This document shows, in pieces, positions 1 through 64,000 of a stretch of 64,000 bases of DNA. A model generated the notes under the pieces. It was not told where the DNA came from. It saw only the letters and a list, made by a program, of their open reading frames with translations, and ran no database searches. This stretch comes from Streptomyces abyssalis. Lineage in GTDB: Bacteria > Actinomycetota > Actinomycetes > Streptomycetales > Streptomycetaceae. The stretch is from assembly GCF_001751365.1 (NCBI RefSeq), contig NZ_LJGT01000036.1:372001-436000 (forward strand), in the 5' to 3' direction. Made by a program: the position numbers and the translations under genes. How positions within the stretch are numbered: position 1 is the stretch's first letter; each line of letters starts with the position of its first letter.

Positions 1-361
1 CGAGGCAGATCAGCGCCAGCAGCACCGGAAACCAGCCGCGCGGACCGGGCATGACCTTGCCGAAGCGCGTCATGGGGTGTTCGCCGGTGAGCGTGATGTG
101 CCGGTTGGAGGCGTAGACGAGCGCCCCCTTGGCGACCGTCCCCACGACGATCGCCCACAGAACGGTGTAGCCGAAGACCGCGCCCTCGCGCGAGGCGAGG
201 ATCGATTCGCCGCTCCCGATGGTGAGCGAGGCGATGATCGCGCCGGGGCCGAAGAACTTGAGGACCGTGGCGAGGCTGAAGCCTCCCCGTCGCAGCTCCG
301 GGGGTGGTTCCGGGAGACGCAGCACGGGCTCTGCGTTGCGACCGATTTCTTCTGTGGCCAT
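1..361 (-). CDS. Nramp-related metal ion transporter, N-terminal part (truncated by window edge)
   Basis: Partial gene: the ATG is at 361 and the reading frame runs off the left edge, giving about 120 N-terminal residues. After a hydrophilic leader of about 27 residues there is a first membrane segment containing FFGPGAIIASLTIGSGE (res 36-52), then two more hydrophobic stretches. This spacing resembles the first helices of Nramp-type metal ion transporters. However, the position of the classical D-P-G-N metal-binding motif reads T-I-G-S-G-E here, so it belongs to a divergent Nramp-related branch and its substrate cannot be inferred. It is divergent from the GntR/FCD regulator at 514, with a perfect 14-bp palindrome between them, so it is probably controlled by that regulator. 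Family assignment is moderate and substrate is unknown. Confidence 0.65.
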   Translation of the reverse strand, partial: MATEEIGRNAEPVLRLPEPPPELRRGGFSLATVLKFFGPGAIIASLTIGSGESILASREGAVFGYTVLWAIVVGTVAKGALVYASNRHITLTGEHPMTRFGKVMPGPRGWFPVLLALICL

Positions 362-386
362 GTCAGTCCAGACGATCGTCTTCGTA

Positions 387-400
387 TATCCTATAGGATA
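387..400. promoter_or_regulatory. 14-bp perfect palindrome, candidate GntR/FCD operator
   Basis: TATCCTATAGGATA reads the same on both strands and is strikingly AT-rich for this genome. It lies 26 bp upstream of the Nramp-related start and 114 bp upstream of the divergent FCD regulator. FadR/FCD regulators commonly bind short AT-centred palindromes in such shared promoters. The operator role is inferred from position. Confidence 0.6.
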
Positions 401-513
401 CGTGGAACAGGTCGTACGATTATTCGAGCCGGTCAGCTGCGGCGTCAAGGGAGTGGACCGCTCTCGTTTACGTCACGCAAGCACCGGGGCCAGCACACTC
501 AGGGGGACACACC

Positions 514-1233
514 ATGGACGGGTCACCTGCGGAAACGGCGCGCGGCGCGGCGCCGGCGACACCACTGCCCCGGCGTCAGATGCTCACGGACGACGTCCAC
601 GAGGCCGTCAAGGCACTGATCATGGACCACGCCATCGCGCCGGGCGAGCGGGTCTCGATCGACGGGCTCGCCCGCCAGCTCGGGGTCTCCCCCACCCCCG
701 TACGGGAGGCGCTGGCCCGGCTGGAGACGGCGGAGCTGGTGGTCAAGGAGCCTCTGCGGGGATACCGGACCACGCCGCTCCTCAACCGCGAACAGCTCGC
801 CGACCTCTACCGGTTCCGGCTGCTCATCGAGCCGTGGGCGGCGGCGAGGGCCGCCGAGAAGGCGGACGAGCGCGGCCGCGGGAGGCTGCGCGCGGAGATG
901 GCGGCCTGCGACGCCCCTCACGAGGCGACGTACGACGCCTACAAGGCACTGACGGCGCACGACACCCGCTTCCACGTGCTGGTGGCGGAGCTGGCCGGAA
1001 GTGCGCAGGTGCGGCTCGCGTTCGAGCGCACCCACTGCCACCTGCACATCTTCCGGCTCTACTACGACAGCGGCATCGGCCGGCGGACGCTGGAGGAGCA
1101 CCGCGCGATCACGGACGCCGTCCTGGCCGGGGATCCGGGGGCCGCCGAGGCGGCCATGCGGACACACCTGGAGACGGCCTATTACGAGCGGCTGCGGCCG
1201 GTGTCGGAGGCCTCGGGCGCGGAGCCGACCTGA
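514..1233 (+). CDS. GntR family transcriptional regulator, FadR/FCD subfamily
   Basis: 239 aa. An N-terminal winged helix-turn-helix (about res 25-90, with GLARQLGVSPTPVREALARL at 51-70 as the recognition region) is followed by an all-helical FCD ligand domain. The FCD metal/ligand residues are visible in the expected order: D150-x3-H154, H196 and H218. Members of this family repress transport and catabolism genes for carboxylates, amino acids or sugars and release DNA on binding a small acid. The start at 514 is preceded by AGGGGGA at a suitable distance. Its divergent neighbour is the Nramp-related transporter, and the palindrome at 387-400 is the natural candidate operator for both genes. 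The ligand cannot be predicted. Confidence 0.92.
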   Translation: MDGSPAETARGAAPATPLPRRQMLTDDVHEAVKALIMDHAIAPGERVSIDGLARQLGVSPTPVREALARLETAELVVKEPLRGYRTTPLLNREQLADLYRFRLLIEPWAAARAAEKADERGRGRLRAEMAACDAPHEATYDAYKALTAHDTRFHVLVAELAGSAQVRLAFERTHCHLHIFRLYYDSGIGRRTLEEHRAITDAVLAGDPGAAEAAMRTHLETAYYERLRPVSEASGAEPT

Positions 1234-1267
1234 CGGAGCATGGCCTGCCGCAGTCCTTGCCGTCTGC

Positions 1268-1336
1268 TCAGTAGTCGTACATGCGGGCCGAGTACGGCCT
1301 GCTGGTGCCGGTCCCCGTGCCGCCGTCGCTGCTCAT
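1268..1336 (-). CDS. 22-aa microORF with a DUF574 methyltransferase-like N-terminal signature
   Basis: This frame (ATG at 1334-1336, TGA at 1268-1270) encodes 22 residues ending in PYSARMYDY and then stops. It has a good Shine-Dalgarno (AGAGGAAGG) and starts 31 nt after the XRE/DUF5753 gene on the same strand, so it is probably co-transcribed. The final nine residues match the N-terminal signature of the DUF574 SAM-dependent methyltransferase family. The full-length copy in this window at 45961-46809 has AHSARMYDYFLGG at that place, so 8 of 9 residues are shared. No continuation homologous to a methyltransferase is visible after the stop. It is either a decayed remnant of such a gene or a genuine short peptide. 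It is too short for ordinary gene callers. Confidence 0.45.
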   Translation of the reverse strand: MSSDGGTGTGTSRPYSARMYDY

Positions 1337-1367
1337 CGAACCTTCCTCTGCCGGGCGGGAGCGGGCC

Positions 1368-2252
1368 TCACCGGTCGTACTCCTTCTGCAGACCCGTCAG
1401 ATACGCACGGGCGTCGGGGACGAGCTTCGCGGCGAGCTGGGACATGCCGGTGTGCGTCTCCAGATGGGGCACGACGTCGCGGCGCTGGTCGTAGTAGAGC
1501 GCGCTGGTCAGCCCCACTTCGGTGTAGACGATGTCCTGCAACTCCCGCTCCCCGAAACGGAAGTATGTGAAGTGGCCGCTGGTGCCGGGGTGCGCGCCGG
1601 CGGCGAGCGGCAGGATGCGCAAGGTGATCCGCGGCCTTTCCAGTGCCTCGATGAGCCGGCCGATCTGGGTGCGCATCACCCGCGGCGGGCCGACGAAGCG
1701 GCGCAGCGCGGCCTCCTCCATGACCACCCAAAGGGACGGTGCGTCCGGGGAGTCGAGCAGGTCCTGGCGGCGCAGCCGCAGTTCGACACGCTGCTCGACG
1801 GCCTCCGCCGGCGCCTCGGGGAAGCCGGCGCGTATGACGGCACGTGCGTAGTCCGCGGTCTGCAGCAGCCCGGTGACGTAGTGCGGTTCGTAGACGCGCA
1901 GCACACTGGCCGAGGTCTCCAGACTGACGTAGGCGCGGAACCAGTCGGGCAGGGCGTCCCGGAAGGAGTGCCACCAGCCGGGCTTGTTGGCCTGCTCCGT
2001 CATCGCCAGGAACTCGCCGGCCTCTTCGGGCCGGACCTCGTACAGCTCCAGCAACGCCTTGACGTAGGGCAGCTTGAAGCCCACCTGACCGCTCTCCAGG
2101 CGGCGTACGGTCAACTGATTGACGTCCAGGACGCGTGCCGCGTCGGACAGGCCCAGCCGGCGCTCCTCACGCAGCTCACGCAGCCGCTTGCCCAGGACGA
2201 TGCGCAGCACCGTGGGGGCGTTCTGACCGCTCGGCAGCGGGCCGCCGCTCAC
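1368..2252 (-). CDS. XRE family regulator with DUF5753 C-terminal domain
   Basis: 294 aa from the GTG at 2252. The sequence AGGAGG sits 6 nt before this GTG and overlaps an in-frame TTG at 2258, so GTG is the likelier start. Residues about 15-70 form a Cro/C1-type helix-turn-helix (LREERRLGLSDAARVLD ... VRRLESGQVGFKLPYVKALL). The remainder is the DUF5753 domain, recognisable by the EFL motif followed by W-H-S-F-R and Y-E-P-H-Y-V-T-G-L-L-Q-T-A-D-Y-A-R. Such proteins are abundant in Streptomyces and usually pair with a small DUF397 partner in a toxin-antitoxin-like or morphogenesis-related module. Here the expected DUF397 gene is missing and a 22-codon ORF follows instead. The only DUF397 gene in the window lies 16 kb away at 18915. 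Confidence 0.9.
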   Translation of the reverse strand: MSGGPLPSGQNAPTVLRIVLGKRLRELREERRLGLSDAARVLDVNQLTVRRLESGQVGFKLPYVKALLELYEVRPEEAGEFLAMTEQANKPGWWHSFRDALPDWFRAYVSLETSASVLRVYEPHYVTGLLQTADYARAVIRAGFPEAPAEAVEQRVELRLRRQDLLDSPDAPSLWVVMEEAALRRFVGPPRVMRTQIGRLIEALERPRITLRILPLAAGAHPGTSGHFTYFRFGERELQDIVYTEVGLTSALYYDQRRDVVPHLETHTGMSQLAAKLVPDARAYLTGLQKEYDR

Positions 2253-2421
2253 GCGCAACCTCCTGACCGGGTGACAAGTACGTGCGAGAACACCTCAGTT
2301 GAACGGCGTTGCTGTGAACTTCACCCCGATGCCGTCGAGTTGAAAATATCAGGTGACCGCTCGCTCCTTGAAGAGCCGGGCAGGCACGGAAATCCGCTCG
2401 GCCTGGCGCGATGAGCTGGGC

Positions 2422-3204
2422 TCATGGGTGCCGTGTGGCCGGTCCGCCCTGCGGGGCGCCGTCCTCGTCGGAGCCGTCGGCGTCCTGCCGGTCCAGCCAG
2501 CCTGTGGTGATCAGGTACTGCCCGAGGATGTAGCCGGTCATGATCAGCAGCTCTTGCGAGGGCACCTTGCGGCCGGCCGCCTGCAGCCCGATCAGCAGGT
2601 CGGAGCCGACGAACGCCGCGGCCCCCGCGCCCACCCGGCCGCCGACCCCGAGTGCCGTGGCGCCCATGACCGTCAGGGCGAGGCTGTAGCCGGCGACGGG
2701 CAGCCGCAGCCGCTTGTCCAGCGTGGGCGCGAGCACGCCGTTCACGGCGGCCCAGCCGGCGAGGCAGCCGGCGGCCGTCCAGGGCTTGCGCCGCAGCGAG
2801 CGCAGCGCGCCCAGCCGTGCGTACCCGGTGGTGTAGTTGACCTGGGTGCCCAGGAAGGCGGCCATCCCCAGGAGGAAGGCCGGTTCGTGCTCGTCGAAGA
2901 GGAGGGCGGTGTCCCCGGCGGTGGCGAAGGCGAGGCCCGTGACGAGGGGGGCGGGTGCTGCTGACGTCCCGTCGGCCCGGCGACGCAGCACGTACGAGGC
3001 GAGGGCCGGCATGAGGAGCGGCTTCGCGGCGCGGCGCAGGCCGCGCGTACGGTCGCTCGCGACGGCCGCCAGATCCGCGGCGGCGAGGGCGCCGAAGGCG
3101 ACCAGGGCGCTGCGGCCGTTCCCGTCGGGGCGGGTGGTGCGCGCGGCCGCCGCTGACGTCGCTCTGCGGATTCTGTGGCGGGTGGAGCGTCCTGTGATCA
3201 TCAT
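2422..3204 (-). CDS. YhhN/TMEM86-like membrane protein (lysoplasmalogenase family)
   Basis: About 260 aa from the ATG at 3204. A GTG at 3231 is also open and neither has a clear ribosome binding site, so the start is uncertain. The protein is almost entirely hydrophobic, with roughly seven or eight membrane segments. Diagnostic YhhN motifs are present: RRAAKPLLMPALASYVL near the N-terminus, GDTALLF with a downstream FLLGMAAFLGTQVNY, and SDLLIGL plus YILGQYLITTGW near the end. Characterised relatives (TMEM86B, some bacterial YhhN) hydrolyse the vinyl-ether bond of lysoplasmalogens. Most bacterial members are uncharacterised, so the enzymatic role is family inference only. It stands alone, divergent from the small ORF at 3424. 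Confidence 0.75.
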   Translation of the reverse strand: MMITGRSTRHRIRRATSAAAARTTRPDGNGRSALVAFGALAAADLAAVASDRTRGLRRAAKPLLMPALASYVLRRRADGTSAAPAPLVTGLAFATAGDTALLFDEHEPAFLLGMAAFLGTQVNYTTGYARLGALRSLRRKPWTAAGCLAGWAAVNGVLAPTLDKRLRLPVAGYSLALTVMGATALGVGGRVGAGAAAFVGSDLLIGLQAAGRKVPSQELLIMTGYILGQYLITTGWLDRQDADGSDEDGAPQGGPATRHP

Positions 3205-3423
3205 GCCGGGCAGTCTTGTCCGCGCCCGCACGGCCGGTCAACAGGGCCGGGGCGGCGCCGGAAGGGACTCACCTGCGACGCATTCGGTCGAAGGGGGCGA
3301 GTGGCGCGGCGCGGCCGGGGGCGGGCGTTCCTACGGTTCGTCGTGAAGGGCCGGACCGGCCGTGCCCGTCCATCAACCGGAGGCGCAGATGACCTCGGAG
3401 ACCGCACGGCGGGAGCAGACCGC

Positions 3424-3627
3424 ATGACCCCGCCCATCGTCGTGCATCCTCCGGCGACGGGCGGCGGCCGCCGTGTCACCGCGCACGCGGAGCAGCTGGG
3501 CATCGCCTTCCGCCAGGAGGACGTCAGCGAGTTCCTGCGTCACGCGGGCCTGAGCGAGGACGAGATCCAGCTCGACGACCCCAATCTGATCGAGTGGCGC
3601 GGCGGCGGTCCGGAGGTATGGGGCTGA
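3424..3627 (+). CDS. Small conserved-looking hypothetical protein (67 aa), with a 12-codon upstream ORF
   Basis: 67 aa starting MTPPIVVHPP and ending PEVWG. The composition is acidic in the second half (EDVSEFLRHAGLSEDEIQLDD) with no signal peptide or membrane segment. I do not recognise a functional domain. Its start overlaps the stop of a 12-codon ORF at 3389-3427 (MTSETARREQTA) in an ATGA arrangement, which implies translational coupling. That short frame has its own ribosome binding site (GGAGG, 3379-3383), whereas the 67-aa ORF has none. The frame stays open upstream to 3175, but the coupled ATG is the more sensible start. The function is unknown. Confidence 0.6.
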   Translation: MTPPIVVHPPATGGGRRVTAHAEQLGIAFRQEDVSEFLRHAGLSEDEIQLDDPNLIEWRGGGPEVWG

Positions 3628-3673
3628 AGCGCTCCGGCGCTCCGCCCTGCCGGAGACGCCGGAGACGGAGGCC

Positions 3674-3695
3674 GCCGGGAGCCGCGGCTCCCGGC
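3674..3695. terminator. 22-bp perfect GC palindrome after the small ORF
   Basis: GCCGGGAGCCG is followed immediately by its reverse complement, 47 nt after the stop at 3627 and before the VOC gene. It could form a hairpin that ends transcription of the small gene. There is no T-run, which is common for Streptomyces terminators. Function is inferred. Confidence 0.45.
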
Positions 3696-3805
3696 CCGCT
3701 CAGCGCCCGCGAAGGAGCACCCCTGACGCGATGAACCCTGCCGCCCGCGGCGGTCGGTCCATGCAAGAGCAATCGCGCACATCGTGGCCGAGGAGGACGG
3801 AAGCC

Positions 3806-4276
3806 ATGCAGAAGATCACTACGTTTCTCTGGTACGACGACCAGGCCGAGGAGGCCGTGAACCACTACACGTCGGTCTTCCCCGACTCGCGCGTGATCGA
3901 CGTGCAGCGGTACGGGGAGGCCGGGCCGGGCGAGGCCGGCACGGTCATGACCATCGCGTTCGAACTCTCCGGGCAGCGCTTCACGGCACTCAACGGCGGC
4001 CCGGAGTTCACATTCAACGAGGCCGTCTCGCTCTACGTGGACTGCGCCGACCAGGCGGAGGTCGACATGTACTGGGAGAAGCTCGGCGACGGCGGCGAGG
4101 AAGGTCCGTGCGGCTGGCTGAAGGACAGGTTCGGCCTGTATTGGCAGATCGTGCCGCGGATCCTGCCGGAGCTGATCGGCGACCCCGACCCGGAGAGATC
4201 CGCGCGGGTGATGAAGGCGATGTTCGGGATGAGGAAGCTGGACGTGCAGGCTCTGGTGGACGCCGGCAAGCCGTGA
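3806..4276 (+). CDS. VOC superfamily protein (PhnB / 3-demethylubiquinone methyltransferase-like fold)
   Basis: 156 aa. It begins MQKITTFLWYDDQAEEAVNHY, the typical start of PhnB-like single-domain glyoxalase-fold proteins, and carries the conserved YTSVFPDSRV, F-T-A-L-N-G-G-P-E-F-T-F-N-E and DRFGLYWQIVP blocks. The ATG at 3806 has AGGAGGACGG just upstream. An upstream in-frame ATG at 3731 lacks such a site. These proteins are often annotated as 3-demethylubiquinone-9 3-methyltransferase, but the fold is a metal-binding VOC fold and most members have no proven activity. It is monocistronic, followed by a strong hairpin at 4345-4384. A specific function cannot be assigned. Confidence 0.88.
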   Translation: MQKITTFLWYDDQAEEAVNHYTSVFPDSRVIDVQRYGEAGPGEAGTVMTIAFELSGQRFTALNGGPEFTFNEAVSLYVDCADQAEVDMYWEKLGDGGEEGPCGWLKDRFGLYWQIVPRILPELIGDPDPERSARVMKAMFGMRKLDVQALVDAGKP

Positions 4277-4344
4277 GCCGGACGCCGCGTCCCGAGGGCG
4301 CGGTGGCGGTGCGCCGGACGCGGATGCGGGAGCGGGAACGCGAG

Positions 4345-4384
4345 CGGGTGCGGGCACGAGGTGAGGGCCTCGTGCCCGCACCCG
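4345..4384. terminator. 17-bp perfect-stem hairpin, probable terminator
   Basis: CGGGTGCGGGCACGAGG at 4345-4361 pairs perfectly with 4368-4384 around a 6-nt loop. It lies between the VOC stop (4276) and the MazG-like start (4425). The long uninterrupted GC stem is characteristic of Streptomyces intrinsic terminators lacking a T-tract. Confidence 0.75.
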
Positions 4385-4424
4385 TATGCTGCCGGGGCAG
4401 CGCCGCGCGTGAAGGGGACGACCG

Positions 4425-4859
4425 ATGACGCCTGATCAGTGGGCCACGATCCGGCGGCTCGTGGAGTGGCTGGACTCCGCCAACGGCGACGGCGAGCAGG
4501 AGACGGCGATGCGCCTGATGAAGCTCGCCGAGGAGTCCGGCGAGGTGATGCAGGCGTACATCGGCACGACGGGGCAGAACCCCCGCAAGGGCCGTACGCA
4601 CACCTCCGCCGACGTGGCCGCGGAGCTGTGCGACGTTATCCTCACCGCCGCCGTCGCGCTGCACCGGTTCACCGGCGACCCGGCGGCCGCACTCGACGCC
4701 AGGATCGGTGAGGTGGCGCGGCGTTCCCTGGTGCCGCACGGCCCGGAGCCCGTGCAGACGGCGCGGGATCCGCACGGGCAGCACCAGCCGCACGAGGCGA
4801 ACGAGGCGCAGTCGCCTGACGAGCCGGGGCGGCCCCGCTCCGGCACGACAGCCGGCTGA
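4425..4859 (+). CDS. MazG-like nucleotide pyrophosphohydrolase family protein
   Basis: 144 aa. The all-alpha NTP-pyrophosphohydrolase metal motif is visible as EESGEVMQAYIG (ExxExxxA-type, about res 35-46) and AAELCDVILTAAV (E..D, about res 65-77), the two acidic pairs that bind Mg2+ in MazG/dUTPase-type enzymes. Family members hydrolyse non-canonical or excess NTPs to NMP and pyrophosphate. The C-terminal 40 residues are hydrophilic and probably disordered. It is a single-gene unit with ATG at 4425 and GGGG upstream, convergent with the MFS transporter on the minus strand (10-nt gap). The substrate is unknown. Confidence 0.85.
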   Translation: MTPDQWATIRRLVEWLDSANGDGEQETAMRLMKLAEESGEVMQAYIGTTGQNPRKGRTHTSADVAAELCDVILTAAVALHRFTGDPAAALDARIGEVARRSLVPHGPEPVQTARDPHGQHQPHEANEAQSPDEPGRPRSGTTAG

Positions 4860-4868
4860 CGCGTCAGG

Positions 4869-6476
4869 TCAGGGCTGCGGCTCGGGCTTCTGCCGCCCGG
4901 GCGCGGTGTCGCCGTGACCACCCGTCAGTACGGGGGCTGCCGTCGCGGACCCCGTGTGGTCCGCCGCAGGGTCCGCGCCGCCCGCGTCCTTTGCGAGGCG
5001 GGTGCCGTCCGGACCGTCCCCGTCGTCCACGCGGGCGGTCGCGACGTCAGCGAAGGCCGCCGCGTCGCCCTCCGGGCCGCCGGACGCCAGCGCGCCCTCC
5101 GTGTCCGGGGAGAGCGACTTCTGGGCGCGTCCCATGGCGAGCAGCACGACGACCATCACCGCCGGACACAGAGCGAAGACGGTGAACGCTCCGGACGTGC
5201 CCAGTCCCGCGTCGAGCAGCACCCCGCCGAGCCAGGGGCCCACCATGGCGCCGACCTTGGCAACGGAGGACGCCCAGGCGGCGCCGTTGGCACGTATCGC
5301 CGTGGGATAGAAGGTGCCGGCGATGCTGGTGATGCCCCCGTGCCCGCCGTTGATGAACATCTTCGCGGAGATGATCACGCAGATGTACAGCACCGGCCCC
5401 GGGGCCCCGAGCCCCAGTGTCAGCATCGCGGCCGTGGCCATCAGCGGCATCCACAGGATGCTGCCCACGCCCTTGCGGTCCACGAACCTGCTGATCGCAA
5501 GCTGCGCGCAGGCGCCCGCGACGCTCGCCGCGGCGGCGATGAGAGCCGCGGAGCTGACGCTGAAGCCCATCCGCTCGTTGATGAGCGGCGTCCAGAAGAC
5601 CATGAAGTAGATCAGTGCGGACGAGCACACGTACACGGTCCACAGCAGCGGCGTGATGCGTGCGAGTGAGCCACGGAAGAGCGTGACCGGCGTGAACTTC
5701 CTGCCCGGGGCGGCCGGTTGTGGATCGCCGGGCACGAAGTGCGTTGCCGGCTCCACCGCTTGGCCGGGCCACAGCCGGGTGAGGATCTGCGCGATGCGCC
5801 GGTCGGCGTCCGGACGGCCGCGCTGTGCCAGGAACTTCACGGATTCGGGAAGGAAGAGCATCACCGGTACGAGTGCGAGCAGCGAGCAGACGCCGCCCGC
5901 CACGAAGACCGAACTCCAGCCGTAGCCGGGCACCATGAGGTTGGATACGGGCCCGCCGGCCGCGCCGCCGAGCGTGTAGCCGACCATGATCACCGAGATG
6001 GCGGTGACGCGGAACCGCTTCGGCGCGTACTCCGCGGTCAGCGCCCAGGACAGCGGCAGCACTCCGGCGAGGAAGAACCCCGAGACGAAGCGCAGCACGA
6101 AGAGATGTGCGTACGTGTCCGCCAGGGCGAAGGCCATCATGAAGACGCCGAAGCCCGCGACGCACATCGCTATGGAGGGCTTGCGGCCGATTCGGTCGCC
6201 CAGATACCCCATGCACAGACCGCCGACGAGCGTGCCGAAGAGACCGACCGTGCCGAGCGTGCCCAACTGGGTGTCGCTCAGGCCGAAGTCCCCTTTCAGG
6301 TACGTGGCGGTGAAGGAGAGGATCTGGAAGTCGAAGCCGTCGAGGAAGGTGATCAGGCAGCAGATCCCGAAGACCCTGTACCAGGCCCTGCGGCCCTGCT
6401 GTTTCTCGATGAGCGGTGCGAGTTCCACGACGGGCGGTGAGGCGGGCCCGTCCGGGGACGACGGTGCGGATGACAT
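4869..6476 (-). CDS. MFS transporter, aromatic acid:H+ symporter (AAHS)-like
   Basis: 535 aa with about 12 membrane helices. It shows the AAHS signature DGFD (res 46-49) in helix 1, the MFS motif A GYLGDRIGRKP (90-100) between helices 2 and 3, and the repeated half motif near VDRKG in the second half. The last 80 or so residues are a hydrophilic, Asp/Gly/Ala-rich tail with no membrane segments, longer than usual. AAHS members import benzoates, hydroxycinnamates, cis,cis-muconate or related acids with protons. It is the last gene of a leftward cluster after the aconitase-X subunits (13-nt gap from 6490), so it probably imports the acid that those enzymes break down. The exact substrate is unknown. 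Confidence 0.88.
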   Translation of the reverse strand: MSSAPSSPDGPASPPVVELAPLIEKQQGRRAWYRVFGICCLITFLDGFDFQILSFTATYLKGDFGLSDTQLGTLGTVGLFGTLVGGLCMGYLGDRIGRKPSIAMCVAGFGVFMMAFALADTYAHLFVLRFVSGFFLAGVLPLSWALTAEYAPKRFRVTAISVIMVGYTLGGAAGGPVSNLMVPGYGWSSVFVAGGVCSLLALVPVMLFLPESVKFLAQRGRPDADRRIAQILTRLWPGQAVEPATHFVPGDPQPAAPGRKFTPVTLFRGSLARITPLLWTVYVCSSALIYFMVFWTPLINERMGFSVSSAALIAAAASVAGACAQLAISRFVDRKGVGSILWMPLMATAAMLTLGLGAPGPVLYICVIISAKMFINGGHGGITSIAGTFYPTAIRANGAAWASSVAKVGAMVGPWLGGVLLDAGLGTSGAFTVFALCPAVMVVVLLAMGRAQKSLSPDTEGALASGGPEGDAAAFADVATARVDDGDGPDGTRLAKDAGGADPAADHTGSATAAPVLTGGHGDTAPGRQKPEPQP

Positions 6477-6489
6477 GGGAAGCTCCTCG

Positions 6490-7002
6490 TCATTGAGGGT
6501 GTGCCGGGTGCGCGGGACGGACGGTGACCAGGCCGCGCCCGTCGCCGGCGTCGACGCGGACGCGGTCGCCGGTGCGGATCACGGTGAGCGGGTCCCGGTC
6601 CAGCGCGGTGACGGCGGGGACGCGGGTGACGACCGCCCCGAGGGCGGCCTTGGTGGTGGTCGTGACGTAGATCATCGCCAGCGGTGCGGTGCCGAGCAGG
6701 CGCGTCGACTGGAAGAACCCGGCCCAGCCCGAGGAGCCCTTGGCGCCGGGGAAGACGAGCACCTTGCCGGCGAACGACTGCCCGTACAGGGGGTGGCGGC
6801 GTTCGATGATCACGCCGCGTGCGGGGTCGATGCCGCCCCAGCCGGAGATCGTCGCCTGCGAGACGAGAGCCTCGCCCTCGGCCGTGCCGGGGACGACGGT
6901 CCTGCCGTGCAACTCGACCACGGCGTGAGGGTGTCGGCCCGTCTCAGGGGGCGACGGTGACGGGGCGGGGGCGCCTGCCGCGGCCGTCCGGCGCGTGCTC
7001 AT
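6490..7002 (-). CDS. Aconitase X swivel domain subunit (DUF126)
   Basis: 170 aa. After about 25 variable residues, the DUF126 swivel domain runs to the end: GRTVVPGTAEGEALVSQATISGWGG, then PLYGQSFAGKVLVFPGAKGSSGWAG and ALDRDPLTVIRTGDRVRVD. The G-S-S-G motif is characteristic of the aconitase swivel fold. In bacteria this small chain pairs with the DUF521 catalytic chain to make an aconitase X dehydratase, either fused or as adjacent genes. Here the ATG at 7002 overlaps the stop of the large subunit (ATGA), so translation is coupled. Known aconitase X activities are cis-3-hydroxy-L-proline dehydration in bacteria and phosphomevalonate dehydration in archaea. The substrate here is undetermined. 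Confidence 0.9.
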   Translation of the reverse strand: MSTRRTAAAGAPAPSPSPPETGRHPHAVVELHGRTVVPGTAEGEALVSQATISGWGGIDPARGVIIERRHPLYGQSFAGKVLVFPGAKGSSGWAGFFQSTRLLGTAPLAMIYVTTTTKAALGAVVTRVPAVTALDRDPLTVIRTGDRVRVDAGDGRGLVTVRPAHPAHPQ

Positions 7003-8294
7003 CGCAGCTCTCCCTTCCAGCGGCCGGTGACGGCCGCGGAGATGCAGTCCTGGAGCGTGCCGAACCAGGCCTCGATGCCGAGGATCGCGGGCAGGTAGTG
7101 CGCCTGCTTCGCCGAGTCGGTGGCGAAGACCCTGGTGCCGGGCGGTGCGGAGCGGGACATGGCGGGGCAGGAGTCGGTCAGGACGCGGGCTCCGGCCCGC
7201 TCGATCGTGCCCGTCCATCCGTTGCGGTCGGCGGTGGTGCGCAGGGCTCTGGGCACCATCAGCCACAGCTGCGTCCCGGAGTGCAGGCGGCGGCCTTCGA
7301 GAAGGTGCGCGGTCTCCCGTACCTGGTCGAGGGAGGCGTGCGGGCAGCCGAGCAGCACGAAGTCGACATCGGCTCGCTCACCCTGGGAGTTGAGGTCCTC
7401 GTAGACGCCGCGGCGCTCGCGCTCGCCGTACGGCACCGCCTCCGGCGGCGCGGCCCCGGCCCCGGTCCCGTTCCCGAACGCGGCCTGTGTGGTGGGCGCT
7501 TCGGGGGTTATGCCGGGCAGGTGGTAGATCTCCACTCCCCCGGACGATGCCGCCGCAGCGCCGAAGTGCTTCAGGTCGAGCAGGTCGGGCTGCCTCAACT
7601 CGCCGGTCACGACCGGGCGTTCGTCCTGGACGAGACCGCCCGCGAAGTAGCCGAGCATGCCCCACTCCAGCGGTCCGTCGACGGGCGTGCGTGCCTCGAT
7701 GAGATGGGTGCCGCGGCGGTTGGCGGCGTGGTGGTTGCCCCAGCAGGGGATGCGGCCGGTCAGCGACGCCGCGCCGGTGGACGCGGTGCCCTCGCAGTTC
7801 GTACGGGCGCCGAGCACGGAGTTGGCGTACACCACCGCGGAGGACTCCATCCACGCGACGTGCTCGCCGCGTACGGGGATGTTGCCGACCTGGTAAGGCG
7901 TGCACGTCGCGAGGATGTTGACGCCCTTGCGGCCGTAGAAGGACTCCGCGTCGCTCTGCAGCTCGATCATTTCCTTCGGGTACGGGGCGATGCCCTCGGA
8001 GTCCGGGCCGAAGGACTGCTGGAGCTGGCACGTGGGCACGCGCATGGCGGGAATACGCAGATCCTCGTCGCTGTCCAGGTTGATCACGGCGTACGCCTTG
8101 TCCCAGCCGCCCTCGCGCACGAGCCGGGCCTTCACGGGCGAGGGCTGGGTCATCGTCCCGGCGACGTTGCGGACGTCGCAGAGCCGTTCGGCGTCGAGCG
8201 CGCGGCCGTAGCGGACGAGGAGGTCCATCGCCGCCGCGGTCGCGGGGCCCTCGGCGCCGTCCAGCATGGCCTTGTCGGAGTCGGTGAGCAGCAT
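6999..8294 (-). CDS. Aconitase X catalytic subunit (DUF521)
   Basis: 431 aa, starting MLLTDSDKAMLDG, the usual N-terminus of aconitase X. Conserved elements include SFGPDSEGIAPYP, the cluster region ILATCTPYQVGN (C131), GARTNCEGTAS (C167), LLGCPHASLDQ (C317) and LTDSCPAM (C376). Aconitase X binds an Fe-S cluster through three such cysteines and dehydrates a small hydroxy acid or hydroxyproline. The start overlaps the stop of the IlvD/Edd dehydratase by one nucleotide (TGATG) and its stop overlaps the DUF126 start, so the three are translationally coupled. The frame is open far upstream to 9572, but that extension is antisense-type noise inside the ilvD-like gene. The substrate is unknown. Confidence 0.9.
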   Translation of the reverse strand: MLLTDSDKAMLDGAEGPATAAAMDLLVRYGRALDAERLCDVRNVAGTMTQPSPVKARLVREGGWDKAYAVINLDSDEDLRIPAMRVPTCQLQQSFGPDSEGIAPYPKEMIELQSDAESFYGRKGVNILATCTPYQVGNIPVRGEHVAWMESSAVVYANSVLGARTNCEGTASTGAASLTGRIPCWGNHHAANRRGTHLIEARTPVDGPLEWGMLGYFAGGLVQDERPVVTGELRQPDLLDLKHFGAAAASSGGVEIYHLPGITPEAPTTQAAFGNGTGAGAAPPEAVPYGERERRGVYEDLNSQGERADVDFVLLGCPHASLDQVRETAHLLEGRRLHSGTQLWLMVPRALRTTADRNGWTGTIERAGARVLTDSCPAMSRSAPPGTRVFATDSAKQAHYLPAILGIEAWFGTLQDCISAAVTGRWKGELR

Positions 8295-10003
8295 CAGCGG
8301 TGGGCTCCTCGTGTGCGGGGTGAGAGGACCGCTCCCTCCTGCAGGGGGCGTACGGTGCGCCGGTAGACCGAGAGCCAGCCGCGCGCCGCCGTGCCGGCTT
8401 GGGAGGGCTCCTGCGTCCGTGTCTCCAACTCCTCCCGGCGCCGGGCGAGTTCGTCGTCCGGGACGAGGAGGTCGGCGCGGCGCGAGGTGAGGTCGACCGT
8501 GATGGTGTCTCCGTCGCGTACGAGTGCCAGCGGCCCTCCGTCGGCGGCCTCGGGCGACACCTCGCCGACGACGACGCCCTTGTTGACCAGACCGGACAGC
8601 TGCCCGTCGGTGACCACGGCCACCTGCCCCGTCAAACCCGCCCCGTCGAGGGCGAAGACAGGGCGGGACGCCATGCCCATGCCGGGCGTGCCCTTGGGGC
8701 CGAGGCCGCGGAGCACCAGCACGTCTCCGGCCGCGACTGCGCCCTCGCGCAGCCCGTCGAGGGCCGCGTGCGGGTCCTCGTAGACCCTGGCCGGTCCGGT
8801 GAAGGACGTCTCGCGCTGTTCGTCGACGGCGAGTTTGACGATGCCGGTCGCGGGGGCGAGGCTGCCGCGCACGAGGACGATGGTGGGCCGCCGTCCGTGC
8901 GGCTTGTCCGCGGGGCGGATCACCCGGCCGTCGGGGTGCGGCGCCCCGGCCAGGTTCTCGCCGAGAGTGCGCCCGGTCACCGTCCCCGCGCTCGTGTGCA
9001 GCAGCCCGCCGAGGCCGCGCATCACGCACGCCGCGCCGCCTGCCGCGTCGAACTCCTCTATGGAGTGGGGTCCGTTGGGGCGTACGGCGGCCAGCAGCGG
9101 GACGCTGTCGGCGAGTTGCTCGTACAGGCCGTAGACGTCGATGCCGGACTCGGCCTCCTCGGCGATCGCCTGCAGGTGCTTCACCGAGTTGACGGAGGCG
9201 CTGACCGACAGCATCAGCGTGACCGCGTTCTCGAATGCCGGGGGTGTGAGCACGTCGCGCGGGCGCAGATCCTCGTGCACGAGAGCGACGGCCCGGCTCG
9301 CGGCGGCACGCACGTCGTCCCGCATCTTCGCGCTCTCGGCGAGCACGGGAGTCGAACCCGGCAGTGCCATGCCGAGGGCCTCGCAGGCCATGTGCATGGA
9401 GTTGGCGGTGCCCATGCCCGCGCACACCCCGGGGCCTGCGACGGCGGTCTCGCTCATGCCGGTCAGCTCCTCCAGGGAGAGCCGTCCCTGCGCGTGGTGG
9501 CCGGCGCCGAGGAAGACGTCCTCGATGTCGCAGTGCCTGCCGCGGTAGGTGCCGCACGCCTGGTAGCCGCAACCGGCCATGACCGTCGGGAGGTTGATGC
9601 GGGCGGCGGCCATCAGCTGGCCCGGCGCGGTCTTGTCGCAGGAGGCCAGGCAGATCATCCCGTCAAGCTGTGCGCCCTCCACCGCGGCCTCGATGTCGTG
9701 GCTGATCAGGTCGCGTGCGGAGAGGATGTAGCCGCCGCGTCCTCCGGCGCTGTGGATGAAGTCGCTGGGTGCGACGGTGCGGATCTCGAAGCCCAGGCCG
9801 CCCGCTTCGTCGACCGCCTCCTTCGCCGCCCGGGCGACCGCGTCCAGGTGGCTGTAGCAAGTGGCCAGCGAGGACGAGGAGTTGACGATCGCGATCTTCG
9901 GCTTGGCCATGTCCTCGTCGGTGAGGCCGAGGGCGCGCCACTGTGCCCGGCGTACGGCCCACGGGGATGTGCCCGGCCGGTAGTTGCTGCGCAGTTCCGT
10001 CAT
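8294..10003 (-). CDS. IlvD/Edd family dehydratase
   Basis: 569 aa, typical for dihydroxyacid / sugar-acid dehydratases. The three Fe-S cysteine motifs are present: CYSHLD (C49), SCDKTAPG (C122) and GVCAGMGTANSM (C194), followed by the PGSTPVLAES block. C-terminally it keeps GLGPKGTPGMGMAS and TDGQLSG, the Mg2+/substrate region. The family removes water from dihydroxyacids (IlvD), 6-phosphogluconate (Edd) or free aldonic acids. The context with aconitase X and an acid permease points to a catabolic acid dehydratase rather than isoleucine/valine biosynthesis. The ATG at 10003 gives the conserved N-terminus MTELRSNY. The upstream open frame is a degenerate tandem repeat (10025-10096) and is not treated as coding. 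Confidence 0.92.
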   Translation of the reverse strand: MTELRSNYRPGTSPWAVRRAQWRALGLTDEDMAKPKIAIVNSSSSLATCYSHLDAVARAAKEAVDEAGGLGFEIRTVAPSDFIHSAGGRGGYILSARDLISHDIEAAVEGAQLDGMICLASCDKTAPGQLMAAARINLPTVMAGCGYQACGTYRGRHCDIEDVFLGAGHHAQGRLSLEELTGMSETAVAGPGVCAGMGTANSMHMACEALGMALPGSTPVLAESAKMRDDVRAAASRAVALVHEDLRPRDVLTPPAFENAVTLMLSVSASVNSVKHLQAIAEEAESGIDVYGLYEQLADSVPLLAAVRPNGPHSIEEFDAAGGAACVMRGLGGLLHTSAGTVTGRTLGENLAGAPHPDGRVIRPADKPHGRRPTIVLVRGSLAPATGIVKLAVDEQRETSFTGPARVYEDPHAALDGLREGAVAAGDVLVLRGLGPKGTPGMGMASRPVFALDGAGLTGQVAVVTDGQLSGLVNKGVVVGEVSPEAADGGPLALVRDGDTITVDLTSRRADLLVPDDELARRREELETRTQEPSQAGTAARGWLSVYRRTVRPLQEGAVLSPRTRGAHR

Positions 10004-10024
10004 GGCCTGCTCCTGCTCCTCGGT

Positions 10025-10096
10025 CCTCTTGCCTCTGGTCTGCCTCTTGCCTCTGGTCTGCATCGGGCTTCTGGTCCGCCTCGGGCCTCTGGGCGT
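10025..10096. repeat. Four tandem copies of an 18-bp unit between the oxidoreductase and dehydratase genes
   Basis: CCTCTTGCCTCTGGTCTG occurs twice identically (10025-10042, 10043-10060) and is followed by two diverged copies (10061-10078, 10079-10096). It fills most of the 124-nt gap between the FAD oxidoreductase and the ilvD-like start. On the minus strand it can be read as a TRGKRQ-type peptide, but a dehydratase N-terminus of that kind is not expected. Confidence 0.8.
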
Positions 10097-10127
10097 CCTC
10101 TGCCGGCCGTCGCGGCCTGGCCGCCGG

Positions 10128-11420
10128 TCAGCCGTCGAGGTTGGCCTTGAGCCGTTCGCGCAGTGCGGGGACCTCGATGTCGTGCACGCTGCCGTCACCT
10201 CCCGCGAGGTCGAGGGCATGTGCCGCCCCGGCGCCCATCGCGGCGCACGGGCCCATCACCCGGACGCTGGAGAGGGCGGCTGCGTCGCCGTCGGCGCAGC
10301 GGCCCGCGGCGACGAGGTTGTCGGCGTCCGGGGAGAGCATCGAGCGCAGCGGCACGTAGTGCAGGTGGTCGGCGTCGAACATCTCCCACACGTAGCCCTC
10401 GGCGCGGTCGTGCAGTTCGATCGGCCACGCCGTACGGGCGACGGAGTCGGGGAAACGGGTGCCGGCGCGCACCTCGTCGAGGGTGAGCGCGTGCACGCCC
10501 TTGATCCAGCGGGTCTGACGGCGGCCCGGCAGCCCGTAGGAGCGCACCCGCGCCCTCCCGAACGCCTTGGGATATTCGGCGCGCAGGAACTCGACTACGA
10601 GGTCGGCCTGTTCGCGTCCTTCGAGCTGGGCCTGCGCGGCGCGTACGGGATCGAGCGGCGCTTCGACGTGGGTCATGTTCATCACGGCCGTGTTCCGGCC
10701 GGGGAAGAAGAAGGCGAGGCCGTCCCCGCGCAGCAGCCCGTACTCGCCGGCCTTGCGGGCGACGTGCTCGGCGAGTTCCTCACGTCCGGGCTGGTGCGTC
10801 TCGTCCAGGTGCTCCAGCACGATCTGCTGCGAGCCGTAGATGGTGCGCTCGGGGACCCGGCAGGGCAGTCCCGCCTCCCATGCGAGCGCGGCGTCGCCGG
10901 TCGCGTCGACGAAGCCGGGTGCCGTGACGCGGACGTCGCCGAAGCGGGTCGCGAAGGTGACGGTCCCGATGCGGCGCCCGGCGCGTTCGACGCCGGTGAT
11001 GGAGGCGCCGAGGACGACGCGTATGCCCAGTTCGCGGATGCGCCGCTCGACCCACCGTCCGAGAGCCACTTCGTCATAACTGACGGTGATGGTGTGCCCG
11101 CGGTTGAAGTGCAGGTCGTCGCTCGCGCCGAGGCTGTCGAAGATGTCGTCGAACATGCCGTGGGTGAGCTGTCGGTAGCCGGGTGCGTTGCCGAACACCC
11201 CGCAGAAGAGCCCGATGAGGGAGTTGACCATCTGACCGCCGAGCACGGGCAGGCTGTCGACCAGCACGACGTCGCGTCCCAGCCGGGCCGACTCGATCGC
11301 CGCGGACACCCCGGAGACGCCCGCCCCCACCACGCACACGTCCGCGTCCAGGGCGTGGGCCGCGGGGCCGGGCGCCTTGGTGACGGTGCGCAGGGTGAGT
11401 TCGGACAGCGCGTGGGGCAT
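10128..11420 (-). CDS. FAD-dependent oxidoreductase (FAD_oxidored, PF12831-like)
   Basis: 430 aa. The N-terminal dinucleotide-binding motif VCVVGAGVSGVSAAIESARLG (res 28-48) is followed by a second conserved motif GFVDATGDAALAWEAG and a C-terminal AGRCADGDAAALSSVRVMGPC FAD-contact block. This is the pattern of PF12831 proteins, which usually oxidise or reduce small organic acids or sugars and whose substrates are mostly unknown. The start MPHALSEL is chosen because the upstream open frame lacks a ribosome binding site. It is the first gene of the leftward catabolic cluster (oxidoreductase, dehydratase, aconitase X pair, permease), all on one strand. It could oxidise the imported acid before dehydration, but the order of reactions is inference. 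Confidence 0.85.
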   Translation of the reverse strand: MPHALSELTLRTVTKAPGPAAHALDADVCVVGAGVSGVSAAIESARLGRDVVLVDSLPVLGGQMVNSLIGLFCGVFGNAPGYRQLTHGMFDDIFDSLGASDDLHFNRGHTITVSYDEVALGRWVERRIRELGIRVVLGASITGVERAGRRIGTVTFATRFGDVRVTAPGFVDATGDAALAWEAGLPCRVPERTIYGSQQIVLEHLDETHQPGREELAEHVARKAGEYGLLRGDGLAFFFPGRNTAVMNMTHVEAPLDPVRAAQAQLEGREQADLVVEFLRAEYPKAFGRARVRSYGLPGRRQTRWIKGVHALTLDEVRAGTRFPDSVARTAWPIELHDRAEGYVWEMFDADHLHYVPLRSMLSPDADNLVAAGRCADGDAAALSSVRVMGPCAAMGAGAAHALDLAGGDGSVHDIEVPALRERLKANLDG

Positions 11421-11605
11421 GCGGCCTCCCTGGGTGAGCTGCGGCGGCTCCCTGCGGCGGGCGGGTGCGCGGCGGAGCAGGCGTCGCGGGCAGACTAGGA
11501 AGCCCACTTCCGGAAAAGGAACGTCCGGTTCAATAGCCTCTTCGGCTGGCTGCCATCAACGGCGCTTATGCCGTGGTCTCGACCCCAGGTCAGCCGGGCC
11601 GCAGG

Positions 11606-12562
11606 TCACGGCGCCGCCTCGGCCGCGGCCCGCGCCACCAGACCGCGCAGCCAGACGTTCGCCGGGTCCTTGTCGTAGACCGTGTCCCACCACAGGAGTT
11701 CGTCGATCTCGTCGAGCGGGACGGGCCACTCCACGGCCCGCACTCCCCGCTCGGCCGGCAGCCGGGCCGCGAGACGCGCGGGGTACAGCGCCACGCGGCG
11801 CGTGCCGGCGATGAAGTCGGGCACGGCCCGGTAGCTCTCCACCCGTACGGCGATCCGCGGGCGTATGCCGAGCGCCGTCAGCTGCCGGGTCGCCGGGGAT
11901 GCGGAGGGATAGCCCGCGTCCCGGTGGTAGGGCACCACCCACGGCAGCGGCGTCAGGTCCGCCGGCCCGAAGGACTCCGCCTCGCACAGCGGATGGTCCG
12001 CCGAGAGGAGGCACATCCAGCGGTCCCTGAAGAGCGGCTGCGAGCTGACCGGCGTACGGAAGTGACCCAGCCGCGGGGAGACCATCCCGTCGACGAGCCT
12101 GATGGTCTCGACGATGTCGCCGCCGATCGTCTCCCGTACGAGCCGCATGTGCAGCGCCGCCCGTGGCGCCTCGCGGGCCAGCAGCCGCGAGAGCCGGTCG
12201 CCGAGCACGGTCGCCGGATAGTCGGACATCAGCAGCGTGAACTCGCGCCGGGAGTCGGCCGGTTCGAAGGCGCTGCCGGTGGCGAAGAGGCGTTCGGTGG
12301 CGGCGCAGACCGTCTCCACCTGCTCGGTCAGCTGCGTGGCGAGCGGGGTGAGGACGTAGGCGCCGCCCGTACGCAGCAGCAGCTCGTCCCCGAAGTGCCG
12401 GCGAAGCCGCGACAGCGAGGCGCTGACGGCGGGCTGGGACACCCCGAGTCGCTTCGCAGCCCGGGTGACGTTGCGCTCCCGGAACAGCTCGCGCAGTGTG
12501 ACCAGGAGATTCAGGTCGAGATTGGCGAGGTGGGCGGGCGTGCGCTCGGGCGGGGTGGCCAT
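11606..12562 (-). CDS. LysR family transcriptional regulator
   Basis: 318 aa. The N-terminal winged helix (LDLNLLVTLRELFRERNVTRAAKRLGVSQPAVSASLSRLRR, res 15-55, cited in pieces: NVTRAAKRLGVSQPAVS at 31-47) is a standard LysR DNA-binding domain. The C-terminal two-lobe periplasmic-binding-like domain binds the inducer. The start at 12562 (MATPPERTP) begins just before the conserved DLNLL, and the frame upstream to 12703 has no supporting signal. It sits directly before the FAD oxidoreductase gene (185-nt gap) on the same strand and divergent from an IclR regulator, so it probably activates the acid-catabolism cluster. GGAAGT-containing sequences occur both near its own start and near 11510, but no operator can be assigned with confidence. 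Confidence 0.9.
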   Translation of the reverse strand: MATPPERTPAHLANLDLNLLVTLRELFRERNVTRAAKRLGVSQPAVSASLSRLRRHFGDELLLRTGGAYVLTPLATQLTEQVETVCAATERLFATGSAFEPADSRREFTLLMSDYPATVLGDRLSRLLAREAPRAALHMRLVRETIGGDIVETIRLVDGMVSPRLGHFRTPVSSQPLFRDRWMCLLSADHPLCEAESFGPADLTPLPWVVPYHRDAGYPSASPATRQLTALGIRPRIAVRVESYRAVPDFIAGTRRVALYPARLAARLPAERGVRAVEWPVPLDEIDELLWWDTVYDKDPANVWLRGLVARAAAEAAP

Positions 12563-12708
12563 GCGGGCAGCGTGCGTGGTGGGCCGCCGGGCGGCAAGCC
12601 CTCCGCAGGCAGAAACGGAAGTCACCATTCCTGCTCCCGGACCTCCGGTGCCGCCCCGGACCCCGTCCGTACGGTCCGCTCCCCCGCAGGCACCGGGCGT
12701 CATGTGCG

Positions 12709-12737
12709 TTGACGGATGGCGTCCGCCTGTCTAGCTT
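12709..12737 (+). promoter_or_regulatory. Sigma-70-like promoter for the IclR gene
   Basis: TTGACG (12709-12714), a 17-bp spacer and TAGCTT (12732-12737) match the vegetative (HrdB-type) consensus well. This would start transcription about 35-40 nt before the IclR ATG at 12782, which has GAAGGAG as ribosome binding site. Predicted from sequence only. Confidence 0.6.
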
Positions 12738-12781
12738 TCGCCGCGGGACGGCCCGTCCGATTCGTCCGAAGGAGAGCCACC

Positions 12782-13693
12782 ATGCGCGAGGGGAACCGGG
12801 CGGCGGCGCACAGCGGCACCGGCACCGGCACCGGTTCGGTGACGGGCAGAGCGCTGCGCGTGCTGGAGGCCTTCACGCCCTCCGCTCCGGTGCTCACGCT
12901 CACCGAGATCTCCCGCCGCAGCGGACTGCCGCTCACCACGGCGCACCGCCTCGTGAGCGAGCTGGCCGACTGGGGCGCACTCGAACGCGACCCGGAGCGG
13001 GGTTACCGCATCGGCCTGCGCCTGTGGGAGATCGCGGCGCTCGCCCCGCGCGGCCTGGGCCTGCGCGAGGTCGCACTCCCCCACCTGTCGGACCTCGCGC
13101 GCGTCACCGGCGAAAACGTGCAGCTGGCGGTGCGCGAGGACCTGTCCGTGGTGTACGTGGAGAGGCTCGCGGGATGCGCTTCGGTGCCCGTTCTCACACG
13201 CGTCGGCGGTCGTTTCGCGCTCACTCCGACCAGCGTCGGACGCGTACTGCTCGCCCACGCGCCCGCGGACGTGCAGGAGCGCGCGCTGGCGCAGCGGCAG
13301 CGGAGCTACACCGAGCGGACCGAGTGCGATCCCGTACGGCTGCGCCAGGCGCTCGCGGAAGTCCGGCAGACCGGCGTCGCCGTGTGCGAGCGGCAGGTGA
13401 CGATGGACAGCGTGTCCGTTGCCGCTCCGGTGCACGGTCCGGGCAACGGGCCGGGGAACGAAGTCGTCGCGGCGGTCTCGGTCGTCGCCCACGTGGAGAC
13501 CGTCCAGGCCCACACGCTGGTGCCGCTCGTCCAGGTCGCCGCCTCCGGCATCTCGCGCGCGCTCGGCGCGCCGGCACCCGGTTCCCGCAGCGGCTACGGG
13601 GGCTCCGGCAGGTCGCGCAGCCGTACGGACAGGCAGGTCACGCAGCCCTCCAGCTTCTCGAACTCGCCGATGTCCACCGGGACGGGCTCATAG
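12782..13693 (+). CDS. IclR family transcriptional regulator
   Basis: 303 aa from the ATG at 12782 (GAAGGAGAGCCACC upstream). The N-terminal winged helix spans about res 20-80, with LTLTEISRRSGLPLTTAHRL at 38-57 as the HTH. The effector domain follows with ENVQLAVREDLSVVYVERL, GRVLLAHAP and CERQVTMDSVSVAAPV, all typical IclR blocks. IclR proteins respond to aromatic or short carboxylic acids. Together with the neighbouring LysR, AAHS permease and dehydratases this suggests dual control of acid catabolism. The last roughly 35 residues are Gly/Ser/Arg-rich and lie antisense to the 3' end of the dimethylargininase gene (100-bp tail-to-tail overlap), so they may be a recent read-through extension. 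Confidence 0.9.
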   Translation: MREGNRAAAHSGTGTGTGSVTGRALRVLEAFTPSAPVLTLTEISRRSGLPLTTAHRLVSELADWGALERDPERGYRIGLRLWEIAALAPRGLGLREVALPHLSDLARVTGENVQLAVREDLSVVYVERLAGCASVPVLTRVGGRFALTPTSVGRVLLAHAPADVQERALAQRQRSYTERTECDPVRLRQALAEVRQTGVAVCERQVTMDSVSVAAPVHGPGNGPGNEVVAAVSVVAHVETVQAHTLVPLVQVAASGISRALGAPAPGSRSGYGGSGRSRSRTDRQVTQPSSFSNSPMSTGTGS

Positions 13694-14382
13694 CCGAGCC
13701 CGGCGAGCAGCTCCGCGCTGCGGGGCGCTCCGGAAGCCATCAGGAGGCGGTTCCCGCCGAGGAGCACGACGTGGGCGCCGGCCTCCTCCGGCACCGCCCG
13801 GAAGCGGGGGAAGTACGACGGGTCGTCCACGAGCGGCGGATGGCCAATGACCGTGCCGTCCGGCAGCGCGGTGACGGCGGATTTCAGATGGAGCACCCTG
13901 GTCACGGGCACGGGGACCACGTGTGCGCCCAACGGCTCGAAGGCGGCGCGCAGTTGGCGCACGCCCTCCTCGTTCGTACGTCCGCCGAGGCCCACGTACA
14001 CCGTTCCCCCGCTCTTGAGCACGTCCCCGCCGTCGAGCGTCCCCGGCGGTTCCACGCGGAGGACGGCGCAGCCCAGGGCGCGGACCGACTCCTCGACGGC
14101 TGCGGTCTCGGAACGCCGCGAAGCGGCCCCGGGCCGGCAGATCAGCGCCGTACCGCCCAGGACGACCACGGCGTCCTCCACGAACACGCTGTCCGGGCAG
14201 GTCTCTTCGGCCGGCACCTCGACCGTCCGCCAGCCGTTGTCCCGCAACGCCCGTACATAGCCGTCCCATTGGCGCACGGCGAGCGCCGGGTCGACCGGCA
14301 CCCGCTCCAGGTGGGTGATCAGACCCTCCGCGAGACGCGGGACGGGCGGGCGTACGAGGGCGAGGGCCTTCGCTTCGGGCAC
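13594..14382 (-). CDS. ddaH: Dimethylargininase (N(G),N(G)-dimethylarginine dimethylaminohydrolase)
   Basis: 262 aa from a GTG at 14382. Catalytic features of the amidinotransferase-fold family are visible: SVFVEDAVVV (acidic substrate-binding residues near 69-70), DGGDVL (118-121), LHLKSAV with the catalytic His165, and the C-terminal C-V-T-C-L-S-V-R-L with the nucleophile Cys250. The enzyme hydrolyses methylated arginines to citrulline and methylamines; close relatives are arginine deiminase-like. The start codon is a GTG giving a conserved-looking N-terminus (PEAKALALVRPP). It is tail-to-tail with the IclR gene, overlapping it by 100 bp, and follows a TetR gene on the same strand (55-nt gap). 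Confidence 0.88.
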   Translation of the reverse strand: MPEAKALALVRPPVPRLAEGLITHLERVPVDPALAVRQWDGYVRALRDNGWRTVEVPAEETCPDSVFVEDAVVVLGGTALICRPGAASRRSETAAVEESVRALGCAVLRVEPPGTLDGGDVLKSGGTVYVGLGGRTNEEGVRQLRAAFEPLGAHVVPVPVTRVLHLKSAVTALPDGTVIGHPPLVDDPSYFPRFRAVPEEAGAHVVLLGGNRLLMASGAPRSAELLAGLGYEPVPVDIGEFEKLEGCVTCLSVRLRDLPEPP

Positions 14383-14437
14383 GGGCTGACTCCGTATGTC
14401 GGCGGGCGGCGGGCGGTGATCGGCGGGCGCGGTCGCG

Positions 14438-15052
14438 CTACGGCGGGGTGATCGCACCCAGCAGCGCCCGCGCGCACAGGTCCCGCACGTGGTCGCGCGG
14501 CATGCGGGGCTCCTCCTCCAGCCACTCCAGGCAGACCGTCACCATGAAAGAGAGCCAGCCGCGCACGGCGATGCGGAGCGTGGGCAGGTCCGCGGCGATG
14601 CTCGCTGCTTCCGGGTCCGCGGCGAGCACGTCCAGGATCTGCCGTTCCTGTGCGGCGAGGCCTTGCCGGTAGACCTTGCGCACCGCCGGGTCTCCGGCCG
14701 CCTCGGCGCGGTGGAAGGCGCGGAAACCCTGCGCGTGGTTCTCGACGTATTCGAGGAAGCAGTCCAGGCCGCTGGTCAGCTGCTCCCGTACGGGCACGCC
14801 CGGATCGGCTGCGGTCAGGCGCAGCATCCGGCGGCTCTCCCGCTCGACGACGGCGGCGAAGAAGTCGTTCTTGGTCGGGAAGTAGTGGTACAGAAGCCCG
14901 CGCGAGACACCCGCGATCTCGGCGACGTGCTCGATCGAGACGTCCTCGTGGGGCCTGCTCGCGAACAGCCGCGCACCCACGGCAAGAAGCTCCTCGCGGC
15001 GCTCTTCGGTGCTCAGCCGGCGGCGCGTGCGCTCCCCCTGCTTCCCGCCCAT
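14438..15052 (-). CDS. TetR family transcriptional regulator
   Basis: 204 aa. The N-terminal TetR HTH is clear at about res 18-64: EERREELLAVGARLF, VSIEHVAEIAGVSRGLLYHYF and the P-T-K-N-D-F-F start of the next helix. The rest is the helical ligand-binding domain with a hydrophobic core (GWLSFMVTVCLEWL). It is divergent from the P450 gene at 15162 across 109 bp that contain a 7-bp inverted repeat (15123-15140). That is the standard arrangement for a local repressor of the P450, and similar TetR/CYP102 pairs exist in Streptomyces and Bacillus. The inducer is probably a fatty acid-like molecule by analogy. Confidence 0.92.
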   Translation of the reverse strand: MGGKQGERTRRRLSTEERREELLAVGARLFASRPHEDVSIEHVAEIAGVSRGLLYHYFPTKNDFFAAVVERESRRMLRLTAADPGVPVREQLTSGLDCFLEYVENHAQGFRAFHRAEAAGDPAVRKVYRQGLAAQERQILDVLAADPEAASIAADLPTLRIAVRGWLSFMVTVCLEWLEEEPRMPRDHVRDLCARALLGAITPP

Positions 15053-15122
15053 GGAGCGTCACTTTACTTGACGCCCGTACGGCCCCTGCTCAGACTGGAG
15101 GTCTTATTGAACCGATGTATAA

Positions 15123-15140
15123 CAAGCCCATACGGGCTTG
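15123..15140. promoter_or_regulatory. Inverted repeat CAAGCCC-N4-GGGCTTG, candidate TetR operator
   Basis: Perfect 7-bp arms separated by ATAC lie in the divergent TetR/P450 promoter region, 21 nt before the P450 start. Size and position fit a TetR-dimer site that would block P450 transcription or translation initiation. Inference from position. Confidence 0.5.
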
Positions 15141-15161
15141 CGGCACGGGGAGTTGAGGCGG

Positions 15162-16676
15162 ATGGCCCAGGCACGGACAGCGGGCACGGCGGCCGGACCG
15201 GCGGGGCACGGCAGCGCGGGCAAGGGATTCCGCAGCGCCCGGCTGGGCTGGCCCGAGCTGCACCGCATTCCGCATCCGCCGCGCCGCGTACCGGTTCTGG
15301 GCGACGTGCTCGGTGCGAGCGTCCGCTCGCCGGTTCAGGACTCGATGCGCGTCGGGCGCCAACTGGGGCCGGTCTTCCGGCGCAAGGCGTTCAACAAGGA
15401 GATCGTCTTCGTGTGGGGCGCGGACCTCGCGGCCGAGCTCGCCGACGAGTCGCGCTTCGCCAAGCACGTCGGCCTCGGTGTCGCCAACCTCCGCCCACTC
15501 GCCGGCGACGGCCTCTTCACGGCCTACAACCACGAGCCCAACTGGCAACTCGCGCACGACATACTCGCGCCCGGCTTCAGCCGTGCGGCCATGGAGGGCT
15601 ATCACCCGCTGATGCTCGACGTGGCCCGGCAGCTCACCGCCTTCTGGGACGAGCGCAGCCACGCCGGGGAAGCGGTCGACGTTCCGGGCGACATGACGAA
15701 GCTGACCCTGGAGACCATCGCGCGCACCGGGTTCGGGCACGACTTCGGCTCCTTCGAACGCTCACGGCCGCACCCGTTCGTGACGGCCATGGTCGGAGCG
15801 CTCTCGTACGCGCAGCGCCGCAACACCGCCCCTCCGCTGCTGGGCCCGCTGATGCAGCGCGGCGCCGCGAAGCGGGACAAGGCCGACCGCGCCTACCTCG
15901 ACAGCACCGTCGACCAGGTCGTCGAGGCCCGGCGCGGCAGCGACGGCACCGGCGCGCGCGGCGATCTCCTGGACCGCATGCTGGAGACCGCCCACCCGGA
16001 CACGGGCGAGCGTCTCTCGCCGCGGAACATCCGCCGCCAGGTCGTCACCTTCCTCGTCGCCGGGCACGAAACGACCTCCGGGGCACTCTCGTTCGCCCTC
16101 CACTACCTCTCGCGGAACCCCGCCGTGCTGCGGCGTGCGCAGGCCGAGGTGGAGCAGGTCTGGGGCGGCACCGAGGAACCCGCGTACGAGCAGGTCGCGC
16201 GGCTGCGGTACGTACGCCGTGTGCTGGACGAGTCGCTCCGGCTGTGGCCGACCGCTCCTGCCTTCTCCCGGGAGGCGCTGCGGGCGACGACGCTCGGCGG
16301 TCTCCACCCGATGCACAAGGGCGCCTGGGCGCTCGTACTGATCATGCTGCTGCACCGGGACCCGGCCGCATGGGGCGAGGACGCGGAGACCTTCGACCCC
16401 GACCGCTTCGAGCCGAAGGCGGTGCGTGCCCGGCCGCCGCACGTGTTCAAGCCGTTCGGTACGGGCGCACGTGCCTGCATCGGGCGGCAGTTCGCGCTGC
16501 ACGAGGCGACCCTCGTTCTCGGGCTGCTGCTCCGGCGCTACGACTTCCGGGCGGACCCGGACTACCGGCTGGAGGTCTCCGAGCGGCTCACCCTGATGCC
16601 GCGCGGCCTCCGGCTGCATCTCACCCGGCGTACCCACTCGCCGCAGGCGCGGACGCCGGCCGCGGCCCGCGGCTGA
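15162..16676 (+). CDS. Cytochrome P450, CYP102-like heme domain (stand-alone)
   Basis: 504 aa. Diagnostic P450 features: I-helix FLVAGHETTSGAL (298-309), ExxR as E357-S-L-R360 and the heme loop FKPFGTGARACIG (429-441) with ligand Cys439. The sequences AGDGLFTAYNHEPNW, HDILAPGFS and the heme loop are like the P450 BM3 (CYP102) class of fatty-acid hydroxylases, but the reductase domain found in BM3 is absent, so it needs separate redox partners. The ATG at 15162 is chosen over the upstream frame. No ferredoxin or ferredoxin reductase gene is visible nearby. Probably a subterminal fatty-acid hydroxylase or epoxidase, controlled by the divergent TetR. Confidence 0.9.
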   Translation: MAQARTAGTAAGPAGHGSAGKGFRSARLGWPELHRIPHPPRRVPVLGDVLGASVRSPVQDSMRVGRQLGPVFRRKAFNKEIVFVWGADLAAELADESRFAKHVGLGVANLRPLAGDGLFTAYNHEPNWQLAHDILAPGFSRAAMEGYHPLMLDVARQLTAFWDERSHAGEAVDVPGDMTKLTLETIARTGFGHDFGSFERSRPHPFVTAMVGALSYAQRRNTAPPLLGPLMQRGAAKRDKADRAYLDSTVDQVVEARRGSDGTGARGDLLDRMLETAHPDTGERLSPRNIRRQVVTFLVAGHETTSGALSFALHYLSRNPAVLRRAQAEVEQVWGGTEEPAYEQVARLRYVRRVLDESLRLWPTAPAFSREALRATTLGGLHPMHKGAWALVLIMLLHRDPAAWGEDAETFDPDRFEPKAVRARPPHVFKPFGTGARACIGRQFALHEATLVLGLLLRRYDFRADPDYRLEVSERLTLMPRGLRLHLTRRTHSPQARTPAAARG

Positions 16677-16744
16677 CGCGCAACGCGTCGCGTTCGCGCC
16701 CCTGTTCAGGTTCGGTGGCCGCCCGGCCCGCTTCCGGGCACTGC

Positions 16745-17974
16745 TCAACTGCCCTGTACGGCGGGCGAGTCGGCGGTCAGCGGCGTGTCCCAGTCCAGCT
16801 GCCGCGCCAGTTCACCGTCGGAGGTGGCGGCGGAGGCTGAAGAAGGCGCGGGCGCTCCGGTGCGGCTCTTCCACTTCGCCCGGTAGCCCTCCAGCGTCCG
16901 CTGCAGACGGCTGGGAGCCCGACGGGGCGTCAGCCGGGCGCTGTCGACGATGTTGCGCTCGACGCGCGGCCTGCGGAGCCTCTCGTACCGCTCCAGCGCC
17001 GAGCGCGTATCGGGGGCGTCGCGCAGCGACTTGGCGAGCACCACCGCGTCCTCCAGGGCCATCGACGCGCCCTGGCCGGTCGCCGGGGAGGCGGCGTGCG
17101 CGGCGTCGCCGATGAGGAGCATGCGCTCCGTACGCCACCGCGTGACGGTCGACAGGTCGCGGGCGTTCGTCACCATGAGCCTGCCGTCGGTCGCCGCGAC
17201 GATGTCCGCGGCGGGTGTCGCGTCGGGCCGCAGCAGCGGCAGGAGCCGCTCACGCCACCGGGCCGGCGTGGTCTCCGCGATCTCGGCGTCGCTCAGCTCC
17301 TCCGCCGACACGCGGGCGAACCAGAAGGTCTCCCCGCCGGGAGAGACCGCATAGCCCATGGCGGCCGTGCTGCCCCGCAGCATCTCGATGCGTCCGGGTT
17401 CGTTCGGGGGCGTGGCCTCGGTGGTGTAGCCGTAGAAGACACGCTGTCCCGCATAGCGCGGCCGTGTTGCCTCCGGGTCGGTCAACGGCCGTACGACGGA
17501 GTGGATTCCGTCGGCGCCGAGCAGCAGATCGCCGCGCGCCGTGCTGCCGTCGGCGAACCCCGCCGTGACGCCGGCCTCGTCCTCGGTCGCCGTCACGAAC
17601 CGTTGGCCGTGCCTGACGTCGATTCCGCGGCGTACCGCCTCCTCCCGCAGTACGGCGCAGAGTTCGGCCCGGCGCAGACAGCGGAAGCGCCGCAGCGGGT
17701 CGCCCGTCTCACCGAGCGGGACGGTGGAGACCACGGAACCGGTGTCGCCGGTCAGACGCATCGCCGTCAGTTCGAAGCCCGCGCGGGCCACGGCCTCGGC
17801 GGCGCCGAACTGCGCCAGGGCGAGCATGCCGTTGCTCGCGAGGGTCAGGAAGGCACCGATGTCCGCGCCGCTGTCCGGATGGGCCTCGTGCACGCTGACC
17901 TGGGCGCCCGCCTTGTCCAGGGCCAGCGCCGCGGCGGTTCCGGCGATGCCGCCACCGATGATCAGGATCCGCAT
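16745..17974 (-). CDS. FAD-dependent monooxygenase (class A flavoprotein hydroxylase)
   Basis: 409 aa from the ATG at 17974, which has GAGGG about 9 nt upstream. An ATG five codons earlier (17989) lacks this. The three fingerprints of p-hydroxybenzoate hydroxylase-like enzymes are present: the ADP-binding GGGIAGTAAALALDKAG at the N-terminus, the DG motif LLLGADGIHSVVRP, and the GD motif LLIGDAAHAASPATGQG. These enzymes use NAD(P)H and O2 to hydroxylate aromatic or polyketide substrates. It is monocistronic, tail-to-tail with the P450, and no biosynthetic genes surround it, so the substrate is unknown. The C-terminal 70 residues are basic and Ser/Ala-rich. Confidence 0.88.
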   Translation of the reverse strand: MRILIIGGGIAGTAAALALDKAGAQVSVHEAHPDSGADIGAFLTLASNGMLALAQFGAAEAVARAGFELTAMRLTGDTGSVVSTVPLGETGDPLRRFRCLRRAELCAVLREEAVRRGIDVRHGQRFVTATEDEAGVTAGFADGSTARGDLLLGADGIHSVVRPLTDPEATRPRYAGQRVFYGYTTEATPPNEPGRIEMLRGSTAAMGYAVSPGGETFWFARVSAEELSDAEIAETTPARWRERLLPLLRPDATPAADIVAATDGRLMVTNARDLSTVTRWRTERMLLIGDAAHAASPATGQGASMALEDAVVLAKSLRDAPDTRSALERYERLRRPRVERNIVDSARLTPRRAPSRLQRTLEGYRAKWKSRTGAPAPSSASAATSDGELARQLDWDTPLTADSPAVQGS

Positions 17975-18506
17975 CTTCGAAGCCCTCATTCGCTGGTCGG
18001 TGCGCCGGCTGCGGCGGCCCGTCGACGAGTCGTCTGCGCGGACGGGACTCTCCCGCACCGCTGATGGCCGCACCGTCATGCCGCCCGGGTGAACGGTACC
18101 CGCTTCCCGGACTCGGCATCCGGGGGCGCACGCGGCTGCGCCGCCGGCGCCCGTTCGGCGTCCATGCATCGGTGCCGGAGAGCCGGCTGATCTGGTCGGG
18201 CCGGTATATCAGGGTGCCGCGGCGCACGGGCGGTCGTTCTGTCACGGGGACGAGGCCGAGGTTCGCGCGGCCGGCCGTCCGGAGAGTGCGCGCGAGGCGG
18301 GGGCGCCCGGGAACCTCTCGGGTCGCCCGCCGGACAACCGGACAGGGCTCCGCAGCAGCGGGCGGGGGGGCGTTGGGCCGGGTGCGCCGGGGCGGCCGAC
18401 GGGAGGCGCCGCGTGCGGGCGCCGCCGACGGGTCGCCCGCTCCCGGACCGGCTTCGCAGGCCGCAGCAGAAGCCGCTCCGGGAGCGGGGCCCTTCGCTGG
18501 GCCGGT

Positions 18507-18562
18507 CAGGTCCTGTCCGGGTGGTCTTCTCGTGCCCGCGAAGACCACCCGGACAGGACCTG
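18507..18562. repeat. Large hairpin with 23-bp perfect arms
   Basis: Arms 18507-18529 and 18540-18562 are exact reverse complements (beginning CAGGTCCTGTCCGGG) around a 10-nt loop. A further 6-bp pair flanks it (CTTCGC 18492-18497 with GCGAAG 18571-18576). It lies 350 bp before the DUF397 start, between divergent genes, so it does not terminate an annotated transcript. Could be a MITE-like remnant, a small-RNA terminator or an insulating terminator. Confidence 0.85.
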
Positions 18563-18642
18563 GCGCTTGGGCGAAGCCGCACTCCCCGCTGTGCGACCCC
18601 GCACCCCCCAAGCCCGGCCCTTCCCCGGCAGGTTGACGGACG

Positions 18643-18664
18643 GAACACCGGGCACCCGGTGTTC
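18643..18664. promoter_or_regulatory. Inverted repeat GAACACCGGG-CA-CCCGGTGTTC next to a -35-like TTGACA
   Basis: Perfect 10-bp arms with a 2-bp centre. TTGACA begins 10 bp further downstream (18674-18679). The combination looks like an operator next to a vegetative promoter reading toward the DUF397 gene at 18915. No clear -10 box is seen at the right distance, so this is tentative. Confidence 0.5.
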
Positions 18665-18914
18665 AGCATCACGTTGACACTATGTCGTTGTGGGCTTCAA
18701 GCCGCAAGCATCGTTCTGATAATTTCAAAGCAAGTCGCAAGGAAAACGCTTGTGTTGACGCTCACACAGCTGCCCCGTCGGTCTGCCGGGGCCGGCACCC
18801 GTGTGCGGACGTTCGTCTGGAAGCGCTCACATGTGTCTCGTTGCCGGCCGCACCACTGCGTACGTGCTCTCGACCGCGCACGTACCCGATCAACCTGCGT
18901 AAGGAGTTCGGAAG

Positions 18915-19181
18915 ATGAACCCTGATGCTGTAACCGGCCCTGACACCGGCAGCCTCCGTAACGGGATGTCCGCACGCGAACTGGGCGCCGAAGGCTGGCA
19001 CAAGCCCTGGAGCGGGCAGAACGGCGGCGCCTGCGTCGAGGCGAAGAAGCTTCCCGACGGCCGGGTGGCGCTGCGCCAGTCGACCGACCCCGAGGGGCCC
19101 GTGCTGCTCTACACCCCGGAAGAGATCACCGCGTTCATCGAGGGGGCCAAGGCAGGGGCTGCCGACTTCCTCACGGCCTGA
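18915..19181 (+). CDS. DUF397 domain protein (orphan)
   Basis: 88 aa. The core matches DUF397: ELGAEGWHKPWSGQNGGACVEA, then LPDGRVALRQSTDPEGPVLLY, TPEEITAFIEGAKAGAADF. The ribosome binding site AAGGAG lies 9 nt before the ATG at 18915. DUF397 proteins normally sit directly beside an XRE/DUF5753 regulator and some act as its antitoxin-like or antagonist partner in Streptomyces differentiation. Here there is no XRE neighbour. The nearest is 16 kb away. The gene has an unusually long, lower-GC leader with two inverted repeats, suggesting tight regulation by a distant regulator. Confidence 0.9.
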   Translation: MNPDAVTGPDTGSLRNGMSARELGAEGWHKPWSGQNGGACVEAKKLPDGRVALRQSTDPEGPVLLYTPEEITAFIEGAKAGAADFLTA

Positions 19182-19303
19182 GACGGCACGGTGCCGCCCG
19201 GCGGCACCCCGTCGTGACCCGATCAGAAGGCAGGCCGGGTGCGGGAGTTGTGCCCGTACTCCGGCTTGCCCTGGAGCGCACTCCAATTCGTACCGTTCGC
19301 TCC

Positions 19304-20311
19304 ATGACCACATCCGCAGCCACACCATCCACGGGACCCACCCCTCAGCGCGGTATCGCCTCGGGCTTCGGAGCCCGCACCACCGCGGCCGAGGTCCTGC
19401 ACGGCATCGACCTGTCCGGGAAGCTCGCGCTCGTCACCGGCGGCTACTCGGGCCTGGGCCTGGAGACGACGCGTGCCCTCGCCGAGGCGGGCGCCCGTGT
19501 CGTCGTTCCCGCCCGGCGGCCCGACGCGGCACGGGAGGCGCTCACAGCGGTCCCCGGCACCGAGGTGGACACGCTCGACCTCGGTGACCTCGGCAGCGTC
19601 CGGGCGTTCACCGGCCGGTTCCTCGCCACGGACCGCGGCATCGACATCATGATCAACAGCGCGGCGGTGATGGCCTGCCCGGAGACGCGGGTGGGGCCGG
19701 GCTGGGAGGCCCAGTTCGCGACCAACCACCTCGGTCACCACGCGCTGGTCAACGGGCTCTGGCCGGCGCTCGCGCGGGACGGCGGCGCGCGTGTCGTCTC
19801 CGTTTCCTCGGCGGGCCACCGCCGTTCCGCGATCCGCTGGGACGACATCCACTTCGAGCAGGGCTACGACAAGTGGGCCGCGTACGGTCAGGCGAAGACC
19901 GCGAACGCCCTCTTCGCCGTCGAACTGGACGCGCGCGGCCGCGAGTCGGGCGTCCGTGCCTTCTCGCTGCACCCGGGGGGCATCCTCACCCCGCTCCAAC
20001 GCCACCTGCCCACCGAGGAGATGGTCGCGTTCGGGTGGATCGACGAGGACGGCAATCCCCTGCAGCCGTCCTTCAAGACCCCCGAGCAGGGCGCGGCGAC
20101 GCAGGTGTGGGCGGCGACTTCCCCGCAGCTGGAGGGCATGGGCGGCGTCTACTGCGAGGACTGCGACATCGCTCCGCAAGTGCCCGACGGGCAGAACTCC
20201 GGCCCCGGCGTACGTGAGTACACGACGGACCCGGAGCAGGCGGCGCGGCTCTGGGCGCTGTCGGCCGGACTGACCGGTCTCGACGCGTTCGCGGGGAAGT
20301 CCGGGGCCTGA
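19304..20311 (+). CDS. Short-chain dehydrogenase/reductase (SDR)
   Basis: 335 aa. Rossmann motif TGGYSGLGLETTRALAEAG (cofactor G-x3-G-x-G variant), the N-S-A-A-V motif in place of NNAG, catalytic Ser in VVSVSSAGHRR and Y-G-Q-A-K (YxxxK) are all present. The longer C-terminus containing YCEDCDIAP is typical of the WWOX/retinol dehydrogenase-like SDR group, frequent in actinobacteria. The start at 19304 (MTTSAATPST) is chosen because the upstream 30 residues look non-conserved. The nearest gene is the DUF397 ORF 122 nt upstream, and there is no metabolic context to suggest a substrate. Confidence 0.88.
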   Translation: MTTSAATPSTGPTPQRGIASGFGARTTAAEVLHGIDLSGKLALVTGGYSGLGLETTRALAEAGARVVVPARRPDAAREALTAVPGTEVDTLDLGDLGSVRAFTGRFLATDRGIDIMINSAAVMACPETRVGPGWEAQFATNHLGHHALVNGLWPALARDGGARVVSVSSAGHRRSAIRWDDIHFEQGYDKWAAYGQAKTANALFAVELDARGRESGVRAFSLHPGGILTPLQRHLPTEEMVAFGWIDEDGNPLQPSFKTPEQGAATQVWAATSPQLEGMGGVYCEDCDIAPQVPDGQNSGPGVREYTTDPEQAARLWALSAGLTGLDAFAGKSGA

Positions 20312-20527
20312 GGGCGGGCGGCGGCGCCGGCCAGGACGTCCGGCGCCGCGGGCCGAGAGCCCGAGCGGCGCGTAACCGGATGCCGCCACCGGCACCCGCA
20401 TGGCGCAGGCGGCCGCATTTCCTTCGGCTGACACGACGTCCGGCCCGGCCCGTGAGCCGGCGGTCTCCGGCGAGCCCGGTGTGCCGTGAGCGATCCGGTG
20501 CGGGAGCCGCCCGGCACAGGGAGGACC

Positions 20528-20555
20528 TGTCGCACCGTCAGCTGACGGTGCGACA
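20528..20555. terminator. 28-bp perfect palindrome, candidate terminator or operator
   Basis: TGTCGCACCGTCAG is directly followed by its exact reverse complement. It lies 217 nt after the SDR stop. As RNA it gives about a 12-bp stem with a 4-nt loop. As DNA it could be a dimeric operator. The two possibilities cannot be separated from sequence. Confidence 0.5.
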
Positions 20556-20732
20556 ACCTGCGCTTTCAGTGGGCCGACCACAGGAGGCGGGGCCCGGTTC
20601 GCTCTGCTACAGGTGATTTCGTGGTCCGCGTTTCTTTCAGAACTCCGAGAAAGTCAGAACGCGTTGCCCCGATGGGGTTGTCGCGTTCATGGCGTACTGC
20701 CTTTACTGGCGGGGCGCGGAATCCGATTTCAG

Positions 20733-20772
20733 CCCGTGCGGGGGACGGCAGGTCTGCCGCTCCCCGCACGGG
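20733..20772 (+). promoter_or_regulatory. Two-tier hairpin in the amidase 5' leader
   Basis: CCCGTGCGGGG (20733-20743) pairs with 20762-20772, and an inner CGGCAG (20746-20751) pairs with CTGCCG (20754-20759) around a GT loop. The structure ends 70 nt before the amidase ATG. It could be an attenuator, an mRNA-stabilising element or a terminator of an upstream transcript. Confidence 0.5.
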
Positions 20773-20842
20773 TCCCCCCACGCATCGGTGCCCGAACTCC
20801 GAGCGCGGGAGTCATTCCTTCCCACTCCCGAAGGAGACCGAG

Positions 20843-21952
20843 ATGGCTGCACATCCAGGCTTCGACCGTCGCGCGCTGCTCCGCGGTGGTGTGGCTGCCA
20901 CGGCCGCCGGTGCGATCGGCCTGGGCGCCGCCGGCACCGCGCACGCCGCCGCCCCGGCCGCAGCGGCGGCCCGCCCGCTCCGGAAGTCCCGCGCCAAGGC
21001 CGCAGAACCGCGTATCTACACCACCGAGGAGTGGGGCGCACGGCCGCCCTCGGGTGAGATCGTCATCGAGGACCACGTACCGACCTTCATCGTCGTGCAC
21101 CACACCGCCGAGCCGGGCAACAGCGAGGACTACTCGCTTGAGCACGCGAAGAAGATCTGCCGGGACATCCAGAACCACCACATGGACGGCAACGGCTGGT
21201 CCGACAGCGGCCAGCAGTTCACCAACTCCCGCGGGGGATTCCCCCTGGAGGGCCGCCACCAGAGCCTGTCCGTCGTCCGCGGCGGCACGCAGCACGTGCA
21301 GGGCGCCAACGTCGGCGGCCACAACAGTGAGGTCATCGGGATCGAGAACGAGGGCCTGTACACCGACGTCGACGTGCCGGTGGCGCTGTGGAATTCGCTC
21401 GTCCAGCTCGTCGCGTGGATCGCGGCCCAGTACGGCACGCAGCTGCAGAACATCCAGGGCCACCGGGACTTCAACTCGACCGAGTGCCCCGGCGACGTCC
21501 TCTACGGACGCCTGCAGGAGCTGCGCGACGCGGTCGGCGGCGTCCTCGGCGTCCCCGCCCCCTCCGAGGACGACGTGCTGACCTGGCCGCTGCTGAAGCC
21601 CGGGTCCGCCGGCGCGGACGTGCGCGCCGCCCAGCATCTGCTGCGCGGCAAGGGCTACCGGGTGCCGGTCGACGGCATCTTCGGTGCGTCGACCAGGCGG
21701 GCCGTGGCCGAACTGGCAGACCGGCACGGCGTCAAGCGCCACACCTGCTCGGCCGCGTACCACTGCAAGGACGACGAGACCGGCTACCTCGGCTCCGACA
21801 TCTGGCCCCTGATCACCCCCTCGTCGCGCGCCGCGGGCGGCGACGACGCGGACGACGCCGTCAATGCGCTGCTGCGCAAGAACCGGCGCCGTGCCCGGGT
21901 CGCGTCCTCGGGGAAGCTCACCCAGTCCGACTGGAAACGGCTGCTGTCCTGA
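20843..21952 (+). CDS. Tat-exported N-acetylmuramoyl-L-alanine amidase with peptidoglycan-binding domain
   Basis: 369 aa with GAAGGAG before the ATG. The N-terminus carries a Tat signal (DRRALLRGG, res 8-16, then a hydrophobic stretch and AHA at 33-35). Residues 55-235 are a PGRP/Amidase_2 domain: EEWGARPPSG, HH at 86-87, GHNSEVIGIENEG and GHRDFNSTECPGD, giving the Zn2+ ligands His86 or 87, His207 and Cys215. A PG_binding_1 domain follows (about 250-292, AQHLLRGKGYRVPVDGIFG). The enzyme cleaves the lactyl-amide bond between muramic acid and the stem peptide in the cell wall. It is a single-gene unit ended by a strong terminator at 21968-22011. Confidence 0.92.
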   Translation: MAAHPGFDRRALLRGGVAATAAGAIGLGAAGTAHAAAPAAAAARPLRKSRAKAAEPRIYTTEEWGARPPSGEIVIEDHVPTFIVVHHTAEPGNSEDYSLEHAKKICRDIQNHHMDGNGWSDSGQQFTNSRGGFPLEGRHQSLSVVRGGTQHVQGANVGGHNSEVIGIENEGLYTDVDVPVALWNSLVQLVAWIAAQYGTQLQNIQGHRDFNSTECPGDVLYGRLQELRDAVGGVLGVPAPSEDDVLTWPLLKPGSAGADVRAAQHLLRGKGYRVPVDGIFGASTRRAVAELADRHGVKRHTCSAAYHCKDDETGYLGSDIWPLITPSSRAAGGDDADDAVNALLRKNRRRARVASSGKLTQSDWKRLLS

Positions 21953-21967
21953 CGCGGCAGCCCTGAC

Positions 21968-22011
21968 GCGAGGGATGCGGCCGGGTCGCGCTCCCCGGCC
22001 GCATCCCTCGC
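21968..22011. terminator. 18-bp perfect-stem hairpin after the amidase
   Basis: GCGAGGGATGCGGCCGGG (21968-21985) pairs exactly with 21994-22011 around an 8-nt loop, followed by a T/C-rich stretch. It begins 15 nt after the amidase stop and is a convincing intrinsic terminator. Confidence 0.85.
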
Positions 22012-22047
22012 TCTTTCCTCCGCCTCGGGGTCTGCGATGCTGGTCCG

Positions 22048-22812
22048 GTGCCGCAGACGCCCCGGGAACCGCTGCCCGTCACTCCCGACCCGCCGGTCTC
22101 CACGTCGCCGCCGCTGCTCACCCAGTCCTGGCTCGACCTGGCCTTCGTGCACTGGGCGGCCGACCCGGCGGACGTCGCGCCGCTGCTGCCGCCGGGCACC
22201 GTGCCGGACGTGCTGCACGGCAGCACGTACGTCGGCCTCGTCGCCTTCCGCATGCACCGCGTGGGCTGGTTCCGCCTGCCGGGCATCCCGTATCTCGGCA
22301 GCTTTCCCGAGACGAACGTACGGCTGTACTCGGTGGACCGACTCGGGCGCCGGGGCGTGGTCTTCCGGTCGCTCGACGCGGCACGCCTGATACCCGTCAC
22401 GGTGGCACTCGCCGCGTTCCGCATGCCCTACAGGTGGTCGCGCATGTCGGTGCGCAGGGACGGCGCGGCCATCACGTACACCAGCAGCCGGCGGTGGCCG
22501 GGGCCGCGGGGCGCGCGCTGCCGGATGACCGTACGGACCGGTGAGCCGGTCCAGGAGCCCACTGAGCTCGAACACTTTCTGACAGCCCGCTGGGGCATGC
22601 ACAACACCTTCTTCAACCGGGCGGTGTATCTGCCCAACGACCATCCCCGCTGGCCGCTGCACCGGGCCGAACTGACCGAGTGCGACGAGGACTTGGTGAC
22701 GGCGGCGGGGCTGCCCGCTCCGGCCGGCGGGCCCGTCAGCGTGCTGTACTCGCCGGGTGTGCCCGTACGGTTCACGCGCCCCGCCCGCCCGGCGGGGGTA
22801 CCGACTCCCTGA
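22048..22812 (+). CDS. DUF2071 (YqjF-like) protein
   Basis: 254 aa from a GTG. DUF2071 hallmarks are visible: QSWLDLAFVHWAADPADVAPLLPPGT at the N-terminus (cited partly), TYVGLVAFRMHRVG, YLGSFPETNVRLYSVD, GVVFRSLDAARLIPV and the C-terminal RWGMHNTFFNRAVYLPNDHPRWPL. The fold resembles acetoacetate decarboxylase, but no activity is established for the family. It is monocistronic, just after the amidase terminator, and convergent with the GntR/UTRA gene on the minus strand. Confidence 0.88.
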   Translation: MPQTPREPLPVTPDPPVSTSPPLLTQSWLDLAFVHWAADPADVAPLLPPGTVPDVLHGSTYVGLVAFRMHRVGWFRLPGIPYLGSFPETNVRLYSVDRLGRRGVVFRSLDAARLIPVTVALAAFRMPYRWSRMSVRRDGAAITYTSSRRWPGPRGARCRMTVRTGEPVQEPTELEHFLTARWGMHNTFFNRAVYLPNDHPRWPLHRAELTECDEDLVTAAGLPAPAGGPVSVLYSPGVPVRFTRPARPAGVPTP

Positions 22813-22918
22813 ACCGGCGCTCCGCCACGGCTTTCTGCACCGGCTCTCCGGACCGCTTCTGCCCCGGCTCCGCCTGCCGCCGCCCCGTCACCTGCCGCCG
22901 CGCGCGCCGGAACGCCTC

Positions 22919-23719
22919 TCAGAGGGGGCCGCGGCGCAACCGCACCCGGTAGGAGTACTGCTCCGGCAGGAAATGACTCACCGCCAGCTCGACGCGCTCC
23001 CCGGCGGCCGTCGCGTAGAGCCGGTCGATACGCAGCACCGGATGACCCGGCTCGCAGCGCAGCTCCGCCGCCACCCGCCCGGGTGCCGCCGCCACCGTGA
23101 TGCTCTGTTCGGCGTCGGTGATCGGCGCGGGCAGCCGCTCGTCCAGCAGACCGATGACGGTGACGGTGCTCACCGCTCCGCACTCGGTGAGCTCCGGCAC
23201 GGACCGCAGCGTCTCACCGACGCCGGGCGGCAGCCAGACGGCGGTGTGGCAGAACGGCACGTCGTCGTGGAGCCGCAGAAAGGCGGCGGACTGCACCACG
23301 TCGCTGTCCAGACCGAGTCTGCCCGCGGCGTCCACGTCGATCTGCCGGCGCAGCGGGGACGACAGGCGCATCGTGGTGTCGACGGACAGGCTCATCAAGT
23401 CGTCCACCGAACCGAACTGGCGCAGATAGCGGCTGCCGCGCGGCGCCGCGAACGTGCCGCGCCCGGGCACCCGGTGCACCAGGCCCTCCGCCACCAGGTC
23501 CTGGAAGGCGCGTCGCACGGTCTGCCTGCTGACCTGGTACGTACGGGCCAGCTCGGCCTCCGTGGGCAGGCGCGCCCCGTCGGGGTAGCGGCGGGAGAGG
23601 AGACCGGCCCGGAGGTCGTCGGCGAGACCGCGGTACGCGCTGCGGGCACGGCCCGCCGCCCGAGCGGCGCCGGCCGGGGCAGCGGCGCCGGCCGGGGCGG
23701 CGGTGCCGGAGTCCGTCAC
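22919..23719 (-). CDS. GntR family regulator, HutC/UTRA subfamily
   Basis: 266 aa from a GTG at 23719 whose TGA-containing overlap (GTGA) couples it to the hydratase gene. After an Ala/Gly-rich leader, the winged helix spans about res 28-95 (LPTEAELARTYQVSRQTVRRAF as HTH). The UTRA ligand domain follows, with RLHDDVPFCHTAVWLP, the ITDAEQSITVAAAPG motif and GHPVLRIDRLYATAAGERVELAVSHF. These regulators respond to small acids, sugars or acyl-CoA-type metabolites. It is the second gene of a minus-strand pair with the hotdog hydratase. The divergent CoA-transferase is the likely additional target. Confidence 0.9.
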   Translation of the reverse strand: MTDSGTAAPAGAAAPAGAARAAGRARSAYRGLADDLRAGLLSRRYPDGARLPTEAELARTYQVSRQTVRRAFQDLVAEGLVHRVPGRGTFAAPRGSRYLRQFGSVDDLMSLSVDTTMRLSSPLRRQIDVDAAGRLGLDSDVVQSAAFLRLHDDVPFCHTAVWLPPGVGETLRSVPELTECGAVSTVTVIGLLDERLPAPITDAEQSITVAAAPGRVAAELRCEPGHPVLRIDRLYATAAGERVELAVSHFLPEQYSYRVRLRRGPL

Positions 23720-24651
23720 GCGAGGGTCACCTCCGCGGTGGCGTGCGCGTCCTCGCGGCAACTGGCCACCCGCAGCCGCACGCCGGTACCGCCCCCGGTG
23801 CCGCTGCCATGGCCACCGCGGCCGCCCGCCGGCCCGCCCTCCCCGCACGTCAGCAGCCGCTCGCCGCAGAAGACGGGCTTGCGCAGCCTGTACGACAGCG
23901 CGCGCACGCTCCGCCCGGGCACCTCGCGCCGTACCAGCTCCAGCATCGACAGCACCAGCAGGGGCCCGTGCACGACCAGCCCCGGATACCCCTCGGTGCC
24001 GGTGGTGTAGGGCTCGTCGTAGTGGATGCGGTGCGCGTTGGCGGTGAGGGCGCTGAAGCGGAAGAGCAGCGTGGGGTCGGTCCGCCACGGCCGCTGCCAG
24101 CCGGCGTCCGCCTCGGGCGCCGTCACGGTGTCCGGCACGAGCTCCGCCGGTACGGGCGCTCCGCCACCGCTGCGGTAGACCAGGTCCACCTCTTCCGTCA
24201 CGCACAGCGCGCCACCCTGCCGGTATTCGCTCCGTACAGTCACGAACAGCAGTCCGCCGCTCCGGCCCTCCTTGACCTCGGCTCCTCCGAGCGAGCTGGT
24301 CAGTTCGGCGTGAGTGCCGAGCGTCAGCGGTGCCCGCACATCGAGGCGGCCGCCCGCGAACATCCTCCTCCGCTGCGGCAGGGGCGGGAGGAAGTGCCCG
24401 TCGCGTGGATGCCCGTCGGCGCCGAGTTCGCTCTGCCGAGGCCAGTTCAGGAAGTGCAGCCAGTGCCACAGCGGGGGCAGCGGCTGCCCGGCGGCCGCCG
24501 CCGGGAACGGCAGTCCGAGCACGGCGGACAGCGCGGCTGACGGCCCCGGGTCGAGGGCGTCGGTGCTGTGCACCGGACCGGGCCGCCACGTACGGGCGAT
24601 GTCGCGGAGTGCATCTGTGCCGCCGGCGGCCGTCGGCTCGGACACTGCCAT
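23716..24651 (-). CDS. HTD2/mesaconyl-C4-CoA hydratase-like MaoC-fold protein
   Basis: 311 aa. An N-terminal FAS1-like dehydratase hotdog carries the family block PLPPLWHWLHFLNWPRQSELG and then HPRDGHFLPPLPQRRRMFAGG. The second hotdog contains the hydratase-like motif ANAHRIHYDEPYTTGTEGYPGLVVHGPL, with the catalytic Asp/His expected there. Characterised relatives hydrate mesaconyl-C4-CoA (3-hydroxypropionate cycle, C5-acid degradation), and the eukaryotic HTD2 dehydrates 3-hydroxyacyl thioesters. It overlaps the GntR/UTRA gene by 4 nt and is divergent from a CaiB/BaiF CoA-transferase, which is the expected partner for C5-dicarboxylate metabolism. Substrate identity is an inference. Confidence 0.85.
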   Translation of the reverse strand: MAVSEPTAAGGTDALRDIARTWRPGPVHSTDALDPGPSAALSAVLGLPFPAAAAGQPLPPLWHWLHFLNWPRQSELGADGHPRDGHFLPPLPQRRRMFAGGRLDVRAPLTLGTHAELTSSLGGAEVKEGRSGGLLFVTVRSEYRQGGALCVTEEVDLVYRSGGGAPVPAELVPDTVTAPEADAGWQRPWRTDPTLLFRFSALTANAHRIHYDEPYTTGTEGYPGLVVHGPLLVLSMLELVRREVPGRSVRALSYRLRKPVFCGERLLTCGEGGPAGGRGGHGSGTGGGTGVRLRVASCREDAHATAEVTLA

Positions 24652-24777
24652 CCCCTCGCTCTCGCGCTCCCGCCCTCAGGACACCGGCGGTTCCGGTACG
24701 TACAAAGCAGGGGCATTCTCTGGAGCGCACCGCCCAGCAGTCAACAAGAGCAGAAGTCTTCGCAGTTCACAACGGCA

Positions 24778-24807
24778 TTGACACGGCGCGTGAATTGGCC
24801 GTACAAA
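24778..24807 (+). promoter_or_regulatory. Sigma-70-like promoter of the CoA-transferase
   Basis: TTGACA (24778-24783), an 18-bp spacer and TACAAA (24802-24807) form a good vegetative promoter, about 120 nt before the CoA-transferase ATG. An inverted repeat overlaps its -10 box (see 24798-24821). Confidence 0.6.
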
Positions 24808-24821
24808 TCTGGGCGTACGGC
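24798..24821. promoter_or_regulatory. Inverted repeat GCCGTAC-N10-GTACGGC over the promoter
   Basis: Perfect 7-bp arms overlap the -10 region of the rightward promoter in the divergent hydratase / CoA-transferase region. It is a natural candidate site for the neighbouring GntR/UTRA repressor, although GntR sites are usually more closely spaced. Confidence 0.4.
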
Positions 24822-24926
24822 GGCGGACGAGCCGGACGGCGGGCGTACGGACCGGGGGCGGAGTGCCCGTCGGCGGGTACGGAAGACAACGGACCGGAAC
24901 GGAACGATCCGAACGGAGCGGAGCCC

Positions 24927-26117
24927 ATGACCGATGTCCGGCCGCTGGACGGCATCACGGTCGTCAGCCTCGAACAGGCCGTCGCCGCGCCCTTCGCCAC
25001 CCGCCAGCTCGCCGACCTCGGCGCCCGCGTCATCAAGGTCGAACGCCCCGGCGGCGGCGACTTCGCCCGCCGCTACGACACGACGGTGCACGGCAGCTCC
25101 AGCTATTTCGTATGGCTCAACCGCTCCAAGGAGTCCCTGAGCCTCGACGTCAAGGACGAGCGGGGGCGTGCCGTGCTGGACGAACTCCTCGCCCGCGCCG
25201 ATGTGTTCGTCAGCAATCTCGCTCCCGGCGCCGCGGGCAGGCTCGGTCTGTCGCCCGCCGAACTCACTGCCGCACATCCGCGCCTGATCCCCTGCACCGT
25301 CTCCGGTTACGGCACGAGCGGACCATGGGCGGACCGCAAGGCCTACGACCTGCTTGTGCAGTGCCAGACCGGTCTCGTCTCGCTCACGGGCACGGGCGGC
25401 GAGTCCGCGCGGGCCGGGGTGTCGGTCGCGGACATCGCAGCGGGCATGTACGCGTACAGCGGCGTCCTGACGGCCCTGTTCACCCGCGCGACCACAGGCG
25501 TGGCCCGACCCGTCGAGGTCTCCCTGTTCGAGGCGCTCGCCGAGTGGATGGGCCAGCCCGCCTACTACACGGCGCACACGGGCACGCAGCCGCCGCGCCT
25601 GGGCACCCAGCACCCGACCATCGCCCCGTACGGCGCGTACACCGCCGCCGACGGCAAGGACGTGCTCTTCTCCATCCAGAACGAGCGCGAATGGGCCGCA
25701 CTGTGCACGGAGTTCCTCCAGGACCCCGACCTGGCAGGCGATCCCCGTTTCGCCACCTCCCCGGCCCGCGTCGCGCACCGGGAGGAGCTCAACACCATCG
25801 TGGCGGAGCGCTTCGCGCGCTCGGAGTCCGAGGAGGTCATCGCGGTCCTCGACCGGATCGGCGTGGCCTGCGCGGGGGTCAACTCCGTCGCCGAGTTCCT
25901 CTCGCATCCGGTGCTCAGCGGGCGCGACCGCTGGCGCGAAGTGGCCGTTCCCGGCGGTGCGCACGTGCGGGCGCTGCTGCCGCCGGCGGACCTGGCCGGA
26001 ACCGCCGCCCGCATGGGCCCGGTTCCGGCTCCCGGCGAGCACACGGACGCGCTCCTCGGCGAACTCGGCCGCTCTCCGGAGCAGGTGGAGGCTCTGAGGG
26101 CGGACGGCGTCGTCTGA
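24927..26117 (+). CDS. CaiB/BaiF family CoA transferase (family III)
   Basis: 396 aa. Family III motifs are present: PLDGITVVSLEQAVAAPFATRQLADLGARVIKVERPGGGD (quoted in parts: ATRQLADLGARVIKVERP), WLNRSKESLSLDVK, FVSNLAPGAAGRLG and CTVSGYGTSGPWADRKAYDLL. In the active-site helix the sequence is EVSLFEALAEWMG, with Glu202 at or near the place where most family members have the catalytic Asp. The W-M-G variant resembles C4/C5-acid CoA-transferases such as mesaconyl-CoA C1-C4 transferase. The enzyme moves CoA between carboxylic acids. The ATG at 24927 follows GGAG at 24914-24917. It is divergent from the hydratase/GntR pair, and together they suggest a small C4/C5-dicarboxylate CoA module. Confidence 0.88.
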   Translation: MTDVRPLDGITVVSLEQAVAAPFATRQLADLGARVIKVERPGGGDFARRYDTTVHGSSSYFVWLNRSKESLSLDVKDERGRAVLDELLARADVFVSNLAPGAAGRLGLSPAELTAAHPRLIPCTVSGYGTSGPWADRKAYDLLVQCQTGLVSLTGTGGESARAGVSVADIAAGMYAYSGVLTALFTRATTGVARPVEVSLFEALAEWMGQPAYYTAHTGTQPPRLGTQHPTIAPYGAYTAADGKDVLFSIQNEREWAALCTEFLQDPDLAGDPRFATSPARVAHREELNTIVAERFARSESEEVIAVLDRIGVACAGVNSVAEFLSHPVLSGRDRWREVAVPGGAHVRALLPPADLAGTAARMGPVPAPGEHTDALLGELGRSPEQVEALRADGVV

Positions 26118-26342
26118 CGCCGCTCCCCGCCGGCATCCGCACGGGCGAGTTCGGCCGCGGCCCGCTCCCGCAGCCCTGCCGTTCCGCCGCGGCCCAGGCC
26201 CGGCCCGGGAGGTGACGGCGGGACCACCGGCGGCCGGCGCCGCGGGAGCTGCCCGGCCCGCACCTCACCGGCGTGACCCGCACGGGCCGCGGCGCGTGTT
26301 CTCCGGGAGGCGGGCCGCCCGCTGCTGGCTTAGCGTCGGCAC

Positions 26343-26615
26343 ATGGGATCAGGTGAGTCTCACTTCGACATCCTTCTGCAGCCGCAGACGGCCGACTTCG
26401 AGGGCCACCCCGAGCACGGCCCCGTCCTGCGCGTGATCAGCGTGCGGGCGACGGGCGCGCAGGGCGAGTCCGGATATCCGCGCTACGCCGGCGAAGGGGT
26501 CGAGGCGGACATCGACCCGCGGACCCGTACCGTCGAGGCGATCACCGTCGACGGGGACGAACTCCCCTACGGATGGGTCGCGGAGATCGCCGAGGAGGAC
26601 GGCGCCGCGAGCTGA
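26343..26615 (+). CDS. Hypothetical small acidic protein (90 aa)
   Basis: 90 aa, predominantly acidic, no signal peptide or membrane segment. It has a beta-rich appearance (SHFDILLQPQTADFEG, VLRVISVRATG, TVEAITVDGDELPYGW). I do not recognise a family. The ATG at 26343 follows a promoter-like tract but no strong ribosome binding site; the sequence CTGGCTTAGCGTCGGCAC precedes it, suggesting a possible leaderless transcript. It is convergent with the SRPBCC-like gene (20-nt gap). Codon position bias supports a real gene. Confidence 0.65.
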   Translation: MGSGESHFDILLQPQTADFEGHPEHGPVLRVISVRATGAQGESGYPRYAGEGVEADIDPRTRTVEAITVDGDELPYGWVAEIAEEDGAAS

Positions 26616-26635
26616 CGGTGGTGCCGGGCCGTCAC

Positions 26636-27046
26636 TCAGCCCGACCTGTCCGCGCGCAGCCGCACCTGCTCCGCCAGCCGGTCGAGGCTCTCGTCGAGCG
26701 CGGCGGTCACCTCGTGGTCCGGCGGCGCGTGCCCCTCGTCGAGGAACGAGAGATGCACGGTGACCGCACTCGCGCCGCCGCCGATGCCCTCCACCTGCAG
26801 CCAGCCCGCGTAGCGTCCGTCGTCCCGTGTGCCCCACTCCAGGCGGAGCTGGTCCCTGCGGGCGCGCAGCAGCGCCGGGGCGTCCCTGCCGGTGTCGTCG
26901 TCGTGCACGGTGACGGCGGGCGGTTCCTCCGCGTGTACGTGCAGCTCCCGCGGAAGCCACGTGTCGATCTGTTCGACGTCGCCGGCCTGCGCGAAGACCT
27001 CTTCGGGGAGGGCCGCCACGGTGCGGGAACGCTCGTGTTCGCTCAT
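26636..27046 (-). CDS. SRPBCC-like (polyketide cyclase / START-fold) small protein
   Basis: 136 aa. The pattern fits a START/Bet v1-type helix-grip fold: an initial strand with ERSRTVAALPEEVFAQAGDVEQIDTWLP (cited in part), central strands with LRLEWGTRDDGRYAGWLQVE, VTVHLSFLDE and a long C-terminal helix EVTAALDESLDRLAEQVRLRA. Such proteins bind hydrophobic ligands or act as cyclases or aromatases, but many in Streptomyces have no known role. It is a lone gene, convergent with the 90-aa ORF and 75 nt upstream of the glycosyltransferase stop. Function unknown. Confidence 0.75.
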   Translation of the reverse strand: MSEHERSRTVAALPEEVFAQAGDVEQIDTWLPRELHVHAEEPPAVTVHDDDTGRDAPALLRARRDQLRLEWGTRDDGRYAGWLQVEGIGGGASAVTVHLSFLDEGHAPPDHEVTAALDESLDRLAEQVRLRADRSG

Positions 27047-27121
27047 CGGCTCCAGGTTCCCGCCCGCAGGTGGTCAAAACGGACAGCACCGCGGGTGGTG
27101 CCGGTGCCCGCCCGGACGGGT

Positions 27122-28303
27122 TCAGACGGCCCGTACCCCGGCGAGGGTCAGTTCCGTGATCCGCTGCGCCGCGTCGGTGCGGAAAAGCGCGGCGCCCTCG
27201 CGGATGCGCTGTTCACGTACCGGCCCCGGCCGCACAGCGGTGTCCAGCGCTTCCGCCAACTCCTCTTGGCCGCGGGCGAGTCCGGACAGGCCGGCCTCGG
27301 CCATCGCCCGTACGCCCTCGGCGCCGTGCCCCGGCAGCGGCCGGTATCCGATCACCGGAACCCCGGCGGCGAGCGCCTGCGCGGCCGTCTGCCCCGCGGC
27401 GTTGTCGACGAGCGCGTCCGCGGAAGCCATCAGGTCCGCCATGTCATCGACCCAGCCCAGCGCGAGCGTCCCCGGCAGTGCGGCTGCCCGGCGCCGCAGC
27501 CGCTCGTCGCGGCCGCACAGCAGTACGGGGCAGAACCCGTGCGCCGCCAACTCCCGTGCCGTGTCCGGCAGTCCGGACCCCACACCCCACGCTCCGGCGG
27601 AGAGCAGGACCACCGGGCGCCCGGGAGCCAGCCGTCCGAACTCGCCACGCCAGTACCCGGGCGCGGATTCCCGAGCCGCCGTGAACGCCTCCGGTACCAC
27701 GGGCCCGGTCGCCTCCGCCGGCCTGCCCGTGACCGCCGAGGCCGTACGGGCGGCCGACCCGGTCACGCACAGATACACGTCGTTGCCCGGGTGGAGCCAT
27801 CCGCGGTGCACGGCGAAGTCGACGACCGTGACCACGCTCGGGATCTGCAGCACGCGGCGCTTGCGCAGCCTGCCCGTCACCTGGGCGGACAGATGGAAGG
27901 TGGAGATCACGGCATCGGGCTGCCAGGAGTCCACGATGCGCATCAGGGGACGTTCCGCCAGCGCCGCGAGGGGCGCGCTGCCCGGTCTCGGCACCGTGGC
28001 CCCGTCCGGACGGCCCGCCCCGTACCCTCCGTGCGCTCCGTCCGGCCCGGCCGCTCCGTGCTGCCCGCGCGGCCCCGGCGCGAGGAACGCGGCGTAGATC
28101 CACGCGTACAGCTGCGGCACGTGCCGGACCGCGCCCTTGTACCCCGCCCGCAGCGCGGGCCCCACCCCCGACGGGAGCAGTGTCAGGACATCCTGGATAC
28201 GCGCCGAGTGGCCACGTGCCTGAAGCCGCTCGGCAAGCTCGCCGGCGACCGCGTCGTGACCCGCGCCCATGCTCGCGCTCAGCAGCAGAAACCGTTGCCG
28301 CAC
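27122..28303 (-). CDS. MGDG synthase-like (GT28) glycosyltransferase
   Basis: 393 aa from a GTG at 28303 preceded by GGTGGAG. The N-terminus QRFLLLSASMGAGHDAVAGELAERL is the typical start of diacylglycerol glucosyltransferase / MGDG synthase-like enzymes. The C-terminal GT28 motifs VVLLSAGAWGVGSGL, LGWVDDMADLMASADALVDNAAGQTAAQALAAGVPVIGYRPLPGHG contain the nucleotide-sugar binding region. Between the two lobes lies a Gly/Pro/Arg-rich insert at about res 62-90 (PGPRGQHGAAGPDGAHGG) that looks disordered and collagen-like. The enzyme probably transfers a sugar to a lipid at the membrane. It is divergent from an SDR and transporter/deacetylase operon that may also act on the envelope. Confidence 0.87.
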   Translation of the reverse strand: MRQRFLLLSASMGAGHDAVAGELAERLQARGHSARIQDVLTLLPSGVGPALRAGYKGAVRHVPQLYAWIYAAFLAPGPRGQHGAAGPDGAHGGYGAGRPDGATVPRPGSAPLAALAERPLMRIVDSWQPDAVISTFHLSAQVTGRLRKRRVLQIPSVVTVVDFAVHRGWLHPGNDVYLCVTGSAARTASAVTGRPAEATGPVVPEAFTAARESAPGYWRGEFGRLAPGRPVVLLSAGAWGVGSGLPDTARELAAHGFCPVLLCGRDERLRRRAAALPGTLALGWVDDMADLMASADALVDNAAGQTAAQALAAGVPVIGYRPLPGHGAEGVRAMAEAGLSGLARGQEELAEALDTAVRPGPVREQRIREGAALFRTDAAQRITELTLAGVRAV

Positions 28304-28501
28304 AGTGCTCCACCAGGTCCGATCGTCGGCGCCGGACCCCACGGCACGGCGCCCGTACGGGTGACTGGGTGCCGCGCTACCGGCAGGCCGAACCGGGCCC
28401 GATCGAGTGATTCGGGCTGCTGTACGAACGAACCCCCACAGGCGGCTGCGGCCTATAGCCAGCATTCTGGGAGTCCTGCTCCTGATCACCCGGAGGGTGT
28501 C

Positions 28502-29287
28502 ATGTTCGAGGGTTCTGGGCGTCTCGCAGCGCGCGGCACGCAGCGGCCGGTGGCGCTCATCACCGGTGCCTCGTCGGGCATCGGTACGGCGGTCGCCGAG
28601 CAGCTCGCGACGGAAGGCAGCTGGCGCCTGCTGCTCAACGGACGTGACGAGGAGCGCCTCGGCGACGTCGCCGTGCGCACCCGGGGCACCGCTCTGCCCG
28701 CCGACGTCACCGACCCGCAGGCACGCGCCCGTCTCGCCCGCGAGGCGCTGGCGCACGGCGGGCGGGTCGACGCGCTGGTCGCCGGGGCGGGCATCGGCTG
28801 GGCCGGCCCCTTCACGGCACAGCCGGTCGAGTCCATCGACCGGCTGCTGGCGGTCAATCTCTCCGCTGTCGTGCACCTGGTGCGGCTGCTGCTGCCCGGG
28901 ATGGTCGCCCGTCGCATGGGCCGCATCGTGCTCATCGGCTCCATGGCCGGCAGCGTGGGCGTACGCGACGAGGCGGTCTACTCCGCGACGAAGGGCGGCC
29001 TCATCGCGTTCGCCGACAGCCTGCGCTACGAGCTGTCCTCCACGGGCGTGCGAGTCTCCGTGGTGATGCCGGGCGCCGTGGACACCCCCTTCTTCGGCCG
29101 CCGCGGTGCCCCGTACCACCGCACCAGACCCCGGCCGGTGCCTCCTTCACTGGTGGCGGCGGCCGTACGCAGATCCCTCGTGCACGGCAGGCCCGACGCG
29201 TACGTGCCCGGCTGGCTCGGTCTGCCGGCGCGGCTGCACGGCGTCGCGCCCGGTGTCTTCCGCTCCCTCGCCCAGCGCTTCGGCTAG
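28502..29287 (+). CDS. Short-chain dehydrogenase/reductase (SDR)
   Basis: 261 aa. Cofactor motif TGASSGIGTAVAEQLA, NNAG-equivalent V-A-G-A-G-I-G, catalytic Ser in VLIGSMAGSVG and YSATKGG (Y-x3-K) are all present. Actinobacterial SDRs of this size with the C-terminal VPGWLGLPARLHGVAP usually act on lipid or hydroxy substrates. The ATG at 28502 follows GGAGGGTGTC. It is the first gene of a probable rightward three-gene unit with the EamA-like transporter (13-nt gap) and the polysaccharide deacetylase (4-nt overlap). Substrate unknown. Confidence 0.88.
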   Translation: MFEGSGRLAARGTQRPVALITGASSGIGTAVAEQLATEGSWRLLLNGRDEERLGDVAVRTRGTALPADVTDPQARARLAREALAHGGRVDALVAGAGIGWAGPFTAQPVESIDRLLAVNLSAVVHLVRLLLPGMVARRMGRIVLIGSMAGSVGVRDEAVYSATKGGLIAFADSLRYELSSTGVRVSVVMPGAVDTPFFGRRGAPYHRTRPRPVPPSLVAAAVRRSLVHGRPDAYVPGWLGLPARLHGVAPGVFRSLAQRFG

Positions 29288-29300
29288 GAGTCGGTACGAC

Positions 29301-30176
29301 GTGTTGCTTCTGGCGGTAAGTGTCTTCCTCGCGCTGCTGGCGGCCCTGGCCAACGCTGCGGCGTCCGTGCTGCAGCGGCGTGCGGCGGCGACGGAACGGG
29401 TCACCTCCAGCGGCAGGCGCTTCTCCTGGCTCACCCATCTCCTGCACCGGCCGGTGTGGATGTGGGGCTCGGCGATGCTCGTCTTCTCCGGGATCTTCCA
29501 GGCAGGCGCCCTCGCCACGGGCCCGCTCGCAGTGGTGCAGCCGGTCATGGCGACGGAACTGCTGTTCACGCTGGTCGTGGGCAGCGTCTTCTTCCACCGC
29601 CGCCCGGACGCCCGCGCCTGGTGGGCGTTCCTGTCGATGGTCACGGGCCTCGCCGTCTTCCTCATCCTCGTGCACCCCTCGGTGGGCACGACGCGGGTGC
29701 CGGTCGGCCGGTGGGTGACGGTCGGGGCGGTGGTGCTCGCCGCCGTGATCGGGCTGCTCGTGCTCGCCGCGAGACTGCCGTCGTCGCCGCGCGCGACGGT
29801 GCTCGGCACGGCGACGGCCTTCGGGTTCTCCGGTACGGCCGCGCTGATGAAGGACGCGGTGGCCCGGCTGTCGGACGGGCTGGTGGCTCTGCTGACGGCG
29901 TGGCAGACCTACGGCGTCGCCGTGGTCGGCCTGGCCAGCTTCCTGCTGCTGCAGATGACGCTGCGCGCGGGAACCCTGGTCGCCTCCCAGCCGGCCCTCA
30001 CCCTGGGCGACTCCCTGATGAGCCTCGTGCTGGGCGCGGTGCTCTTCGACGAGCATCTCCGGCTCGGGTGGCTGATCTTTCCGGAGCTGGGCGCGCTGGC
30101 CCTGGTCGGACTGGGCAGCCTCCAGCTGGCGAGGACACCGGAGGTCTCGGGCGACCAGCAGGGACAAGTGTGGTGA
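29301..30176 (+). CDS. DMT/EamA-like transporter family membrane protein
   Basis: 291 aa from a GTG at 29301 (AGGAG upstream). It has about nine or ten membrane helices with two homologous halves: VVQPVMATELLFTLVVGSVFF in the first half and VASQPALTLGDSLMSLVLGAVLFDE in the second, the usual DMT duplication (cited in part). Members move metabolites or Mg2+, but most Streptomyces DMT proteins are uncharacterised. It follows the SDR by 13 nt and overlaps the deacetylase start by 4 nt (GTGA), which supports a single operon. The substrate could be a cell-envelope precursor, which is speculative. Confidence 0.82.
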   Translation: MLLLAVSVFLALLAALANAAASVLQRRAAATERVTSSGRRFSWLTHLLHRPVWMWGSAMLVFSGIFQAGALATGPLAVVQPVMATELLFTLVVGSVFFHRRPDARAWWAFLSMVTGLAVFLILVHPSVGTTRVPVGRWVTVGAVVLAAVIGLLVLAARLPSSPRATVLGTATAFGFSGTAALMKDAVARLSDGLVALLTAWQTYGVAVVGLASFLLLQMTLRAGTLVASQPALTLGDSLMSLVLGAVLFDEHLRLGWLIFPELGALALVGLGSLQLARTPEVSGDQQGQVW

Positions 30177-30940
30177 GCGCCGGCAACCGGCGGTCCTCCG
30201 GCACGCTTCGCGCGTCCCGGGAGGGTGCGCTGTGGGCGGGAGCCGCCGCACTCGTGACGGCGGGCTGGCATCTGGGGCCGGCCGCCAGCTGGCTTCCCGC
30301 CGTGCGCAGAGTGGTGAGCCCTGCCCTGGACGGCCGCGGCAACCCCGCCCATGTCGCGCTGACCTTCGACGACGGGCCGGATCCGGTGAGCACTCCGTAC
30401 TTCCTGGAGGAGCTGGGACGGCTCGGCGCGCGGGCCACCTTCTTCGTACTCGGCAGCCGGCTGGAGCGGTATCCGCAGCTGGGGCGGCGCATCGTGACGG
30501 AAGGCCACGAACTGGCCGTGCACGGCTGGCAGCACGAGCGGTTCTGGCATCCGAGACCGCGCCGGGACCTGCGCGATCTGGCGAGGGCGACGGGCTCGGT
30601 GCAGCGAGCCTCCGGTTCGCGCCCCCTCTGGTACCGGCCGCCCTACGGCGTTCTCACCGCGACCCGGCTGGCGGCGGCCCGGCGGCTGGGCCTGCGGCCC
30701 GTGCTGTGGACGGCGTGGGGCCGTGACTGGACCGCGACGGCCGACGCGGACAGCGTCCTCGCGGAGCTGGCCGAACGGATGGGCGGCGGAGCGACCGTAC
30801 TGCTGCACGACAGCGACCACGCCTGCGCCCCCCGCGCATGGCACTCGGCCCTGGAGGCGCTGCCGCACCTCGTGATGCGGTGCCGGGCCGAGGGGCTGAC
30901 GGTGGGGCCGCTGGCCGAACACGGTCTGCGGTCCGCGTGA
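30173..30940 (+). CDS. Polysaccharide deacetylase (NodB/CE4 family)
   Basis: 255 aa from a GTG at 30173. An N-terminal hydrophobic segment (ALWAGAAALVTAGWHLGPAASW) may anchor it. The NodB domain shows motif 1 LTFDDGPDP, motif 2 HGWQHERF (H-x3-H metal ligands), motif 3 RPPYGVL and the C-terminal LLHDS, all needed for metal-dependent N-deacetylation. It removes acetyl groups from peptidoglycan or other N-acetylglucosamine polymers, which often gives lysozyme resistance. Its start overlaps the transporter stop. It is convergent with hypE, whose stop lies 41 bp away. Confidence 0.9.
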   Translation: MSAGNRRSSGTLRASREGALWAGAAALVTAGWHLGPAASWLPAVRRVVSPALDGRGNPAHVALTFDDGPDPVSTPYFLEELGRLGARATFFVLGSRLERYPQLGRRIVTEGHELAVHGWQHERFWHPRPRRDLRDLARATGSVQRASGSRPLWYRPPYGVLTATRLAAARRLGLRPVLWTAWGRDWTATADADSVLAELAERMGGGATVLLHDSDHACAPRAWHSALEALPHLVMRCRAEGLTVGPLAEHGLRSA

Positions 30941-30981
30941 CGTCGCCGCCCCCGGCCCGGCACCGCTGCCGGCGGGGTGGT

Positions 30982-32076
30982 TCAGCAGATGCGCGGAAGC
31001 TGCTCCCCCACCGGAAGGTCCACCACGCGTGTGCCGCCCAGTCCGGTGCGGGCGACGACCATGCCGGGGTGCGCCTCGACGCACTCGCCGATCACCGCGG
31101 CCTGCGCACCCAGCGGGTGCTCCCGCATGGCGGCCAGCACCGCCTCCGCGTGCTCGCGGGGAACGAAGGCGACGAGCTTGCCCTCGTTCGCGACGTACAT
31201 CGGGTCGAGTCCCAGCACCGCGCACGCGTTGGCCACCGGCGGCGGGACCGGCACCGCCTTCTCCTCCAGGACCACGCCGGCCCTCGCCGCGACCGCGATC
31301 TCGTTGAGCGCCGCCGCGAGCCCGCCCCGTGTCGGGTCGCGCAGCACATGCAGGTCCGGTGTGACGGCCAGCATCGCCTCGACGAGACCGCCGAGCGCGG
31401 CGCAGTCGCTCTCGACCTCCACGCCGAACTCCAGTCCGTCGCGGACGCTCATCACGGCGACGCCGTGCACGCCGATCTCCCCGCTGACGATGACGACGTC
31501 ACCCGGCACGGCGCGCTGCGGGCGGATGTCCACTCCCTCGGGGATGAGGCCGATGCCCGCGGTGTTGAGATAGATGCCGTCGCCGCGTCCCGCCTCGACC
31601 ACCTTCGTGTCGCCGGTGGCGACCTCGACGCCCGCGGTGCGTGCCGCGGCACCGAGCGCCTCGGCGACGCGTGAGACCAGCGTCACCTCTACGCCCTCCT
31701 CCAGGATGAAACCGCAGGAGAGGTAGGCCGCACGCGCGCCGCTCATGGCCAGGTCGTTGACGGTGCCGTTCACGGCGAGGTCGCCGATGCTGCCGCCGGG
31801 GAAGAACAGCGGCCGTACGACGAACGAGTCGGTGGAGAAGGCCAGACGCGTGCCGCCCAGCGTGAGGGCCGCGGAGTCGGAGAGCCCGGCGAGCAGTTCG
31901 CCTCCGAAGGCGGGCGCGAAGATGTGCTCGACGAGTTCGGAGGAGAGCGCTCCCCCGCCGCCGTGGCCCATCACCACACGCGGCTGGTCGCGCAGCGGCG
32001 CGGGGCAGGTCCAGCCGGAGAAGTCGGGCGCGGCGGGTTCGGCGGCCGGGGCGGCGAGGCCGGTGGTCTCAGACAA
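30982..32076 (-). CDS. hypE: Hydrogenase maturation protein HypE
   Basis: 364 aa, full length. PurM-like ATP-binding features are visible: [51 protein letters not shown] (cited as [16 protein letters not shown]) and [10 protein letters not shown]. The protein ends P-R-I-C, and Cys364 is the residue that receives a carbamoyl group from HypF and is dehydrated with ATP to a thiocyanate, the CN ligand donor. The N-terminus overlaps the end of hypD by 8 nt. It is the last gene of the hypABFCDE operon and ends 41 bp from the convergent polysaccharide deacetylase. Confidence 0.97.
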
Positions 32077-33322
32077 CGGGGCTTCCCTCCAGCGGTGCGG
32101 ACGCGGACGCGGTGCTCGTGCCGTCCGGCGTACGGGGGCCGCCCAGGGCGGGCGGCTCGGCGTTCTCGTTCACTGACGGCCTCGTGCGCGCACCCGTGCC
32201 CGCGCCCCTGTCCGCGCCGGCTGCCGGGCCCGTGCTCCGAAGCCTGCGGTAGAGGTAGTACGCGGCGCACGCGCCCTCGCTGGAGACCATCGTGGCGCCG
32301 AGCGGCGTACGGGGGGTGCACGTCGTGCCGAACGCCTCGCACTCGTGCGGCTTGAGAAGCCCCTGCAGAACCTCGCCGCTGCGGCACTCCTCGGGCTCCC
32401 GGGTGTCGATGCCGGTGACCGAGAAGCGGTGCTCGGCGTCGAACTCCCTGTACCGGGACGCGAGTCGCCATCCGCTGCCGGGGATCACGCCGATGCCCCG
32501 CCAGGCCCGGTCGGTGACCTCGAAGATGTCCGCGAGCATCGCCTTCGCCGCCGGGTTGCCCTCCGGCGGCACCACACGGGCGTACGCGTTGTCGACCGTG
32601 TACTCGCCGCGCTCCAGTTGCCGCACTGTGCGCCGTACGCCTTCCAGCACGTCGAGCGGCTCGAAGCCGGTCACCACGATCGGCACCCTGAACCGCTCGG
32701 CCAGCGCCGGGTATTCACCGGTGCCCATCACGCTGCACACATGTCCCGCAGCGAGGAAACCCTGCACCCGGCACGACTCCGACTGCATGATCGCCTCGAT
32801 GGCCGGGGGGACGCGTACGTGCGAGACGAGCAGGCTGAAATTGCGGATGCCCAGCTTGCGTGCCTGATGCACCGTCATCGCGTTGGGCGGCGCGGTGGTC
32901 TCGAAACCGATACCGAAGAAGACCACTTCACGGCCGGGGTTCTGCTGCGCGATGCGCAGCGCGTCGAGCGGCGAGTAGACGACCCGGACGTCGCCGCCCT
33001 CGCCTCGGACCCGGAACAGGTCGCGGTCCGTGCCGGGCACGCGCAGCATGTCGCCGTAGCTGCAGAAGATCACTTCCGGCCTGGAGGCGATCTCCAGGGC
33101 CTTGTCGATGACCTCCAGCGGCGTCACGCACACCGGGCAGCCCGGGCCGTGAATCAACTCCACCTGTTCCGGCAGCAGTTGGTCGATGCCGTGCCGGATG
33201 ATGGAGTGCGTCTGACCGCCGCAGACCTCCATCAGGGCCCAGGGCCGCGTGACGGTGGCGTGGATGTCGTCCAGGAGTCTGCGCGCGAGGGCGGGGTCCT
33301 GGAATTCGTCGATGTACTTCAT
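32069..33322 (-). CDS. hypD: Hydrogenase maturation protein HypD
   Basis: 417 aa. Canonical HypD motifs are complete: [63 protein letters not shown] and [12 protein letters not shown]. HypD carries a [4Fe-4S] cluster and assembles the Fe(CN)2CO unit with HypC and HypE. The last ~55 residues (from about 365) are a Gly/Ala/Ser/Pro-rich, probably disordered extension not found in short relatives. ATG at 33322 overlaps the stop of hypC (ATGA). Confidence 0.97.
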
Positions 33323-33597
33323 TTCGCCGCCTCCTGTGCAGCAAGCGCCCAGGGGTCGCCGAACTCCTCTTCCAGCAACCCGAGTTCCTCGAACAGTGCG
33401 AGCGTCTGCCGCGCCGACTCCTCGTCCAGCCGCTGCAGCGCGAAGCCGACGTGGACGATCGTGTACTCGCCGGGCTGCAGGTCCGGCAGGTATTCGCAGC
33501 ACACCTCCTTCGCCACGCCGCCGAAGTCGACGGTGGCCATGCGGGTGCCGTCCCGCTCCTCGATCTCCAGCACCTTGCCGGGTACCGCCAGGCACAT
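33319..33597 (-). CDS. hypC: Hydrogenase assembly chaperone HypC
   Basis: 92 aa beginning MCLAVPGKV, the diagnostic HypC start in which the second-position Cys is essential and exposed after Met removal. It contains [20 protein letters not shown], the usual core. HypC carries the Fe(CN)2CO unit with HypD and escorts the large-subunit precursor. It overlaps hypD by 4 nt and is separated from hypF by 67 nt that contain its ribosome binding site (AAGGAGAG). Confidence 0.97.
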
Positions 33598-33664
33598 GGT
33601 GTCTCTCCTTGCTCTTCGGGTCGGCCCGGAGCCCTCCGGACCTCCGTGACGTAGCGGTGCCGTC

Positions 33665-36094
33665 TCAGCGGACGGTCCGCCTGCGCGGCGGCGGCGCGGT
33701 CTCCGCGCGGGCAGCGACCATCAACTGGCCCAGGGCGAGGCCGCCGTCGTTGGGGGGTACGAGGCGGTGCCGCAGCACGGTGAATCCGTCCTCGTTGAGC
33801 AGGCGCGCACAGGCCGCGGACAGCAGGGAGTTGGTGAAGACACCGCCACTGAGTGCGACCGTCCCCAGCCGGTGCCGCTCCCGCGCGATGCGGCACACCC
33901 GCAGTACGAGCGCGGCGACGGAACGGTGGAAGCGCGCCGCGGTGGACCCGGCGGGCACTCCGGCCCGTACGTCCGCGGCGATGCCCGCCAGGACCGGTGC
34001 CGGATCGCAGGTGAGGGTCTCGGCGGCCGTGGTGCGCAGCGTGAACGCCCAGTCGCGGCGTTCCGGTTCGTCCCCGTGCCCGGCAGCGGCCGCCTCGAAC
34101 TCCATGGCGGCCTGCGCCTCGTAGCCGGCGTGGTGGCACACCCCCGCGAGTGAGGCCGCCGCGTCGAAGAGCCGCCCCATGCTGGAGGTGGGCACGCAGC
34201 CCAGGTTCCGCTCCAACTGGACGGCGAGCGCCTTCAGTTCGTCCTCCGGGCAGGCGGCGGTGCACGGCAGGTCCGCGTCCCACGGCAGACCCGCGGCGTG
34301 GAGGTGGGCCAGCGCCATCCGGTAGGGGCGCCGGACCGCCGCGTCGCCGCCGGGAAGCGGCACCGGGCTCAGATGTGCCAGCCGTCGGTAGCCGTCGTAG
34401 TCGGCGAGGAGGAACTCACCGCCCCACACGGTCGCGTCGTCCCCGTACCCGGTGCCGTCGAAGGCGACGCCGATGACGGGAGCGCTGCCGTCGAGGCCGT
34501 GCTCTGCCATGACGGAGGCGATGTGGGCGTGGTGGTGCTGCACCCGGTGTACGGGCCGTCCGTCCGCGTTGCGCTCGGCCCAGCCGGCGGAACGGTATCC
34601 GGGGTGCCGGTCGGCGGCGAGCAGCGCGGGACGTACTCCGGTGATCGCCTCCAACTGCCGTTCCGCGCCGTCGAAGGCGTTGAGCGTGGCCAGATCGTCC
34701 ATGTCGCCGATGTGCGCGGAGAGCCACGCGTGGTGGCCCTCGCCCGCGCAGAAGGTGTTCTTCAGGTCGCCGCCCACGGCGAGCCCCGCCGTCACCGGCA
34801 CCGGCAGATTCACGGGGAAGGGCGCGTATCCGCGCGAGCGGCGCACGGGCAGCTGCTCCCCGTCCGTGACGCGCACGACCGAGTCGTCACACGGCACATG
34901 GATCGGCCGGTCGTGCGTGAGCCAGGCGTCGGCGAGCGGGGCGAGCCGCTCCAGCGCCTCCTCGTCGGAGGTGACGATGGGCTCACCGCCGAAGTTGCCG
35001 CTGGTCATGACGAGCAGCCGCGGGCCTGGAGGGTCCCCGGGAAGCCCGAGGAGGAGATGGTGCAGGGGCGAGTACGGCAGCATGATCCCCAAGTCGGCGC
35101 TGCGCGGTGCCACTTCGCCGGCCACTGCCGGCGCCTGCCCGGCGGGCCCCGTGCCGTACGCGCGCCGGCGCAGCAGCACGATCGGACGGCGCCCCCCGGT
35201 CAGCAGTTCCCGTGCCACGGCGTCGAGGTGCACGAGCCGCGCGGCGTCCTCCAGGTCCCGCGCCATGAGCGCGAACGGCTTGTCGCCGCGGGCCTTCCGG
35301 CGGCGCAGCAGGCTGACGGCACCGGCGTTCGAGGCGTCACAGGCGAGGTGGTAGCCGCCGATACCCTTCACCGCCACGATCGCCCCTTCGGCGAGCAACC
35401 GCCGTGCGGCGGCGACCGGTTCACCGTCCGGCGAGCCGCCGGCGCCCCGGGCACCGGCGGGTACGTGCAGCCTCAGCCGCGGACCGCAGTCGTGGCACGA
35501 GACGGGCTGTGCGTGGAAGCGGCGGTCGCCGGGGTCGGAGTACTCCTGCGCGCACCGCTCGCACATCGGGAAACCGTTCATGGTGGTGTGCGAGCGGTCG
35601 TACGGAAGCCCGGTGACGATCGTGAAGCGGGGGCCGCAGTGCGTGCATGTGATGAAGGGATGCCGGTGACGCCGGTCGGCCGGGTCGCTCATCTCCGCGA
35701 GGCAGTCCGCGCAGGTCGCGGTGTCCGGTGCGACGAGAGTACGGGCGGTCCCGCCGCGCCCCCGCGACTCCGCGATGGTGAATCCGCGGCCGCCGGCGGG
35801 GGTCATCGGCTCGTGCGTCACCGACTGGACGACGGCGAGCGGCGGAGCGTCCGTGCTGATGCGGCCGCAGAAGGCCGTGAGTGCCTCGGACCCGCCCTCG
35901 ACCTCGGCGACGACGCCGTCCCCGGTGTTGGCGACATGCCCTGAGAGACCGAGTTCACCGGCGAGGGCGTACACGAACGGCCGGAAGCCGACCCCCTGGA
36001 CGACGCCCCGCACGGTGACCCTGCGGCGCTGCGCCGGATGGGTGTGCTCCGTGCCGTTGCGTGCCGCGGTGGCGGTGCCCTGCTGCGGGTTCAC
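33665..36094 (-). CDS. hypF: Carbamoyltransferase HypF
   Basis: 809 aa from a GTG at 36094 that overlaps the hypB stop (GTGA). Domains in order: acylphosphatase (VRGVVQGVGFRPFVYALA, res ~31-48), two zinc-finger repeats (CADCLAEM ... CTHCGPRF ... CERCAQEY ... CHDCGPRL), YrdC-like domain (VKGIGGYHLACDA) and a Kae1-like C-terminal domain with VQHHHAHIASVM and AFDGTGYGDD. HypF makes carbamoyl-adenylate from carbamoyl phosphate and transfers the carbamoyl group to the C-terminal Cys of HypE. The frame is open to 37132 upstream, but that part is inside hypB/hypA and is not coding in this frame. Confidence 0.96.
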   Translation of the reverse strand: MNPQQGTATAARNGTEHTHPAQRRRVTVRGVVQGVGFRPFVYALAGELGLSGHVANTGDGVVAEVEGGSEALTAFCGRISTDAPPLAVVQSVTHEPMTPAGGRGFTIAESRGRGGTARTLVAPDTATCADCLAEMSDPADRRHRHPFITCTHCGPRFTIVTGLPYDRSHTTMNGFPMCERCAQEYSDPGDRRFHAQPVSCHDCGPRLRLHVPAGARGAGGSPDGEPVAAARRLLAEGAIVAVKGIGGYHLACDASNAGAVSLLRRRKARGDKPFALMARDLEDAARLVHLDAVARELLTGGRRPIVLLRRRAYGTGPAGQAPAVAGEVAPRSADLGIMLPYSPLHHLLLGLPGDPPGPRLLVMTSGNFGGEPIVTSDEEALERLAPLADAWLTHDRPIHVPCDDSVVRVTDGEQLPVRRSRGYAPFPVNLPVPVTAGLAVGGDLKNTFCAGEGHHAWLSAHIGDMDDLATLNAFDGAERQLEAITGVRPALLAADRHPGYRSAGWAERNADGRPVHRVQHHHAHIASVMAEHGLDGSAPVIGVAFDGTGYGDDATVWGGEFLLADYDGYRRLAHLSPVPLPGGDAAVRRPYRMALAHLHAAGLPWDADLPCTAACPEDELKALAVQLERNLGCVPTSSMGRLFDAAASLAGVCHHAGYEAQAAMEFEAAAAGHGDEPERRDWAFTLRTTAAETLTCDPAPVLAGIAADVRAGVPAGSTAARFHRSVAALVLRVCRIARERHRLGTVALSGGVFTNSLLSAACARLLNEDGFTVLRHRLVPPNDGGLALGQLMVAARAETAPPPRRRTVR

Positions 36095-36933
36095 GAGTGG
36101 CTGCGGGCCGGCACGCCGGCGGCAGAGGCGGTGGTGATGGTGGTGTGCGGGTGCGCGTGTGCCCCGGCGTCCGCATGGGCGTGCGGGTGCGCGTGCGTGT
36201 GGGTGTGGGTGTGCCCGTACGAGCTGCCACCGCCGGAACCGGACCCGGTGCGGGCCATCACGGGCCGGTGCGCCTCCTCCCCTCCGGCGACGGCCAGCGC
36301 ACGCTCCAGCAGCAGACCCGTGCCCGTGCCCCTGCGCGCCGAGGTGAGCACCACGTCGACTCCCGGGTTGACCTGGTGGACGTTGGCCCGGAACGCCTCC
36401 TCGTCGAAGCCGGCCGCCTCGGCGATGTCGTCCTTGGTGACGATCACGAGCTGCGCCAGCCCGAACGCCGTGGGGTACTTCAGCGGCTTGTCCTCCCCCT
36501 CCGTCACAGAGGCGAGGACGACGCGCAGCGATTCCCCCAGGTCGTAGGAGGCGGGGCAGACCAGGTTGCCGACGTTCTCCACGAACAGCAGCCGCGTGCC
36601 GGCGGGCAGCCAGCCCTCCAGCTGCTCGCCGAGCATGCCGGCCTCCAGGTGGCACAGCCCGTCCGTGAGCACCTGTTTGACGGGAACGCCCGCCCGGGCG
36701 AGGCGCTCCGCGTCGTGCTCGGTCGCCAGGTCGGCGGTGAGCGCCGCCACGGGCACACCACGCGAGGCCGCCAGGGCGAGTTCGGCTTCGAGCAGCGCCG
36801 TCTTCCCGCTGCCGGGGCTGGAGAGGAGGTTGACGACGGTGGTTCCGCGGGCGGTCAGTTCCGCGCGCAGTGAACCGGCGCGCTCGTCGTTCTTCACGAG
36901 CACCGCCTGCTGCAGATCGACGACTCGGCACAT
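36091..36933 (-). CDS. hypB: Hydrogenase nickel incorporation GTPase HypB, His-rich C-terminus
   Basis: 280 aa. The G domain is intact: P-loop LLSSPGSGKT, DLATEHDAERL, LFVENVGNLVCPASYDLGE and ITKDD-like VIVTKDDIAEA. The conserved C-x-H motif of the Ni site appears as LCHLEAGML. HypB supplies Ni2+ with HypA. A His-rich tract at about res 242-268 (GHTHTHTHAHPHAHADAG...) contains ten His residues in about 25. In the best-known HypB proteins the His-rich metal storage tract lies at the N-terminus, whereas here it lies at the C-terminus. The stop overlaps the hypF start. Confidence 0.95.
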   Translation of the reverse strand: MCRVVDLQQAVLVKNDERAGSLRAELTARGTTVVNLLSSPGSGKTALLEAELALAASRGVPVAALTADLATEHDAERLARAGVPVKQVLTDGLCHLEAGMLGEQLEGWLPAGTRLLFVENVGNLVCPASYDLGESLRVVLASVTEGEDKPLKYPTAFGLAQLVIVTKDDIAEAAGFDEEAFRANVHQVNPGVDVVLTSARRGTGTGLLLERALAVAGGEEAHRPVMARTGSGSGGGSSYGHTHTHTHAHPHAHADAGAHAHPHTTITTASAAGVPARSHS

Positions 36934-36938
36934 GCGTC

Positions 36939-37340
36939 TCAGCTCTCCTTGACCTGTACGGATGCGTGGTGGGCGGCGCCTCCGCCGTCGGCGCCGTCCG
37001 CGTGGCGGAGGCCGGTGATCTGAAGCTCGCGCCCGGACACCAGCTCGGCCTTGCCCCCTTCGCACTGGGGGCAACACAGCTGCGGCGGCATGCCGGTGGC
37101 CCACTCGGCTCCGCAGGGTTCGCAGCGGGCACGGCCCGGTACGTGTTCGATGAGGAGTTCGGCGCCTTCCAGTACGGTCCCGGCGCACGCGAGTGAGAAG
37201 CAGAAGCGCAGTGAACCGGCCACCACTCCGGCCAGTTCGCCGAGCCGCAGCCGTACGGCGGACACCGCTTGGCACCCGTCCGCAGCGGGGGTCTCCGTCA
37301 CCTGCTCCACCATCGCCACAGCGATGGACATCTCGTGCAT
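36939..37340 (-). CDS. hypA: Hydrogenase nickel metallochaperone HypA
   Basis: 133 aa beginning M-H-E-M-S, whose His2 is the key Ni2+ ligand of HypA. The zinc site is present as two CxxC pairs, CEPCGAEW and CCPQCEGG. It works with HypB to insert nickel into the large subunit. The C-terminal 20 residues are Gly/His-rich (ADGADGGGAAHHA), which may also bind metal. The stop is 5 nt from the hypB start. It is the first gene of the leftward hyp operon and shares a 208-bp upstream region with the structural genes. Confidence 0.95.
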   Translation of the reverse strand: MHEMSIAVAMVEQVTETPAADGCQAVSAVRLRLGELAGVVAGSLRFCFSLACAGTVLEGAELLIEHVPGRARCEPCGAEWATGMPPQLCCPQCEGGKAELVSGRELQITGLRHADGADGGGAAHHASVQVKES

Positions 37341-37548
37341 CTCATCCCTCCGCTTCGCGGTTCATTACAGGCCCGCCCCCGCAGGCGGCCTCCCTGACAC
37401 GCCGCCCTCCGGGGACAAGGTGATCCGTTCGGCTCACCCGCTCCGGCGCGCTTACGTTGTGGCGTATCTCCCTATATGTCAGATTTTTGAACGGTATTGC
37501 TCTGAGAGCGGTACGGGCGGTCGACGACGGTGCGAAGGGATCGGTCCC
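37341..37548. promoter_or_regulatory. Divergent promoter region hypA / hydrogenase small subunit
   Basis: These 208 bp separate hypA and the small-subunit gene. They include an AT-richer patch around 37450-37505 (TACGTTGTGGCGTATCTCCCTATATGTCAGATTTTTGAACGG in pieces), the lowest-GC stretch nearby. No clear consensus boxes or palindromic operator were found. An extracytoplasmic or stress sigma factor is possible. Confidence 0.6.
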
Positions 37549-38622
37549 ATGGGCGGCGAGGCGGCAACGACAGCAACGGCACCGGCGGCGGCGACCGCAC
37601 TCGACGAGATCCATATCCTGTGGACCTCGGAGGGCATGAGCTGCGACGGCGACACCGTCTCGGTGACAGCGGCCTCGCTCCCCAGCCTGGAGGACGTGGT
37701 GCTGGGGGCCGTCCCCGGTCTTCCCAAGGTCCATCTGCACAACAAGGTGCTGGCCTACGAGACCGGCGAGGACTTCCTCACCGCCTTCCGCAAGGGAGCG
37801 CGCGGCGAACTCGGGCCCTTCATCCTGGTCGTCGAGGGCTCCATCCCGAACGAGAACATCAACGGTGACGGCTACTGGACGTCCATGGGCAACGACCCGG
37901 ACACCGGCGAGCCGATCACTCTCAACACCTGGCTGGACCGTCTGGCCCCGCAGGCCTGGGCCGTCGTCGCCATCGGCACCTGCGCCACGTACGGGGGCAT
38001 CCACGCGATGGCGGGCAACCCGACCGGCTGCATGGGCCTGGCCGACTACCTCGGCTGGGACTACCGCTCCAAGGCCGGGCTACCGATCGTCAACGTGCCG
38101 GGCTGCCCCGTACAGCCGGACAACTTCATGGAGACCCTGCTGTGGGTCCTGCACCAGGCGGCCGGGCTCGCCCCGACCATCCCGCTCGATGAGAACCTCC
38201 GGCCGACCTGGCTGTTCGGCAAGACCGTCCACGAGGGCTGCGACCGTGCCGCGTACTACGAGCAGGGGGACTTCGCCAAGGACTACAACTCGCCCAAGTG
38301 CCAGGTGAAGATCGGCTGTTGGGGTCCGGTGGTGAACTGCAACGTCACCAAGCGCGGCTGGATGGACGGAGTCGGCGGCTGTCCCAACGTGGGCGGCATC
38401 TGCATCGGCTGCACCATGCCGGGCTTCCCCGACAAGTTCATGCCGTTCATGGACGAGCCTCCCGGTGCCTCGCTCTCCTCGTCGCTGATGAGCCTCTACG
38501 GGCCGTTCATCCGCAGCATGCGGTCGATCACGAACCGGTCGGCGAACCGCGAACCCAAGTGGCGGCACGACGAGCCCGCCCTCACCTCCGGCTACCAGCC
38601 CCGCTGGACCGGCCGCAAGTAA
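37549..38622 (+). CDS. hhyS: [NiFe]-hydrogenase small subunit, group 1h-like
   Basis: 357 aa. It has the electron-transfer iron-sulfur cluster subunit pattern: GMSCDGDTVSVT at the proximal cluster, GTCATYGGIHAM, VPGCPVQPDNF, and the C-terminal CWGPVVNCNV, GGCPNVGGICIGC motifs. The proximal-cluster motif reads C32-D-G-D35, where standard group 1 enzymes have C-x-x-C. The Asp replacement (3Cys-1Asp ligation) is known for group 1h/actinobacterial hydrogenases with high H2 affinity and oxygen insensitivity. No Tat signal peptide is present, so the enzyme is cytoplasmic or membrane-associated from inside. The ATG at 37549 follows AAGGGA. The gene name follows the literature for hhySL. Confidence 0.93.
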   Translation: MGGEAATTATAPAAATALDEIHILWTSEGMSCDGDTVSVTAASLPSLEDVVLGAVPGLPKVHLHNKVLAYETGEDFLTAFRKGARGELGPFILVVEGSIPNENINGDGYWTSMGNDPDTGEPITLNTWLDRLAPQAWAVVAIGTCATYGGIHAMAGNPTGCMGLADYLGWDYRSKAGLPIVNVPGCPVQPDNFMETLLWVLHQAAGLAPTIPLDENLRPTWLFGKTVHEGCDRAAYYEQGDFAKDYNSPKCQVKIGCWGPVVNCNVTKRGWMDGVGGCPNVGGICIGCTMPGFPDKFMPFMDEPPGASLSSSLMSLYGPFIRSMRSITNRSANREPKWRHDEPALTSGYQPRWTGRK

Positions 38623-38652
38623 TCAGCGAAGCACCCGCGAGAGGAACGAGAA

Positions 38653-40452
38653 GTGGCGACCGCCCAGCAGACGACGAAGGCATCCGGCACCGGGGACCGC
38701 GAGCTGACCGAGGTGGCCTTCGATCCCATCACCCGGATCGTCGGCAACCTCGGCATCTACACGAAGATCAACTTCCCGGGCCGTGAGGTGGCGGAGTGCC
38801 GCAGCACCTCGTCCATCTTCCGCGGCTACAGCGTCTTCATGAAGGGCAAGGATCCGCGGGACTCGCACTTCATCACCAGCCGCATCTGCGGCATCTGCGG
38901 CGACAACCACGCCACCTGCTCCGTGTACGCGCAGAACATGGCGTACGGGGTGAAGCCGCCGCCGCTCGCCGACTGGATCATCAACCTCGGCGAGGCGGCC
39001 GAGTTCATGTTCGACCACACGATCTTCCAGGACAACATGGTCTTCGTCGACTACTGCGAACGCATGGTCAGGGAGACCAACCCCGGTGTGCTCGAACGCG
39101 CCGAACGCACCCCCGCTCCCCGCGCCGGGACCCACGGCCACCGCACGATCGCCGACATCATGCGCTCCTTCAACCCCTTCGAGGGCGAGACGTACAAGCA
39201 GGCGCTGGTGATGAGCCGGCTGACCCGCGAGATGTGCTGCCTGATGGAGGGCCGCCACGTCCACCCCTCCACGCTCTACCCGGGCGGCGTCGGCACGGTC
39301 GCCACGCCCCAGCTCTTCACCGACTATCTCGTGCGGCTCATGCGCTGCATGGACTTCGTCAAGCGCGCGGTCGCCATGAACGACGACGTCTTCGACTTCT
39401 TCTACGAGGCGCTGCCCGGATACGAGGAGGTCGGCCGCCGGCGCACGCTGCTCGCCTGCTGGGGATGCTTCCAGGACCCCGAAGTCGTCGACTACGACTA
39501 CCGGACGATGAACACGTGGGGGAACTCCATGTTCGTCACCCCCGGCATCGTCGTGGACAACAAGCTCGTGACGACCGACCTCGTCGACATCAACCTGGGC
39601 ATGCGCATCCTGCTGGGCAGCAGCTACTACGAGGACTGGGCCTCCGAGGAGACGTACGTCGACCGTGACCCGCTCGGCAACCCGGTCGACCGGCGCCACC
39701 CCTGGAACCAGACGACCCTGCCGCAGCCGCAGAAGCGCGACCTGGACGGCGGCAAGTACAGCTGGGTGATGAGCCCCCGCTGGTACGACAAGCGGACGGG
39801 CGACCATTTGGCTCTCGACACCGGAGGCGGCCCCATCGCCCGGCTGTGGGCGACGGCGCTGGCGGGCAAGGTCAGCACCCCGTACGTACGTTCCACGGGG
39901 CGGAGCGTGCAGATCGACCTGCCGAAGACCCCGATGACGCCCGAGACTCGGCTGGAGTGGACGCCGCCGCCCTTCCCCAACACCCTGGAGCGCAACCGCG
40001 CCCGGATGTACTTCGTCGCGTACGCCGCCGGCATGGCGCTGCACTTCGTGGACCAGGCGCTGGCGGAGGTGCGGGCGGGGCGCACCAAGGTCTTCGAGGA
40101 CTTCAAGGTGCCGGAGGAGGCCATCGGCGTCGGCTTCCACGAGGCGGTGCGCGGCGTGCTCTCGCACCATCTCGTCATCCGCGACCGCAAGATCGCCAAC
40201 TACCACCCGTATCCGCCGACGCCGTGGAACGCCAGCCCGCGCGACCACTACGGCACACCGGGACCGTACGAGGACGCCGTGCAGGGCATGCCGATCTTCG
40301 AGGAGAACAGCCCCGAGAACTTCAAAGGCATCGACATCATGCGCACGGTCCGCAGCTTCGACCCGTGTCTCCCGTGCGGCGTGCACATGTACCTCGGCGG
40401 CGGGCGGACCGTGCGGGAGAGCCACTCGCCGACCTTCGGCGCACTCGCGTAG
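38653..40452 (+). CDS. hhyL: [NiFe]-hydrogenase large subunit, group 1h-like
   Basis: 599 aa from a GTG at 38653. The two CxxC pairs that hold the NiFe centre are intact: RICGICGDNH (Cys79, Cys82) and DPCLPCGVH (Cys572, Cys575). The conserved C-terminal His578 is the expected cleavage boundary, leaving a 21-residue peptide (MYLGGGRTVRES... to the end) for the maturation endopeptidase. The enzyme oxidises H2 to protons and electrons. It follows the small subunit by 30 nt. Electron acceptor genes (cytochrome or Rieske) are not seen in this window. Confidence 0.95.
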   Translation: MATAQQTTKASGTGDRELTEVAFDPITRIVGNLGIYTKINFPGREVAECRSTSSIFRGYSVFMKGKDPRDSHFITSRICGICGDNHATCSVYAQNMAYGVKPPPLADWIINLGEAAEFMFDHTIFQDNMVFVDYCERMVRETNPGVLERAERTPAPRAGTHGHRTIADIMRSFNPFEGETYKQALVMSRLTREMCCLMEGRHVHPSTLYPGGVGTVATPQLFTDYLVRLMRCMDFVKRAVAMNDDVFDFFYEALPGYEEVGRRRTLLACWGCFQDPEVVDYDYRTMNTWGNSMFVTPGIVVDNKLVTTDLVDINLGMRILLGSSYYEDWASEETYVDRDPLGNPVDRRHPWNQTTLPQPQKRDLDGGKYSWVMSPRWYDKRTGDHLALDTGGGPIARLWATALAGKVSTPYVRSTGRSVQIDLPKTPMTPETRLEWTPPPFPNTLERNRARMYFVAYAAGMALHFVDQALAEVRAGRTKVFEDFKVPEEAIGVGFHEAVRGVLSHHLVIRDRKIANYHPYPPTPWNASPRDHYGTPGPYEDAVQGMPIFEENSPENFKGIDIMRTVRSFDPCLPCGVHMYLGGGRTVRESHSPTFGALA

Positions 40453-40461
40453 GCCGCGGCG

Positions 40462-40986
40462 ATGACTTGGAACGAGCGCGAGGCGCGTGAACACGTCGCC
40501 CGCACCGAGGAGTTGCTCTCCGGTCTTGACGGCCTGGCGGACACGGACGCGCGTGAGCAGGCACTGGACGCGCTGCACGCGCTGGCCGGGCTGTACGGCG
40601 AATGCCTCGCCCGCGTCATGAGCCGGGCGGACGACGCGACGCGGTCGGCCTTCGCGGACGACGAACTGGTGGGCCGTCTGCTGCTCGTCCACGAACTGCA
40701 CCCCGAGACCGCCGGGGAGCGGGTGCGGCGCGCCCTCGCGGACGTGGGGGGCGTGACGCTGCTGTCCGCGGACGAGCAGGAGGTGCGCGTGCGCATCGCC
40801 CCGCAGGGCTGCGGCTCTCCGCCGGCGGAGCAGCTGGCGCTGACGGTGCGGGACGCGGTGGCCTGGGCCGCGCCCGAGGTCGAGCGGGTGGAGACCGAGG
40901 ACGCCGCGCCGGAGCCGTCGCTGATCCCGGTCGAGTCACTCTTCCGCGGCGCCGGCGCCGGCGCCCAGCCCGCGGGGAACCGGTGA
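40462..40986 (+). CDS. NifU-like C-terminal domain protein, hydrogenase operon
   Basis: 174 aa. Residues about 80-150 resemble the NifU C-terminal (Nfu) scaffold: a helix ETAGERVRRALADVGGVTLL, EQEVRVRIAPQGCGSPPAEQLALTVRDAVAWAAPEVERVE (cited in pieces). In true Nfu proteins the loop is C-x-x-C; here there is only Cys117 followed by G-S-P, so a bound [4Fe-4S] cluster at a dimer interface is not obvious. The start is 10 nt after the large subunit, and the stop overlaps the next start (GTGA). Such a gene is a regular companion of group 1h hydrogenase in actinobacteria. It may help Fe-S cluster delivery or bind the hydrogenase. Confidence 0.72.
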   Translation: MTWNEREAREHVARTEELLSGLDGLADTDAREQALDALHALAGLYGECLARVMSRADDATRSAFADDELVGRLLLVHELHPETAGERVRRALADVGGVTLLSADEQEVRVRIAPQGCGSPPAEQLALTVRDAVAWAAPEVERVETEDAAPEPSLIPVESLFRGAGAGAQPAGNR

Positions 40987-41687
40987 CCACGGTGGCCGAG
41001 GGGAGCGGGACCGTACTCACAGTGCCCGGCGACGGGCTGCGTGGTCTGCTGCGCCGGCCCGTCGGCGCGGGCGCCACCGCCACGGGTGCCGCCCCGTCCG
41101 CCAAAGCCGCAGCCGCCGCCGTCGAGCGCTGCGACCTGTGCGCCGAGCCCGTCACCGAGGCGCACCGGCACATGCTGGACGTCCAGAAGGACACGGTGCT
41201 GTGCACGTGCGGACCGTGCTCGCTCCTCTTCGGGCAGAGCGCCGCGGGCGGACGGCACTACCGGCTGCTGTCCGGGCGCCGGACGCGGCTGGAGCACTTC
41301 CGTATCGGCGCCCCGCTGTGGGCGCGGCTCGGTGTGCCGGTCGGCCTGGCCTTCTTCGTACGGGACGGGGCGAGCGGCGAGGTGCGGGTGGGGTACCCCA
41401 GCCCGCTGGGAGTGACCCGTTCGGCCGTGGAAGCGGAGGTCTGGGAAGCGGTCGCACAGGGGTACCCGGAGCTCGCGGAACTCGCCGACGACGTGGAGGC
41501 ACTGCTGGTGCACCGCACGGAGGGTGCCGACGAGCACTGGATCGTCCCCCTGGACGACTGCTACCGGCTCGCGGCCCTCGTCCGTACCCACTGGCGGGGG
41601 CTGTCGGGCGGCACCGAGGTGCGCGAGCACCTCGACGCGTTCTTCGCGGGACTCGGCGGAGCCGCCGCGCAGGACAGCACGAGCTGA
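40983..41687 (+). CDS. DUF5947-type hydrogenase operon protein with Cys-rich zinc ribbon-like motif
   Basis: 234 aa from a GTG. Five Cys residues in a zinc-ribbon or rubredoxin-like spacing occur early: C50-D-L-C53, then C74-T-C76-G-P-C79. The rest is a mixed alpha/beta region (YRLLSGRRTRLEHFRIGAPLWARLGVPVGLAFFVRD in part) with no known catalytic motif. A characterised role is not known to me. It is encoded between the NifU-like and 69-aa proteins with overlapping translation to the former. The metal-binding appearance and position suggest an electron transfer or cofactor-delivery function. Confidence 0.7.
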   Translation: MTTVAEGSGTVLTVPGDGLRGLLRRPVGAGATATGAAPSAKAAAAAVERCDLCAEPVTEAHRHMLDVQKDTVLCTCGPCSLLFGQSAAGGRHYRLLSGRRTRLEHFRIGAPLWARLGVPVGLAFFVRDGASGEVRVGYPSPLGVTRSAVEAEVWEAVAQGYPELAELADDVEALLVHRTEGADEHWIVPLDDCYRLAALVRTHWRGLSGGTEVREHLDAFFAGLGGAAAQDSTS

Positions 41688-41729
41688 GGCGCTGGGCCAC
41701 CGGGCACAGCAGACAACCGAGGAGTCAGC

Positions 41730-41939
41730 ATGGCTGAGATCAAGGTCGGTGAGCCGCACGTGCGGCCCGACAAGGCGGCGCACGTCCCCGGCGTGCGGCA
41801 GGGCAACCACCAGGGGATGTACAAGCGGCAGCCCGGGCATCTGCCCGACGACACCTCCACGGCGCGCCGGTCCACGGGCGTCAACTCCGAGGCCAAGGAC
41901 CCGATCCTGCCCGGCATGCCGAACCTCTCCCCCGCGTGA
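41730..41939 (+). CDS. Small conserved hydrogenase operon protein (69 aa)
   Basis: 69 aa, basic and rich in Pro/His/Gly: MAEIKVGEPHVRPDKAAHVPG followed by VRQGNHQGMYKRQPGHLPDD (quoted in pieces) and ending ILPGMPNLSPA. It has no membrane segment and no recognised domain. The ribosome binding site GAGGAG lies 9 nt before the ATG. The stop overlaps the next start (GTGA). Compact, unstructured-looking composition suggests a linker or assembly factor. Function unknown. Confidence 0.72.
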   Translation: MAEIKVGEPHVRPDKAAHVPGVRQGNHQGMYKRQPGHLPDDTSTARRSTGVNSEAKDPILPGMPNLSPA

Positions 41940-42676
41940 ACGCGGAAGCACACACCGCCGCGGACGCGCACCACGCCGGCGATGCGGGGACCGGCGACGG
42001 CAGGCGTACGGAGGTTCCCGACCTGGACTTCACCGTCACCGGCGTACGCGCCATGCCGGACTCCGCCGTTCCGACGCTGGCCTTCCGGATCGCGCTCAGC
42101 CGTACCGGAGGCGGCCGGGTCCGCTCGGTCTCCCTGAACACGGACGTGCGGATCGCGGTAGCCCACCGCGGCTACGAGAGCGCCGACCGGCTCGTCATGG
42201 CCAGGCTCTTCGGCCAGCCGGAGCAGTGGGCGACGAGTATGCGGCCGCTGGCCTGGGCGCGGATCAGCACGGTCGTACCGGCCTTCGACGAGCGCACCGA
42301 GACCGACCTGCCGGTGCCCTGCAGCCGGGACATGGAGCTCGCCGTGACGTCGTACTTCCACGGAGTGCGCGACGGGGAGATCCCGCTGGACCTGCTCTTC
42401 AGCGGGACCGTCTTCCACGACGGCCCCGACGGGCGGCTGCGCACCGCGCAGATCTCCTGGACGAAGGACGCCGTCTGCCGGATGCCGGCATCGCTGTGGC
42501 ACGAGGTGACGGGCCGCTACGGCGGCGGAACGAGCTGGCTGCCGCTGTCGCCGGGCGCGTACGGGGAGCTCACCGCCCACCGGGACCGGCACGCCCTGAC
42601 GGGCTGGGACGAGACGGTCGCCGATCTGCTGGACCGCGCACGCACCATCGCTGGAGGTACGGCGTGGACGCCGTAG
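41936..42676 (+). CDS. Hydrogenase operon protein of unknown function (DUF6084-like)
   Basis: 246 aa from a GTG. It contains FTVTGVRAMPDSAVPTLAFRIALSR and WARISTVVPAFDERTETDLPVPC, DLLFSGTVFHDGPDGRL and WHEVTGRYGGGTSWLPL. The strand-rich layout suggests a beta-sandwich. No catalytic motif and only two Cys were seen. It is translationally coupled to the gene before it and overlaps the next gene by 13 nt. I believe it belongs to an actinobacterial family described as DUF6084, but I cannot confirm this without a search. Confidence 0.68.
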   Translation: MNAEAHTAADAHHAGDAGTGDGRRTEVPDLDFTVTGVRAMPDSAVPTLAFRIALSRTGGGRVRSVSLNTDVRIAVAHRGYESADRLVMARLFGQPEQWATSMRPLAWARISTVVPAFDERTETDLPVPCSRDMELAVTSYFHGVRDGEIPLDLLFSGTVFHDGPDGRLRTAQISWTKDAVCRMPASLWHEVTGRYGGGTSWLPLSPGAYGELTAHRDRHALTGWDETVADLLDRARTIAGGTAWTP

Positions 42677-43707
42677 AGAAGATCGCCCGTGCCTGTCTTT
42701 ACGAGGGATACCTGCTGTGGCCGTACCGCCGGGGCGCGCTGAAGAACGCCCGGCGCTGGACCTTCGGCGGGGTCTATCCGCAGCGGTGCGCCGGGGTGAT
42801 CGGCGAGCCGTCGCACATGCGGACCGAGGTGCTGCTGCGGGCGGGACCGGCGGCGAAGCTCACCGTCCACGTGCGGTTCCTGCAGGTCATCGACCGGCAG
42901 GTGTACCGCAACGGGCCGACGGGCCCGGTGCCGGTCGACGAGCTCCGCGTCGAGGGCAACAGCCATCTGACGTGGCAGGAGGCGACGGAGCGGCGCTGGG
43001 TGTGCCCTCCGTGGTCGCCGCGCCGCGGGCCGCGCACCAGCACGGTCGACATCGCGGCCGGCACGGACCGGGAGGCGCTCCGCGCGGAGTCGGGGAGCGT
43101 CGCCGGGACACTGGTACGGAGCTGGCAGCGGCTGACCGGGAAGGTCCGGCTCAGTTCCGTACCCGTCACGGACAAGGTGATGCGCGTGACGGTGGACATG
43201 CAGAACACCTCACCGTGCCCGCTGCCGGCCACGGGAGCACGGGGCGCACGGGACGCGCTGGCTCCGTACGCCTTCGCCTCCACGCACGTGGTGCTGAACA
43301 GCGAGGCCGGGGATTTCGCCTCGCTGACCGATCCGCCGGAGGAGCTGCGGGAGGCGGCCGCCGCCTGCGAGAACGTCGGCGTGTGGCCCGTACTGGTCTC
43401 CGACGACCCGCAGGCCGCTCAGCGCAGCCCGCACTTCTCGGCCGGGGTGCTCTCCTCCCCCATCACGCTGTACGACTATCCGGCGGTCGCTCCGGAGAGC
43501 CCCGGTGACCTGTTCGACGGTGGTGAGATCGACCAGCTTCTGATCCTCAGCGTGCTCAGCCTGACCCCGCAGGAGCAGGAGGAGGCGCGGGCCACCGATC
43601 CGCGCGCACGGGAGATCCTGGACCGCTGTGCGTCCCTGGAGCCCGAGGACCTCGCCGCGCTGCACGGCACGATCCGCTCCTTCGGGCCGGTACTGGGGGG
43701 ACGGTGA
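42664..43707 (+). CDS. Hydrogenase operon protein of unknown function (347 aa)
   Basis: 347 aa from a GTG at 42664, chosen because GGAGGT lies 8 nt upstream inside the end of the preceding gene. The N-terminal EKIARACLYEGYLLWPYRRGALKNARRWTFGGVYP (cited in pieces) is recognisable as a family block, followed by strand-rich regions and a C-terminal ILSVLSLTPQEQEEARATDPRAREILDRC. There is no signal peptide or membrane helix. No enzyme motif is seen. The gene overlaps its upstream neighbour by 13 nt and the protease by 4 nt (GTGA). Function unknown; context suggests hydrogenase assembly. Confidence 0.7.
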   Translation: MDAVEKIARACLYEGYLLWPYRRGALKNARRWTFGGVYPQRCAGVIGEPSHMRTEVLLRAGPAAKLTVHVRFLQVIDRQVYRNGPTGPVPVDELRVEGNSHLTWQEATERRWVCPPWSPRRGPRTSTVDIAAGTDREALRAESGSVAGTLVRSWQRLTGKVRLSSVPVTDKVMRVTVDMQNTSPCPLPATGARGARDALAPYAFASTHVVLNSEAGDFASLTDPPEELREAAAACENVGVWPVLVSDDPQAAQRSPHFSAGVLSSPITLYDYPAVAPESPGDLFDGGEIDQLLILSVLSLTPQEQEEARATDPRAREILDRCASLEPEDLAALHGTIRSFGPVLGGR

Positions 43708-44522
43708 GCGCGGGTCCGGGCCGCACGGTCCGGGTGGGAGACGTGCGGGTGGGGCGCGGCAGCCGCGTTCGGCTGCGTCCCGGGCAGTCGGCCGACGTTC
43801 TCGACCTGGCGCTCACGGGACGCACGGCGGAGGTCGACGCCGTCGAGGAGGACCTGGAGGGCCGGGTCCACGTCGTCGTGACGCTCGACGGAGACGACGG
43901 ACGGGACTTCCGCACCGGTCTCGGTCACCGCTTCTTCTTCACGCCGGAAGAGGTGGAACCACTCGGTGAGGGCCCGGCGGGTCCACGGATCCTCGTCGCG
44001 GGGATCGGCAACATCTTCATGGCCGACGACGCGTTCGGACCGGAGGTGGTGGCCGCCATGCGGGGGCGGACGCTCCCGGAGGGCGTGCACATCGCGGACT
44101 TCGGCATCCGCGGCATGGACCTGGCCTACCGGCTGCTGGACGGCTACGACGTCGCCGTGCTCGTCGACGCGGCGCCACGCGGCGGGGAACCCGGCACCGT
44201 CCACCTCATCGACCCGGGGCCCCCTGACGCCGCGCCGGAGGCCGCGGAGCGGACGCTTCCGCAGGCGCACGGGATGGACCCGGTGCAGGTGCTGGCCCTG
44301 GCGCGGCAGCTGGGCGACGGCACAGGGGCGCTGCCTCGGGTGCTCGTCCTGGGATGTGAACCCGCGGTGCGGATGCGCGGCGACGAGCCGGACGTGGTGG
44401 TCGGGCTCAGCGGGCCCGTGCGGGATGCCGTGCGGCGGGCCGCCGACATGCTGGAGTCGCTCACCGCCGAGCTGCTGCTCGACCCGCGACGCGATCTGAG
44501 CACACCGGCAGTGGGGAGGTGA
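43704..44522 (+). CDS. Hydrogenase maturation endopeptidase (HyaD-type) with extra N-terminal domain
   Basis: 272 aa. The C-terminal two-thirds is the HyaD/HupD protease fold: LVAGIGNIFMADDAFGPEVV (metal acid at 108/109), VLVDAAPRGG (Asp155) and QAHGMDPVQVL (His189), the three Ni-sensing ligands. It cleaves the C-terminal tail of the large subunit after nickel insertion. The first ~92 residues form an additional domain (RTVRVGDVRVGRGSRVRLRPG, VEEDLEGRVHVVVTLDGDD) that standard proteases of ~160 aa lack. It may tether the protease to the hydrogenase. The start overlaps the preceding stop by 4 nt. Confidence 0.88.
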   Translation: MSAGPGRTVRVGDVRVGRGSRVRLRPGQSADVLDLALTGRTAEVDAVEEDLEGRVHVVVTLDGDDGRDFRTGLGHRFFFTPEEVEPLGEGPAGPRILVAGIGNIFMADDAFGPEVVAAMRGRTLPEGVHIADFGIRGMDLAYRLLDGYDVAVLVDAAPRGGEPGTVHLIDPGPPDAAPEAAERTLPQAHGMDPVQVLALARQLGDGTGALPRVLVLGCEPAVRMRGDEPDVVVGLSGPVRDAVRRAADMLESLTAELLLDPRRDLSTPAVGR

Positions 44523-44527
44523 GAGAG

Positions 44528-44659
44528 ATGAGGAAAGGGATCTTCGTCCCGGCGGTCGCCGTGCGCGTCGCCGTGGGGACCGTGGTCGTGGCGGTGGCCG
44601 CGATGGCCGCGGTCAGCGCACCGGACATGGTGCGCTACTTCAAGATGAAGTCGATGTAG
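44528..44659 (+). CDS. 43-aa single-pass membrane microprotein (DUF6893-like)
   Basis: A short ORF not called by a longer-ORF threshold: MRKGIFVPAVAVRVAVG... followed by a hydrophobic helix (TVVVAVAAMAAV) and a cationic C-terminus ending YFKMKSM. It starts 5 nt after the protease stop with GAGGTGAGAG as ribosome binding site. The pattern Arg/Lys start, one membrane helix and a C-terminal R/K-Y-(F/L)-K-(I/M)-K-S-M motif resembles a family of tiny Streptomyces membrane proteins (DUF6893). It may anchor the hydrogenase or a partner to the membrane, which is speculation. Confidence 0.65.
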   Translation: MRKGIFVPAVAVRVAVGTVVVAVAAMAAVSAPDMVRYFKMKSM

Positions 44660-44664
44660 ACGAA

Positions 44665-44699
44665 GCGGGCCCGGGCCGACAGCCGGGGCGAGGGCCCGC
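44665..44699. terminator. Imperfect hairpin between convergent hydrogenase and VOC genes
   Basis: GCGGGCCC (44665-44672) pairs with GGGCCCGC (44692-44699) across a 19-nt loop. It lies in the 46-bp convergent gap after the hydrogenase operon and could stop transcription in both directions. The stem is short, so confidence is modest. Confidence 0.45.
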
Positions 44700-44705
44700 G
44701 GCCGC

Positions 44706-45482
44706 TCACCTTTCGCGGGAGTGCACGGTGAACAGGCCGCCCTCGGGGTCGAACAGGCCGGCCGAGCGCCCGAAGGGGTTGTCGCCGGGGCTGATGGCGA
44801 TGGCGCCGCCCGCCGCGACCGCGGTCTTGGCGGCGTCGTCGACGTCGTCCACGGAGAAGGAGACGTGCCAGCGGGGGCGGATGTGGGGGTCGGGCGCCGA
44901 TTCGACGGCGCCGCCGCGCAGGGTGGCCACGGCCCGGCCGTCGACCCGTACGACGACGGCCTCGTGCTGATAGTCGACCTCGCAGCGCCCGGTGTCGGAC
45001 GCCCAGTCGAACACCTCGGCATAGAAGATCGCCGCGGCGAACGCGTCCCGGGTGCGCAGCTCCAGCCGTGCCGGCAGGTCCCGGCGCCCGGCCTCCCAGC
45101 TCGAGAGGACCGCGCCCTCCCAGAAGCCGAACGTCGCTCCGGCGAGGTCTGCCGCCAGTGCGGTGCGTCCCTCGCCCATACGGATGGGTCCGACGGCCAC
45201 GGTCGCGCTCCGCTCGCGCACACGCGCGGCCGCGGTGTCCGCGGACGGCACGGAGAAGAACGGCGTCCACTGCACGGCCACGCCCATCGTGCGGGCGATG
45301 GCGCCCAGACCGGCGACGGGGACGTCGTCGCAGTAGGCCACGCTGAACTCCTCGCCGATGCTGCCGGGGCGGAAGGTCCACCCCAGCACCTCGCCGTAGA
45401 AGCGCTGAGCGCTCTCCAGCTCGCCCGTCGCGAGGCTCACCCAGCATGGCGCCCCGTGCACGGGTGACGCCTGGGAGGCCAC
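44706..45482 (-). CDS. VOC superfamily protein, two-domain glyoxalase-like
   Basis: 258 aa made of two VOC repeats: res about 10-120 beginning APCWVSLATGELESAQRFYGEVLGWTF and res about 135-255 beginning LELRTRDAFAAAIFYAEVFDW, with C-terminal GLFDPEGGLFTVH. Such proteins act as glyoxalases, dioxygenases or antibiotic-binding resistance proteins, and none of these can be selected here. It has no clear metal triad beyond isolated H and E residues. It is convergent with the hydrogenase operon and unrelated in function. Confidence 0.88.
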   Translation of the reverse strand: MASQASPVHGAPCWVSLATGELESAQRFYGEVLGWTFRPGSIGEEFSVAYCDDVPVAGLGAIARTMGVAVQWTPFFSVPSADTAAARVRERSATVAVGPIRMGEGRTALAADLAGATFGFWEGAVLSSWEAGRRDLPARLELRTRDAFAAAIFYAEVFDWASDTGRCEVDYQHEAVVVRVDGRAVATLRGGAVESAPDPHIRPRWHVSFSVDDVDDAAKTAVAAGGAIAISPGDNPFGRSAGLFDPEGGLFTVHSRER

Positions 45483-45514
45483 GCCGGCTCTCCTCGTCGC
45501 CCCTGCGTAGCCGA

Positions 45515-45847
45515 TCAGCGGCCCAGTGCCTTCTGAAGCTGCTGCTTGGTCATCGAGGAGCGGCCCTCGACCCCGCGCTGCCTGGCCTCGTTGTAGAGCT
45601 GGTCGCGGGTCGGTCCGCCCTTGGGGCCCATGCCACGGCCGGAGCGGGTGCCGCCGCGGGCCGCGGCGGACTTGCCCTTGACGGAGGTGCGGGCGGCGCG
45701 GTCCGCCTCGCCCGTGCGGGCACGCTCCTTGTTGACCGTCCGGGAGGCGATCTCCTTGGCGCGGCCAGTGGAGGCGCCGCGCTTCTCGGCGCTCTCCTTG
45801 ATGTGCTCGTACTGGCGCTCACGCTTCGCATTCGATCCAGCAGGCAT
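45515..45847 (-). CDS. Basic protein with C-terminal SAP/Rho-N-like motif (plasmid stabilization-like)
   Basis: 110 aa, strongly basic. The N-terminal two-thirds is Lys/Arg/Ala/Ser-rich and probably disordered. The end TRDQLYNEARQRGVEGRSSMTKQQLQKALG matches the short helix-extended-loop-helix motif of SAP and Rho N-terminal domains, which bind nucleic acid (cited as NEARQRGVEGRSSMTK). It starts at the ATG 45847 with AGGAGGAG close upstream. Streptomyces homologues are annotated as plasmid stabilization proteins; the real role is unknown. It is a lone gene between the VOC protein and the DUF574 methyltransferase. Confidence 0.78.
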   Translation of the reverse strand: MPAGSNAKRERQYEHIKESAEKRGASTGRAKEIASRTVNKERARTGEADRAARTSVKGKSAAARGGTRSGRGMGPKGGPTRDQLYNEARQRGVEGRSSMTKQQLQKALGR

Positions 45848-45960
45848 GACTCCTCCTGTGACAGTTCGAGTCAGTGCCCCGGTTACCCCTGCACCCCGAT
45901 TGCTAACAAGGACACGCGAAACGGATCGGGCTGCCCGGCGGTCACCGGCCCGTACGCGGC

Positions 45961-46809
45961 TCAGGGCTTGCGTGCCACGGCGCCGTAGCAGGCGGCTTCG
46001 GCGTCGGTCACCTGCGAGAGGTCGTGGTCCGCGTCGGGGCGCCAGCGGTGGGTGACGGTGATGCCCGGGTCGAGCAGTTCCCAGCCGTCGAAGAAGCGGG
46101 TGAAATCCTCGCGGGTACGCGGGTGTACGGCCGTACCGGCGGCCTCGTACGCGCCGACGGCACGGCCCAGTGCCTCGGGGTCGAAGTCCGGTGTGACGTG
46201 ACTGACGGTGAGGGTGCTGCCGGAGGGCAGGGCGTCCTTGAAGTACTCGACGACGCCGTGTGCGGTGCGCCCACCGGGGACGCTGCGCCCATCGGAGACG
46301 CTGCGCCCATCGGAGACGAAATGGAGGAGCGCGATCAGGCTCAGGGCGACCGGGCGGCTCAGGTCGAGGGTCGCCTGCACCTCCGGCGACTTCAGGAGCC
46401 TCTCGGGGTCCCGGGCGTCGCACTGCGAGTAGGCGGTGCGGCCTTCGGAGCTGCTGCGCAGCAGGGCCTGGGCGTGGGTGAGGACGATGGGGTCGTTGTC
46501 GGTGTAGACGACGCGGGACTCGGGCGCGGTCGCCTGTGCGATCTCGTGGAGATTGGGCGACGTGGGGATGCCGGTGCCCACGTCCAGGAACTGGCGCATG
46601 CCCAGCTGTGTCAGGTGACGCACGGATCGGTGCATGAACTGGCGGTTGGCGCGTGCGGCGACGAGCACCGCGGGGAAGGCCGCCATGGCCTTGCCGGCGC
46701 TCTCGCGGTCCGCGGGGAAGTTCGTGGTGCCGCCGAGGAAGTAGTCGTACATCCGGGCCGAGTGGGCACGGTCCAGCTCCAGATCCACTGCGCCTTCGTC
46801 AACGGCCAC
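45961..46809 (-). CDS. SAM-dependent methyltransferase, DUF574 family
   Basis: 282 aa from a GTG at 46809 (AAGGCGG upstream). The family signature AHSARMYDYFLGGTTNFPADR begins near residue 20, then FLDVGTGIPTSPNLHEIAQ (SAM-binding motif I), VVYTDNDPIVLTHAQALL and a C-terminal DFTRFFDGWELLDPGI block. Members are very numerous in Streptomyces, have no defined substrate and often sit near XRE/DUF397 pairs. An internal three-copy 18-bp repeat at 46264-46317 inserts RSVSDGRSV-like residues in the region that follows LLHFVSDG. The large frame beyond 46809 to 48018 is not coding. Confidence 0.9.
   Translation of the reverse strand: MAVDEGAVDLELDRAHSARMYDYFLGGTTNFPADRESAGKAMAAFPAVLVAARANRQFMHRSVRHLTQLGMRQFLDVGTGIPTSPNLHEIAQATAPESRVVYTDNDPIVLTHAQALLRSSSEGRTAYSQCDARDPERLLKSPEVQATLDLSRPVALSLIALLHFVSDGRSVSDGRSVPGGRTAHGVVEYFKDALPSGSTLTVSHVTPDFDPEALGRAVGAYEAAGTAVHPRTREDFTRFFDGWELLDPGITVTHRWRPDADHDLSQVTDAEAACYGAVARKP
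46264..46317. repeat. Three 18-bp tandem copies inside the DUF574 gene
   Basis: GGTGCGCCCACCGGGGAC (46264-46281), then GCTGCGCCCATCGGAGAC twice (46282-46299 and 46300-46317). The repeat keeps the reading frame and encodes six-residue units like V-S-D-G-R-S. It probably arose by slippage and lengthens a surface loop. Confidence 0.8.
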
Positions 46810-47073
46810 CGGATTCCGCCTTTCTCGTCTTCCTCGACACGCACGGTCCTTCGGACCGCTATCGTGCGTCACTCGGGCGAACTTGCCCAGGGCACATGGG
46901 AGTTGACGGGCACTACCGGCCAGCGCGTGGCGTGAGGACACCGCACGGACCTGGCCGGGATGCGGTAGCCATGTTTTTACTCTGTGTAGTATTTTGACCG
47001 GACTTCCGCGGACACGGGCCTTCAGGGCTGTTCGCGCCTTCTGACCGCTGTTCTCCCGTGAGAGGGCTCCTCC

Positions 47074-47712
47074 ATGAGCGCCGAGGACCACCAGCCGCCG
47101 GGCTCCGCGGCACCGCCCGCGGTGTGTGCGGCGGCGGCAGCGGCCGACGGTGCGCCGGCGTCCCACGACGGGGACGCCCACCGCCGGCTGATGCTCTCCT
47201 TCGACGCGTTCGACGCCTCCCACCACCGCCTGTGGCTGCGCTACGCGCACACGCAGTCCGGCAGCCGCGAGGCCGCGCAGCACATCGTCGGTGACGCCTG
47301 CCGCCATCTGCTGGACCACTGGGAACACGCGCTGCGCCAGGAGTCGCTCACGGAGTACGCCTGGACGGTGCTCAAGGAGCACGTCGCACGCTGGCTGAGC
47401 GAGCGGGGACTGCGCCCGCTGCTGGCGGAGACCGCGGCCTTCCACGCCGCCGCACGCAAGGCGCTGCTGCACGAGCTGCGGGACGAATTCGCCGTCCTGG
47501 AGGGCGAGATCGGGCTGTACGCGGCGATCGGCCGGCTCCCGGAGCGTCAGTACGACGTGGTGGTGCTGCGGTACGTGCTCGGCTGCACGGAGGAAGAAGT
47601 CGCCGGCTATCTCGGTTTCGAGACCGCGGCGGTGCGCTCCCACATACGCTATGCGAAAAGGAAGCTCGCCCGGGAGCTGCGCACGGCACCGGGGCCCGGC
47701 ACGGGGGACTGA
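47074..47712 (+). CDS. Sigma-70-like factor with region 4, divergent region 2
   Basis: 212 aa. Sigma region 4 is clear at about res 148-202: AAIGRLPERQYDVVVLRYVLGCTEEEVAGYLGF (cited in pieces) then TAAVRSHIRYAKRKLARELR, the helix-turn-helix that contacts the -35 element. The area where region 2 should be (res 40-95) is only weakly similar (LSFDAFDASHHRLWLRYAHTQSGSREAAQHIVGDACRHLL, not a standard DAED/Dx(E/D)Q set), so it may be degenerate. The start follows GTGAGAGGG. The next gene begins 1 nt into its stop, implying coupled translation, as expected for a regulatory partner. Confidence 0.8.
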   Translation: MSAEDHQPPGSAAPPAVCAAAAAADGAPASHDGDAHRRLMLSFDAFDASHHRLWLRYAHTQSGSREAAQHIVGDACRHLLDHWEHALRQESLTEYAWTVLKEHVARWLSERGLRPLLAETAAFHAAARKALLHELRDEFAVLEGEIGLYAAIGRLPERQYDVVVLRYVLGCTEEEVAGYLGFETAAVRSHIRYAKRKLARELRTAPGPGTGD

Positions 47713-48578
47713 TGATGCGGGGGAAGCGGGGGAAGCACCGCCCAGGCGGCGAACACCCCACCATCGACGCGCTGTTGAGCGGCGCGGAGGTGCTCGCCGG
47801 GGCCTACGACGAGAGCGACGTCGCCGCGGTGCGCGAGCGGGTCCTCGCGGGGGCAGCGGATGCGGCAGCCACCTCCGGCCGCGCCCGCCCCGCCGACCGG
47901 TCATGTCCGCCGGATCACGCCGACGACTCAACTGCCGTGGGTCCGGCTGCCGTTGGCGGGGCCTCGGCCGCCCCGGCCGCGGGCGGTGCCGGCGCGGCGG
48001 CGGCCGGCACGGCCGCACCCGCGCTCCGCTACCCGACGGAGTGCGAACAGGCGGCGCACGACCTGGACCTGGCGGTGAGTCTCGTCGTCAACGCTCCCGA
48101 GGCTGCGTCGAGCCTGACGCGCCTCGTCGACGACCAGGAGTCCATCGCGCCGGAGGGCGCACTGGTCTTCGGCTGTCTCCTGCATCTGGCGCGATACCGC
48201 GAAGCCGCCCAGTTCTGGTGGCAGTTCGCCGCGGGCGGCGGTTCCCGGACCGCCGCGTTCTGTCTGTGTCTGCATCACCGGCGGCACGGCGAGTTCCGGG
48301 ACGCCGACTACTGGCGTGCGCAGGCGGCGAGGCTGGCGCAGCGCGCCCGTACGAGCAGCGCTCCGGAGGGTCGCCCGCAGCGGCCGTCCGCTCGCCCCCT
48401 CCTCCCGGACGGGGTGCGGCACGGACTGCTGAGCGAGTGTCACGGCGGCGGCCATCCGAGCCTGCCGCATGCCCTGGAGGCAGTCATCCACCGGCTTCCC
48501 GTGCTGGAGGACGACGAGGACTTCGGTGAAATCCCCCAGCCGGCATGGGACTTGGCGGGACATCTGGCCGCCCGGTGA
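47712..48578 (+). CDS. Hypothetical partner of the sigma-like factor
   Basis: 288 aa. Its ATG overlaps the TGA of the sigma-like gene (TGATG), so they are co-translated. A basic N-terminus (KRGKHRPGGEH), an Ala/Gly-rich linker (res ~75-105) and a helical C-terminal half containing TECEQAAHDLDLAVSLVVN and GCLLHLARYREAAQFWWQFAAGG can be seen. The latter resembles tetratricopeptide-like helices. There is no membrane segment and no ZAS zinc motif (HxxxCxxC), so it is not a classical anti-sigma. It is a regular type of companion for such sigma factors in Streptomyces. Function unknown. Confidence 0.72.
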   Translation: MMRGKRGKHRPGGEHPTIDALLSGAEVLAGAYDESDVAAVRERVLAGAADAAATSGRARPADRSCPPDHADDSTAVGPAAVGGASAAPAAGGAGAAAAGTAAPALRYPTECEQAAHDLDLAVSLVVNAPEAASSLTRLVDDQESIAPEGALVFGCLLHLARYREAAQFWWQFAAGGGSRTAAFCLCLHHRRHGEFRDADYWRAQAARLAQRARTSSAPEGRPQRPSARPLLPDGVRHGLLSECHGGGHPSLPHALEAVIHRLPVLEDDEDFGEIPQPAWDLAGHLAAR

Positions 48579-48651
48579 GGGCGCGTGCCCGGCGTTCTCA
48601 GTGAGTCCGCCCAGCCGGTGTGCAGCGGTGTGCCCGCGTACGCGGCCTGGC

Positions 48652-48689
48652 CCGGCAGGCGCCCGCCTGCCCAGCCGGGCGCCTGCCGG
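48652..48689. terminator. 14-bp perfect-stem hairpin between convergent genes
   Basis: CCGGCAGGCGCCCG (48652-48665) pairs exactly with 48676-48689 around a 10-nt loop. It lies in the 136-bp gap between the sigma-partner gene and the convergent gas-vesicle-side gene. Probable bidirectional terminator. Confidence 0.75.
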
Positions 48690-48714
48690 TGGCCTGTCCG
48701 GACGTACGGCGGTG

Positions 48715-49140
48715 TTACAGCCGCCCGCCGGTGAACCGGGTGAAGGGACCTGCCTTGCGGCGGGCCGAGTAGCGGCCGGCGGCGAAGGAGGCCGCGACGG
48801 CGCTGATCGCCCCGGTGCCGATGCCGGCCGCGATGCCCTTGCGGTTCTTCACGACGCTCCAGGTCGTGGTCGCCGCGGTCGCGGCGGTGCTGGACGCGGA
48901 GACGAGCTTCTGCCGCCCCGCCTCGGCACCCCTGCTGGCGACGTGACCGGCACGCCTCGTGGCGTCGCCGAAGCTCCGGCCACCGCCCTCGACGGCGTCA
49001 CCGACGGAGCGGGTGGCCGAACTGGTCTTCGTGGCGGCCTTGTTGATGCCGCGGTCCGCCTTCTCCCCCGCGACGGCGGGCTTCTTGGTGCTGCTCGCGG
49101 CCTTTCCCGCGTTGCTTGAGGTCTTGCCGTTCTCAGTCAT
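48715..49140 (-). CDS. Hypothetical Ala/Ser/Lys-rich protein with a C-terminal membrane helix
   Basis: 141 aa from the ATG at 49140 (MTENGKTSSNAGKAAS...); an upstream ATG at 49176 adds 12 residues and neither has a good ribosome binding site. The first ~90 residues are low-complexity, polar and basic (SATRSVGDAVEGGGRSFGDA). Residues ~105-125 (GIAAGIGTGAISAVAASFAAG) form a membrane helix followed by a short basic tail. It lies immediately 3' of gvpK and on the same strand, with 109 nt between, so it may be the last gene of the gas-vesicle operon. I do not know a family. Confidence 0.6.
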   Translation of the reverse strand: MTENGKTSSNAGKAASSTKKPAVAGEKADRGINKAATKTSSATRSVGDAVEGGGRSFGDATRRAGHVASRGAEAGRQKLVSASSTAATAATTTWSVVKNRKGIAAGIGTGAISAVAASFAAGRYSARRKAGPFTRFTGGRL

Positions 49141-49249
49141 GGCCAACGGGTTGCCGTGTGTGTCGGCTTGAAACATTCGGTGTCCGGAGTGTGCAGACGC
49201 CTTCCGCCGATGCCGCGGCAGGACGGCGCCTCACGCCCGGGTCCGCTGG

Positions 49250-49801
49250 CTATCCGTCCTGCCGGGGCAGCAGCGAACCGAGCGGTCCCAGATCGAGGTT
49301 GAGGTCCTCCATCGTAAGCCCGTAGCGCTCGCACAGCTCCGTCATGCGCTCGTGCAGGATCATCAGCGTCATGCCGATCCGCTCTTCCTGGTCCTCGTCC
49401 AGGTCGCCCTGGTCGACCCTGTTCAGAGCGGTGCGTTCCATGAGCTGACGCAGCAGCTCCACGATCGTCAGGACGAGTTTCATCAGATCGCGTTCGACGG
49501 TGTCCGGGTCCGTGCGCAGACGCCTGGCCAGCCTGCCGCTGCCCCGTGGACCCTCCTCGGGCCCGGCGGGCAGCAGGTCGAACGCGCGGGCGGCCGAACG
49601 TGCCACATCGTCCAGGCTGATGCCGTCCGTGACGCCGTCGGGGAGCCGCGCGGGCCGCGGTGCCGGTGACTGTCCCGGCTGCGGGTCCCCAGGACCGTGC
49701 CGGTGCCCGGCCTCGCCGTCGCGCCCGTTCTCACGTTCGCGCCGAGGTCCGGGCCCGTGCTCCTGCTCGGACCCGCGCTCGTGCTCGTGCTCGTTGCTCA
49801 T
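49250..49801 (-). CDS. gvpK: Gas vesicle protein GvpK
   Basis: 183 aa. The GvpK core begins with RLRTDPDTVERDLMKLVLTIVELLRQLMERTALNRVDQGDLDEDQEERIG (cited as VERDLMKLVLTIVELLRQLM and NRVDQGDLDEDQ) and ends MTELCERYGLTMEDLNLDLGPLGSLL. The N-terminal ~90 residues are a hydrophilic, His/Glu/Pro-rich extension (EHEHERGSEQEHGPGPRRE), longer than in cyanobacteria but usual in Streptomyces. GvpK is a minor protein needed for vesicle formation. The start is 31 nt after gvpS. It is the last recognised gene of the cluster. Confidence 0.93.
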   Translation of the reverse strand: MSNEHEHERGSEQEHGPGPRRERENGRDGEAGHRHGPGDPQPGQSPAPRPARLPDGVTDGISLDDVARSAARAFDLLPAGPEEGPRGSGRLARRLRTDPDTVERDLMKLVLTIVELLRQLMERTALNRVDQGDLDEDQEERIGMTLMILHERMTELCERYGLTMEDLNLDLGPLGSLLPRQDG

Positions 49802-49832
49802 ACCTCGCCGCCTGTCCGCCTGCTCTCCCCGC

Positions 49833-50102
49833 TCACCACGGCCCCGGCTCGTCGGCCGTGACGGAGTGGATGACGGCACGGAGATTGATGTGTACGAGAT
49901 CGACGTCCGCGATGGACAGCACGATGTCACCGGTCAGCACGGCACCGCCCGACAGCAGCCGGTCCAGCAGGTCGATGAGGGCGACCTGGCGGCCGGCGAG
50001 TCCGTTCTCCTCGGCGATGCCGTTCGCGAAGCCGTCGGAAGCGGACCGGGTGCCCGCTTCGACCGCTCCGGCGAAGCCGCTGCCGGGCAGTTCAGCTTCC
50101 AT
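49833..50102 (-). CDS. gvpS: Gas vesicle protein GvpS (GvpA/J-like minor shell protein)
   Basis: 89 aa. The GvpA-type core is LIDLLDRLLSGGAVLTGDIVLSIADVDLVHINLRAVIHSV (res ~43-82, cited as LIDLLDRLLSGGAVLTGDIV and SIADVDLVHINLRAVI), with amphipathic strands typical of the shell family. The start overlaps the end of gvpL by 11 nt. Members of this subfamily are paralogues of GvpA and are thought to sit at vesicle ends or nucleation sites. Confidence 0.92.
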   Translation of the reverse strand: MEAELPGSGFAGAVEAGTRSASDGFANGIAEENGLAGRQVALIDLLDRLLSGGAVLTGDIVLSIADVDLVHINLRAVIHSVTADEPGPW

Positions 50103-50979
50103 CGCCGGCAGTCCCGGTGGCGTGCGGCTGCGGTGAGGAAGGCGGCGTCGCGAACGAGTACGGCGCCCACGGCCCTGTCAGTTCGACCCGGACACCCGGC
50201 ACGTCCTCGGCGATGCCGCCGATCGCCGCCTTGAAGTCCTCGCTGCGCGAGGCCGGCACCAGATAGGCGTCGTTGGTGATGTTCTCGCCAGGCCCGGCGG
50301 CCAGTTCGCCCTGCTGAGGGCGGTGCGCGACCTTGGCGGTGGCGACCCCGTCGGCCAGTTCCGTCACGCGCTCGGCGACCGCTCCGGCGGCACGGTAGGT
50401 GTCGCGGTGCGTGCTGCGCTGCCGCCTGCGCTGCTGAAGGTACGCACGCCCCGGGCTGCCGGATGCCGTCCCGGCACCGCCGGAGCTCTCCCCGGCCGCG
50501 CCGGCCGCCGCCTCACGCGGATCGGCGTACACCTTCACGCCCCACTCGACATGGCCTTCCAGCCGTGAGAGCAGCGCCTCGAACTCGGCGCCCCGTTCGG
50601 CCAGCATCTCCGAGACACGTCCGTCGCCGAGATAGACGGTCGCCAGCCGCATCGGCAGCACCGTCGTGTGCTCGTACGCGGCCGCGACGACGTCGTGGTG
50701 CGAGCGGGCAAGGGTCTCCAGCCGCTCCATGTCCTCCAGTTGGGCCTTCAGCCCCGCCTCGTCGTACATCCCTGCCGGGACGTCCGAGACCAGCGCGCCC
50801 AGACCGGCACCCTCCACCGTGCGCACCGGCGCCCCGGACGGACCGGTCAGCCCGGCGGCCGCGGCGTCGAGCGGTGCGCCCCGGCGGCCGACGGCGAAGA
50901 CGTAACGGGCCTGCTCGCTCTCCTGCGCCTGCTGCGGCGCTCCGGGAACTCCCTCCGGAACCGGCATCGGTCTCGTCAC
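50092..50979 (-). CDS. gvpL: Gas vesicle protein GvpL (GvpF/L family)
   Basis: 295 aa from a GTG at 50979 overlapping the gvpJ stop (GTGA). GvpF/L family blocks are ARYVFAVGRRGAPLD at the N-terminus, VRTVEGAGLGALVSDVP, SHHDVVAAAYEHTTVLPMRLATVYLGDGRVSEMLAE and HVEWGVKVYAD, with a C-terminal VRVELTGPWAPYSFA. This family acts in gas-vesicle assembly as an accessory to the shell. A Gly/Ser/Arg insert (res ~165-195, SGGAGTASGSPGRAYLQQRRRQRS in pieces) is unusual in length. Confidence 0.93.
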   Translation of the reverse strand: MTRPMPVPEGVPGAPQQAQESEQARYVFAVGRRGAPLDAAAAGLTGPSGAPVRTVEGAGLGALVSDVPAGMYDEAGLKAQLEDMERLETLARSHHDVVAAAYEHTTVLPMRLATVYLGDGRVSEMLAERGAEFEALLSRLEGHVEWGVKVYADPREAAAGAAGESSGGAGTASGSPGRAYLQQRRRQRSTHRDTYRAAGAVAERVTELADGVATAKVAHRPQQGELAAGPGENITNDAYLVPASRSEDFKAAIGGIAEDVPGVRVELTGPWAPYSFATPPSSPQPHATGTAGDGS

Positions 50980-51539
50980 CTTCCACGCTTGCGAGCGCCG
51001 TCGCCGTCAGCGGTCCCCCGTGCGGCCCTCTTCTCGGAGGGACGCTGCCCGGAGGAACGCTGCCCGGAGGGACGCTGCCCGGAGGGACGCTGCCCGGCCG
51101 CGGAACCGCCGCCGGACGCGGACCCCTCGTCCGCGTGCTCCTCGCCGGCGGGCAGTTCGGCGGCCGAGCGCAGCCGCTCGATCTCCCGGCGGAGCCTGTC
51201 GTTCTCCTCGGCCAGGGCGTTGCCGCCCTCGCGTCCGTCGAGGGCTTCGCCGGACTGCCGCGAGCGGGCGGCGGACGCCCGGGAGGAGAGCGACGGGTCG
51301 TTCTCCCACCAGTCGATCCCCATCTCCTTGGCCTTGTCGACGGAGACCACAAGCAGACGCAGCTTGATCGTCAGCAGCTCGATGTCGAGCAGGTTGATCT
51401 GGATGTCGCCCGCGATGACGACACCCTTGTCGAGCACCCGCTCGAGGATGTCCGCCAGGTTGGCGGACGAACTTTGCTGACCGTACGGGACCGCCCTGTT
51501 GGGGGACGGTCCCATACGCCCGGCCAGTGAATCGGACAC
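50976..51539 (-). CDS. gvpJ: Gas vesicle protein GvpJ (GvpA family) with repeated tail
   Basis: 187 aa. The GvpA/J core is at res ~28-75: LADILERVLDKGVVIAGDIQINLLDIELLTIKLRLLVVSVDKAKEMGIDWW (cited as LADILERVLDKGVVIAGDIQ and LLDIELLTIKLRLLVVSV). The C-terminal half is hydrophilic with a coiled-coil-like NALAEENDRLRREIERLRS, followed by a GQRPS repeat encoded by four 15-bp units (51036-51095). The minor shell paralogue is needed for vesicle nucleation or end caps. The stop overlaps gvpL. Confidence 0.93.
   Translation of the reverse strand: MSDSLAGRMGPSPNRAVPYGQQSSSANLADILERVLDKGVVIAGDIQINLLDIELLTIKLRLLVVSVDKAKEMGIDWWENDPSLSSRASAARSRQSGEALDGREGGNALAEENDRLRREIERLRSAAELPAGEEHADEGSASGGGSAAGQRPSGQRPSGQRSSGQRPSEKRAARGTADGDGARKRGR
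51036..51095. repeat. Four 15-bp tandem units in gvpJ
   Basis: GGAGGGACGCTGCCC repeats at 51036-51050, 51051-51065 (one base change), 51066-51080 and 51081-51095. On the coding (minus) strand each unit encodes G-Q-R-P-S or a near variant (G-Q-R-S-S). It is an in-frame length-variable tract in the GvpJ tail. Confidence 0.85.
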
Positions 51540-51585
51540 GTGGTATCAGCCTTGTCTGCTCGGTCGGGGTGGATTCTTCGGACGG

Positions 51586-52731
51586 TCAGCGGCCGGCGGA
51601 GACGGTACGGCGGCCACGCTCGTCTTCCTCTTCCTCGTCTTCCGCCTCGTCCTCCTCGTACTCCTCCTCGGGCTCCAGCTCCTCCTCGTACTCGCCCTCG
51701 GGCTCGTCGTCGGCGTATTCCTCTTCCGCCTCGTCCTCGTCGTACTCCTCCTCGGGCTCCAGCTCCTCCTCGTACTCGCCCTCGGGGCCGTCTTCCGCGT
51801 CGTCCTCGTCCGCCGGGCCGTCCTCGCCCGCGAGTCCGTCCTCGGTCTCCGGCTCCTCGGATTCCTCGGACTCCGCCTTGGCGCGCTCTTCCTCCTCGAC
51901 GGCGTCTTCGTGTTCGACCACGACTTCGCCGTCCCGGATCTCACCGCGCCATCCGTCGGTGGCTTCGCCCCGCATCATGATGAACTTGCGGTACAGCTTC
52001 AGGTCCAGCCGCGCGCGACGGCCCTGCGCCCTCCAGATGTTGCCGGTCTTCTCGAAGAACCCGCCCGGGAAGTACTCCAGGACGAGCAGGACGCGGGTCA
52101 GGTTGTCGGTGATGCGGTGGAAGGTCACCACACCCTTGACGGTGCCCTTGGCGCCGCTGGTGGTCCAGGTGATGCGCTCGTCGGGGACCTGCTCTGTGAC
52201 GTTGGCCTTCAGGCTGCGCTTGGACTTGGCGACCTTGACGTTCCAGTTGCTGCTGACGTCGTCGGACTTCTCGACGCTGACGACGCCCTTGGCGAAGGTG
52301 GAGAACTCCTGGAACTGGGTCCACTGGTCGTACGCCTCGCGCACGGGCACGCCCACGTCGATGTCCTCGACGATGGTGACGCTCTTGGACTTGCCTCCGC
52401 CGCTCTTGCCTTTGCCCTTGCCGAACAAACCCTTGACCTTGTCCTTGACCATTTCCTTGACGTGCGAGGTGCCCGCCGTCATCGCCGCCTGCGCGGGGGA
52501 CTTGCCCTCGCTCAGCGCCTGACCGCCCTTGGCGAGGCTGCCCATCAGGCCGCCCGCGCCCTGGCCGCCCTCACCGAACTTCGTGACGCTCTCGCCCAGC
52601 TTGGTGCCCAGCCCGGAGACCGCCTTGACGGCTCGCGCCTGGAGGTAGGACTGCAGCTCTTCCTTGAGACGGTCGGTGGCCGGGTCGTTCGCCACGTCGT
52701 CCTTGAACTTGCTCAGCGCGGAGTCAGCCAT
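51586..52731 (-). CDS. gvpZ: Gas vesicle cluster protein GvpZ-like: SRPBCC domain with acidic repeat tail
   Basis: 381 aa. The N-terminal part is Gly/Ala/Lys-rich (FGKGKGKSGGGKSKSV). Residues about 118-270 are an SRPBCC/polyketide cyclase-type domain: VTIVEDIDVGVPVREAYDQW, FQEFSTFAKGVVSVEKS, WNVKVAKSKRSLKANV and ITWTTSGAKGTVKGVVTFHRI. The last ~100 residues are extremely acidic Glu/Asp/Tyr repeats (EEELEPEEEYDEDEAE) built from a duplicated 61-bp segment (51642-51786). It overlaps gvpY by 8 nt and sits where gvpZ occurs in Streptomyces clusters. The exact role is unknown; a role as chaperone or matrix protein is speculative. Confidence 0.85.
   Translation of the reverse strand: MADSALSKFKDDVANDPATDRLKEELQSYLQARAVKAVSGLGTKLGESVTKFGEGGQGAGGLMGSLAKGGQALSEGKSPAQAAMTAGTSHVKEMVKDKVKGLFGKGKGKSGGGKSKSVTIVEDIDVGVPVREAYDQWTQFQEFSTFAKGVVSVEKSDDVSSNWNVKVAKSKRSLKANVTEQVPDERITWTTSGAKGTVKGVVTFHRITDNLTRVLLVLEYFPGGFFEKTGNIWRAQGRRARLDLKLYRKFIMMRGEATDGWRGEIRDGEVVVEHEDAVEEEERAKAESEESEEPETEDGLAGEDGPADEDDAEDGPEGEYEEELEPEEEYDEDEAEEEYADDEPEGEYEEELEPEEEYEEDEAEDEEEEDERGRRTVSAGR
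51642..51786. repeat. 61-bp direct repeat in the gvpZ acidic tail
   Basis: Copies at 51642-51702 and 51726-51786 differ at one base (offset 84 bp, a multiple of 3, so in frame). They encode the Glu/Tyr-rich units with EEELEPEEEY. The repeated segment lengthens the acidic tail by 28 residues per step. Confidence 0.85.
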
Positions 52732-53443
52732 TGCCGCCTCCCCGGTTCGCAGCCTTCCGCGCACCGCCGGACGCGGTCTTCGCGGCCGTCTTGCGGGCAC
52801 CGCCGGTGGCCTTGCCCGCACCGGAGGTGGTCTTCCGGGCGCCGGAGGCGGTCTTGCGGGTGCCGGAGGACGCCGTCTTCCGGGCACCGTCGCCCGTACC
52901 GCCGGAGCGGCTGCCACGGCTGCCGGAAGCGGCCCTGCCGTTGGCGGACCCCGAACCCGAACCCGTGGCGGACTTCGCCGACTTGGCCGTCCTGCTGCCC
53001 GCGGCTGCGGGCTTGCGTGCCCTCGGGCGTTCCTCCCGGCGCGGCGACTCGCGCTCCTCACGGCCGCCTTCGGCGCGCTCATCGTCGCCCTGGGCGTCCT
53101 CGGCGTTCTCGTCCCCGGCGCCGTCGGAGCCCCGCACGCGCCGCGTCGGGTCCTTCATGTCGAGCGTGCGCTCGTGGAGGGAGTCGGCGAGGGTGCCGGC
53201 CCGCTGGGTGACCGCGGAGGTCAGTGCGGACTTGGTGTTGTCGACCAGATCCTTGCGCACCTGTTCGCTCAGCTGACCGGCGACGGGTGAGTTCGCCACC
53301 ATCTTCATCAGCTGCTGAGGGCTGAGGTTGAGTTTCTTGCCGGCCAGGAACATGCCCAGGCCGATGGCCATCTTGGCCTTTCTGGTGCGCCCAAGGAGGT
53401 AACCCCCCACGAGCGCCATCCCTATCTTGCCGTTGTTCATCAT
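52724..53443 (-). CDS. gvpY: Gas vesicle cluster protein GvpY-like
   Basis: 239 aa. The N-terminal ~75 residues have a small hydrophobic segment (GMALVGGYLLGRTRKAKMAIGLGMFLAG) followed by LSPQQLMKMVANSPVAGQLSEQVRKDLVDNTK. The remainder is a very low-complexity basic Lys/Ala/Thr/Ser/Gly/Arg tail (KTASSGTRKTASGARKTTSG), like histone H1-type tails. In Streptomyces clusters a protein of this type follows gvpG. It has been described as gvpY. Its function is unknown; the tail may bind nucleic acid or the acidic gvpZ tail. The start is 49 nt after gvpG. Confidence 0.82.
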   Translation of the reverse strand: MMNNGKIGMALVGGYLLGRTRKAKMAIGLGMFLAGKKLNLSPQQLMKMVANSPVAGQLSEQVRKDLVDNTKSALTSAVTQRAGTLADSLHERTLDMKDPTRRVRGSDGAGDENAEDAQGDDERAEGGREERESPRREERPRARKPAAAGSRTAKSAKSATGSGSGSANGRAASGSRGSRSGGTGDGARKTASSGTRKTASGARKTTSGAGKATGGARKTAAKTASGGARKAANRGGGNG

Positions 53444-53492
53444 CTTCCAGTCACCTTCTGTCTCCCCCGTCGATGCGGCCTGGCTCTGACGC

Positions 53493-53750
53493 TCATGGGT
53501 CCCGCTGATGCTGTCGTTGCCACGCTTGACGCCATTCCAGTTCGTCCAGGAGCTCGTCCTCGATCCGGTCGAACTCCTCTTCCGTGATGCGGCCGTCGAG
53601 CAGCTCCTGCTCCAGTGCTGCCAGCTGCTGCCGTACGGGCTCGGGGTCGTAGTACTGCTGCTCCGCGGTCAGTACGAGCTGGTCCATGACCCAGACCGCT
53701 CCGCGTACGGGTGCCAGCGGCAGGGTCAGCAGCTGTGTGATGAGGCCCAT
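53493..53750 (-). CDS. gvpG: Gas vesicle protein GvpG
   Basis: 85 aa, entire GvpG family length: MGLITQLLTLPLAPVRGAVWV then an alpha-helical region (VRQQLAALEQELLDGRITEEEFDRIEDELLDELEW, cited in part) with strong coiled-coil character. GvpG is a conserved assembly factor of gas vesicles. It lies 22 nt after gvpF on the same strand. Confidence 0.93.
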   Translation of the reverse strand: MGLITQLLTLPLAPVRGAVWVMDQLVLTAEQQYYDPEPVRQQLAALEQELLDGRITEEEFDRIEDELLDELEWRQAWQRQHQRDP

Positions 53751-53772
53751 GGAGGCCCTCCGATCACCCGTG

Positions 53773-54486
53773 TCAGACGAAGCTGTACGGGGGCAGCGGA
53801 CCGTGGAGGTTGAGGGAGTAGACGTCCCCGCGCCGTTCGGCCTCCTCGTGCACGGACTGGGCGAAGGCCGCGGAGTCCTCCCGCCGTACCAGGAACGAGA
53901 CGTTCAGGAAGTGCGACTGCGTGGGCTCGGCCACGGAGTGGCGCTGTGCGCCGCCCGACAGCCGCTCCACCAGGTCCCTGGCTTCGGCCTCGTGGCGGGC
54001 CTGCACCTCGTTCGAGACCAGCTCGCCCAGCCGCACCTTCTCCTCCTGGGCCTCCGGGTGCTCCCGGGACACCTCGCGCAGACGCTGGATCTCCGCGGAG
54101 CCCGCGACGATCTCGCGGAGCAGGTCGTCCTCCTCGCGAGCCGCCTTGAGGTTGTACTCCACGCAGCCGTTCAACTCGGCGAGCCGCTCGGCGTACGCGT
54201 CCTTGTTCTCCTCCAGCACCGACTCGACGGAGCCGTCGTCGGGACCGACAAGGCCGAAGCGCATCGGCAGCGTCGCTCCGTCCGCCATCAGCTGCTCCAG
54301 TACGGCCTGGTGCGCGGCGAGATCACGGCGCTTGGCACGGAGGTCCTCGGGTGCGTCGCTGACGACGGCGCTGAGGGACTTCGTCCCGACCGTGCGCAGC
54401 GTGCCCGCGGGCTCGCCCACCCCGCTCAGTCCTTGCAGGTTCTGCGGGTGCTCAGCTGACGTGATGGCGTAGATGTAGGTGGACAC
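53773..54486 (-). CDS. gvpF: Gas vesicle protein GvpF (GvpF/L family)
   Basis: 237 aa. Family features: STYIYAITSAEHPQ at the N-terminus, L-S-A-V-V-S-D-A-P, LPMRFGLVGPDDGSVESVLEENKDAYAERLAELNGCVEYNLKAAREEDDLL (cited in part) and the terminal LHGPLPPYSFV. GvpF is needed for vesicle assembly and contacts the shell protein. It starts 3 nt after the gvpA stop and is the paralogue of gvpL. Confidence 0.94.
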   Translation of the reverse strand: MSTYIYAITSAEHPQNLQGLSGVGEPAGTLRTVGTKSLSAVVSDAPEDLRAKRRDLAAHQAVLEQLMADGATLPMRFGLVGPDDGSVESVLEENKDAYAERLAELNGCVEYNLKAAREEDDLLREIVAGSAEIQRLREVSREHPEAQEEKVRLGELVSNEVQARHEAEARDLVERLSGGAQRHSVAEPTQSHFLNVSFLVRREDSAAFAQSVHEEAERRGDVYSLNLHGPLPPYSFV

Positions 54487-54489
54487 GTA

Positions 54490-54948
54490 TTAGTCCTCCT
54501 TCCGGCGGGTGGTGCGACGGGCACCGGACGAGCTCGAGGAGGCCGCCTTCCGCGGCTCCCGCTCCCGCTCCTGCTCCTGCTCCTCACCGTCGCGTCCCCT
54601 CTGGAAGGACTCGCTGAAGGCTTCGACGGCTCCGGTCAGCGCGCCCTTGGACTTGCCCTTCGCTCCGCTCTCCGTGGCGTCGCCGACGATGTCGGTGAGC
54701 TGAGAGGGGGCCTTGCGGCCGGCTTCGAGGTCGAGCCTGTTGCACGCCTCGGCGAAGCGCAGGTAGGTGTCCACGCTGGCGACGACCACACGGACGTCGA
54801 TCTTGAGTATCTCGATACCGACAAGGGAAACCCGTACGAATGCGTCGATCACGAGACCACGGTCCAGGATCAGTTCGAGGATGTCGTAGAGGTTTCCGCC
54901 GCCGGCACCGGTGCTCTGCTGGGAATTGGTCTGCGGGACTACCGTCAC
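54490..54948 (-). CDS. gvpA: Gas vesicle structural protein GvpA
   Basis: 152 aa. The shell-forming core is res 19-70: [20 protein letters not shown] and [20 protein letters not shown], then [15 protein letters not shown]. In cyanobacteria and haloarchaea GvpA has about 70 residues. The actinomycete-type protein carries a long C-terminal tail, here about 75 residues that are charged and low-complexity ([20 protein letters not shown]). GvpA polymerises into the gas-permeable ribbed shell. It is 82 nt after gvpO, in the usual order. Confidence 0.94.
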
Positions 54949-55030
54949 GTTCTTCGTCCTTTCGGAACGATGCTGCGTTCGGCGGCCGTCGATGCGTGGT
55001 CAGTGAGACGGATCACGCCGGGCCGCGCGC

Positions 55031-55399
55031 TCATTTCCGCTGATCGATCTGACCGCGTGCGTAACGGCGGGTGCGCTCGTAACCGAGAAGATTTCCGTCG
55101 CCGTCGAGCTGCACGCGGTAGGAACCCATCACGCTGGTCGTGTCGGGGACGCGCTCGATCTCGACGACCTCGACGTCCGCCGTCCAGCCTTCGTCCGTGG
55201 CCTTCACCGAGGACACGGAGCCGGGTTCGCACTGCAGGAGTTCGGAGAGCTGCCCGGCCGCGAGCCGCATGGCCTTGGCTATGGGGACGCGTCCGTTCTG
55301 CGCGCTCTGGCCCCGGTCCTGCTTCTGATCGCTCTTCGCCTGCGGCCTGCTGCTCTGCTGCGATTGCGATTTGTTCTCTTTGTCACCAGTTGTCGCCAT
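55031..55399 (-). CDS. gvpO: Gas vesicle protein GvpO
   Basis: 122 aa from the ATG at 55399 (GGGGTGAG upstream; an in-frame ATG at 55507 lacks a site). The N-terminal third is Gln/Lys/Ser-rich. The conserved GvpO core is RVPIAKAMRLAAGQLSELLQCEPGSVSSVKATDEGWTADVEVVEIERVPDTTSVMGSYRVQLDGDGNLLGYERTRRYARG (cited as IAKAMRLAAGQLSELLQ and GWTADVEVVEIERVPD). GvpO is an accessory protein, and it is the first gene of the leftward gvpO-A-F-G-Y-Z-J-L-S-K cluster. The 190 nt upstream hold its promoter. Confidence 0.92.
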   Translation of the reverse strand: MATTGDKENKSQSQQSSRPQAKSDQKQDRGQSAQNGRVPIAKAMRLAAGQLSELLQCEPGSVSSVKATDEGWTADVEVVEIERVPDTTSVMGSYRVQLDGDGNLLGYERTRRYARGQIDQRK

Positions 55400-55589
55400 G
55401 CTCTCACCCCTTTCCGGGCCGCCGGGTTTCAGACCTGTGTTCCAGGTCTCACCGCTTGCATCCTGCGGAGGGTGTGTTGGGTGCCCCGGGTGTGAAGACC
55501 TATGCACCGCAGTTACGTGATTGCCACAACTGCCTTGTGGGCACCGGGGGGATGGCTGCCCTGTGCAGACGCCTCCGCCGGGGGCGCGG

Positions 55590-56423
55590 CTACTCCTTGA
55601 CCGCGCCGCTCAGCATGCCCTCGATGAAGCGCCGCTGCAGGGCCACGTACACCACGACGACCGGCAGCGCTATCAGCACCGACGCGGCCGCGAGCAGCGC
55701 CGTGTCGGAACTGTGCTGCCCCTGGAAGAAGGCCAGTCCGAGCGGAACCGTCCGGTGGGCCTCGTCGCTCACCATGACCAGGGCCATCAGGAACTCGTTC
55801 CACGTCCACATGAAGACGATGACGACCATGGTGGACAGCGCGGGCCTGCCCATCGGAACGAGTACGCGCCACAGCGTCGTCCAGCTGGACGCCCCGTCGA
55901 TACGGGCGGCCTCGATGACCGAGCGGGAGCTGCCCCGGAAGTACGTACGCATCCAGAACACGCCGAAGGCGAGGGACTGCGCCGTCTGCGGCAGGATCAA
56001 CGCCCAGTAGGTGTCGGTCAGTTGCCAGTACCGCAGGTCGAAGTAGAGGGGTACGACGAGGGCTTCCTGCGGCAGCGTCAGACCGAGGACGAAGAGGTAG
56101 AAGAGCAGGTTCGAGCCGGGGAAGCGCATCACGCCGAAGGCGTACGCGGCCAATACGGCGAGAACGGCCGTGGCGGTGACGACCACGGCGGCGACCAGCA
56201 CCGAGTTCGTGAGGTACGTGCCGAAGTGGCCACGGGTCCAGGCGTCCGCGAAATTGGACCAGTTGAGGCCGTCCGGCAGTGAGAAGCCGGTGTCGAGGGA
56301 GGACTGCCGGCCGAACGCGGTGGCCAGGACGCCGATCACAGGCGTGAGGCTGATGGCCGCGAAGAGCGCGAGGATGCCGTAGGTGGCACTGCGTTCGAGG
56401 CGTCCGGTCATCGGTCCGGTCAT
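55590..56423 (-). CDS. Carbohydrate ABC transporter permease (MalG family)
   Basis: 277 aa with about six membrane helices. The EAA loop is present as EAARIDGASSWTTLWRVLVP, where the ATPase docks, followed by the conserved NEFLMALVMV segment. In actinomycetes such MalG-type permeases lack their own ATPase gene and use the shared MsiK ATPase. The start overlaps the preceding permease gene by 4 nt. It is the last gene of the four-gene sugar-uptake operon. Confidence 0.93.
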   Translation of the reverse strand: MTGPMTGRLERSATYGILALFAAISLTPVIGVLATAFGRQSSLDTGFSLPDGLNWSNFADAWTRGHFGTYLTNSVLVAAVVVTATAVLAVLAAYAFGVMRFPGSNLLFYLFVLGLTLPQEALVVPLYFDLRYWQLTDTYWALILPQTAQSLAFGVFWMRTYFRGSSRSVIEAARIDGASSWTTLWRVLVPMGRPALSTMVVIVFMWTWNEFLMALVMVSDEAHRTVPLGLAFFQGQHSSDTALLAAASVLIALPVVVVYVALQRRFIEGMLSGAVKE

Positions 56424-57433
56424 CGGCTGCGTCCTTCGCTGCGTCCTTCTACGAGCCGCGCGACGGAGACCGTCAGCGCGAAGATCAGCACGGTCAGGCC
56501 GACGCCCATCGCTGCCGCCGATCCGACCTCGTTCGTCTCGAACGCGCGGTGGTAGACCTCGTACGCGGGTACGGACGTCGCGTTGCCGGGACCGCCGCTG
56601 GTGGTGATGTAGATCAGGTCGAAGTTGCGCAGTCCGGCGACGATGGTGAGCGTCAGCGCCACGGCGGTCTCCGCGCGCAGCGCGGGAAGGGTCACGGCGA
56701 AGAACTCCCGCAGCGGGCCCGCCCCGTCGATGCGCACCGCCTCGTACAGCTCACGCGGGATCCGCTGGACTCCGGCGAGGAAGAGCACCACGCAGAGACC
56801 CGTCTCGACCCAGGTGCCGATCGTGCCGACCGCGGGCAGCGCCCACGTGTAGTCCCCGAGCCAGGAGCGGGTGAGGGAGCCGAGACCGACGGCGCGGAGG
56901 GTGTCGTTGAGCAGCCCGTCCGGCGCAAGGATGGAGCGCCAGGCGACGCCGACGACGACCATCGCCAGCACCTGCGGCAGGAAGAGCACGGTGCGGAAGA
57001 ACGTCATGCCCCGCACCCGGAAGCGGGAGAGCGCCGCAGCCAGCATCAGCCCCAGGGCGACGGGCAGCGCGGCGTAGAAGACGAGCAGCGACAGGGCGTG
57101 CAGGAACGGGGCGCGCAGCGACGGATCGGTCAGCAGGGCACGGTAGTTGTCCGTTCCGGCCCAGGTGGCGGCGGTCAGTCCGTCCCAGTGGAGCAGCGAC
57201 AGCCACACCGTCTGCCCGAGGGGGACGAGGAGGAAGACGGCGTAGAGCGCCAGGGCGGGCAGTACGTAGAGGTAGCCGACGGCGCGGGGCTGCCCGGGGG
57301 CCCGGCGGCGGTAGCGGCCGGCGGTGTGCCGCAGCAGACGTACGGGCAGGCCCGCACGGCCGCCGTCCCGGTCAGGCCCCGCACCGGCTGCGGCACCGGT
57401 TGCGGCATCGGTCGCCGTGGGCGGGGCGCTCAC
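56420..57433 (-). CDS. Carbohydrate ABC transporter permease (MalF family)
   Basis: 337 aa. The N-terminal 45 residues are hydrophilic and Gly/Ala/Arg-rich; then about six membrane helices follow with the EAA loop EAVRIDGAGPLREFFAVTLP. The C-terminal part keeps GVGLTVLIFALTVSVARL. It forms the channel with the MalG-type partner. The start and stop overlap neighbours by 4 nt (ATGA/GTGA), so the three transport genes are translationally coupled. Confidence 0.93.
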   Translation of the reverse strand: MSAPPTATDAATGAAAGAGPDRDGGRAGLPVRLLRHTAGRYRRRAPGQPRAVGYLYVLPALALYAVFLLVPLGQTVWLSLLHWDGLTAATWAGTDNYRALLTDPSLRAPFLHALSLLVFYAALPVALGLMLAAALSRFRVRGMTFFRTVLFLPQVLAMVVVGVAWRSILAPDGLLNDTLRAVGLGSLTRSWLGDYTWALPAVGTIGTWVETGLCVVLFLAGVQRIPRELYEAVRIDGAGPLREFFAVTLPALRAETAVALTLTIVAGLRNFDLIYITTSGGPGNATSVPAYEVYHRAFETNEVGSAAAMGVGLTVLIFALTVSVARLVEGRSEGRSR

Positions 57434-58902
57434 GGCTTCGGCTTCCCTTCGGCGCGCTTCTTCTCCTGGCTGTTCTTCTTGTCCTGGAAGGCGGTGTAGG
57501 AGCGCTGCATCTTCGACGACAGCTCGTCAGGCGAGAGCGAGCCGTTGACGACGCCCTGGAGGTCGGCGGAGAGCGAGTCGTAGAAGTCGGGGGTGGTGTA
57601 GTCGAGATACGGCACGAGGCCGTCGGCGGCGTTGAGCTGCTCCCAGCCCTCGACCATCTGCTCGTCGACGCTGCCTTCGGGGACTTCGCGGGAGGCGCTT
57701 CCCGGTACGGCCGGCAGTACGCCCTCCTCTGTCATCACGTCGGCCGCGTGCCGGCTGGTGATGAAGTCCAGGTAGGCGGCGGCCACTTGGGGGTGCCGGG
57801 ACTTCGATGTGACCGACCACGCGAGGCCCTGTCCGCCGGTCGTGACGGGCTCGGCGCCCCTTTCCGCGGGAGGCGGCGGCATGAATCCGAGCTTGTCGCC
57901 CATCGACTTCTTCAGATCCGGCAGCTGCCAGGTGCCGGTGATGAGGAAGGCGCCCTCGCCGTCGGCGAACTTCTTCGCGGCGTCGTCGTAGCCCGTGCCG
58001 TTGGCGCCCTCGGGGATGTAGCCCTTCTTCTTCCAGTCGGCGAGGGTGCGGGCGGCCTCCCGCGTCGGCTCGTTGTCGAAGCCCTTGCCCCGTCCGAAGA
58101 CGCTCTCGCGGGCCTCCTCGGCTCCGCCTGCCTGGTTCTGCAGGACGCCGAAGGTGTGGATCGCCGGGTACTTGTCCAAGTTGCCGAACTGGACGGGGAG
58201 TTCGCCCTCGTCCTTGATCTCCGGCAGAGCGTCCGTCAGCTCGCCCCAGGTCCCGGGGGGCTTCACGCCGGCCTTCTCCAGTACGTCCTCGTTGTAGTAG
58301 ACGCCGATGTATTCGCCGGTCTGGGAGATGCCGTAGAGCCGTCCGGTGCCGAAGTCCCGGCCGTCGGCGGACACGCGGTTGAGGTTGAGGAGCGTGGAGG
58401 GATAGCGGGTGTTCCAGGCGTAGAGGCCGGCGTAGTCGTCGAGCGGGGTGAGAAGGCCGGCCTGCACGAAGGCCACCATGTCGGGATAGCCCTGGTTGGC
58501 CTGGATCACGTCCGGCGGCCTGTTCCCCGAAATGGCCAGCTTCAGCGTCGTCTTGAGGTCGGAGAAGCTGCGGGCGACGCGCTTGATGCGGATGTTGGGG
58601 TACTTCTTCTCGAACTCGGCGTTGAGCCGCTCCAGTTCGTCGTTCTGGCCGCCGCGTACCTCCTGGTCCCAGACCGTGAGGGTGGCCTTCCCCGCCTTGG
58701 ACGGGTCGGGCTTCGCGGTGGCGCCCGCCCCGGGTACGCCCGCGCCCGCCGCGCCGGAGCCGTCGGTGCCGGGCACGCAGGCGGCGGCGAGCAGCATGCC
58801 GGCCGCGGCCAGCGCGAGCGGCACCGTCCGCCTGCGGTGCCGGCTGTGCGGCCGGCGCGGGCTCGTGCCGCTGTCCGTGCCCGTCACTCGTGCAGAGCGC
58901 AT
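57430..58902 (-). CDS. Sugar ABC transporter solute-binding lipoprotein (family 1)
   Basis: 490 aa from the ATG at 58902 (GAGGAGAC upstream). A long basic leader is followed by a signal peptide with lipobox LLAAAC (Cys near res 42) for lipid anchoring. The mature part is a type I sugar-binding protein: TLTVWDQEVRGGQNDELERL, RPPDVIQANQGYPDMVAF, GEYIGVYYNEDVLEKAGVKPPGTW and DFITSRHAADVMTEEGVLP. It binds an oligosaccharide outside the membrane for the two permeases. It begins 58 nt after the PfkB kinase gene. Confidence 0.94.
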   Translation of the reverse strand: MRSARVTGTDSGTSPRRPHSRHRRRTVPLALAAAGMLLAAACVPGTDGSGAAGAGVPGAGATAKPDPSKAGKATLTVWDQEVRGGQNDELERLNAEFEKKYPNIRIKRVARSFSDLKTTLKLAISGNRPPDVIQANQGYPDMVAFVQAGLLTPLDDYAGLYAWNTRYPSTLLNLNRVSADGRDFGTGRLYGISQTGEYIGVYYNEDVLEKAGVKPPGTWGELTDALPEIKDEGELPVQFGNLDKYPAIHTFGVLQNQAGGAEEARESVFGRGKGFDNEPTREAARTLADWKKKGYIPEGANGTGYDDAAKKFADGEGAFLITGTWQLPDLKKSMGDKLGFMPPPPAERGAEPVTTGGQGLAWSVTSKSRHPQVAAAYLDFITSRHAADVMTEEGVLPAVPGSASREVPEGSVDEQMVEGWEQLNAADGLVPYLDYTTPDFYDSLSADLQGVVNGSLSPDELSSKMQRSYTAFQDKKNSQEKKRAEGKPKP

Positions 58903-58960
58903 GGGAGTCTCCTCTCGGCGGGACCGCGCGGTACGGGCCGGGCCCGTACCGCCGCCCCGG

Positions 58961-60070
58961 TCAGGACGCACGGAAACCGATGGTGGGGGTGGCCCGGCGG
59001 AGCGCCGAGCCGCGTGCCGCCCCGGGAAGCAGCTCGGACAGGAAGGCGTACCGCCGCATCACCTCGTCGCTCTGCCCGCCGCAGCGCGTGGCGTACTGCC
59101 ACCAGGCGGCGACCTCGGGCCAGCCGGGCGCGGAGAGCGAGCCGCCGAAGTGCTGTACGGACAGGGCGGCGGTGAGGTTGGCGAAGGCGAGCCGGTCGGC
59201 GAGCGGCCAGCCGGCGAGTGTCCCGGTGATGAAGCCGGCGACGAAGACGTCTCCGGCACCGGTCGGGTCGAGCGCCTGGACGGGCAGAGCGGGCAGGTCG
59301 GCGCTCTCACCGGTGAGCGAGTCGACTGCCACGGCCCCTCCGGAGCCCTTGGTGACGACGGCGATCGGGACGAGCTCGGCCAGTGCCCGCACCGCCTCCT
59401 CGGGACTGCCAGTGCGGGTGTAGTGCTGGGCCTCGGCGGCGTTGGGCAGGAAGGCGTGGCAGTAGGAGAGGTCGGCGAGGGTGTCCGGGTCCCAGGCGCC
59501 GGTGTCGTCCCAGCCGACGTCGGCGAAGACCTTGCTGCCCTCGTCGCAGGCCTCGCGGACCCAGCTCTCCAGCCGGCCCGGAGCAAGGTCGGTGAAGCAG
59601 GCGCGGGAGCGGGGACGCCCGGCCGCGCGTACGCAGGGGGCGGGGGCCTCGTGTCCGTGGGAGACCATCGTCCGCTCTCCCTCGTACGCCATGGAGACGG
59701 TGACGGGCGAGTGCCAGCCCTGCGCGCGGTGGGACGGGGCGAGGTCGATGCCTTCGCTGTCGGCGAGGGACTCCCAGCAGTAGTCGCCGTAGACGTCGTC
59801 GCCGAACGCGGCGGCCAGCGAGGTGCGCAGGCCGAGACGGCGCAGGGCGGTGGCCATGTTGGCGACGCCGCCGGGGGACGATCCCATGCCGCGGGCCCAG
59901 GACTCGGTGCCCCGTACGGGCGCGTGGTCGAGGCCCGTGAAGATGATGTCGAGGAAGACGGTGCCGGTCAGGAAGACGTCCTGCTCCGGGCCGCCGTCGT
60001 CGCGCAGGGCCGACAGCGGGTCCAGGGCCGCCGATGTCGGCGCGGGCTGCGCGCTCCCGGTCGTGCTCAT
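58961..60070 (-). CDS. PfkB family carbohydrate kinase
   Basis: 369 aa. The two PfkB signatures are visible: GGVANMATALRRLG (res 68-80, signature 1) and DPTGAGDVFVAGF (res 268-280, signature 2) with catalytic Asp274. The family phosphorylates sugars or nucleosides (ribokinase, fructokinase, tagatose kinase and others). It is the first gene of the sugar operon, next to the solute-binding protein, so it probably phosphorylates the imported sugar or a breakdown product. GGGCGGGAAGGGCG precedes the start at 60070. Specificity unknown. Confidence 0.92.
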   Translation of the reverse strand: MSTTGSAQPAPTSAALDPLSALRDDGGPEQDVFLTGTVFLDIIFTGLDHAPVRGTESWARGMGSSPGGVANMATALRRLGLRTSLAAAFGDDVYGDYCWESLADSEGIDLAPSHRAQGWHSPVTVSMAYEGERTMVSHGHEAPAPCVRAAGRPRSRACFTDLAPGRLESWVREACDEGSKVFADVGWDDTGAWDPDTLADLSYCHAFLPNAAEAQHYTRTGSPEEAVRALAELVPIAVVTKGSGGAVAVDSLTGESADLPALPVQALDPTGAGDVFVAGFITGTLAGWPLADRLAFANLTAALSVQHFGGSLSAPGWPEVAAWWQYATRCGGQSDEVMRRYAFLSELLPGAARGSALRRATPTIGFRAS

Positions 60071-60145
60071 CGCCCTTCCCGCCCCCTTCCGCGGCCCTTC
60101 GGCTCCGCATCGACTGCCGCGGTCCCTCGATGCTTTGAGCGACAC

Positions 60146-60173
60146 CTTGCACGTCAGCGGCAGCGAGTGCAAG
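60146..60173. promoter_or_regulatory. Inverted repeat CTTGCAC-N14-GTGCAAG in the kinase/DeoR divergent region
   Basis: Perfect 7-bp arms separated by 14 bp lie between the divergent kinase and DeoR genes. Downstream, a direct repeat CACTCGCGC at 60184-60192 and 60202-60210 (18 bp apart) lies close before the DeoR start. Either may be the DeoR-family operator. Position is the only evidence. Confidence 0.5.
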
Positions 60174-60222
60174 ACCCCGGTCACACTCGCGCAAAGACGC
60201 TCACTCGCGCTACATTGCCGAC

Positions 60223-60999
60223 ATGTTGCGCGAGACCCGGCACGAGCAGCTGCTGAAGCTGCTCCGCGAGGAGGGCGTGCTGCCCGTCGGGCGGATCGCA
60301 CAGCGTCTCGGCGTCAGCGAGGCCACCGCGCGCCGCGACCTGACCGACCTGGACAGGGCCGGAATGCTGACGCGTGTCTACGGTGGCGCCGTGGCCCGCG
60401 GCCCCGTCGAGCGCCCCTTCGCGGCGGAGGAGGCCGAGGGCCGTGCAGGCAGGGACGCGGTCGCCCGTACCGCCGCCGCGACCGTCGAGGACGGCGAGAC
60501 GGTGCTGCTCGACATCGGCACCACGACCCTGCAGCTCGCGCGGCGGCTGCGCGGCCGGAGCATCACGGTGGCGACCAGCAACCTCGCCGTCTACGACGAG
60601 CTCAAGGACGACCCGGAGGTCACGCTCGTGCTGCTCGGCGGCCAGGTGCGCCGCAACTACCGTTCGCTGGTCGGTCCGTTGACGCAGTCGGGCCTGGGCC
60701 AGCTCTACGCGGACCGGCTCTTCCTCGGCACCAGCGGCGTGCTCCCGGACGGCCGTGTGCTCGACACCACCGACGTCGAAGTGCCCGTCAAACAGGCGAT
60801 GCTGGCGGCGGCGCGGCACGTCGTGCTGCTCGCCACCGCGCGGAAGTTCCCCGGTACGGGGACGGCCCGTATCTGCGGACCCCAGGACATCGACGCACTG
60901 ATCACCAATCAGGCATCCGACCCCGGCACCCTCGCCGTCTTCCGCGAGGCCGGAGTGGAAGTGACAGCTGTGGACGCGGAGTTGGAGGGACGGCGATGA
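60223..60999 (+). CDS. DeoR family transcriptional regulator
   Basis: 258 aa. The N-terminal winged helix (res ~5-55, with VGRIAQRLGVSEATARRDLTDLD as HTH) is followed by a DeoR sensor domain with the sugar-phosphate binding pattern: DGETVLLDIGTTTLQLARRL, VATSNLAVYDEL, VLLGGQVRRNYRSLVGP and KQAMLAAARHVVLLATARKF. DeoR proteins usually sense phosphorylated sugars, which fits the PfkB kinase and the GH4 enzyme. It overlaps the GH4 gene by 4 nt (ATGA), so both are controlled together. Confidence 0.93.
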   Translation: MLRETRHEQLLKLLREEGVLPVGRIAQRLGVSEATARRDLTDLDRAGMLTRVYGGAVARGPVERPFAAEEAEGRAGRDAVARTAAATVEDGETVLLDIGTTTLQLARRLRGRSITVATSNLAVYDELKDDPEVTLVLLGGQVRRNYRSLVGPLTQSGLGQLYADRLFLGTSGVLPDGRVLDTTDVEVPVKQAMLAAARHVVLLATARKFPGTGTARICGPQDIDALITNQASDPGTLAVFREAGVEVTAVDAELEGRR

Positions 61000-62342
61000 G
61001 GCTGACCGTGCTGGGCGGCGGCGGGTTCCGGGTACCGCTGGTGCACCGGGCGCTGCTGGAGGACGAGGGCGACGACGCGGGCCGCGTCACCGAACTCGTG
61101 CTGCACGACACCGACTCGGGCCGCCTGGACGCCGTCACGGCAGTCCTCGCCCACCAGGCGGCACGGCACACGGGCCGTCCCGCTCCCGCCGTACGGGCCA
61201 CGACCGGCCTCGACGAGGCGCTGCGCGGCGCGGACTTCGTCTTCTCCGCCGTCCGCGTCGGCGGTCTGGAGGGCCGTACCCGCGACGAACGTGTTCCGCT
61301 CGCCGAGGGCGTGCTCGGCCAGGAGACGGTGGGCGCGGGCGGGGTGCTCTACGGGCTGCGGACGCTTCCCGTCGCCGTGCGGATCGCCGAACGCATCGCC
61401 GAAGTCGCCCCCGACGCCTGGGTCATCAACTTCACCAACCCGGCGGGCATGGTCACCGAGGCGATGAGCCGCGTCTTCCGCGAACGCGGCCTGGGCGAGC
61501 GGGTGATCGGCATCTGCGACTCCCCGGTCGGCCTGTGCCGGCGGGCCGCCCGCGCCCTGGGCGCCGACCCCGGCCGCGCGGACTACGACTACGTGGGCCT
61601 CAACCATCTCGGCTGGCTGCGCCGCGTCGTCGTGGACGGACGGGACCGGCTGCCCGGACTCCTCGCGGACGGGGGCCGGCTGGAGTCCTTCGAGGAGGGA
61701 AGGCTCTTCGGCGCCGGCTGGCTGCAGGCGCTGGGCGCGCTGCCCAACGAGTATCTGCACTACTACTACTTCAACCGGGAGGCCGTCGCCGCGATCCGGG
61801 ACGCGCAGGCCACCCGCGGCGAGTTCCTGCGCGAGCAGCAGTCCCGCTTCTACGCCGGACCGCACCCCCGCGACCCCGCCGGTGCGTACGCGGCCTGGGA
61901 ACGTACACGCCGGGAACGCGAGGAGACCTACATGGCCGAGAGCCGTGAGGCCACGGGCGGATGGGAACGCGACAGCTGCGACCTGGAAGGGGGCGGGTAC
62001 GACCGTGTCGCCCTCGCCCTGATGCGCGCCGTCTCCCGCAACGAGCGCACCACCCTGATCCTCAACGTGCCCAACCGCACGGCCGTGCCGGGCCTGGACG
62101 CCGAGGCTGTGGTGGAGGTGCCGTGCCTCGTCGACGCGGGCGGCGCCCGGCCGCTGTCGGCCGGCCCCGTCGCCCCGGACCAGCTCGGGCTGATGCTCCA
62201 GCTCAAGGCGGTGGAACGCGCGGCGATCGAGGCGGCGGCCGGCGGCTCACGTCCCGCGGCGCTCCGGGCCCTGGCTCTGCATCCCCTGGTGGACTCGGTA
62301 CGCGTCGCCGGGCGCATCCTCGACGCGGCGGGCGGCGTGTGA
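60996..62342 (+). CDS. Glycoside hydrolase family 4 (6-phospho-beta-glucosidase-like)
   Basis: 448 aa. NAD-dependent GH4 motifs: LTVLGGGGFRVPLVHRALL (nucleotide binding), FTNPAGMVTEA, IGICDSPVGLC (metal Cys174) and LNHLGWL (His204 metal ligand). GH4 enzymes oxidise and re-reduce the sugar C3 and need NAD+ and Mn2+; most act on 6-phosphorylated disaccharides made by the PTS. Here the transporter is an ABC system, so the substrate may be free or phosphorylated by the adjacent PfkB kinase. It follows deoR with coupled start and ends in a convergent gap with the hydroxyacid dehydrogenase. Confidence 0.92.
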   Translation: MRLTVLGGGGFRVPLVHRALLEDEGDDAGRVTELVLHDTDSGRLDAVTAVLAHQAARHTGRPAPAVRATTGLDEALRGADFVFSAVRVGGLEGRTRDERVPLAEGVLGQETVGAGGVLYGLRTLPVAVRIAERIAEVAPDAWVINFTNPAGMVTEAMSRVFRERGLGERVIGICDSPVGLCRRAARALGADPGRADYDYVGLNHLGWLRRVVVDGRDRLPGLLADGGRLESFEEGRLFGAGWLQALGALPNEYLHYYYFNREAVAAIRDAQATRGEFLREQQSRFYAGPHPRDPAGAYAAWERTRREREETYMAESREATGGWERDSCDLEGGGYDRVALALMRAVSRNERTTLILNVPNRTAVPGLDAEAVVEVPCLVDAGGARPLSAGPVAPDQLGLMLQLKAVERAAIEAAAGGSRPAALRALALHPLVDSVRVAGRILDAAGGV

Positions 62343-62385
62343 ACGACCGCGCCGGGCTCGGAGTGCTCGGAGTCCGCGACGCGGT

Positions 62386-63333
62386 TCAGGGCCGGGGGAA
62401 GGAGTTGAGGAGCGGCTCCCCCGCGGCGTAACGGCGGACCTGCTCCACGACGAGCCGCTCCGCGCGCGGCCTGAACGTGGCGGAGCCGCCCGCCACATGG
62501 GGGGTGATCAGCACGCCGGGCTGCCGCCGCAGCGCGTGGTCCCCCGGCAGCGGTTCGGGGTCGGTGACGTCGAGGGCCGCGCGCAGCCGTCCCCCTCGGA
62601 CCTCCTCCAGCAGCGCCCCCGTGTCGAGGGTACGGCCGCGTCCGACGTTGACGACGAGCGCGCCGTCGGGCAGCGCGGCCAGCTGCGCCTTGCCGAACAG
62701 GCCTGCCGTGGCGGGGGTTTCGGGGAGGACGAGGACGGCGATGTCCACGTCCGGCAGCAGCTGCGGCAGGGCCGTGACGGCATGCACGTCCTCCTCGGGC
62801 CTGGCCCGCCGTGCGACCCGCACGACCTCCGCCTCGCACGCCAGCAGCCGCTTCTCCAGGGCCTGTCCGATCGATCCGTAGCCCACGACGGCGACGCGGG
62901 AGTCGGCGAGCGAACGCGTGAAGTGCGGTGCCCAGCGGCCGGCTTGCTGGTCCGCGACCCACACGGGAAGGTCGCGCTGCGCGGCGAGCATCAGGCCGAG
63001 GGCGTGTTCGGCGGTGCTGGCGTCGTGCAGGCCGCGGCCGTTGTACAGGCGTGCGCCCTCGGGCATCACCGGCAGCAGCTTCTCGACGCCGGCGCTGAGG
63101 GACTGCACCGCCCGTACGGCGGGGAGCCGCGGGAGCAGACGCTCAGCGCCCGGAACGGCGTACGGCATCACCCACAGGGCGGTCGACTCCAGGACACCGG
63201 CGGGCAGTTCGTCCTCCGGGGTGAGTCCGTCCCAGACGTGTACGCGGACGTTCGGGGGCCACGGCCCGTGCCGTGCGTCGAGGCCGGACCAGGGCAGGAG
63301 CACCCCGACTGCGGTATCGGTCGTGTCGGACAT
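62386..63333 (-). CDS. D-2-hydroxyacid dehydrogenase (glyoxylate/phosphoglycerate type)
   Basis: 315 aa from the ATG at 63333 (GAGGAGAG upstream; the open frame to 63579 has no better start). Rossmann motif VVGYGSIGQALEKRL, catalytic Arg in VVNVGRGRTLDTGAL, Glu in DVTDPEPLPGDHAL and His in ITPHVAGGSATF are all visible. These enzymes reduce glyoxylate, hydroxypyruvate or other 2-keto acids. The window-edge MFS transporter is divergent, 197 nt away, suggesting a small uptake and reduction module for a hydroxy or keto acid. Substrate unknown. Confidence 0.92.
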   Translation of the reverse strand: MSDTTDTAVGVLLPWSGLDARHGPWPPNVRVHVWDGLTPEDELPAGVLESTALWVMPYAVPGAERLLPRLPAVRAVQSLSAGVEKLLPVMPEGARLYNGRGLHDASTAEHALGLMLAAQRDLPVWVADQQAGRWAPHFTRSLADSRVAVVGYGSIGQALEKRLLACEAEVVRVARRARPEEDVHAVTALPQLLPDVDIAVLVLPETPATAGLFGKAQLAALPDGALVVNVGRGRTLDTGALLEEVRGGRLRAALDVTDPEPLPGDHALRRQPGVLITPHVAGGSATFRPRAERLVVEQVRRYAAGEPLLNSFPRP

Positions 63334-63530
63334 CGGCGTGTGACTCTCCTCGTCGGATGCGGCGGATTCGGCGGACGGTTGGGGACGACGAAGGGACGGA
63401 CATACCGGACGTCGGCCGCGGTGAAGCCACTCCGACCCGTCCGCTGCCATTGACCCGCCCCTCTCACACTCGTAACGTCCTTCCCGCCCAGTGAAACACT
63501 TTCCACCCGACGGAAAAAGGGGGTCCGGGA

Positions 63531-64000
63531 ATGACAGCGGCGTCTCCCGCCGGCGCCGGCAGCGGCGGTTTCTGGTCATCGACCCGCGCCCGGTATCTGA
63601 TACCGATCGCGTTCGTCACGTACTCGCTCGCCTACCTCGACAGGTCCAACTACGCGATCGCCTCGGCCGGCGGCATGGCCGAGGAGCTGAACCTCTCGGC
63701 CGGGACCGACTCCCTCATCGCGGCCTCGTTCTTCCTCGGCTACTTCTTCTTCCAGATCCCGGGCACCATCTACGCCGAACAGCGAAGCGTGCGCCTGATG
63801 GTCGCCTTCTCGACGATCGCCTGGGGCGTGCTGGCGACCGCGCAAGGGTTCCTCAGCAGCCCGGGCCAGCTCATACCGGTGCGCTTCGCGCTCGGTGTCG
63901 TCGAGGGTGCGGTGCTCCCGGCGCTGGTCGTGCTGCTGAGCCGCTGGTTCACCAAACGCGAGCGTGGCCGCGCCAACTCCCTGCTGATCCTGGGCAATCC
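63531..64000 (+). CDS. MFS transporter, anion:cation symporter (ACS) type, N-terminal part (truncated by window edge)
   Basis: First ~156 residues are visible. The sequence starts MTAASPAGAGSGGFWSS and enters membrane segments with ARYLIPIAFVTYSLAYLDRSNYAIA, GTDSLIAASFFLGYFFFQIPGT and RFALGVVEGAVLPALVVLLSRWFTKRERGRAN. The Y-L-D-R-x-N-Y start, the Q-I-P-G and the WFTKRERGRA loop are typical of the ACS/phthalate permease family that imports small organic acids such as tartrate, galactarate or phthalate. The divergent D-2-hydroxyacid dehydrogenase suggests a hydroxy acid substrate. The frame continues past the window. Confidence 0.9.
   Translation, partial: MTAASPAGAGSGGFWSSTRARYLIPIAFVTYSLAYLDRSNYAIASAGGMAEELNLSAGTDSLIAASFFLGYFFFQIPGTIYAEQRSVRLMVAFSTIAWGVLATAQGFLSSPGQLIPVRFALGVVEGAVLPALVVLLSRWFTKRERGRANSLLILGN

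Follow-up and report, generated by a model that had tools for sequence, protein, structure and literature searches.

We found that a 64,000-nucleotide stretch of Streptomyces abyssalis DNA, hereafter the window, carries an operon that would be under LysR control and would serve to import and degrade a carboxylic acid without a basic amine, a reading to which we assign a probability of roughly 0.5. On the best reading, the substrate would be a non-amine beta-hydroxy or dihydroxy carboxylate, perhaps bearing a ring or hydrophobic group. More tentatively, we propose that the two-chain aconitase X (AcnX) encoded here has a third function for its superfamily, namely as an Fe-S enzyme dehydrating a beta-hydroxy acid that lacks an amine and probably bears a ring, and that together with a PF12831 flavoprotein (FADox) it may form the core of an undescribed catabolic pathway, around which unrelated O2-dependent oxygenases, a clade of IlvD proteins and six or more importer families would be interchangeable. 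Two AcnX functions have been described so far (literature including the excerpted text of PMC8184944), and an AcnX-IlvD-FAD cluster was not described among the matches listed from open-licence PMC titles and abstract openings.

Table 1. Genes of the operon and its flanking regulators in the window.
Feature	Position	Strand	Basis or remark
LysR-family regulator	11606-12562	-	Pfam match; codirectional, 5' of the operon
PF12831 FAD-dependent oxidoreductase (FADox), 430 aa	10128-11420	-	Pfam E 1.2e-75 and AlphaFold model
IlvD/Edd-type dehydratase, 569 aa	8294-10003	-	PF00920 E 3.1e-91
Aconitase X large chain (AcnX-L), 431 aa	6999-8294	-	PF04412 E 1.8e-106 and model
Aconitase X small (swivel) chain (AcnX-S), 170 aa	6490-7002	-	PF01989 E 4.8e-24
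MFS importer, 535 aa	4869-6476	-	Best NCBIfam match is the AAHS subfamily, sub-cut-off
IclR-family regulator	12716-13693	+	Pfam match; divergent from LysR and the operon

Sequence and Pfam matches place the genes on the minus strand in the transcription order LysR, FADox, IlvD/Edd, AcnX-L, AcnX-S, MFS. The stop of IlvD and the start of AcnX-L have 1 nt in common (TGATG at 8294), the two AcnX chains overlap by 4 nt (ATGA, 6999-7002), and gaps of 13 nt and 124 nt separate AcnX-S from MFS and FADox from IlvD, respectively. The order and the two overlaps had been claimed in the initial annotation and are borne out exactly by the coordinates; its picture of one coherent operon that pairs two Fe-S dehydratases with an importer is supported by domains, overlaps and conservation. 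The five closest Streptomyces loci (L002-L005 and L060) have an identical gene order from LysR to MFS, and therefore the arrangement in the window is not due to chance. Scans for promoters, terminators and inverted repeats 5' of the operon found nothing. The presence of regulator genes suggests that the pathway is inducible, and a LysR match was detected by tblastn in 24/63 relatives. Control by both LysR and IclR, as first suggested, is doubtful: relatives L002 and L004 keep a Rieske-oxygenase module to which IclR seems to belong, and the window IclR looks like a leftover of such a module, which was probably lost here.

From gene families, gene order, conservation and residue signatures, all of them sequence-based, we infer a substrate class, a tentative order of steps, a mode of regulation and a cluster type. 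The MFS protein would import the acid, and the flavoprotein would oxidise or desaturate it. The two-chain AcnX, with a serine as base and a cluster that is probably [4Fe-4S], would dehydrate a beta-hydroxy acid or hydrate a 2-enoate, and the IlvD paralogue would convert a 2,3-dihydroxy acid to a 2-oxo acid, which would then feed into central metabolism. The hydroxyl group may, in some relatives, be introduced or exposed by an O2-dependent oxygenase (Rieske VanA_C type, AibH2-like or TauD).

Both chains belong to the aconitase X superfamily, AcnX-L scoring 356.6 bits against PF04412 (cut-off 31.5) and AcnX-S 84.4 bits against PF01989 (cut-off 27). The AlphaFold model of AcnX-L (mean pLDDT 89.5) has its highest structural similarity to the archaeal type-IIb mevalonate 5-phosphate dehydratase TkAcnX (7cnr/7cns; 7cnr_A: VIA Z 45.5, rmsd 2.4, 384 aligned), and was also matched to the cis-3-hydroxy-L-proline (C3LHyp) dehydratase AtAcnX (7cnp_A: VIA Z 39.4, rmsd 2.6, 403 aligned). 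TkAcnX likewise has two chains, three cluster cysteines, Glu-Ser-Ser, Lys, Tyr and the serine base, while AtAcnX has the serine base, Glu-Ser, Lys and Tyr in common with the window clade. Alignment of the clade showed that the serine base Ser70 of AcnX-S is kept in 66/66 rows, and that Cys273, Glu292, Ser293, the Cys283 equivalent, Cys508, Lys530 and Tyr534 of AcnX-L are kept in 30/30, as are the three cluster cysteines of TkAcnX (Cys110, Cys283, Cys342); position 294 is Ser in all 30. AcnX-S carries a clade-specific KGSSGW loop, Cys71 being replaced by Ser (66/66 rows), Thr72 by Gly (65/66, Ala in one) and Gly73 by Trp (64/66, Tyr in two). TkAcnX differs in having Thr63/Val64/Gly65 where this clade has Ser/Gly/Trp, and Leu at position 35 where the clade has Trp (54/66 rows, as in AtAcnX) or Phe (12/66). 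Its phosphate-binding Asn53/Asn79 loop aligns poorly with the clade, so that no match was established, and the context in the window is that of a catabolic-type operon.

A hydroxyproline pathway, in which AcnX acts on cis-3-hydroxy-L-proline, would agree with the common superfamily, with the Trp or Phe at position 35 and with NF051439 (C3LHyp dehydratase) as best named NCBIfam match of AcnX-L, although its 225 bits fall well short of the cut-off of 700. However, the two residues that bind the nitrogen of the substrate in AtAcnX are missing: Asp203 occurs in 0/30 AcnX-L rows (alignment of the loop at this position is difficult) and Thr72 in 0/66 AcnX-S rows; Asn294 is not kept either, Cys510 is Ala in 29/30 rows (Cys in L062), and the cluster-cysteine pattern is that of TkAcnX. 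In the tree, the 26 own-clade rows form one group (SH-aLRT 100), apart from the actinobacterial L122-L125, which keep Asp203 and Asn294 and group with AtAcnX. A Pfam scan of 20 ORFs of the window found no proline racemase or ornithine cyclodeaminase domain and no other hydroxyproline-type gene, in agreement with the absence noted at the outset, and the comparison with C3LHyp-specific sites that had been proposed gave no exact match. We thus rejected the hydroxyproline pathway on AcnX residues and tree as very improbable; judged by its residues, the window AcnX is not a C3LHyp dehydratase. It fits the bacterial type-II classes called uncharacterised (IIc-IIf, which we do not tell apart here). 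In the excerpted text of Watanabe 2021 (PMC8184944), types IIc to IIf are listed without a known function, have two chains and, as here, lack the landmark residues of both known enzymes, and their characterisation is said to be helpful. Given these classes, the earlier statement that bacterial AcnX simply acts on cis-3-hydroxy-L-proline is not supported. The clade now gains a gene context that recurs, a set of residue signatures, named strains, and solute-binding proteins suited to ligand screening; identifying the substrate would add a new activity to the Fe-S dehydratases, assign a function to a group of PF12831 flavoproteins and offer a lead on the substrates of AibH2-like oxygenases.

The IlvD protein belongs to a distinct clade, which by its residues is unlike the canonical biosynthetic dihydroxy-acid dehydratase (DHAD). 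Across 48 aligned rows (the window row included, and one, L085, from a locus without AcnX), the first cluster cysteine is kept in 47 (one gap), and the second and third cysteines and the catalytic serine in all 48, which places it in the IlvD/Edd superfamily; the same three cysteines and serine are present in DHAD (IlvD, 6ovt) and L-arabinonate dehydratase. In contrast to the Trp-Asn of 6ovt, the clade has Ser-Ser (Trp to Ser in 47/48, Asn to Ser in 46/48), and it has Gln for the Arg of DGR (DGQ in 47/48) and a Phe or Tyr directly after the first cysteine (47/48). The window protein is under the cut-off of all eight NCBIfam models matched, including biosynthetic DHAD (TIGR00110, about 466 bits against an equivalog cut-off of 618.15) and the sugar-acid models PRK13016 (313.2 against 882) and PRK06131 (378.7 against 539), and it scores nearer the DHAD models than the sugar-acid ones. 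A sugar-acid pathway was rejected on the distance to these sugar-acid cut-offs. The two dehydratases do share one operon, but the polyhydroxylated acid once read from them is one option among several, as IlvD lies nearer the DHAD models and both dehydratases have clade-specific aromatic residues near their catalytic residues. Because AcnX has Trp or Tyr beside the catalytic serine and Trp or Phe at position 35, and IlvD has its Phe or Tyr, we slightly favour a substrate that bears a ring or a hydrophobic group over a plain sugar acid, an argument from residue identity rather than from ligand-bound structure. IlvD could also be the strain's branched-chain biosynthetic dehydratase, located in the operon by chance: no canonical ilvD was found in the assembly, whose two IlvD-family matches (465.8 bits for the window, and 447.3) are below 618.15, and each of the 30 other genomes drawn from the genus has one at 750.9-797.4 bits. 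Nevertheless, a gap in the 41-contig assembly may hide the canonical gene, and the clade accompanies AcnX and FADox in several phyla without the DHAD signature residues, which makes this explanation quite unlikely.

FADox matched PF12831 over its full length (255.9 bits, cut-off 27, model positions 1-416 of 416), and its AlphaFold model (mean pLDDT 90.5) has a flavoprotein fold. The best structural match was 3oz2 (VIA Z 21.4, rmsd 4.3, 300 aligned), and numerous further flavoproteins scored Z 17-20. Its reaction is not readable from the fold because no close solved relative was found among the matches listed (Foldseek TM about 0.5 or less).

To follow these genes in relatives, we scored presence as a tblastn match at E 1e-15 or better covering at least half of the query, anywhere in the fetched stretch, in 63 loci picked for AcnX similarity, many of them close kin, so that the counts are not independent. 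Both AcnX chains are present in 63/63 of these AcnX-selected loci, a PF12831-type FADox near AcnX in 57 (47 close, 10 of a diverged type) and IlvD in 44; IlvD had no match in 19 and FADox in 6, some loci being truncated where a contig ends (L034 and L055 start close to such an end). FADox lies on the AcnX-L strand in 48/57 loci and IlvD in 36/44, and therefore they do not always form one operon. The AcnX-FADox core is also found in Alphaproteobacteria, Betaproteobacteria and a clostridial class: a Paroceanicella locus has the order LysR-IlvD-FADox-AcnXL-AcnXS, a Burkholderia plasmid carries IlvD, AcnXL, AcnXS and FADox, and a low-GC genome from the class of a Clostridiales MAG has AcnXL, AcnXS, a DctP-type importer gene and FADox. 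FADox was found in 10 of 367 alphaproteobacterial genomes searched, and since in 9 of these 10 the fetched stretches had no AcnX, it may have a role of its own. A search of 350 genomes from the class of a Caballeronia genome gave no FADox, an uninformative null, as the Burkholderia plasmid of the same class has it. Because the core recurs across bacteria while the importers and oxygenases around it vary, it looks like a real breakdown pathway.

Seven kinds of importer were found across the loci: AAHS, MHS, NMT1-type ABC, LIV-type ABC, TRAP, TctC and SSF. The top match of the window MFS protein was TIGR00895 (AAHS) at 324.8 bits, below the cut-off of 418.55, and sub-cut-off matches to PcaK and MhpT were among the best 25 of 42 NCBIfam models. 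These matches would suit a hydroxy acid with an aryl or alicyclic substituent (such as a lignin-type aryl-glycerate or 3-aryl-3-hydroxypropionate), as would the aromatic residues in both active sites, the PcaR/PcaU/PobR model as nearest to IclR (sub-cut-off), the Rieske neighbour nearest to dicamba O-demethylase DdmC, and a Variovorax operon in which a 44% FADox homolog lies with a 3-hydroxyphenylpropionate-hydroxylase-type gene, a VOC gene and an FAH-family gene. However, the Pfam scan of 20 window ORFs revealed no ring-cleavage domain, none was recognised among annotated neighbour genes in AcnX-bearing relatives, and two clostridial-class relatives, presumably anaerobes, have AcnX, FADox and an importer with no oxygenase match; we regard such a substrate as possible, if on the unlikely side. 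TRAP, TctC and MHS importers are common for small di- and tricarboxylates, and their presence in relatives would suit a ringless substrate, either a small polycarboxylate of aliphatic type or a hydroxy acid with a branched chain (as in hydroxycitrate, methylsuccinate or citramalate); FADox would then work in the manner of tricarballylate or succinate dehydrogenase. This is also consistent with the DHAD-type model nearest to IlvD, with a Cupriavidus FADox-IlvD pair a few kb from TctC and tartrate-dehydrogenase genes, and with an AibH2-like neighbour, which resembles an enzyme that acts on 2-aminoisobutyrate (excerpted text of PMC7782822). Against it are the AAHS-like importer in the window, NMT1-type binding-protein matches in 30/63 loci and the clade-specific aromatic residues of both dehydratases, and we consider it rather unlikely.

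Importers and O2-dependent oxygenases are exchanged around the core. A Rieske pair of VanA_C type is present in 6/63 loci, a TauD neighbour in L082, and an AibH2-like protein near FADox-AcnX in 8/63 (seven actinobacterial loci and Oceanicella) and none in the window. Compared with the Aib monooxygenase AibH1H2G (6m1w), 7/8 of the latter loci have a second PF04909-type match, whose AibH1 likeness is putative, and at least six have a Rieske ferredoxin. For four AibH2-like candidates, natural substrates were not inferable from genomic context, according to the excerpted text of PMC10811679. IlvD and the AibH2-like gene seldom occur together, IlvD being present in 1/8 loci with the AibH2-like protein and 43/55 without it (Fisher p 0.0006), a difference that we do not lean on, several of the eight being close kin and some loci cut short. 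A sulfonate in place of a carboxylate would likewise agree with the NMT1-type importers, with TauD and with SfbO, an AibH2 relative that binds sulfonate.

The aconitase X (AcnX) genes of the window belong to an operon that is real and conserved and has no assigned function; its protein families, gene order, conservation and residues were observed directly. The one-strand gene order with 1-nt and 4-nt overlaps reported in the initial annotation was borne out in the details tested: the gene for the IlvD/Edd-type dehydratase (IlvD) overlaps that for the AcnX large chain by 1 base, and the two AcnX genes overlap by 4 bases. The 6.6 Mb assembly (41 contigs) contains one AcnX match.

Features of the operon and neighbouring genes (window positions)
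Feature	Position	Strand	Remark
LysR-family regulator	12562-11606	-	first in transcription order
PF12831 flavoprotein (FADox)	11420-10128	-	strong Pfam match
IlvD/Edd dehydratase	10003-8294	-	strong Pfam match
AcnX large chain	8294-6999	-	strong Pfam match
AcnX small chain	7002-6490	-	strong Pfam match
MFS importer	6476-4869	-	last in transcription order
IclR-family regulator	12716-13693	+	divergent from operon
IclR/DDAH tail-to-tail overlap	13594-13693	+/-	100 bases
Dimethylargininase (DDAH)	13594-14457	-	above NCBIfam cut-off
P450	15138-16676		pentalenene-oxygenase match, below cut-off
CoA-transferase family III gene	24330-26117

The closest AcnX relatives are from Streptomyces (90–94% identity), and S. 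thermodiastaticus and another genome of the genus share an identical AcnX. A scan for relatives of the large chain retained 79 loci, and our counts use the 63 with at least 45% identity (L002-L064). Every one of the 63 has both AcnX chains. A PF12831-type flavoprotein accompanies them in 57 (a close homolog in 47, a diverged type in 10) and IlvD does so in 44, with FADox and IlvD on the same strand as the large chain in 48 and 36 loci, respectively; because the loci were selected for AcnX similarity, include near kin and in some cases end at contig edges, these counts show linkage rather than independent events. The exact gene order is maintained in the five nearest Streptomyces loci, and the grouping is not due to chance. 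Outside the actinobacteria, the set occurs in Oceanicella, Paroceanicella and on a Burkholderia plasmid and, without IlvD, in an Acetobacteraceae MAG, a Clostridiales MAG and a low-GC genome of the latter's class. AcnX of any kind is rare: among 374 genomes of the window's class, 14 (counting its own) have it. These 14 give 15 matches, and in 8, the window's among them, the residues are those of its clade. In 9 of the 10 alphaproteobacterial genomes having FADox (367 searched), this gene had no AcnX in the fetched surroundings, and on a Cupriavidus plasmid FADox and IlvD form a pair close to tartrate-dehydrogenase genes, again without AcnX. Together with the lack of an IlvD match in 19 of the 63 loci, these cases suggest that the three enzymes may act in partly separate routes. 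Two local arrangements were also seen: in the Clostridiales MAG (L062, 6759-11149), two AcnX large-chain genes flank FADox and one small chain, and a protein of ~390 aa lies near AcnX in 10 loci (L007, L031, L040, L045, L047-L052), its L047 copy giving no match in Pfam or NCBIfam.

According to PMC8184944, the cis-3-hydroxy-L-proline (C3LHyp) dehydratase AtAcnX (7cnp) binds the proline nitrogen through Asp203 and Thr72, contacts the ring with Trp35 and Ile206, uses Ser70 as base and holds the carboxylate with help of Ser293, Lys530 and Tyr534. The same text gives the cluster ligands of TkAcnX (7cnr), the archaeal type-IIb mevalonate 5-phosphate dehydratase, as Cys110, Cys283 and Cys342, describes its crystallized [3Fe-4S] cluster as what the authors regard as a damaged [4Fe-4S], and summarizes AcnX chemistry as alpha-proton removal and beta-hydroxyl loss (PMC8184944). 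Alignments of 30 large chains from the window's clade revealed that Cys273, Glu292, Ser293, the Cys283 equivalent, Cys508, Lys530 and Tyr534 are conserved in all, as is Ser at position 294. Asp at 203 occurred in none: one alignment placed Ala there in 26 and other residues in 4, and a second, in this poorly aligning loop, placed a different residue but never Asp. Among 66 small chains, all retain Ser70 and have Ser for Cys71, Thr72 is replaced by Gly (65) or Ala (1), position 73 is Trp (64) or Tyr (2), and position 35 is Trp (54) or Phe (12).

Compared with AtAcnX, the clade thus keeps the base and the three carboxylate-holding residues but lacks both nitrogen binders. The earlier premise of C3LHyp as the bacterial AcnX substrate is not supported for this enzyme; an exact match to the C3LHyp-specific sites was not found (Asp203, 0/30; Thr72, 0/66). 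Going by these residues, the operon would not serve hydroxyproline catabolism. With TkAcnX the clade shares the cluster cysteines, and the predicted large-chain model is closer to it (Z 45.5 versus 7cnr_A) than to AtAcnX (Z 39.4 versus 7cnp_A). In a quick tree with long branches flagged, the 26 rows of the clade formed a single group (SH-aLRT 100) separate from the C3LHyp-type group and a third group. Judged by sequence, the window AcnX appears to combine archaeal-type cluster ligands with neither known substrate signature, and fits bacterial types IIc-IIf, which PMC8184944 describes as having no landmark residues and awaiting characterisation. Other AcnX proteins were also encountered. In a third class (L065-L080, L126), Gly replaces the small-chain serine base in 11 of 11 aligned small chains, and Asp-Thr-Gly plus Ala replace Glu-Ser-Ser plus Cys in 13 aligned large chains. 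On a Cupriavidus plasmid (L083, 11980-17406), a more distant AcnX (39%) has TctC, two RraA-type aldolases and a beta-propeller of the lactonase type as neighbours, which would point to a different pathway.

The window IlvD is nearest to a dihydroxy-acid dehydratase (DHAD)-type model (PRK00911, 503 bits); all eight matched models fall under cut-off, with sugar-acid models scoring lower than DHAD-type ones. An alignment of 48 sequences of this type, one of them from a locus without AcnX, showed conservation of the catalytic serine and, apart from one gap at the first Cys, of the cluster cysteines. Four features differ from DHAD: Trp is replaced by Ser (47/48), Asn by Ser (46/48) and DGR by DGQ (47/48), and Phe or Tyr follows the first cluster cysteine (47/48). 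Both dehydratases have clade-specific aromatic residues adjoining catalytic ones, which, with caution, hints at a ring-bearing or hydrophobic substrate. A canonical ilvD was not found in the 41-contig assembly, which may reflect an assembly gap, a withheld stretch or real loss. The two IlvD-family matches there are the window gene, with 465.8 bits, and, on contig C36, a dehydratase of the L-arabinonate type with 447.3 bits, whereas all 30 other genomes drawn from the genus have canonical ilvD (750.9–797.4 bits).

For the pathway as a whole, we infer the substrate class, step order and regulation. An acid would be imported and then oxidised or desaturated by FADox, AcnX would remove or add water at a beta-hydroxy acid, and IlvD, where present, would follow the general chemistry of its family and convert a 2,3-dihydroxy acid to a 2-oxo acid. 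The operon is worth biochemical follow-up.

Of the joint control by LysR and IclR initially proposed, the LysR part may stand: this gene is codirectional with the operon and recurs in 24 of the 63 loci. The IclR gene probably has another history. In two of the nearest Streptomyces loci (L002 and L004), a Rieske pair lies between the IclR and DDAH genes, adjoining IclR; the pair is absent there in the window and in a third such locus, L003, which share an odd IclR C-terminal tail and probably a common deletion. Searching the window's own genome for the Rieske protein of L002 yielded a single match, at 36 bits. Given the missing pair, the 100-base overlap, the tail and this match, we read the window IclR as the remnant of a lost Rieske module.

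Importers around the core interchange between relatives. Matches of NMT1-type binding proteins were found in 30 of the 63 loci (one such protein is encoded beside AcnX in Kibdelosporangium, L018), AAHS-like MFS in 13 and MHS-type MFS (at least 52% identity) in 10; LIV-type ABC importers occur in L028 and L055, TRAP importers in L081 (Paroceanicella), L119 and L058, TctC in L061 and SSF in L062. Oxygenases interchange too. Six loci, among them the Acetobacteraceae MAG, carry a reductase and a Rieske VanA_C protein whose closest solved relative is dicamba O-demethylase, and the Burkholderia operon has a TauD-type protein. In the two relatives of clostridial class, presumably anaerobes, only AcnX, FADox and an importer were found (the L062 contig is 12 kb long). 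What the loci have in common is the flavoprotein-dehydratase core and, presumably, a small organic acid. Near FADox-AcnX, eight loci (L012, L015, L017, L024, L033, L035, L058, L064) have an AibH2-like amidohydrolase-fold protein, with a second PF04909-type match in seven and a Rieske ferredoxin in at least six. This protein is nearest to 6m1w chain B (E 2.5e-80), which is AibH2 by its length; the 6m1w enzyme hydroxylates 2-aminoisobutyrate (PMC7782822). The AcnX neighbourhood is a possible substrate lead for the AibH2-like oxygenase family.
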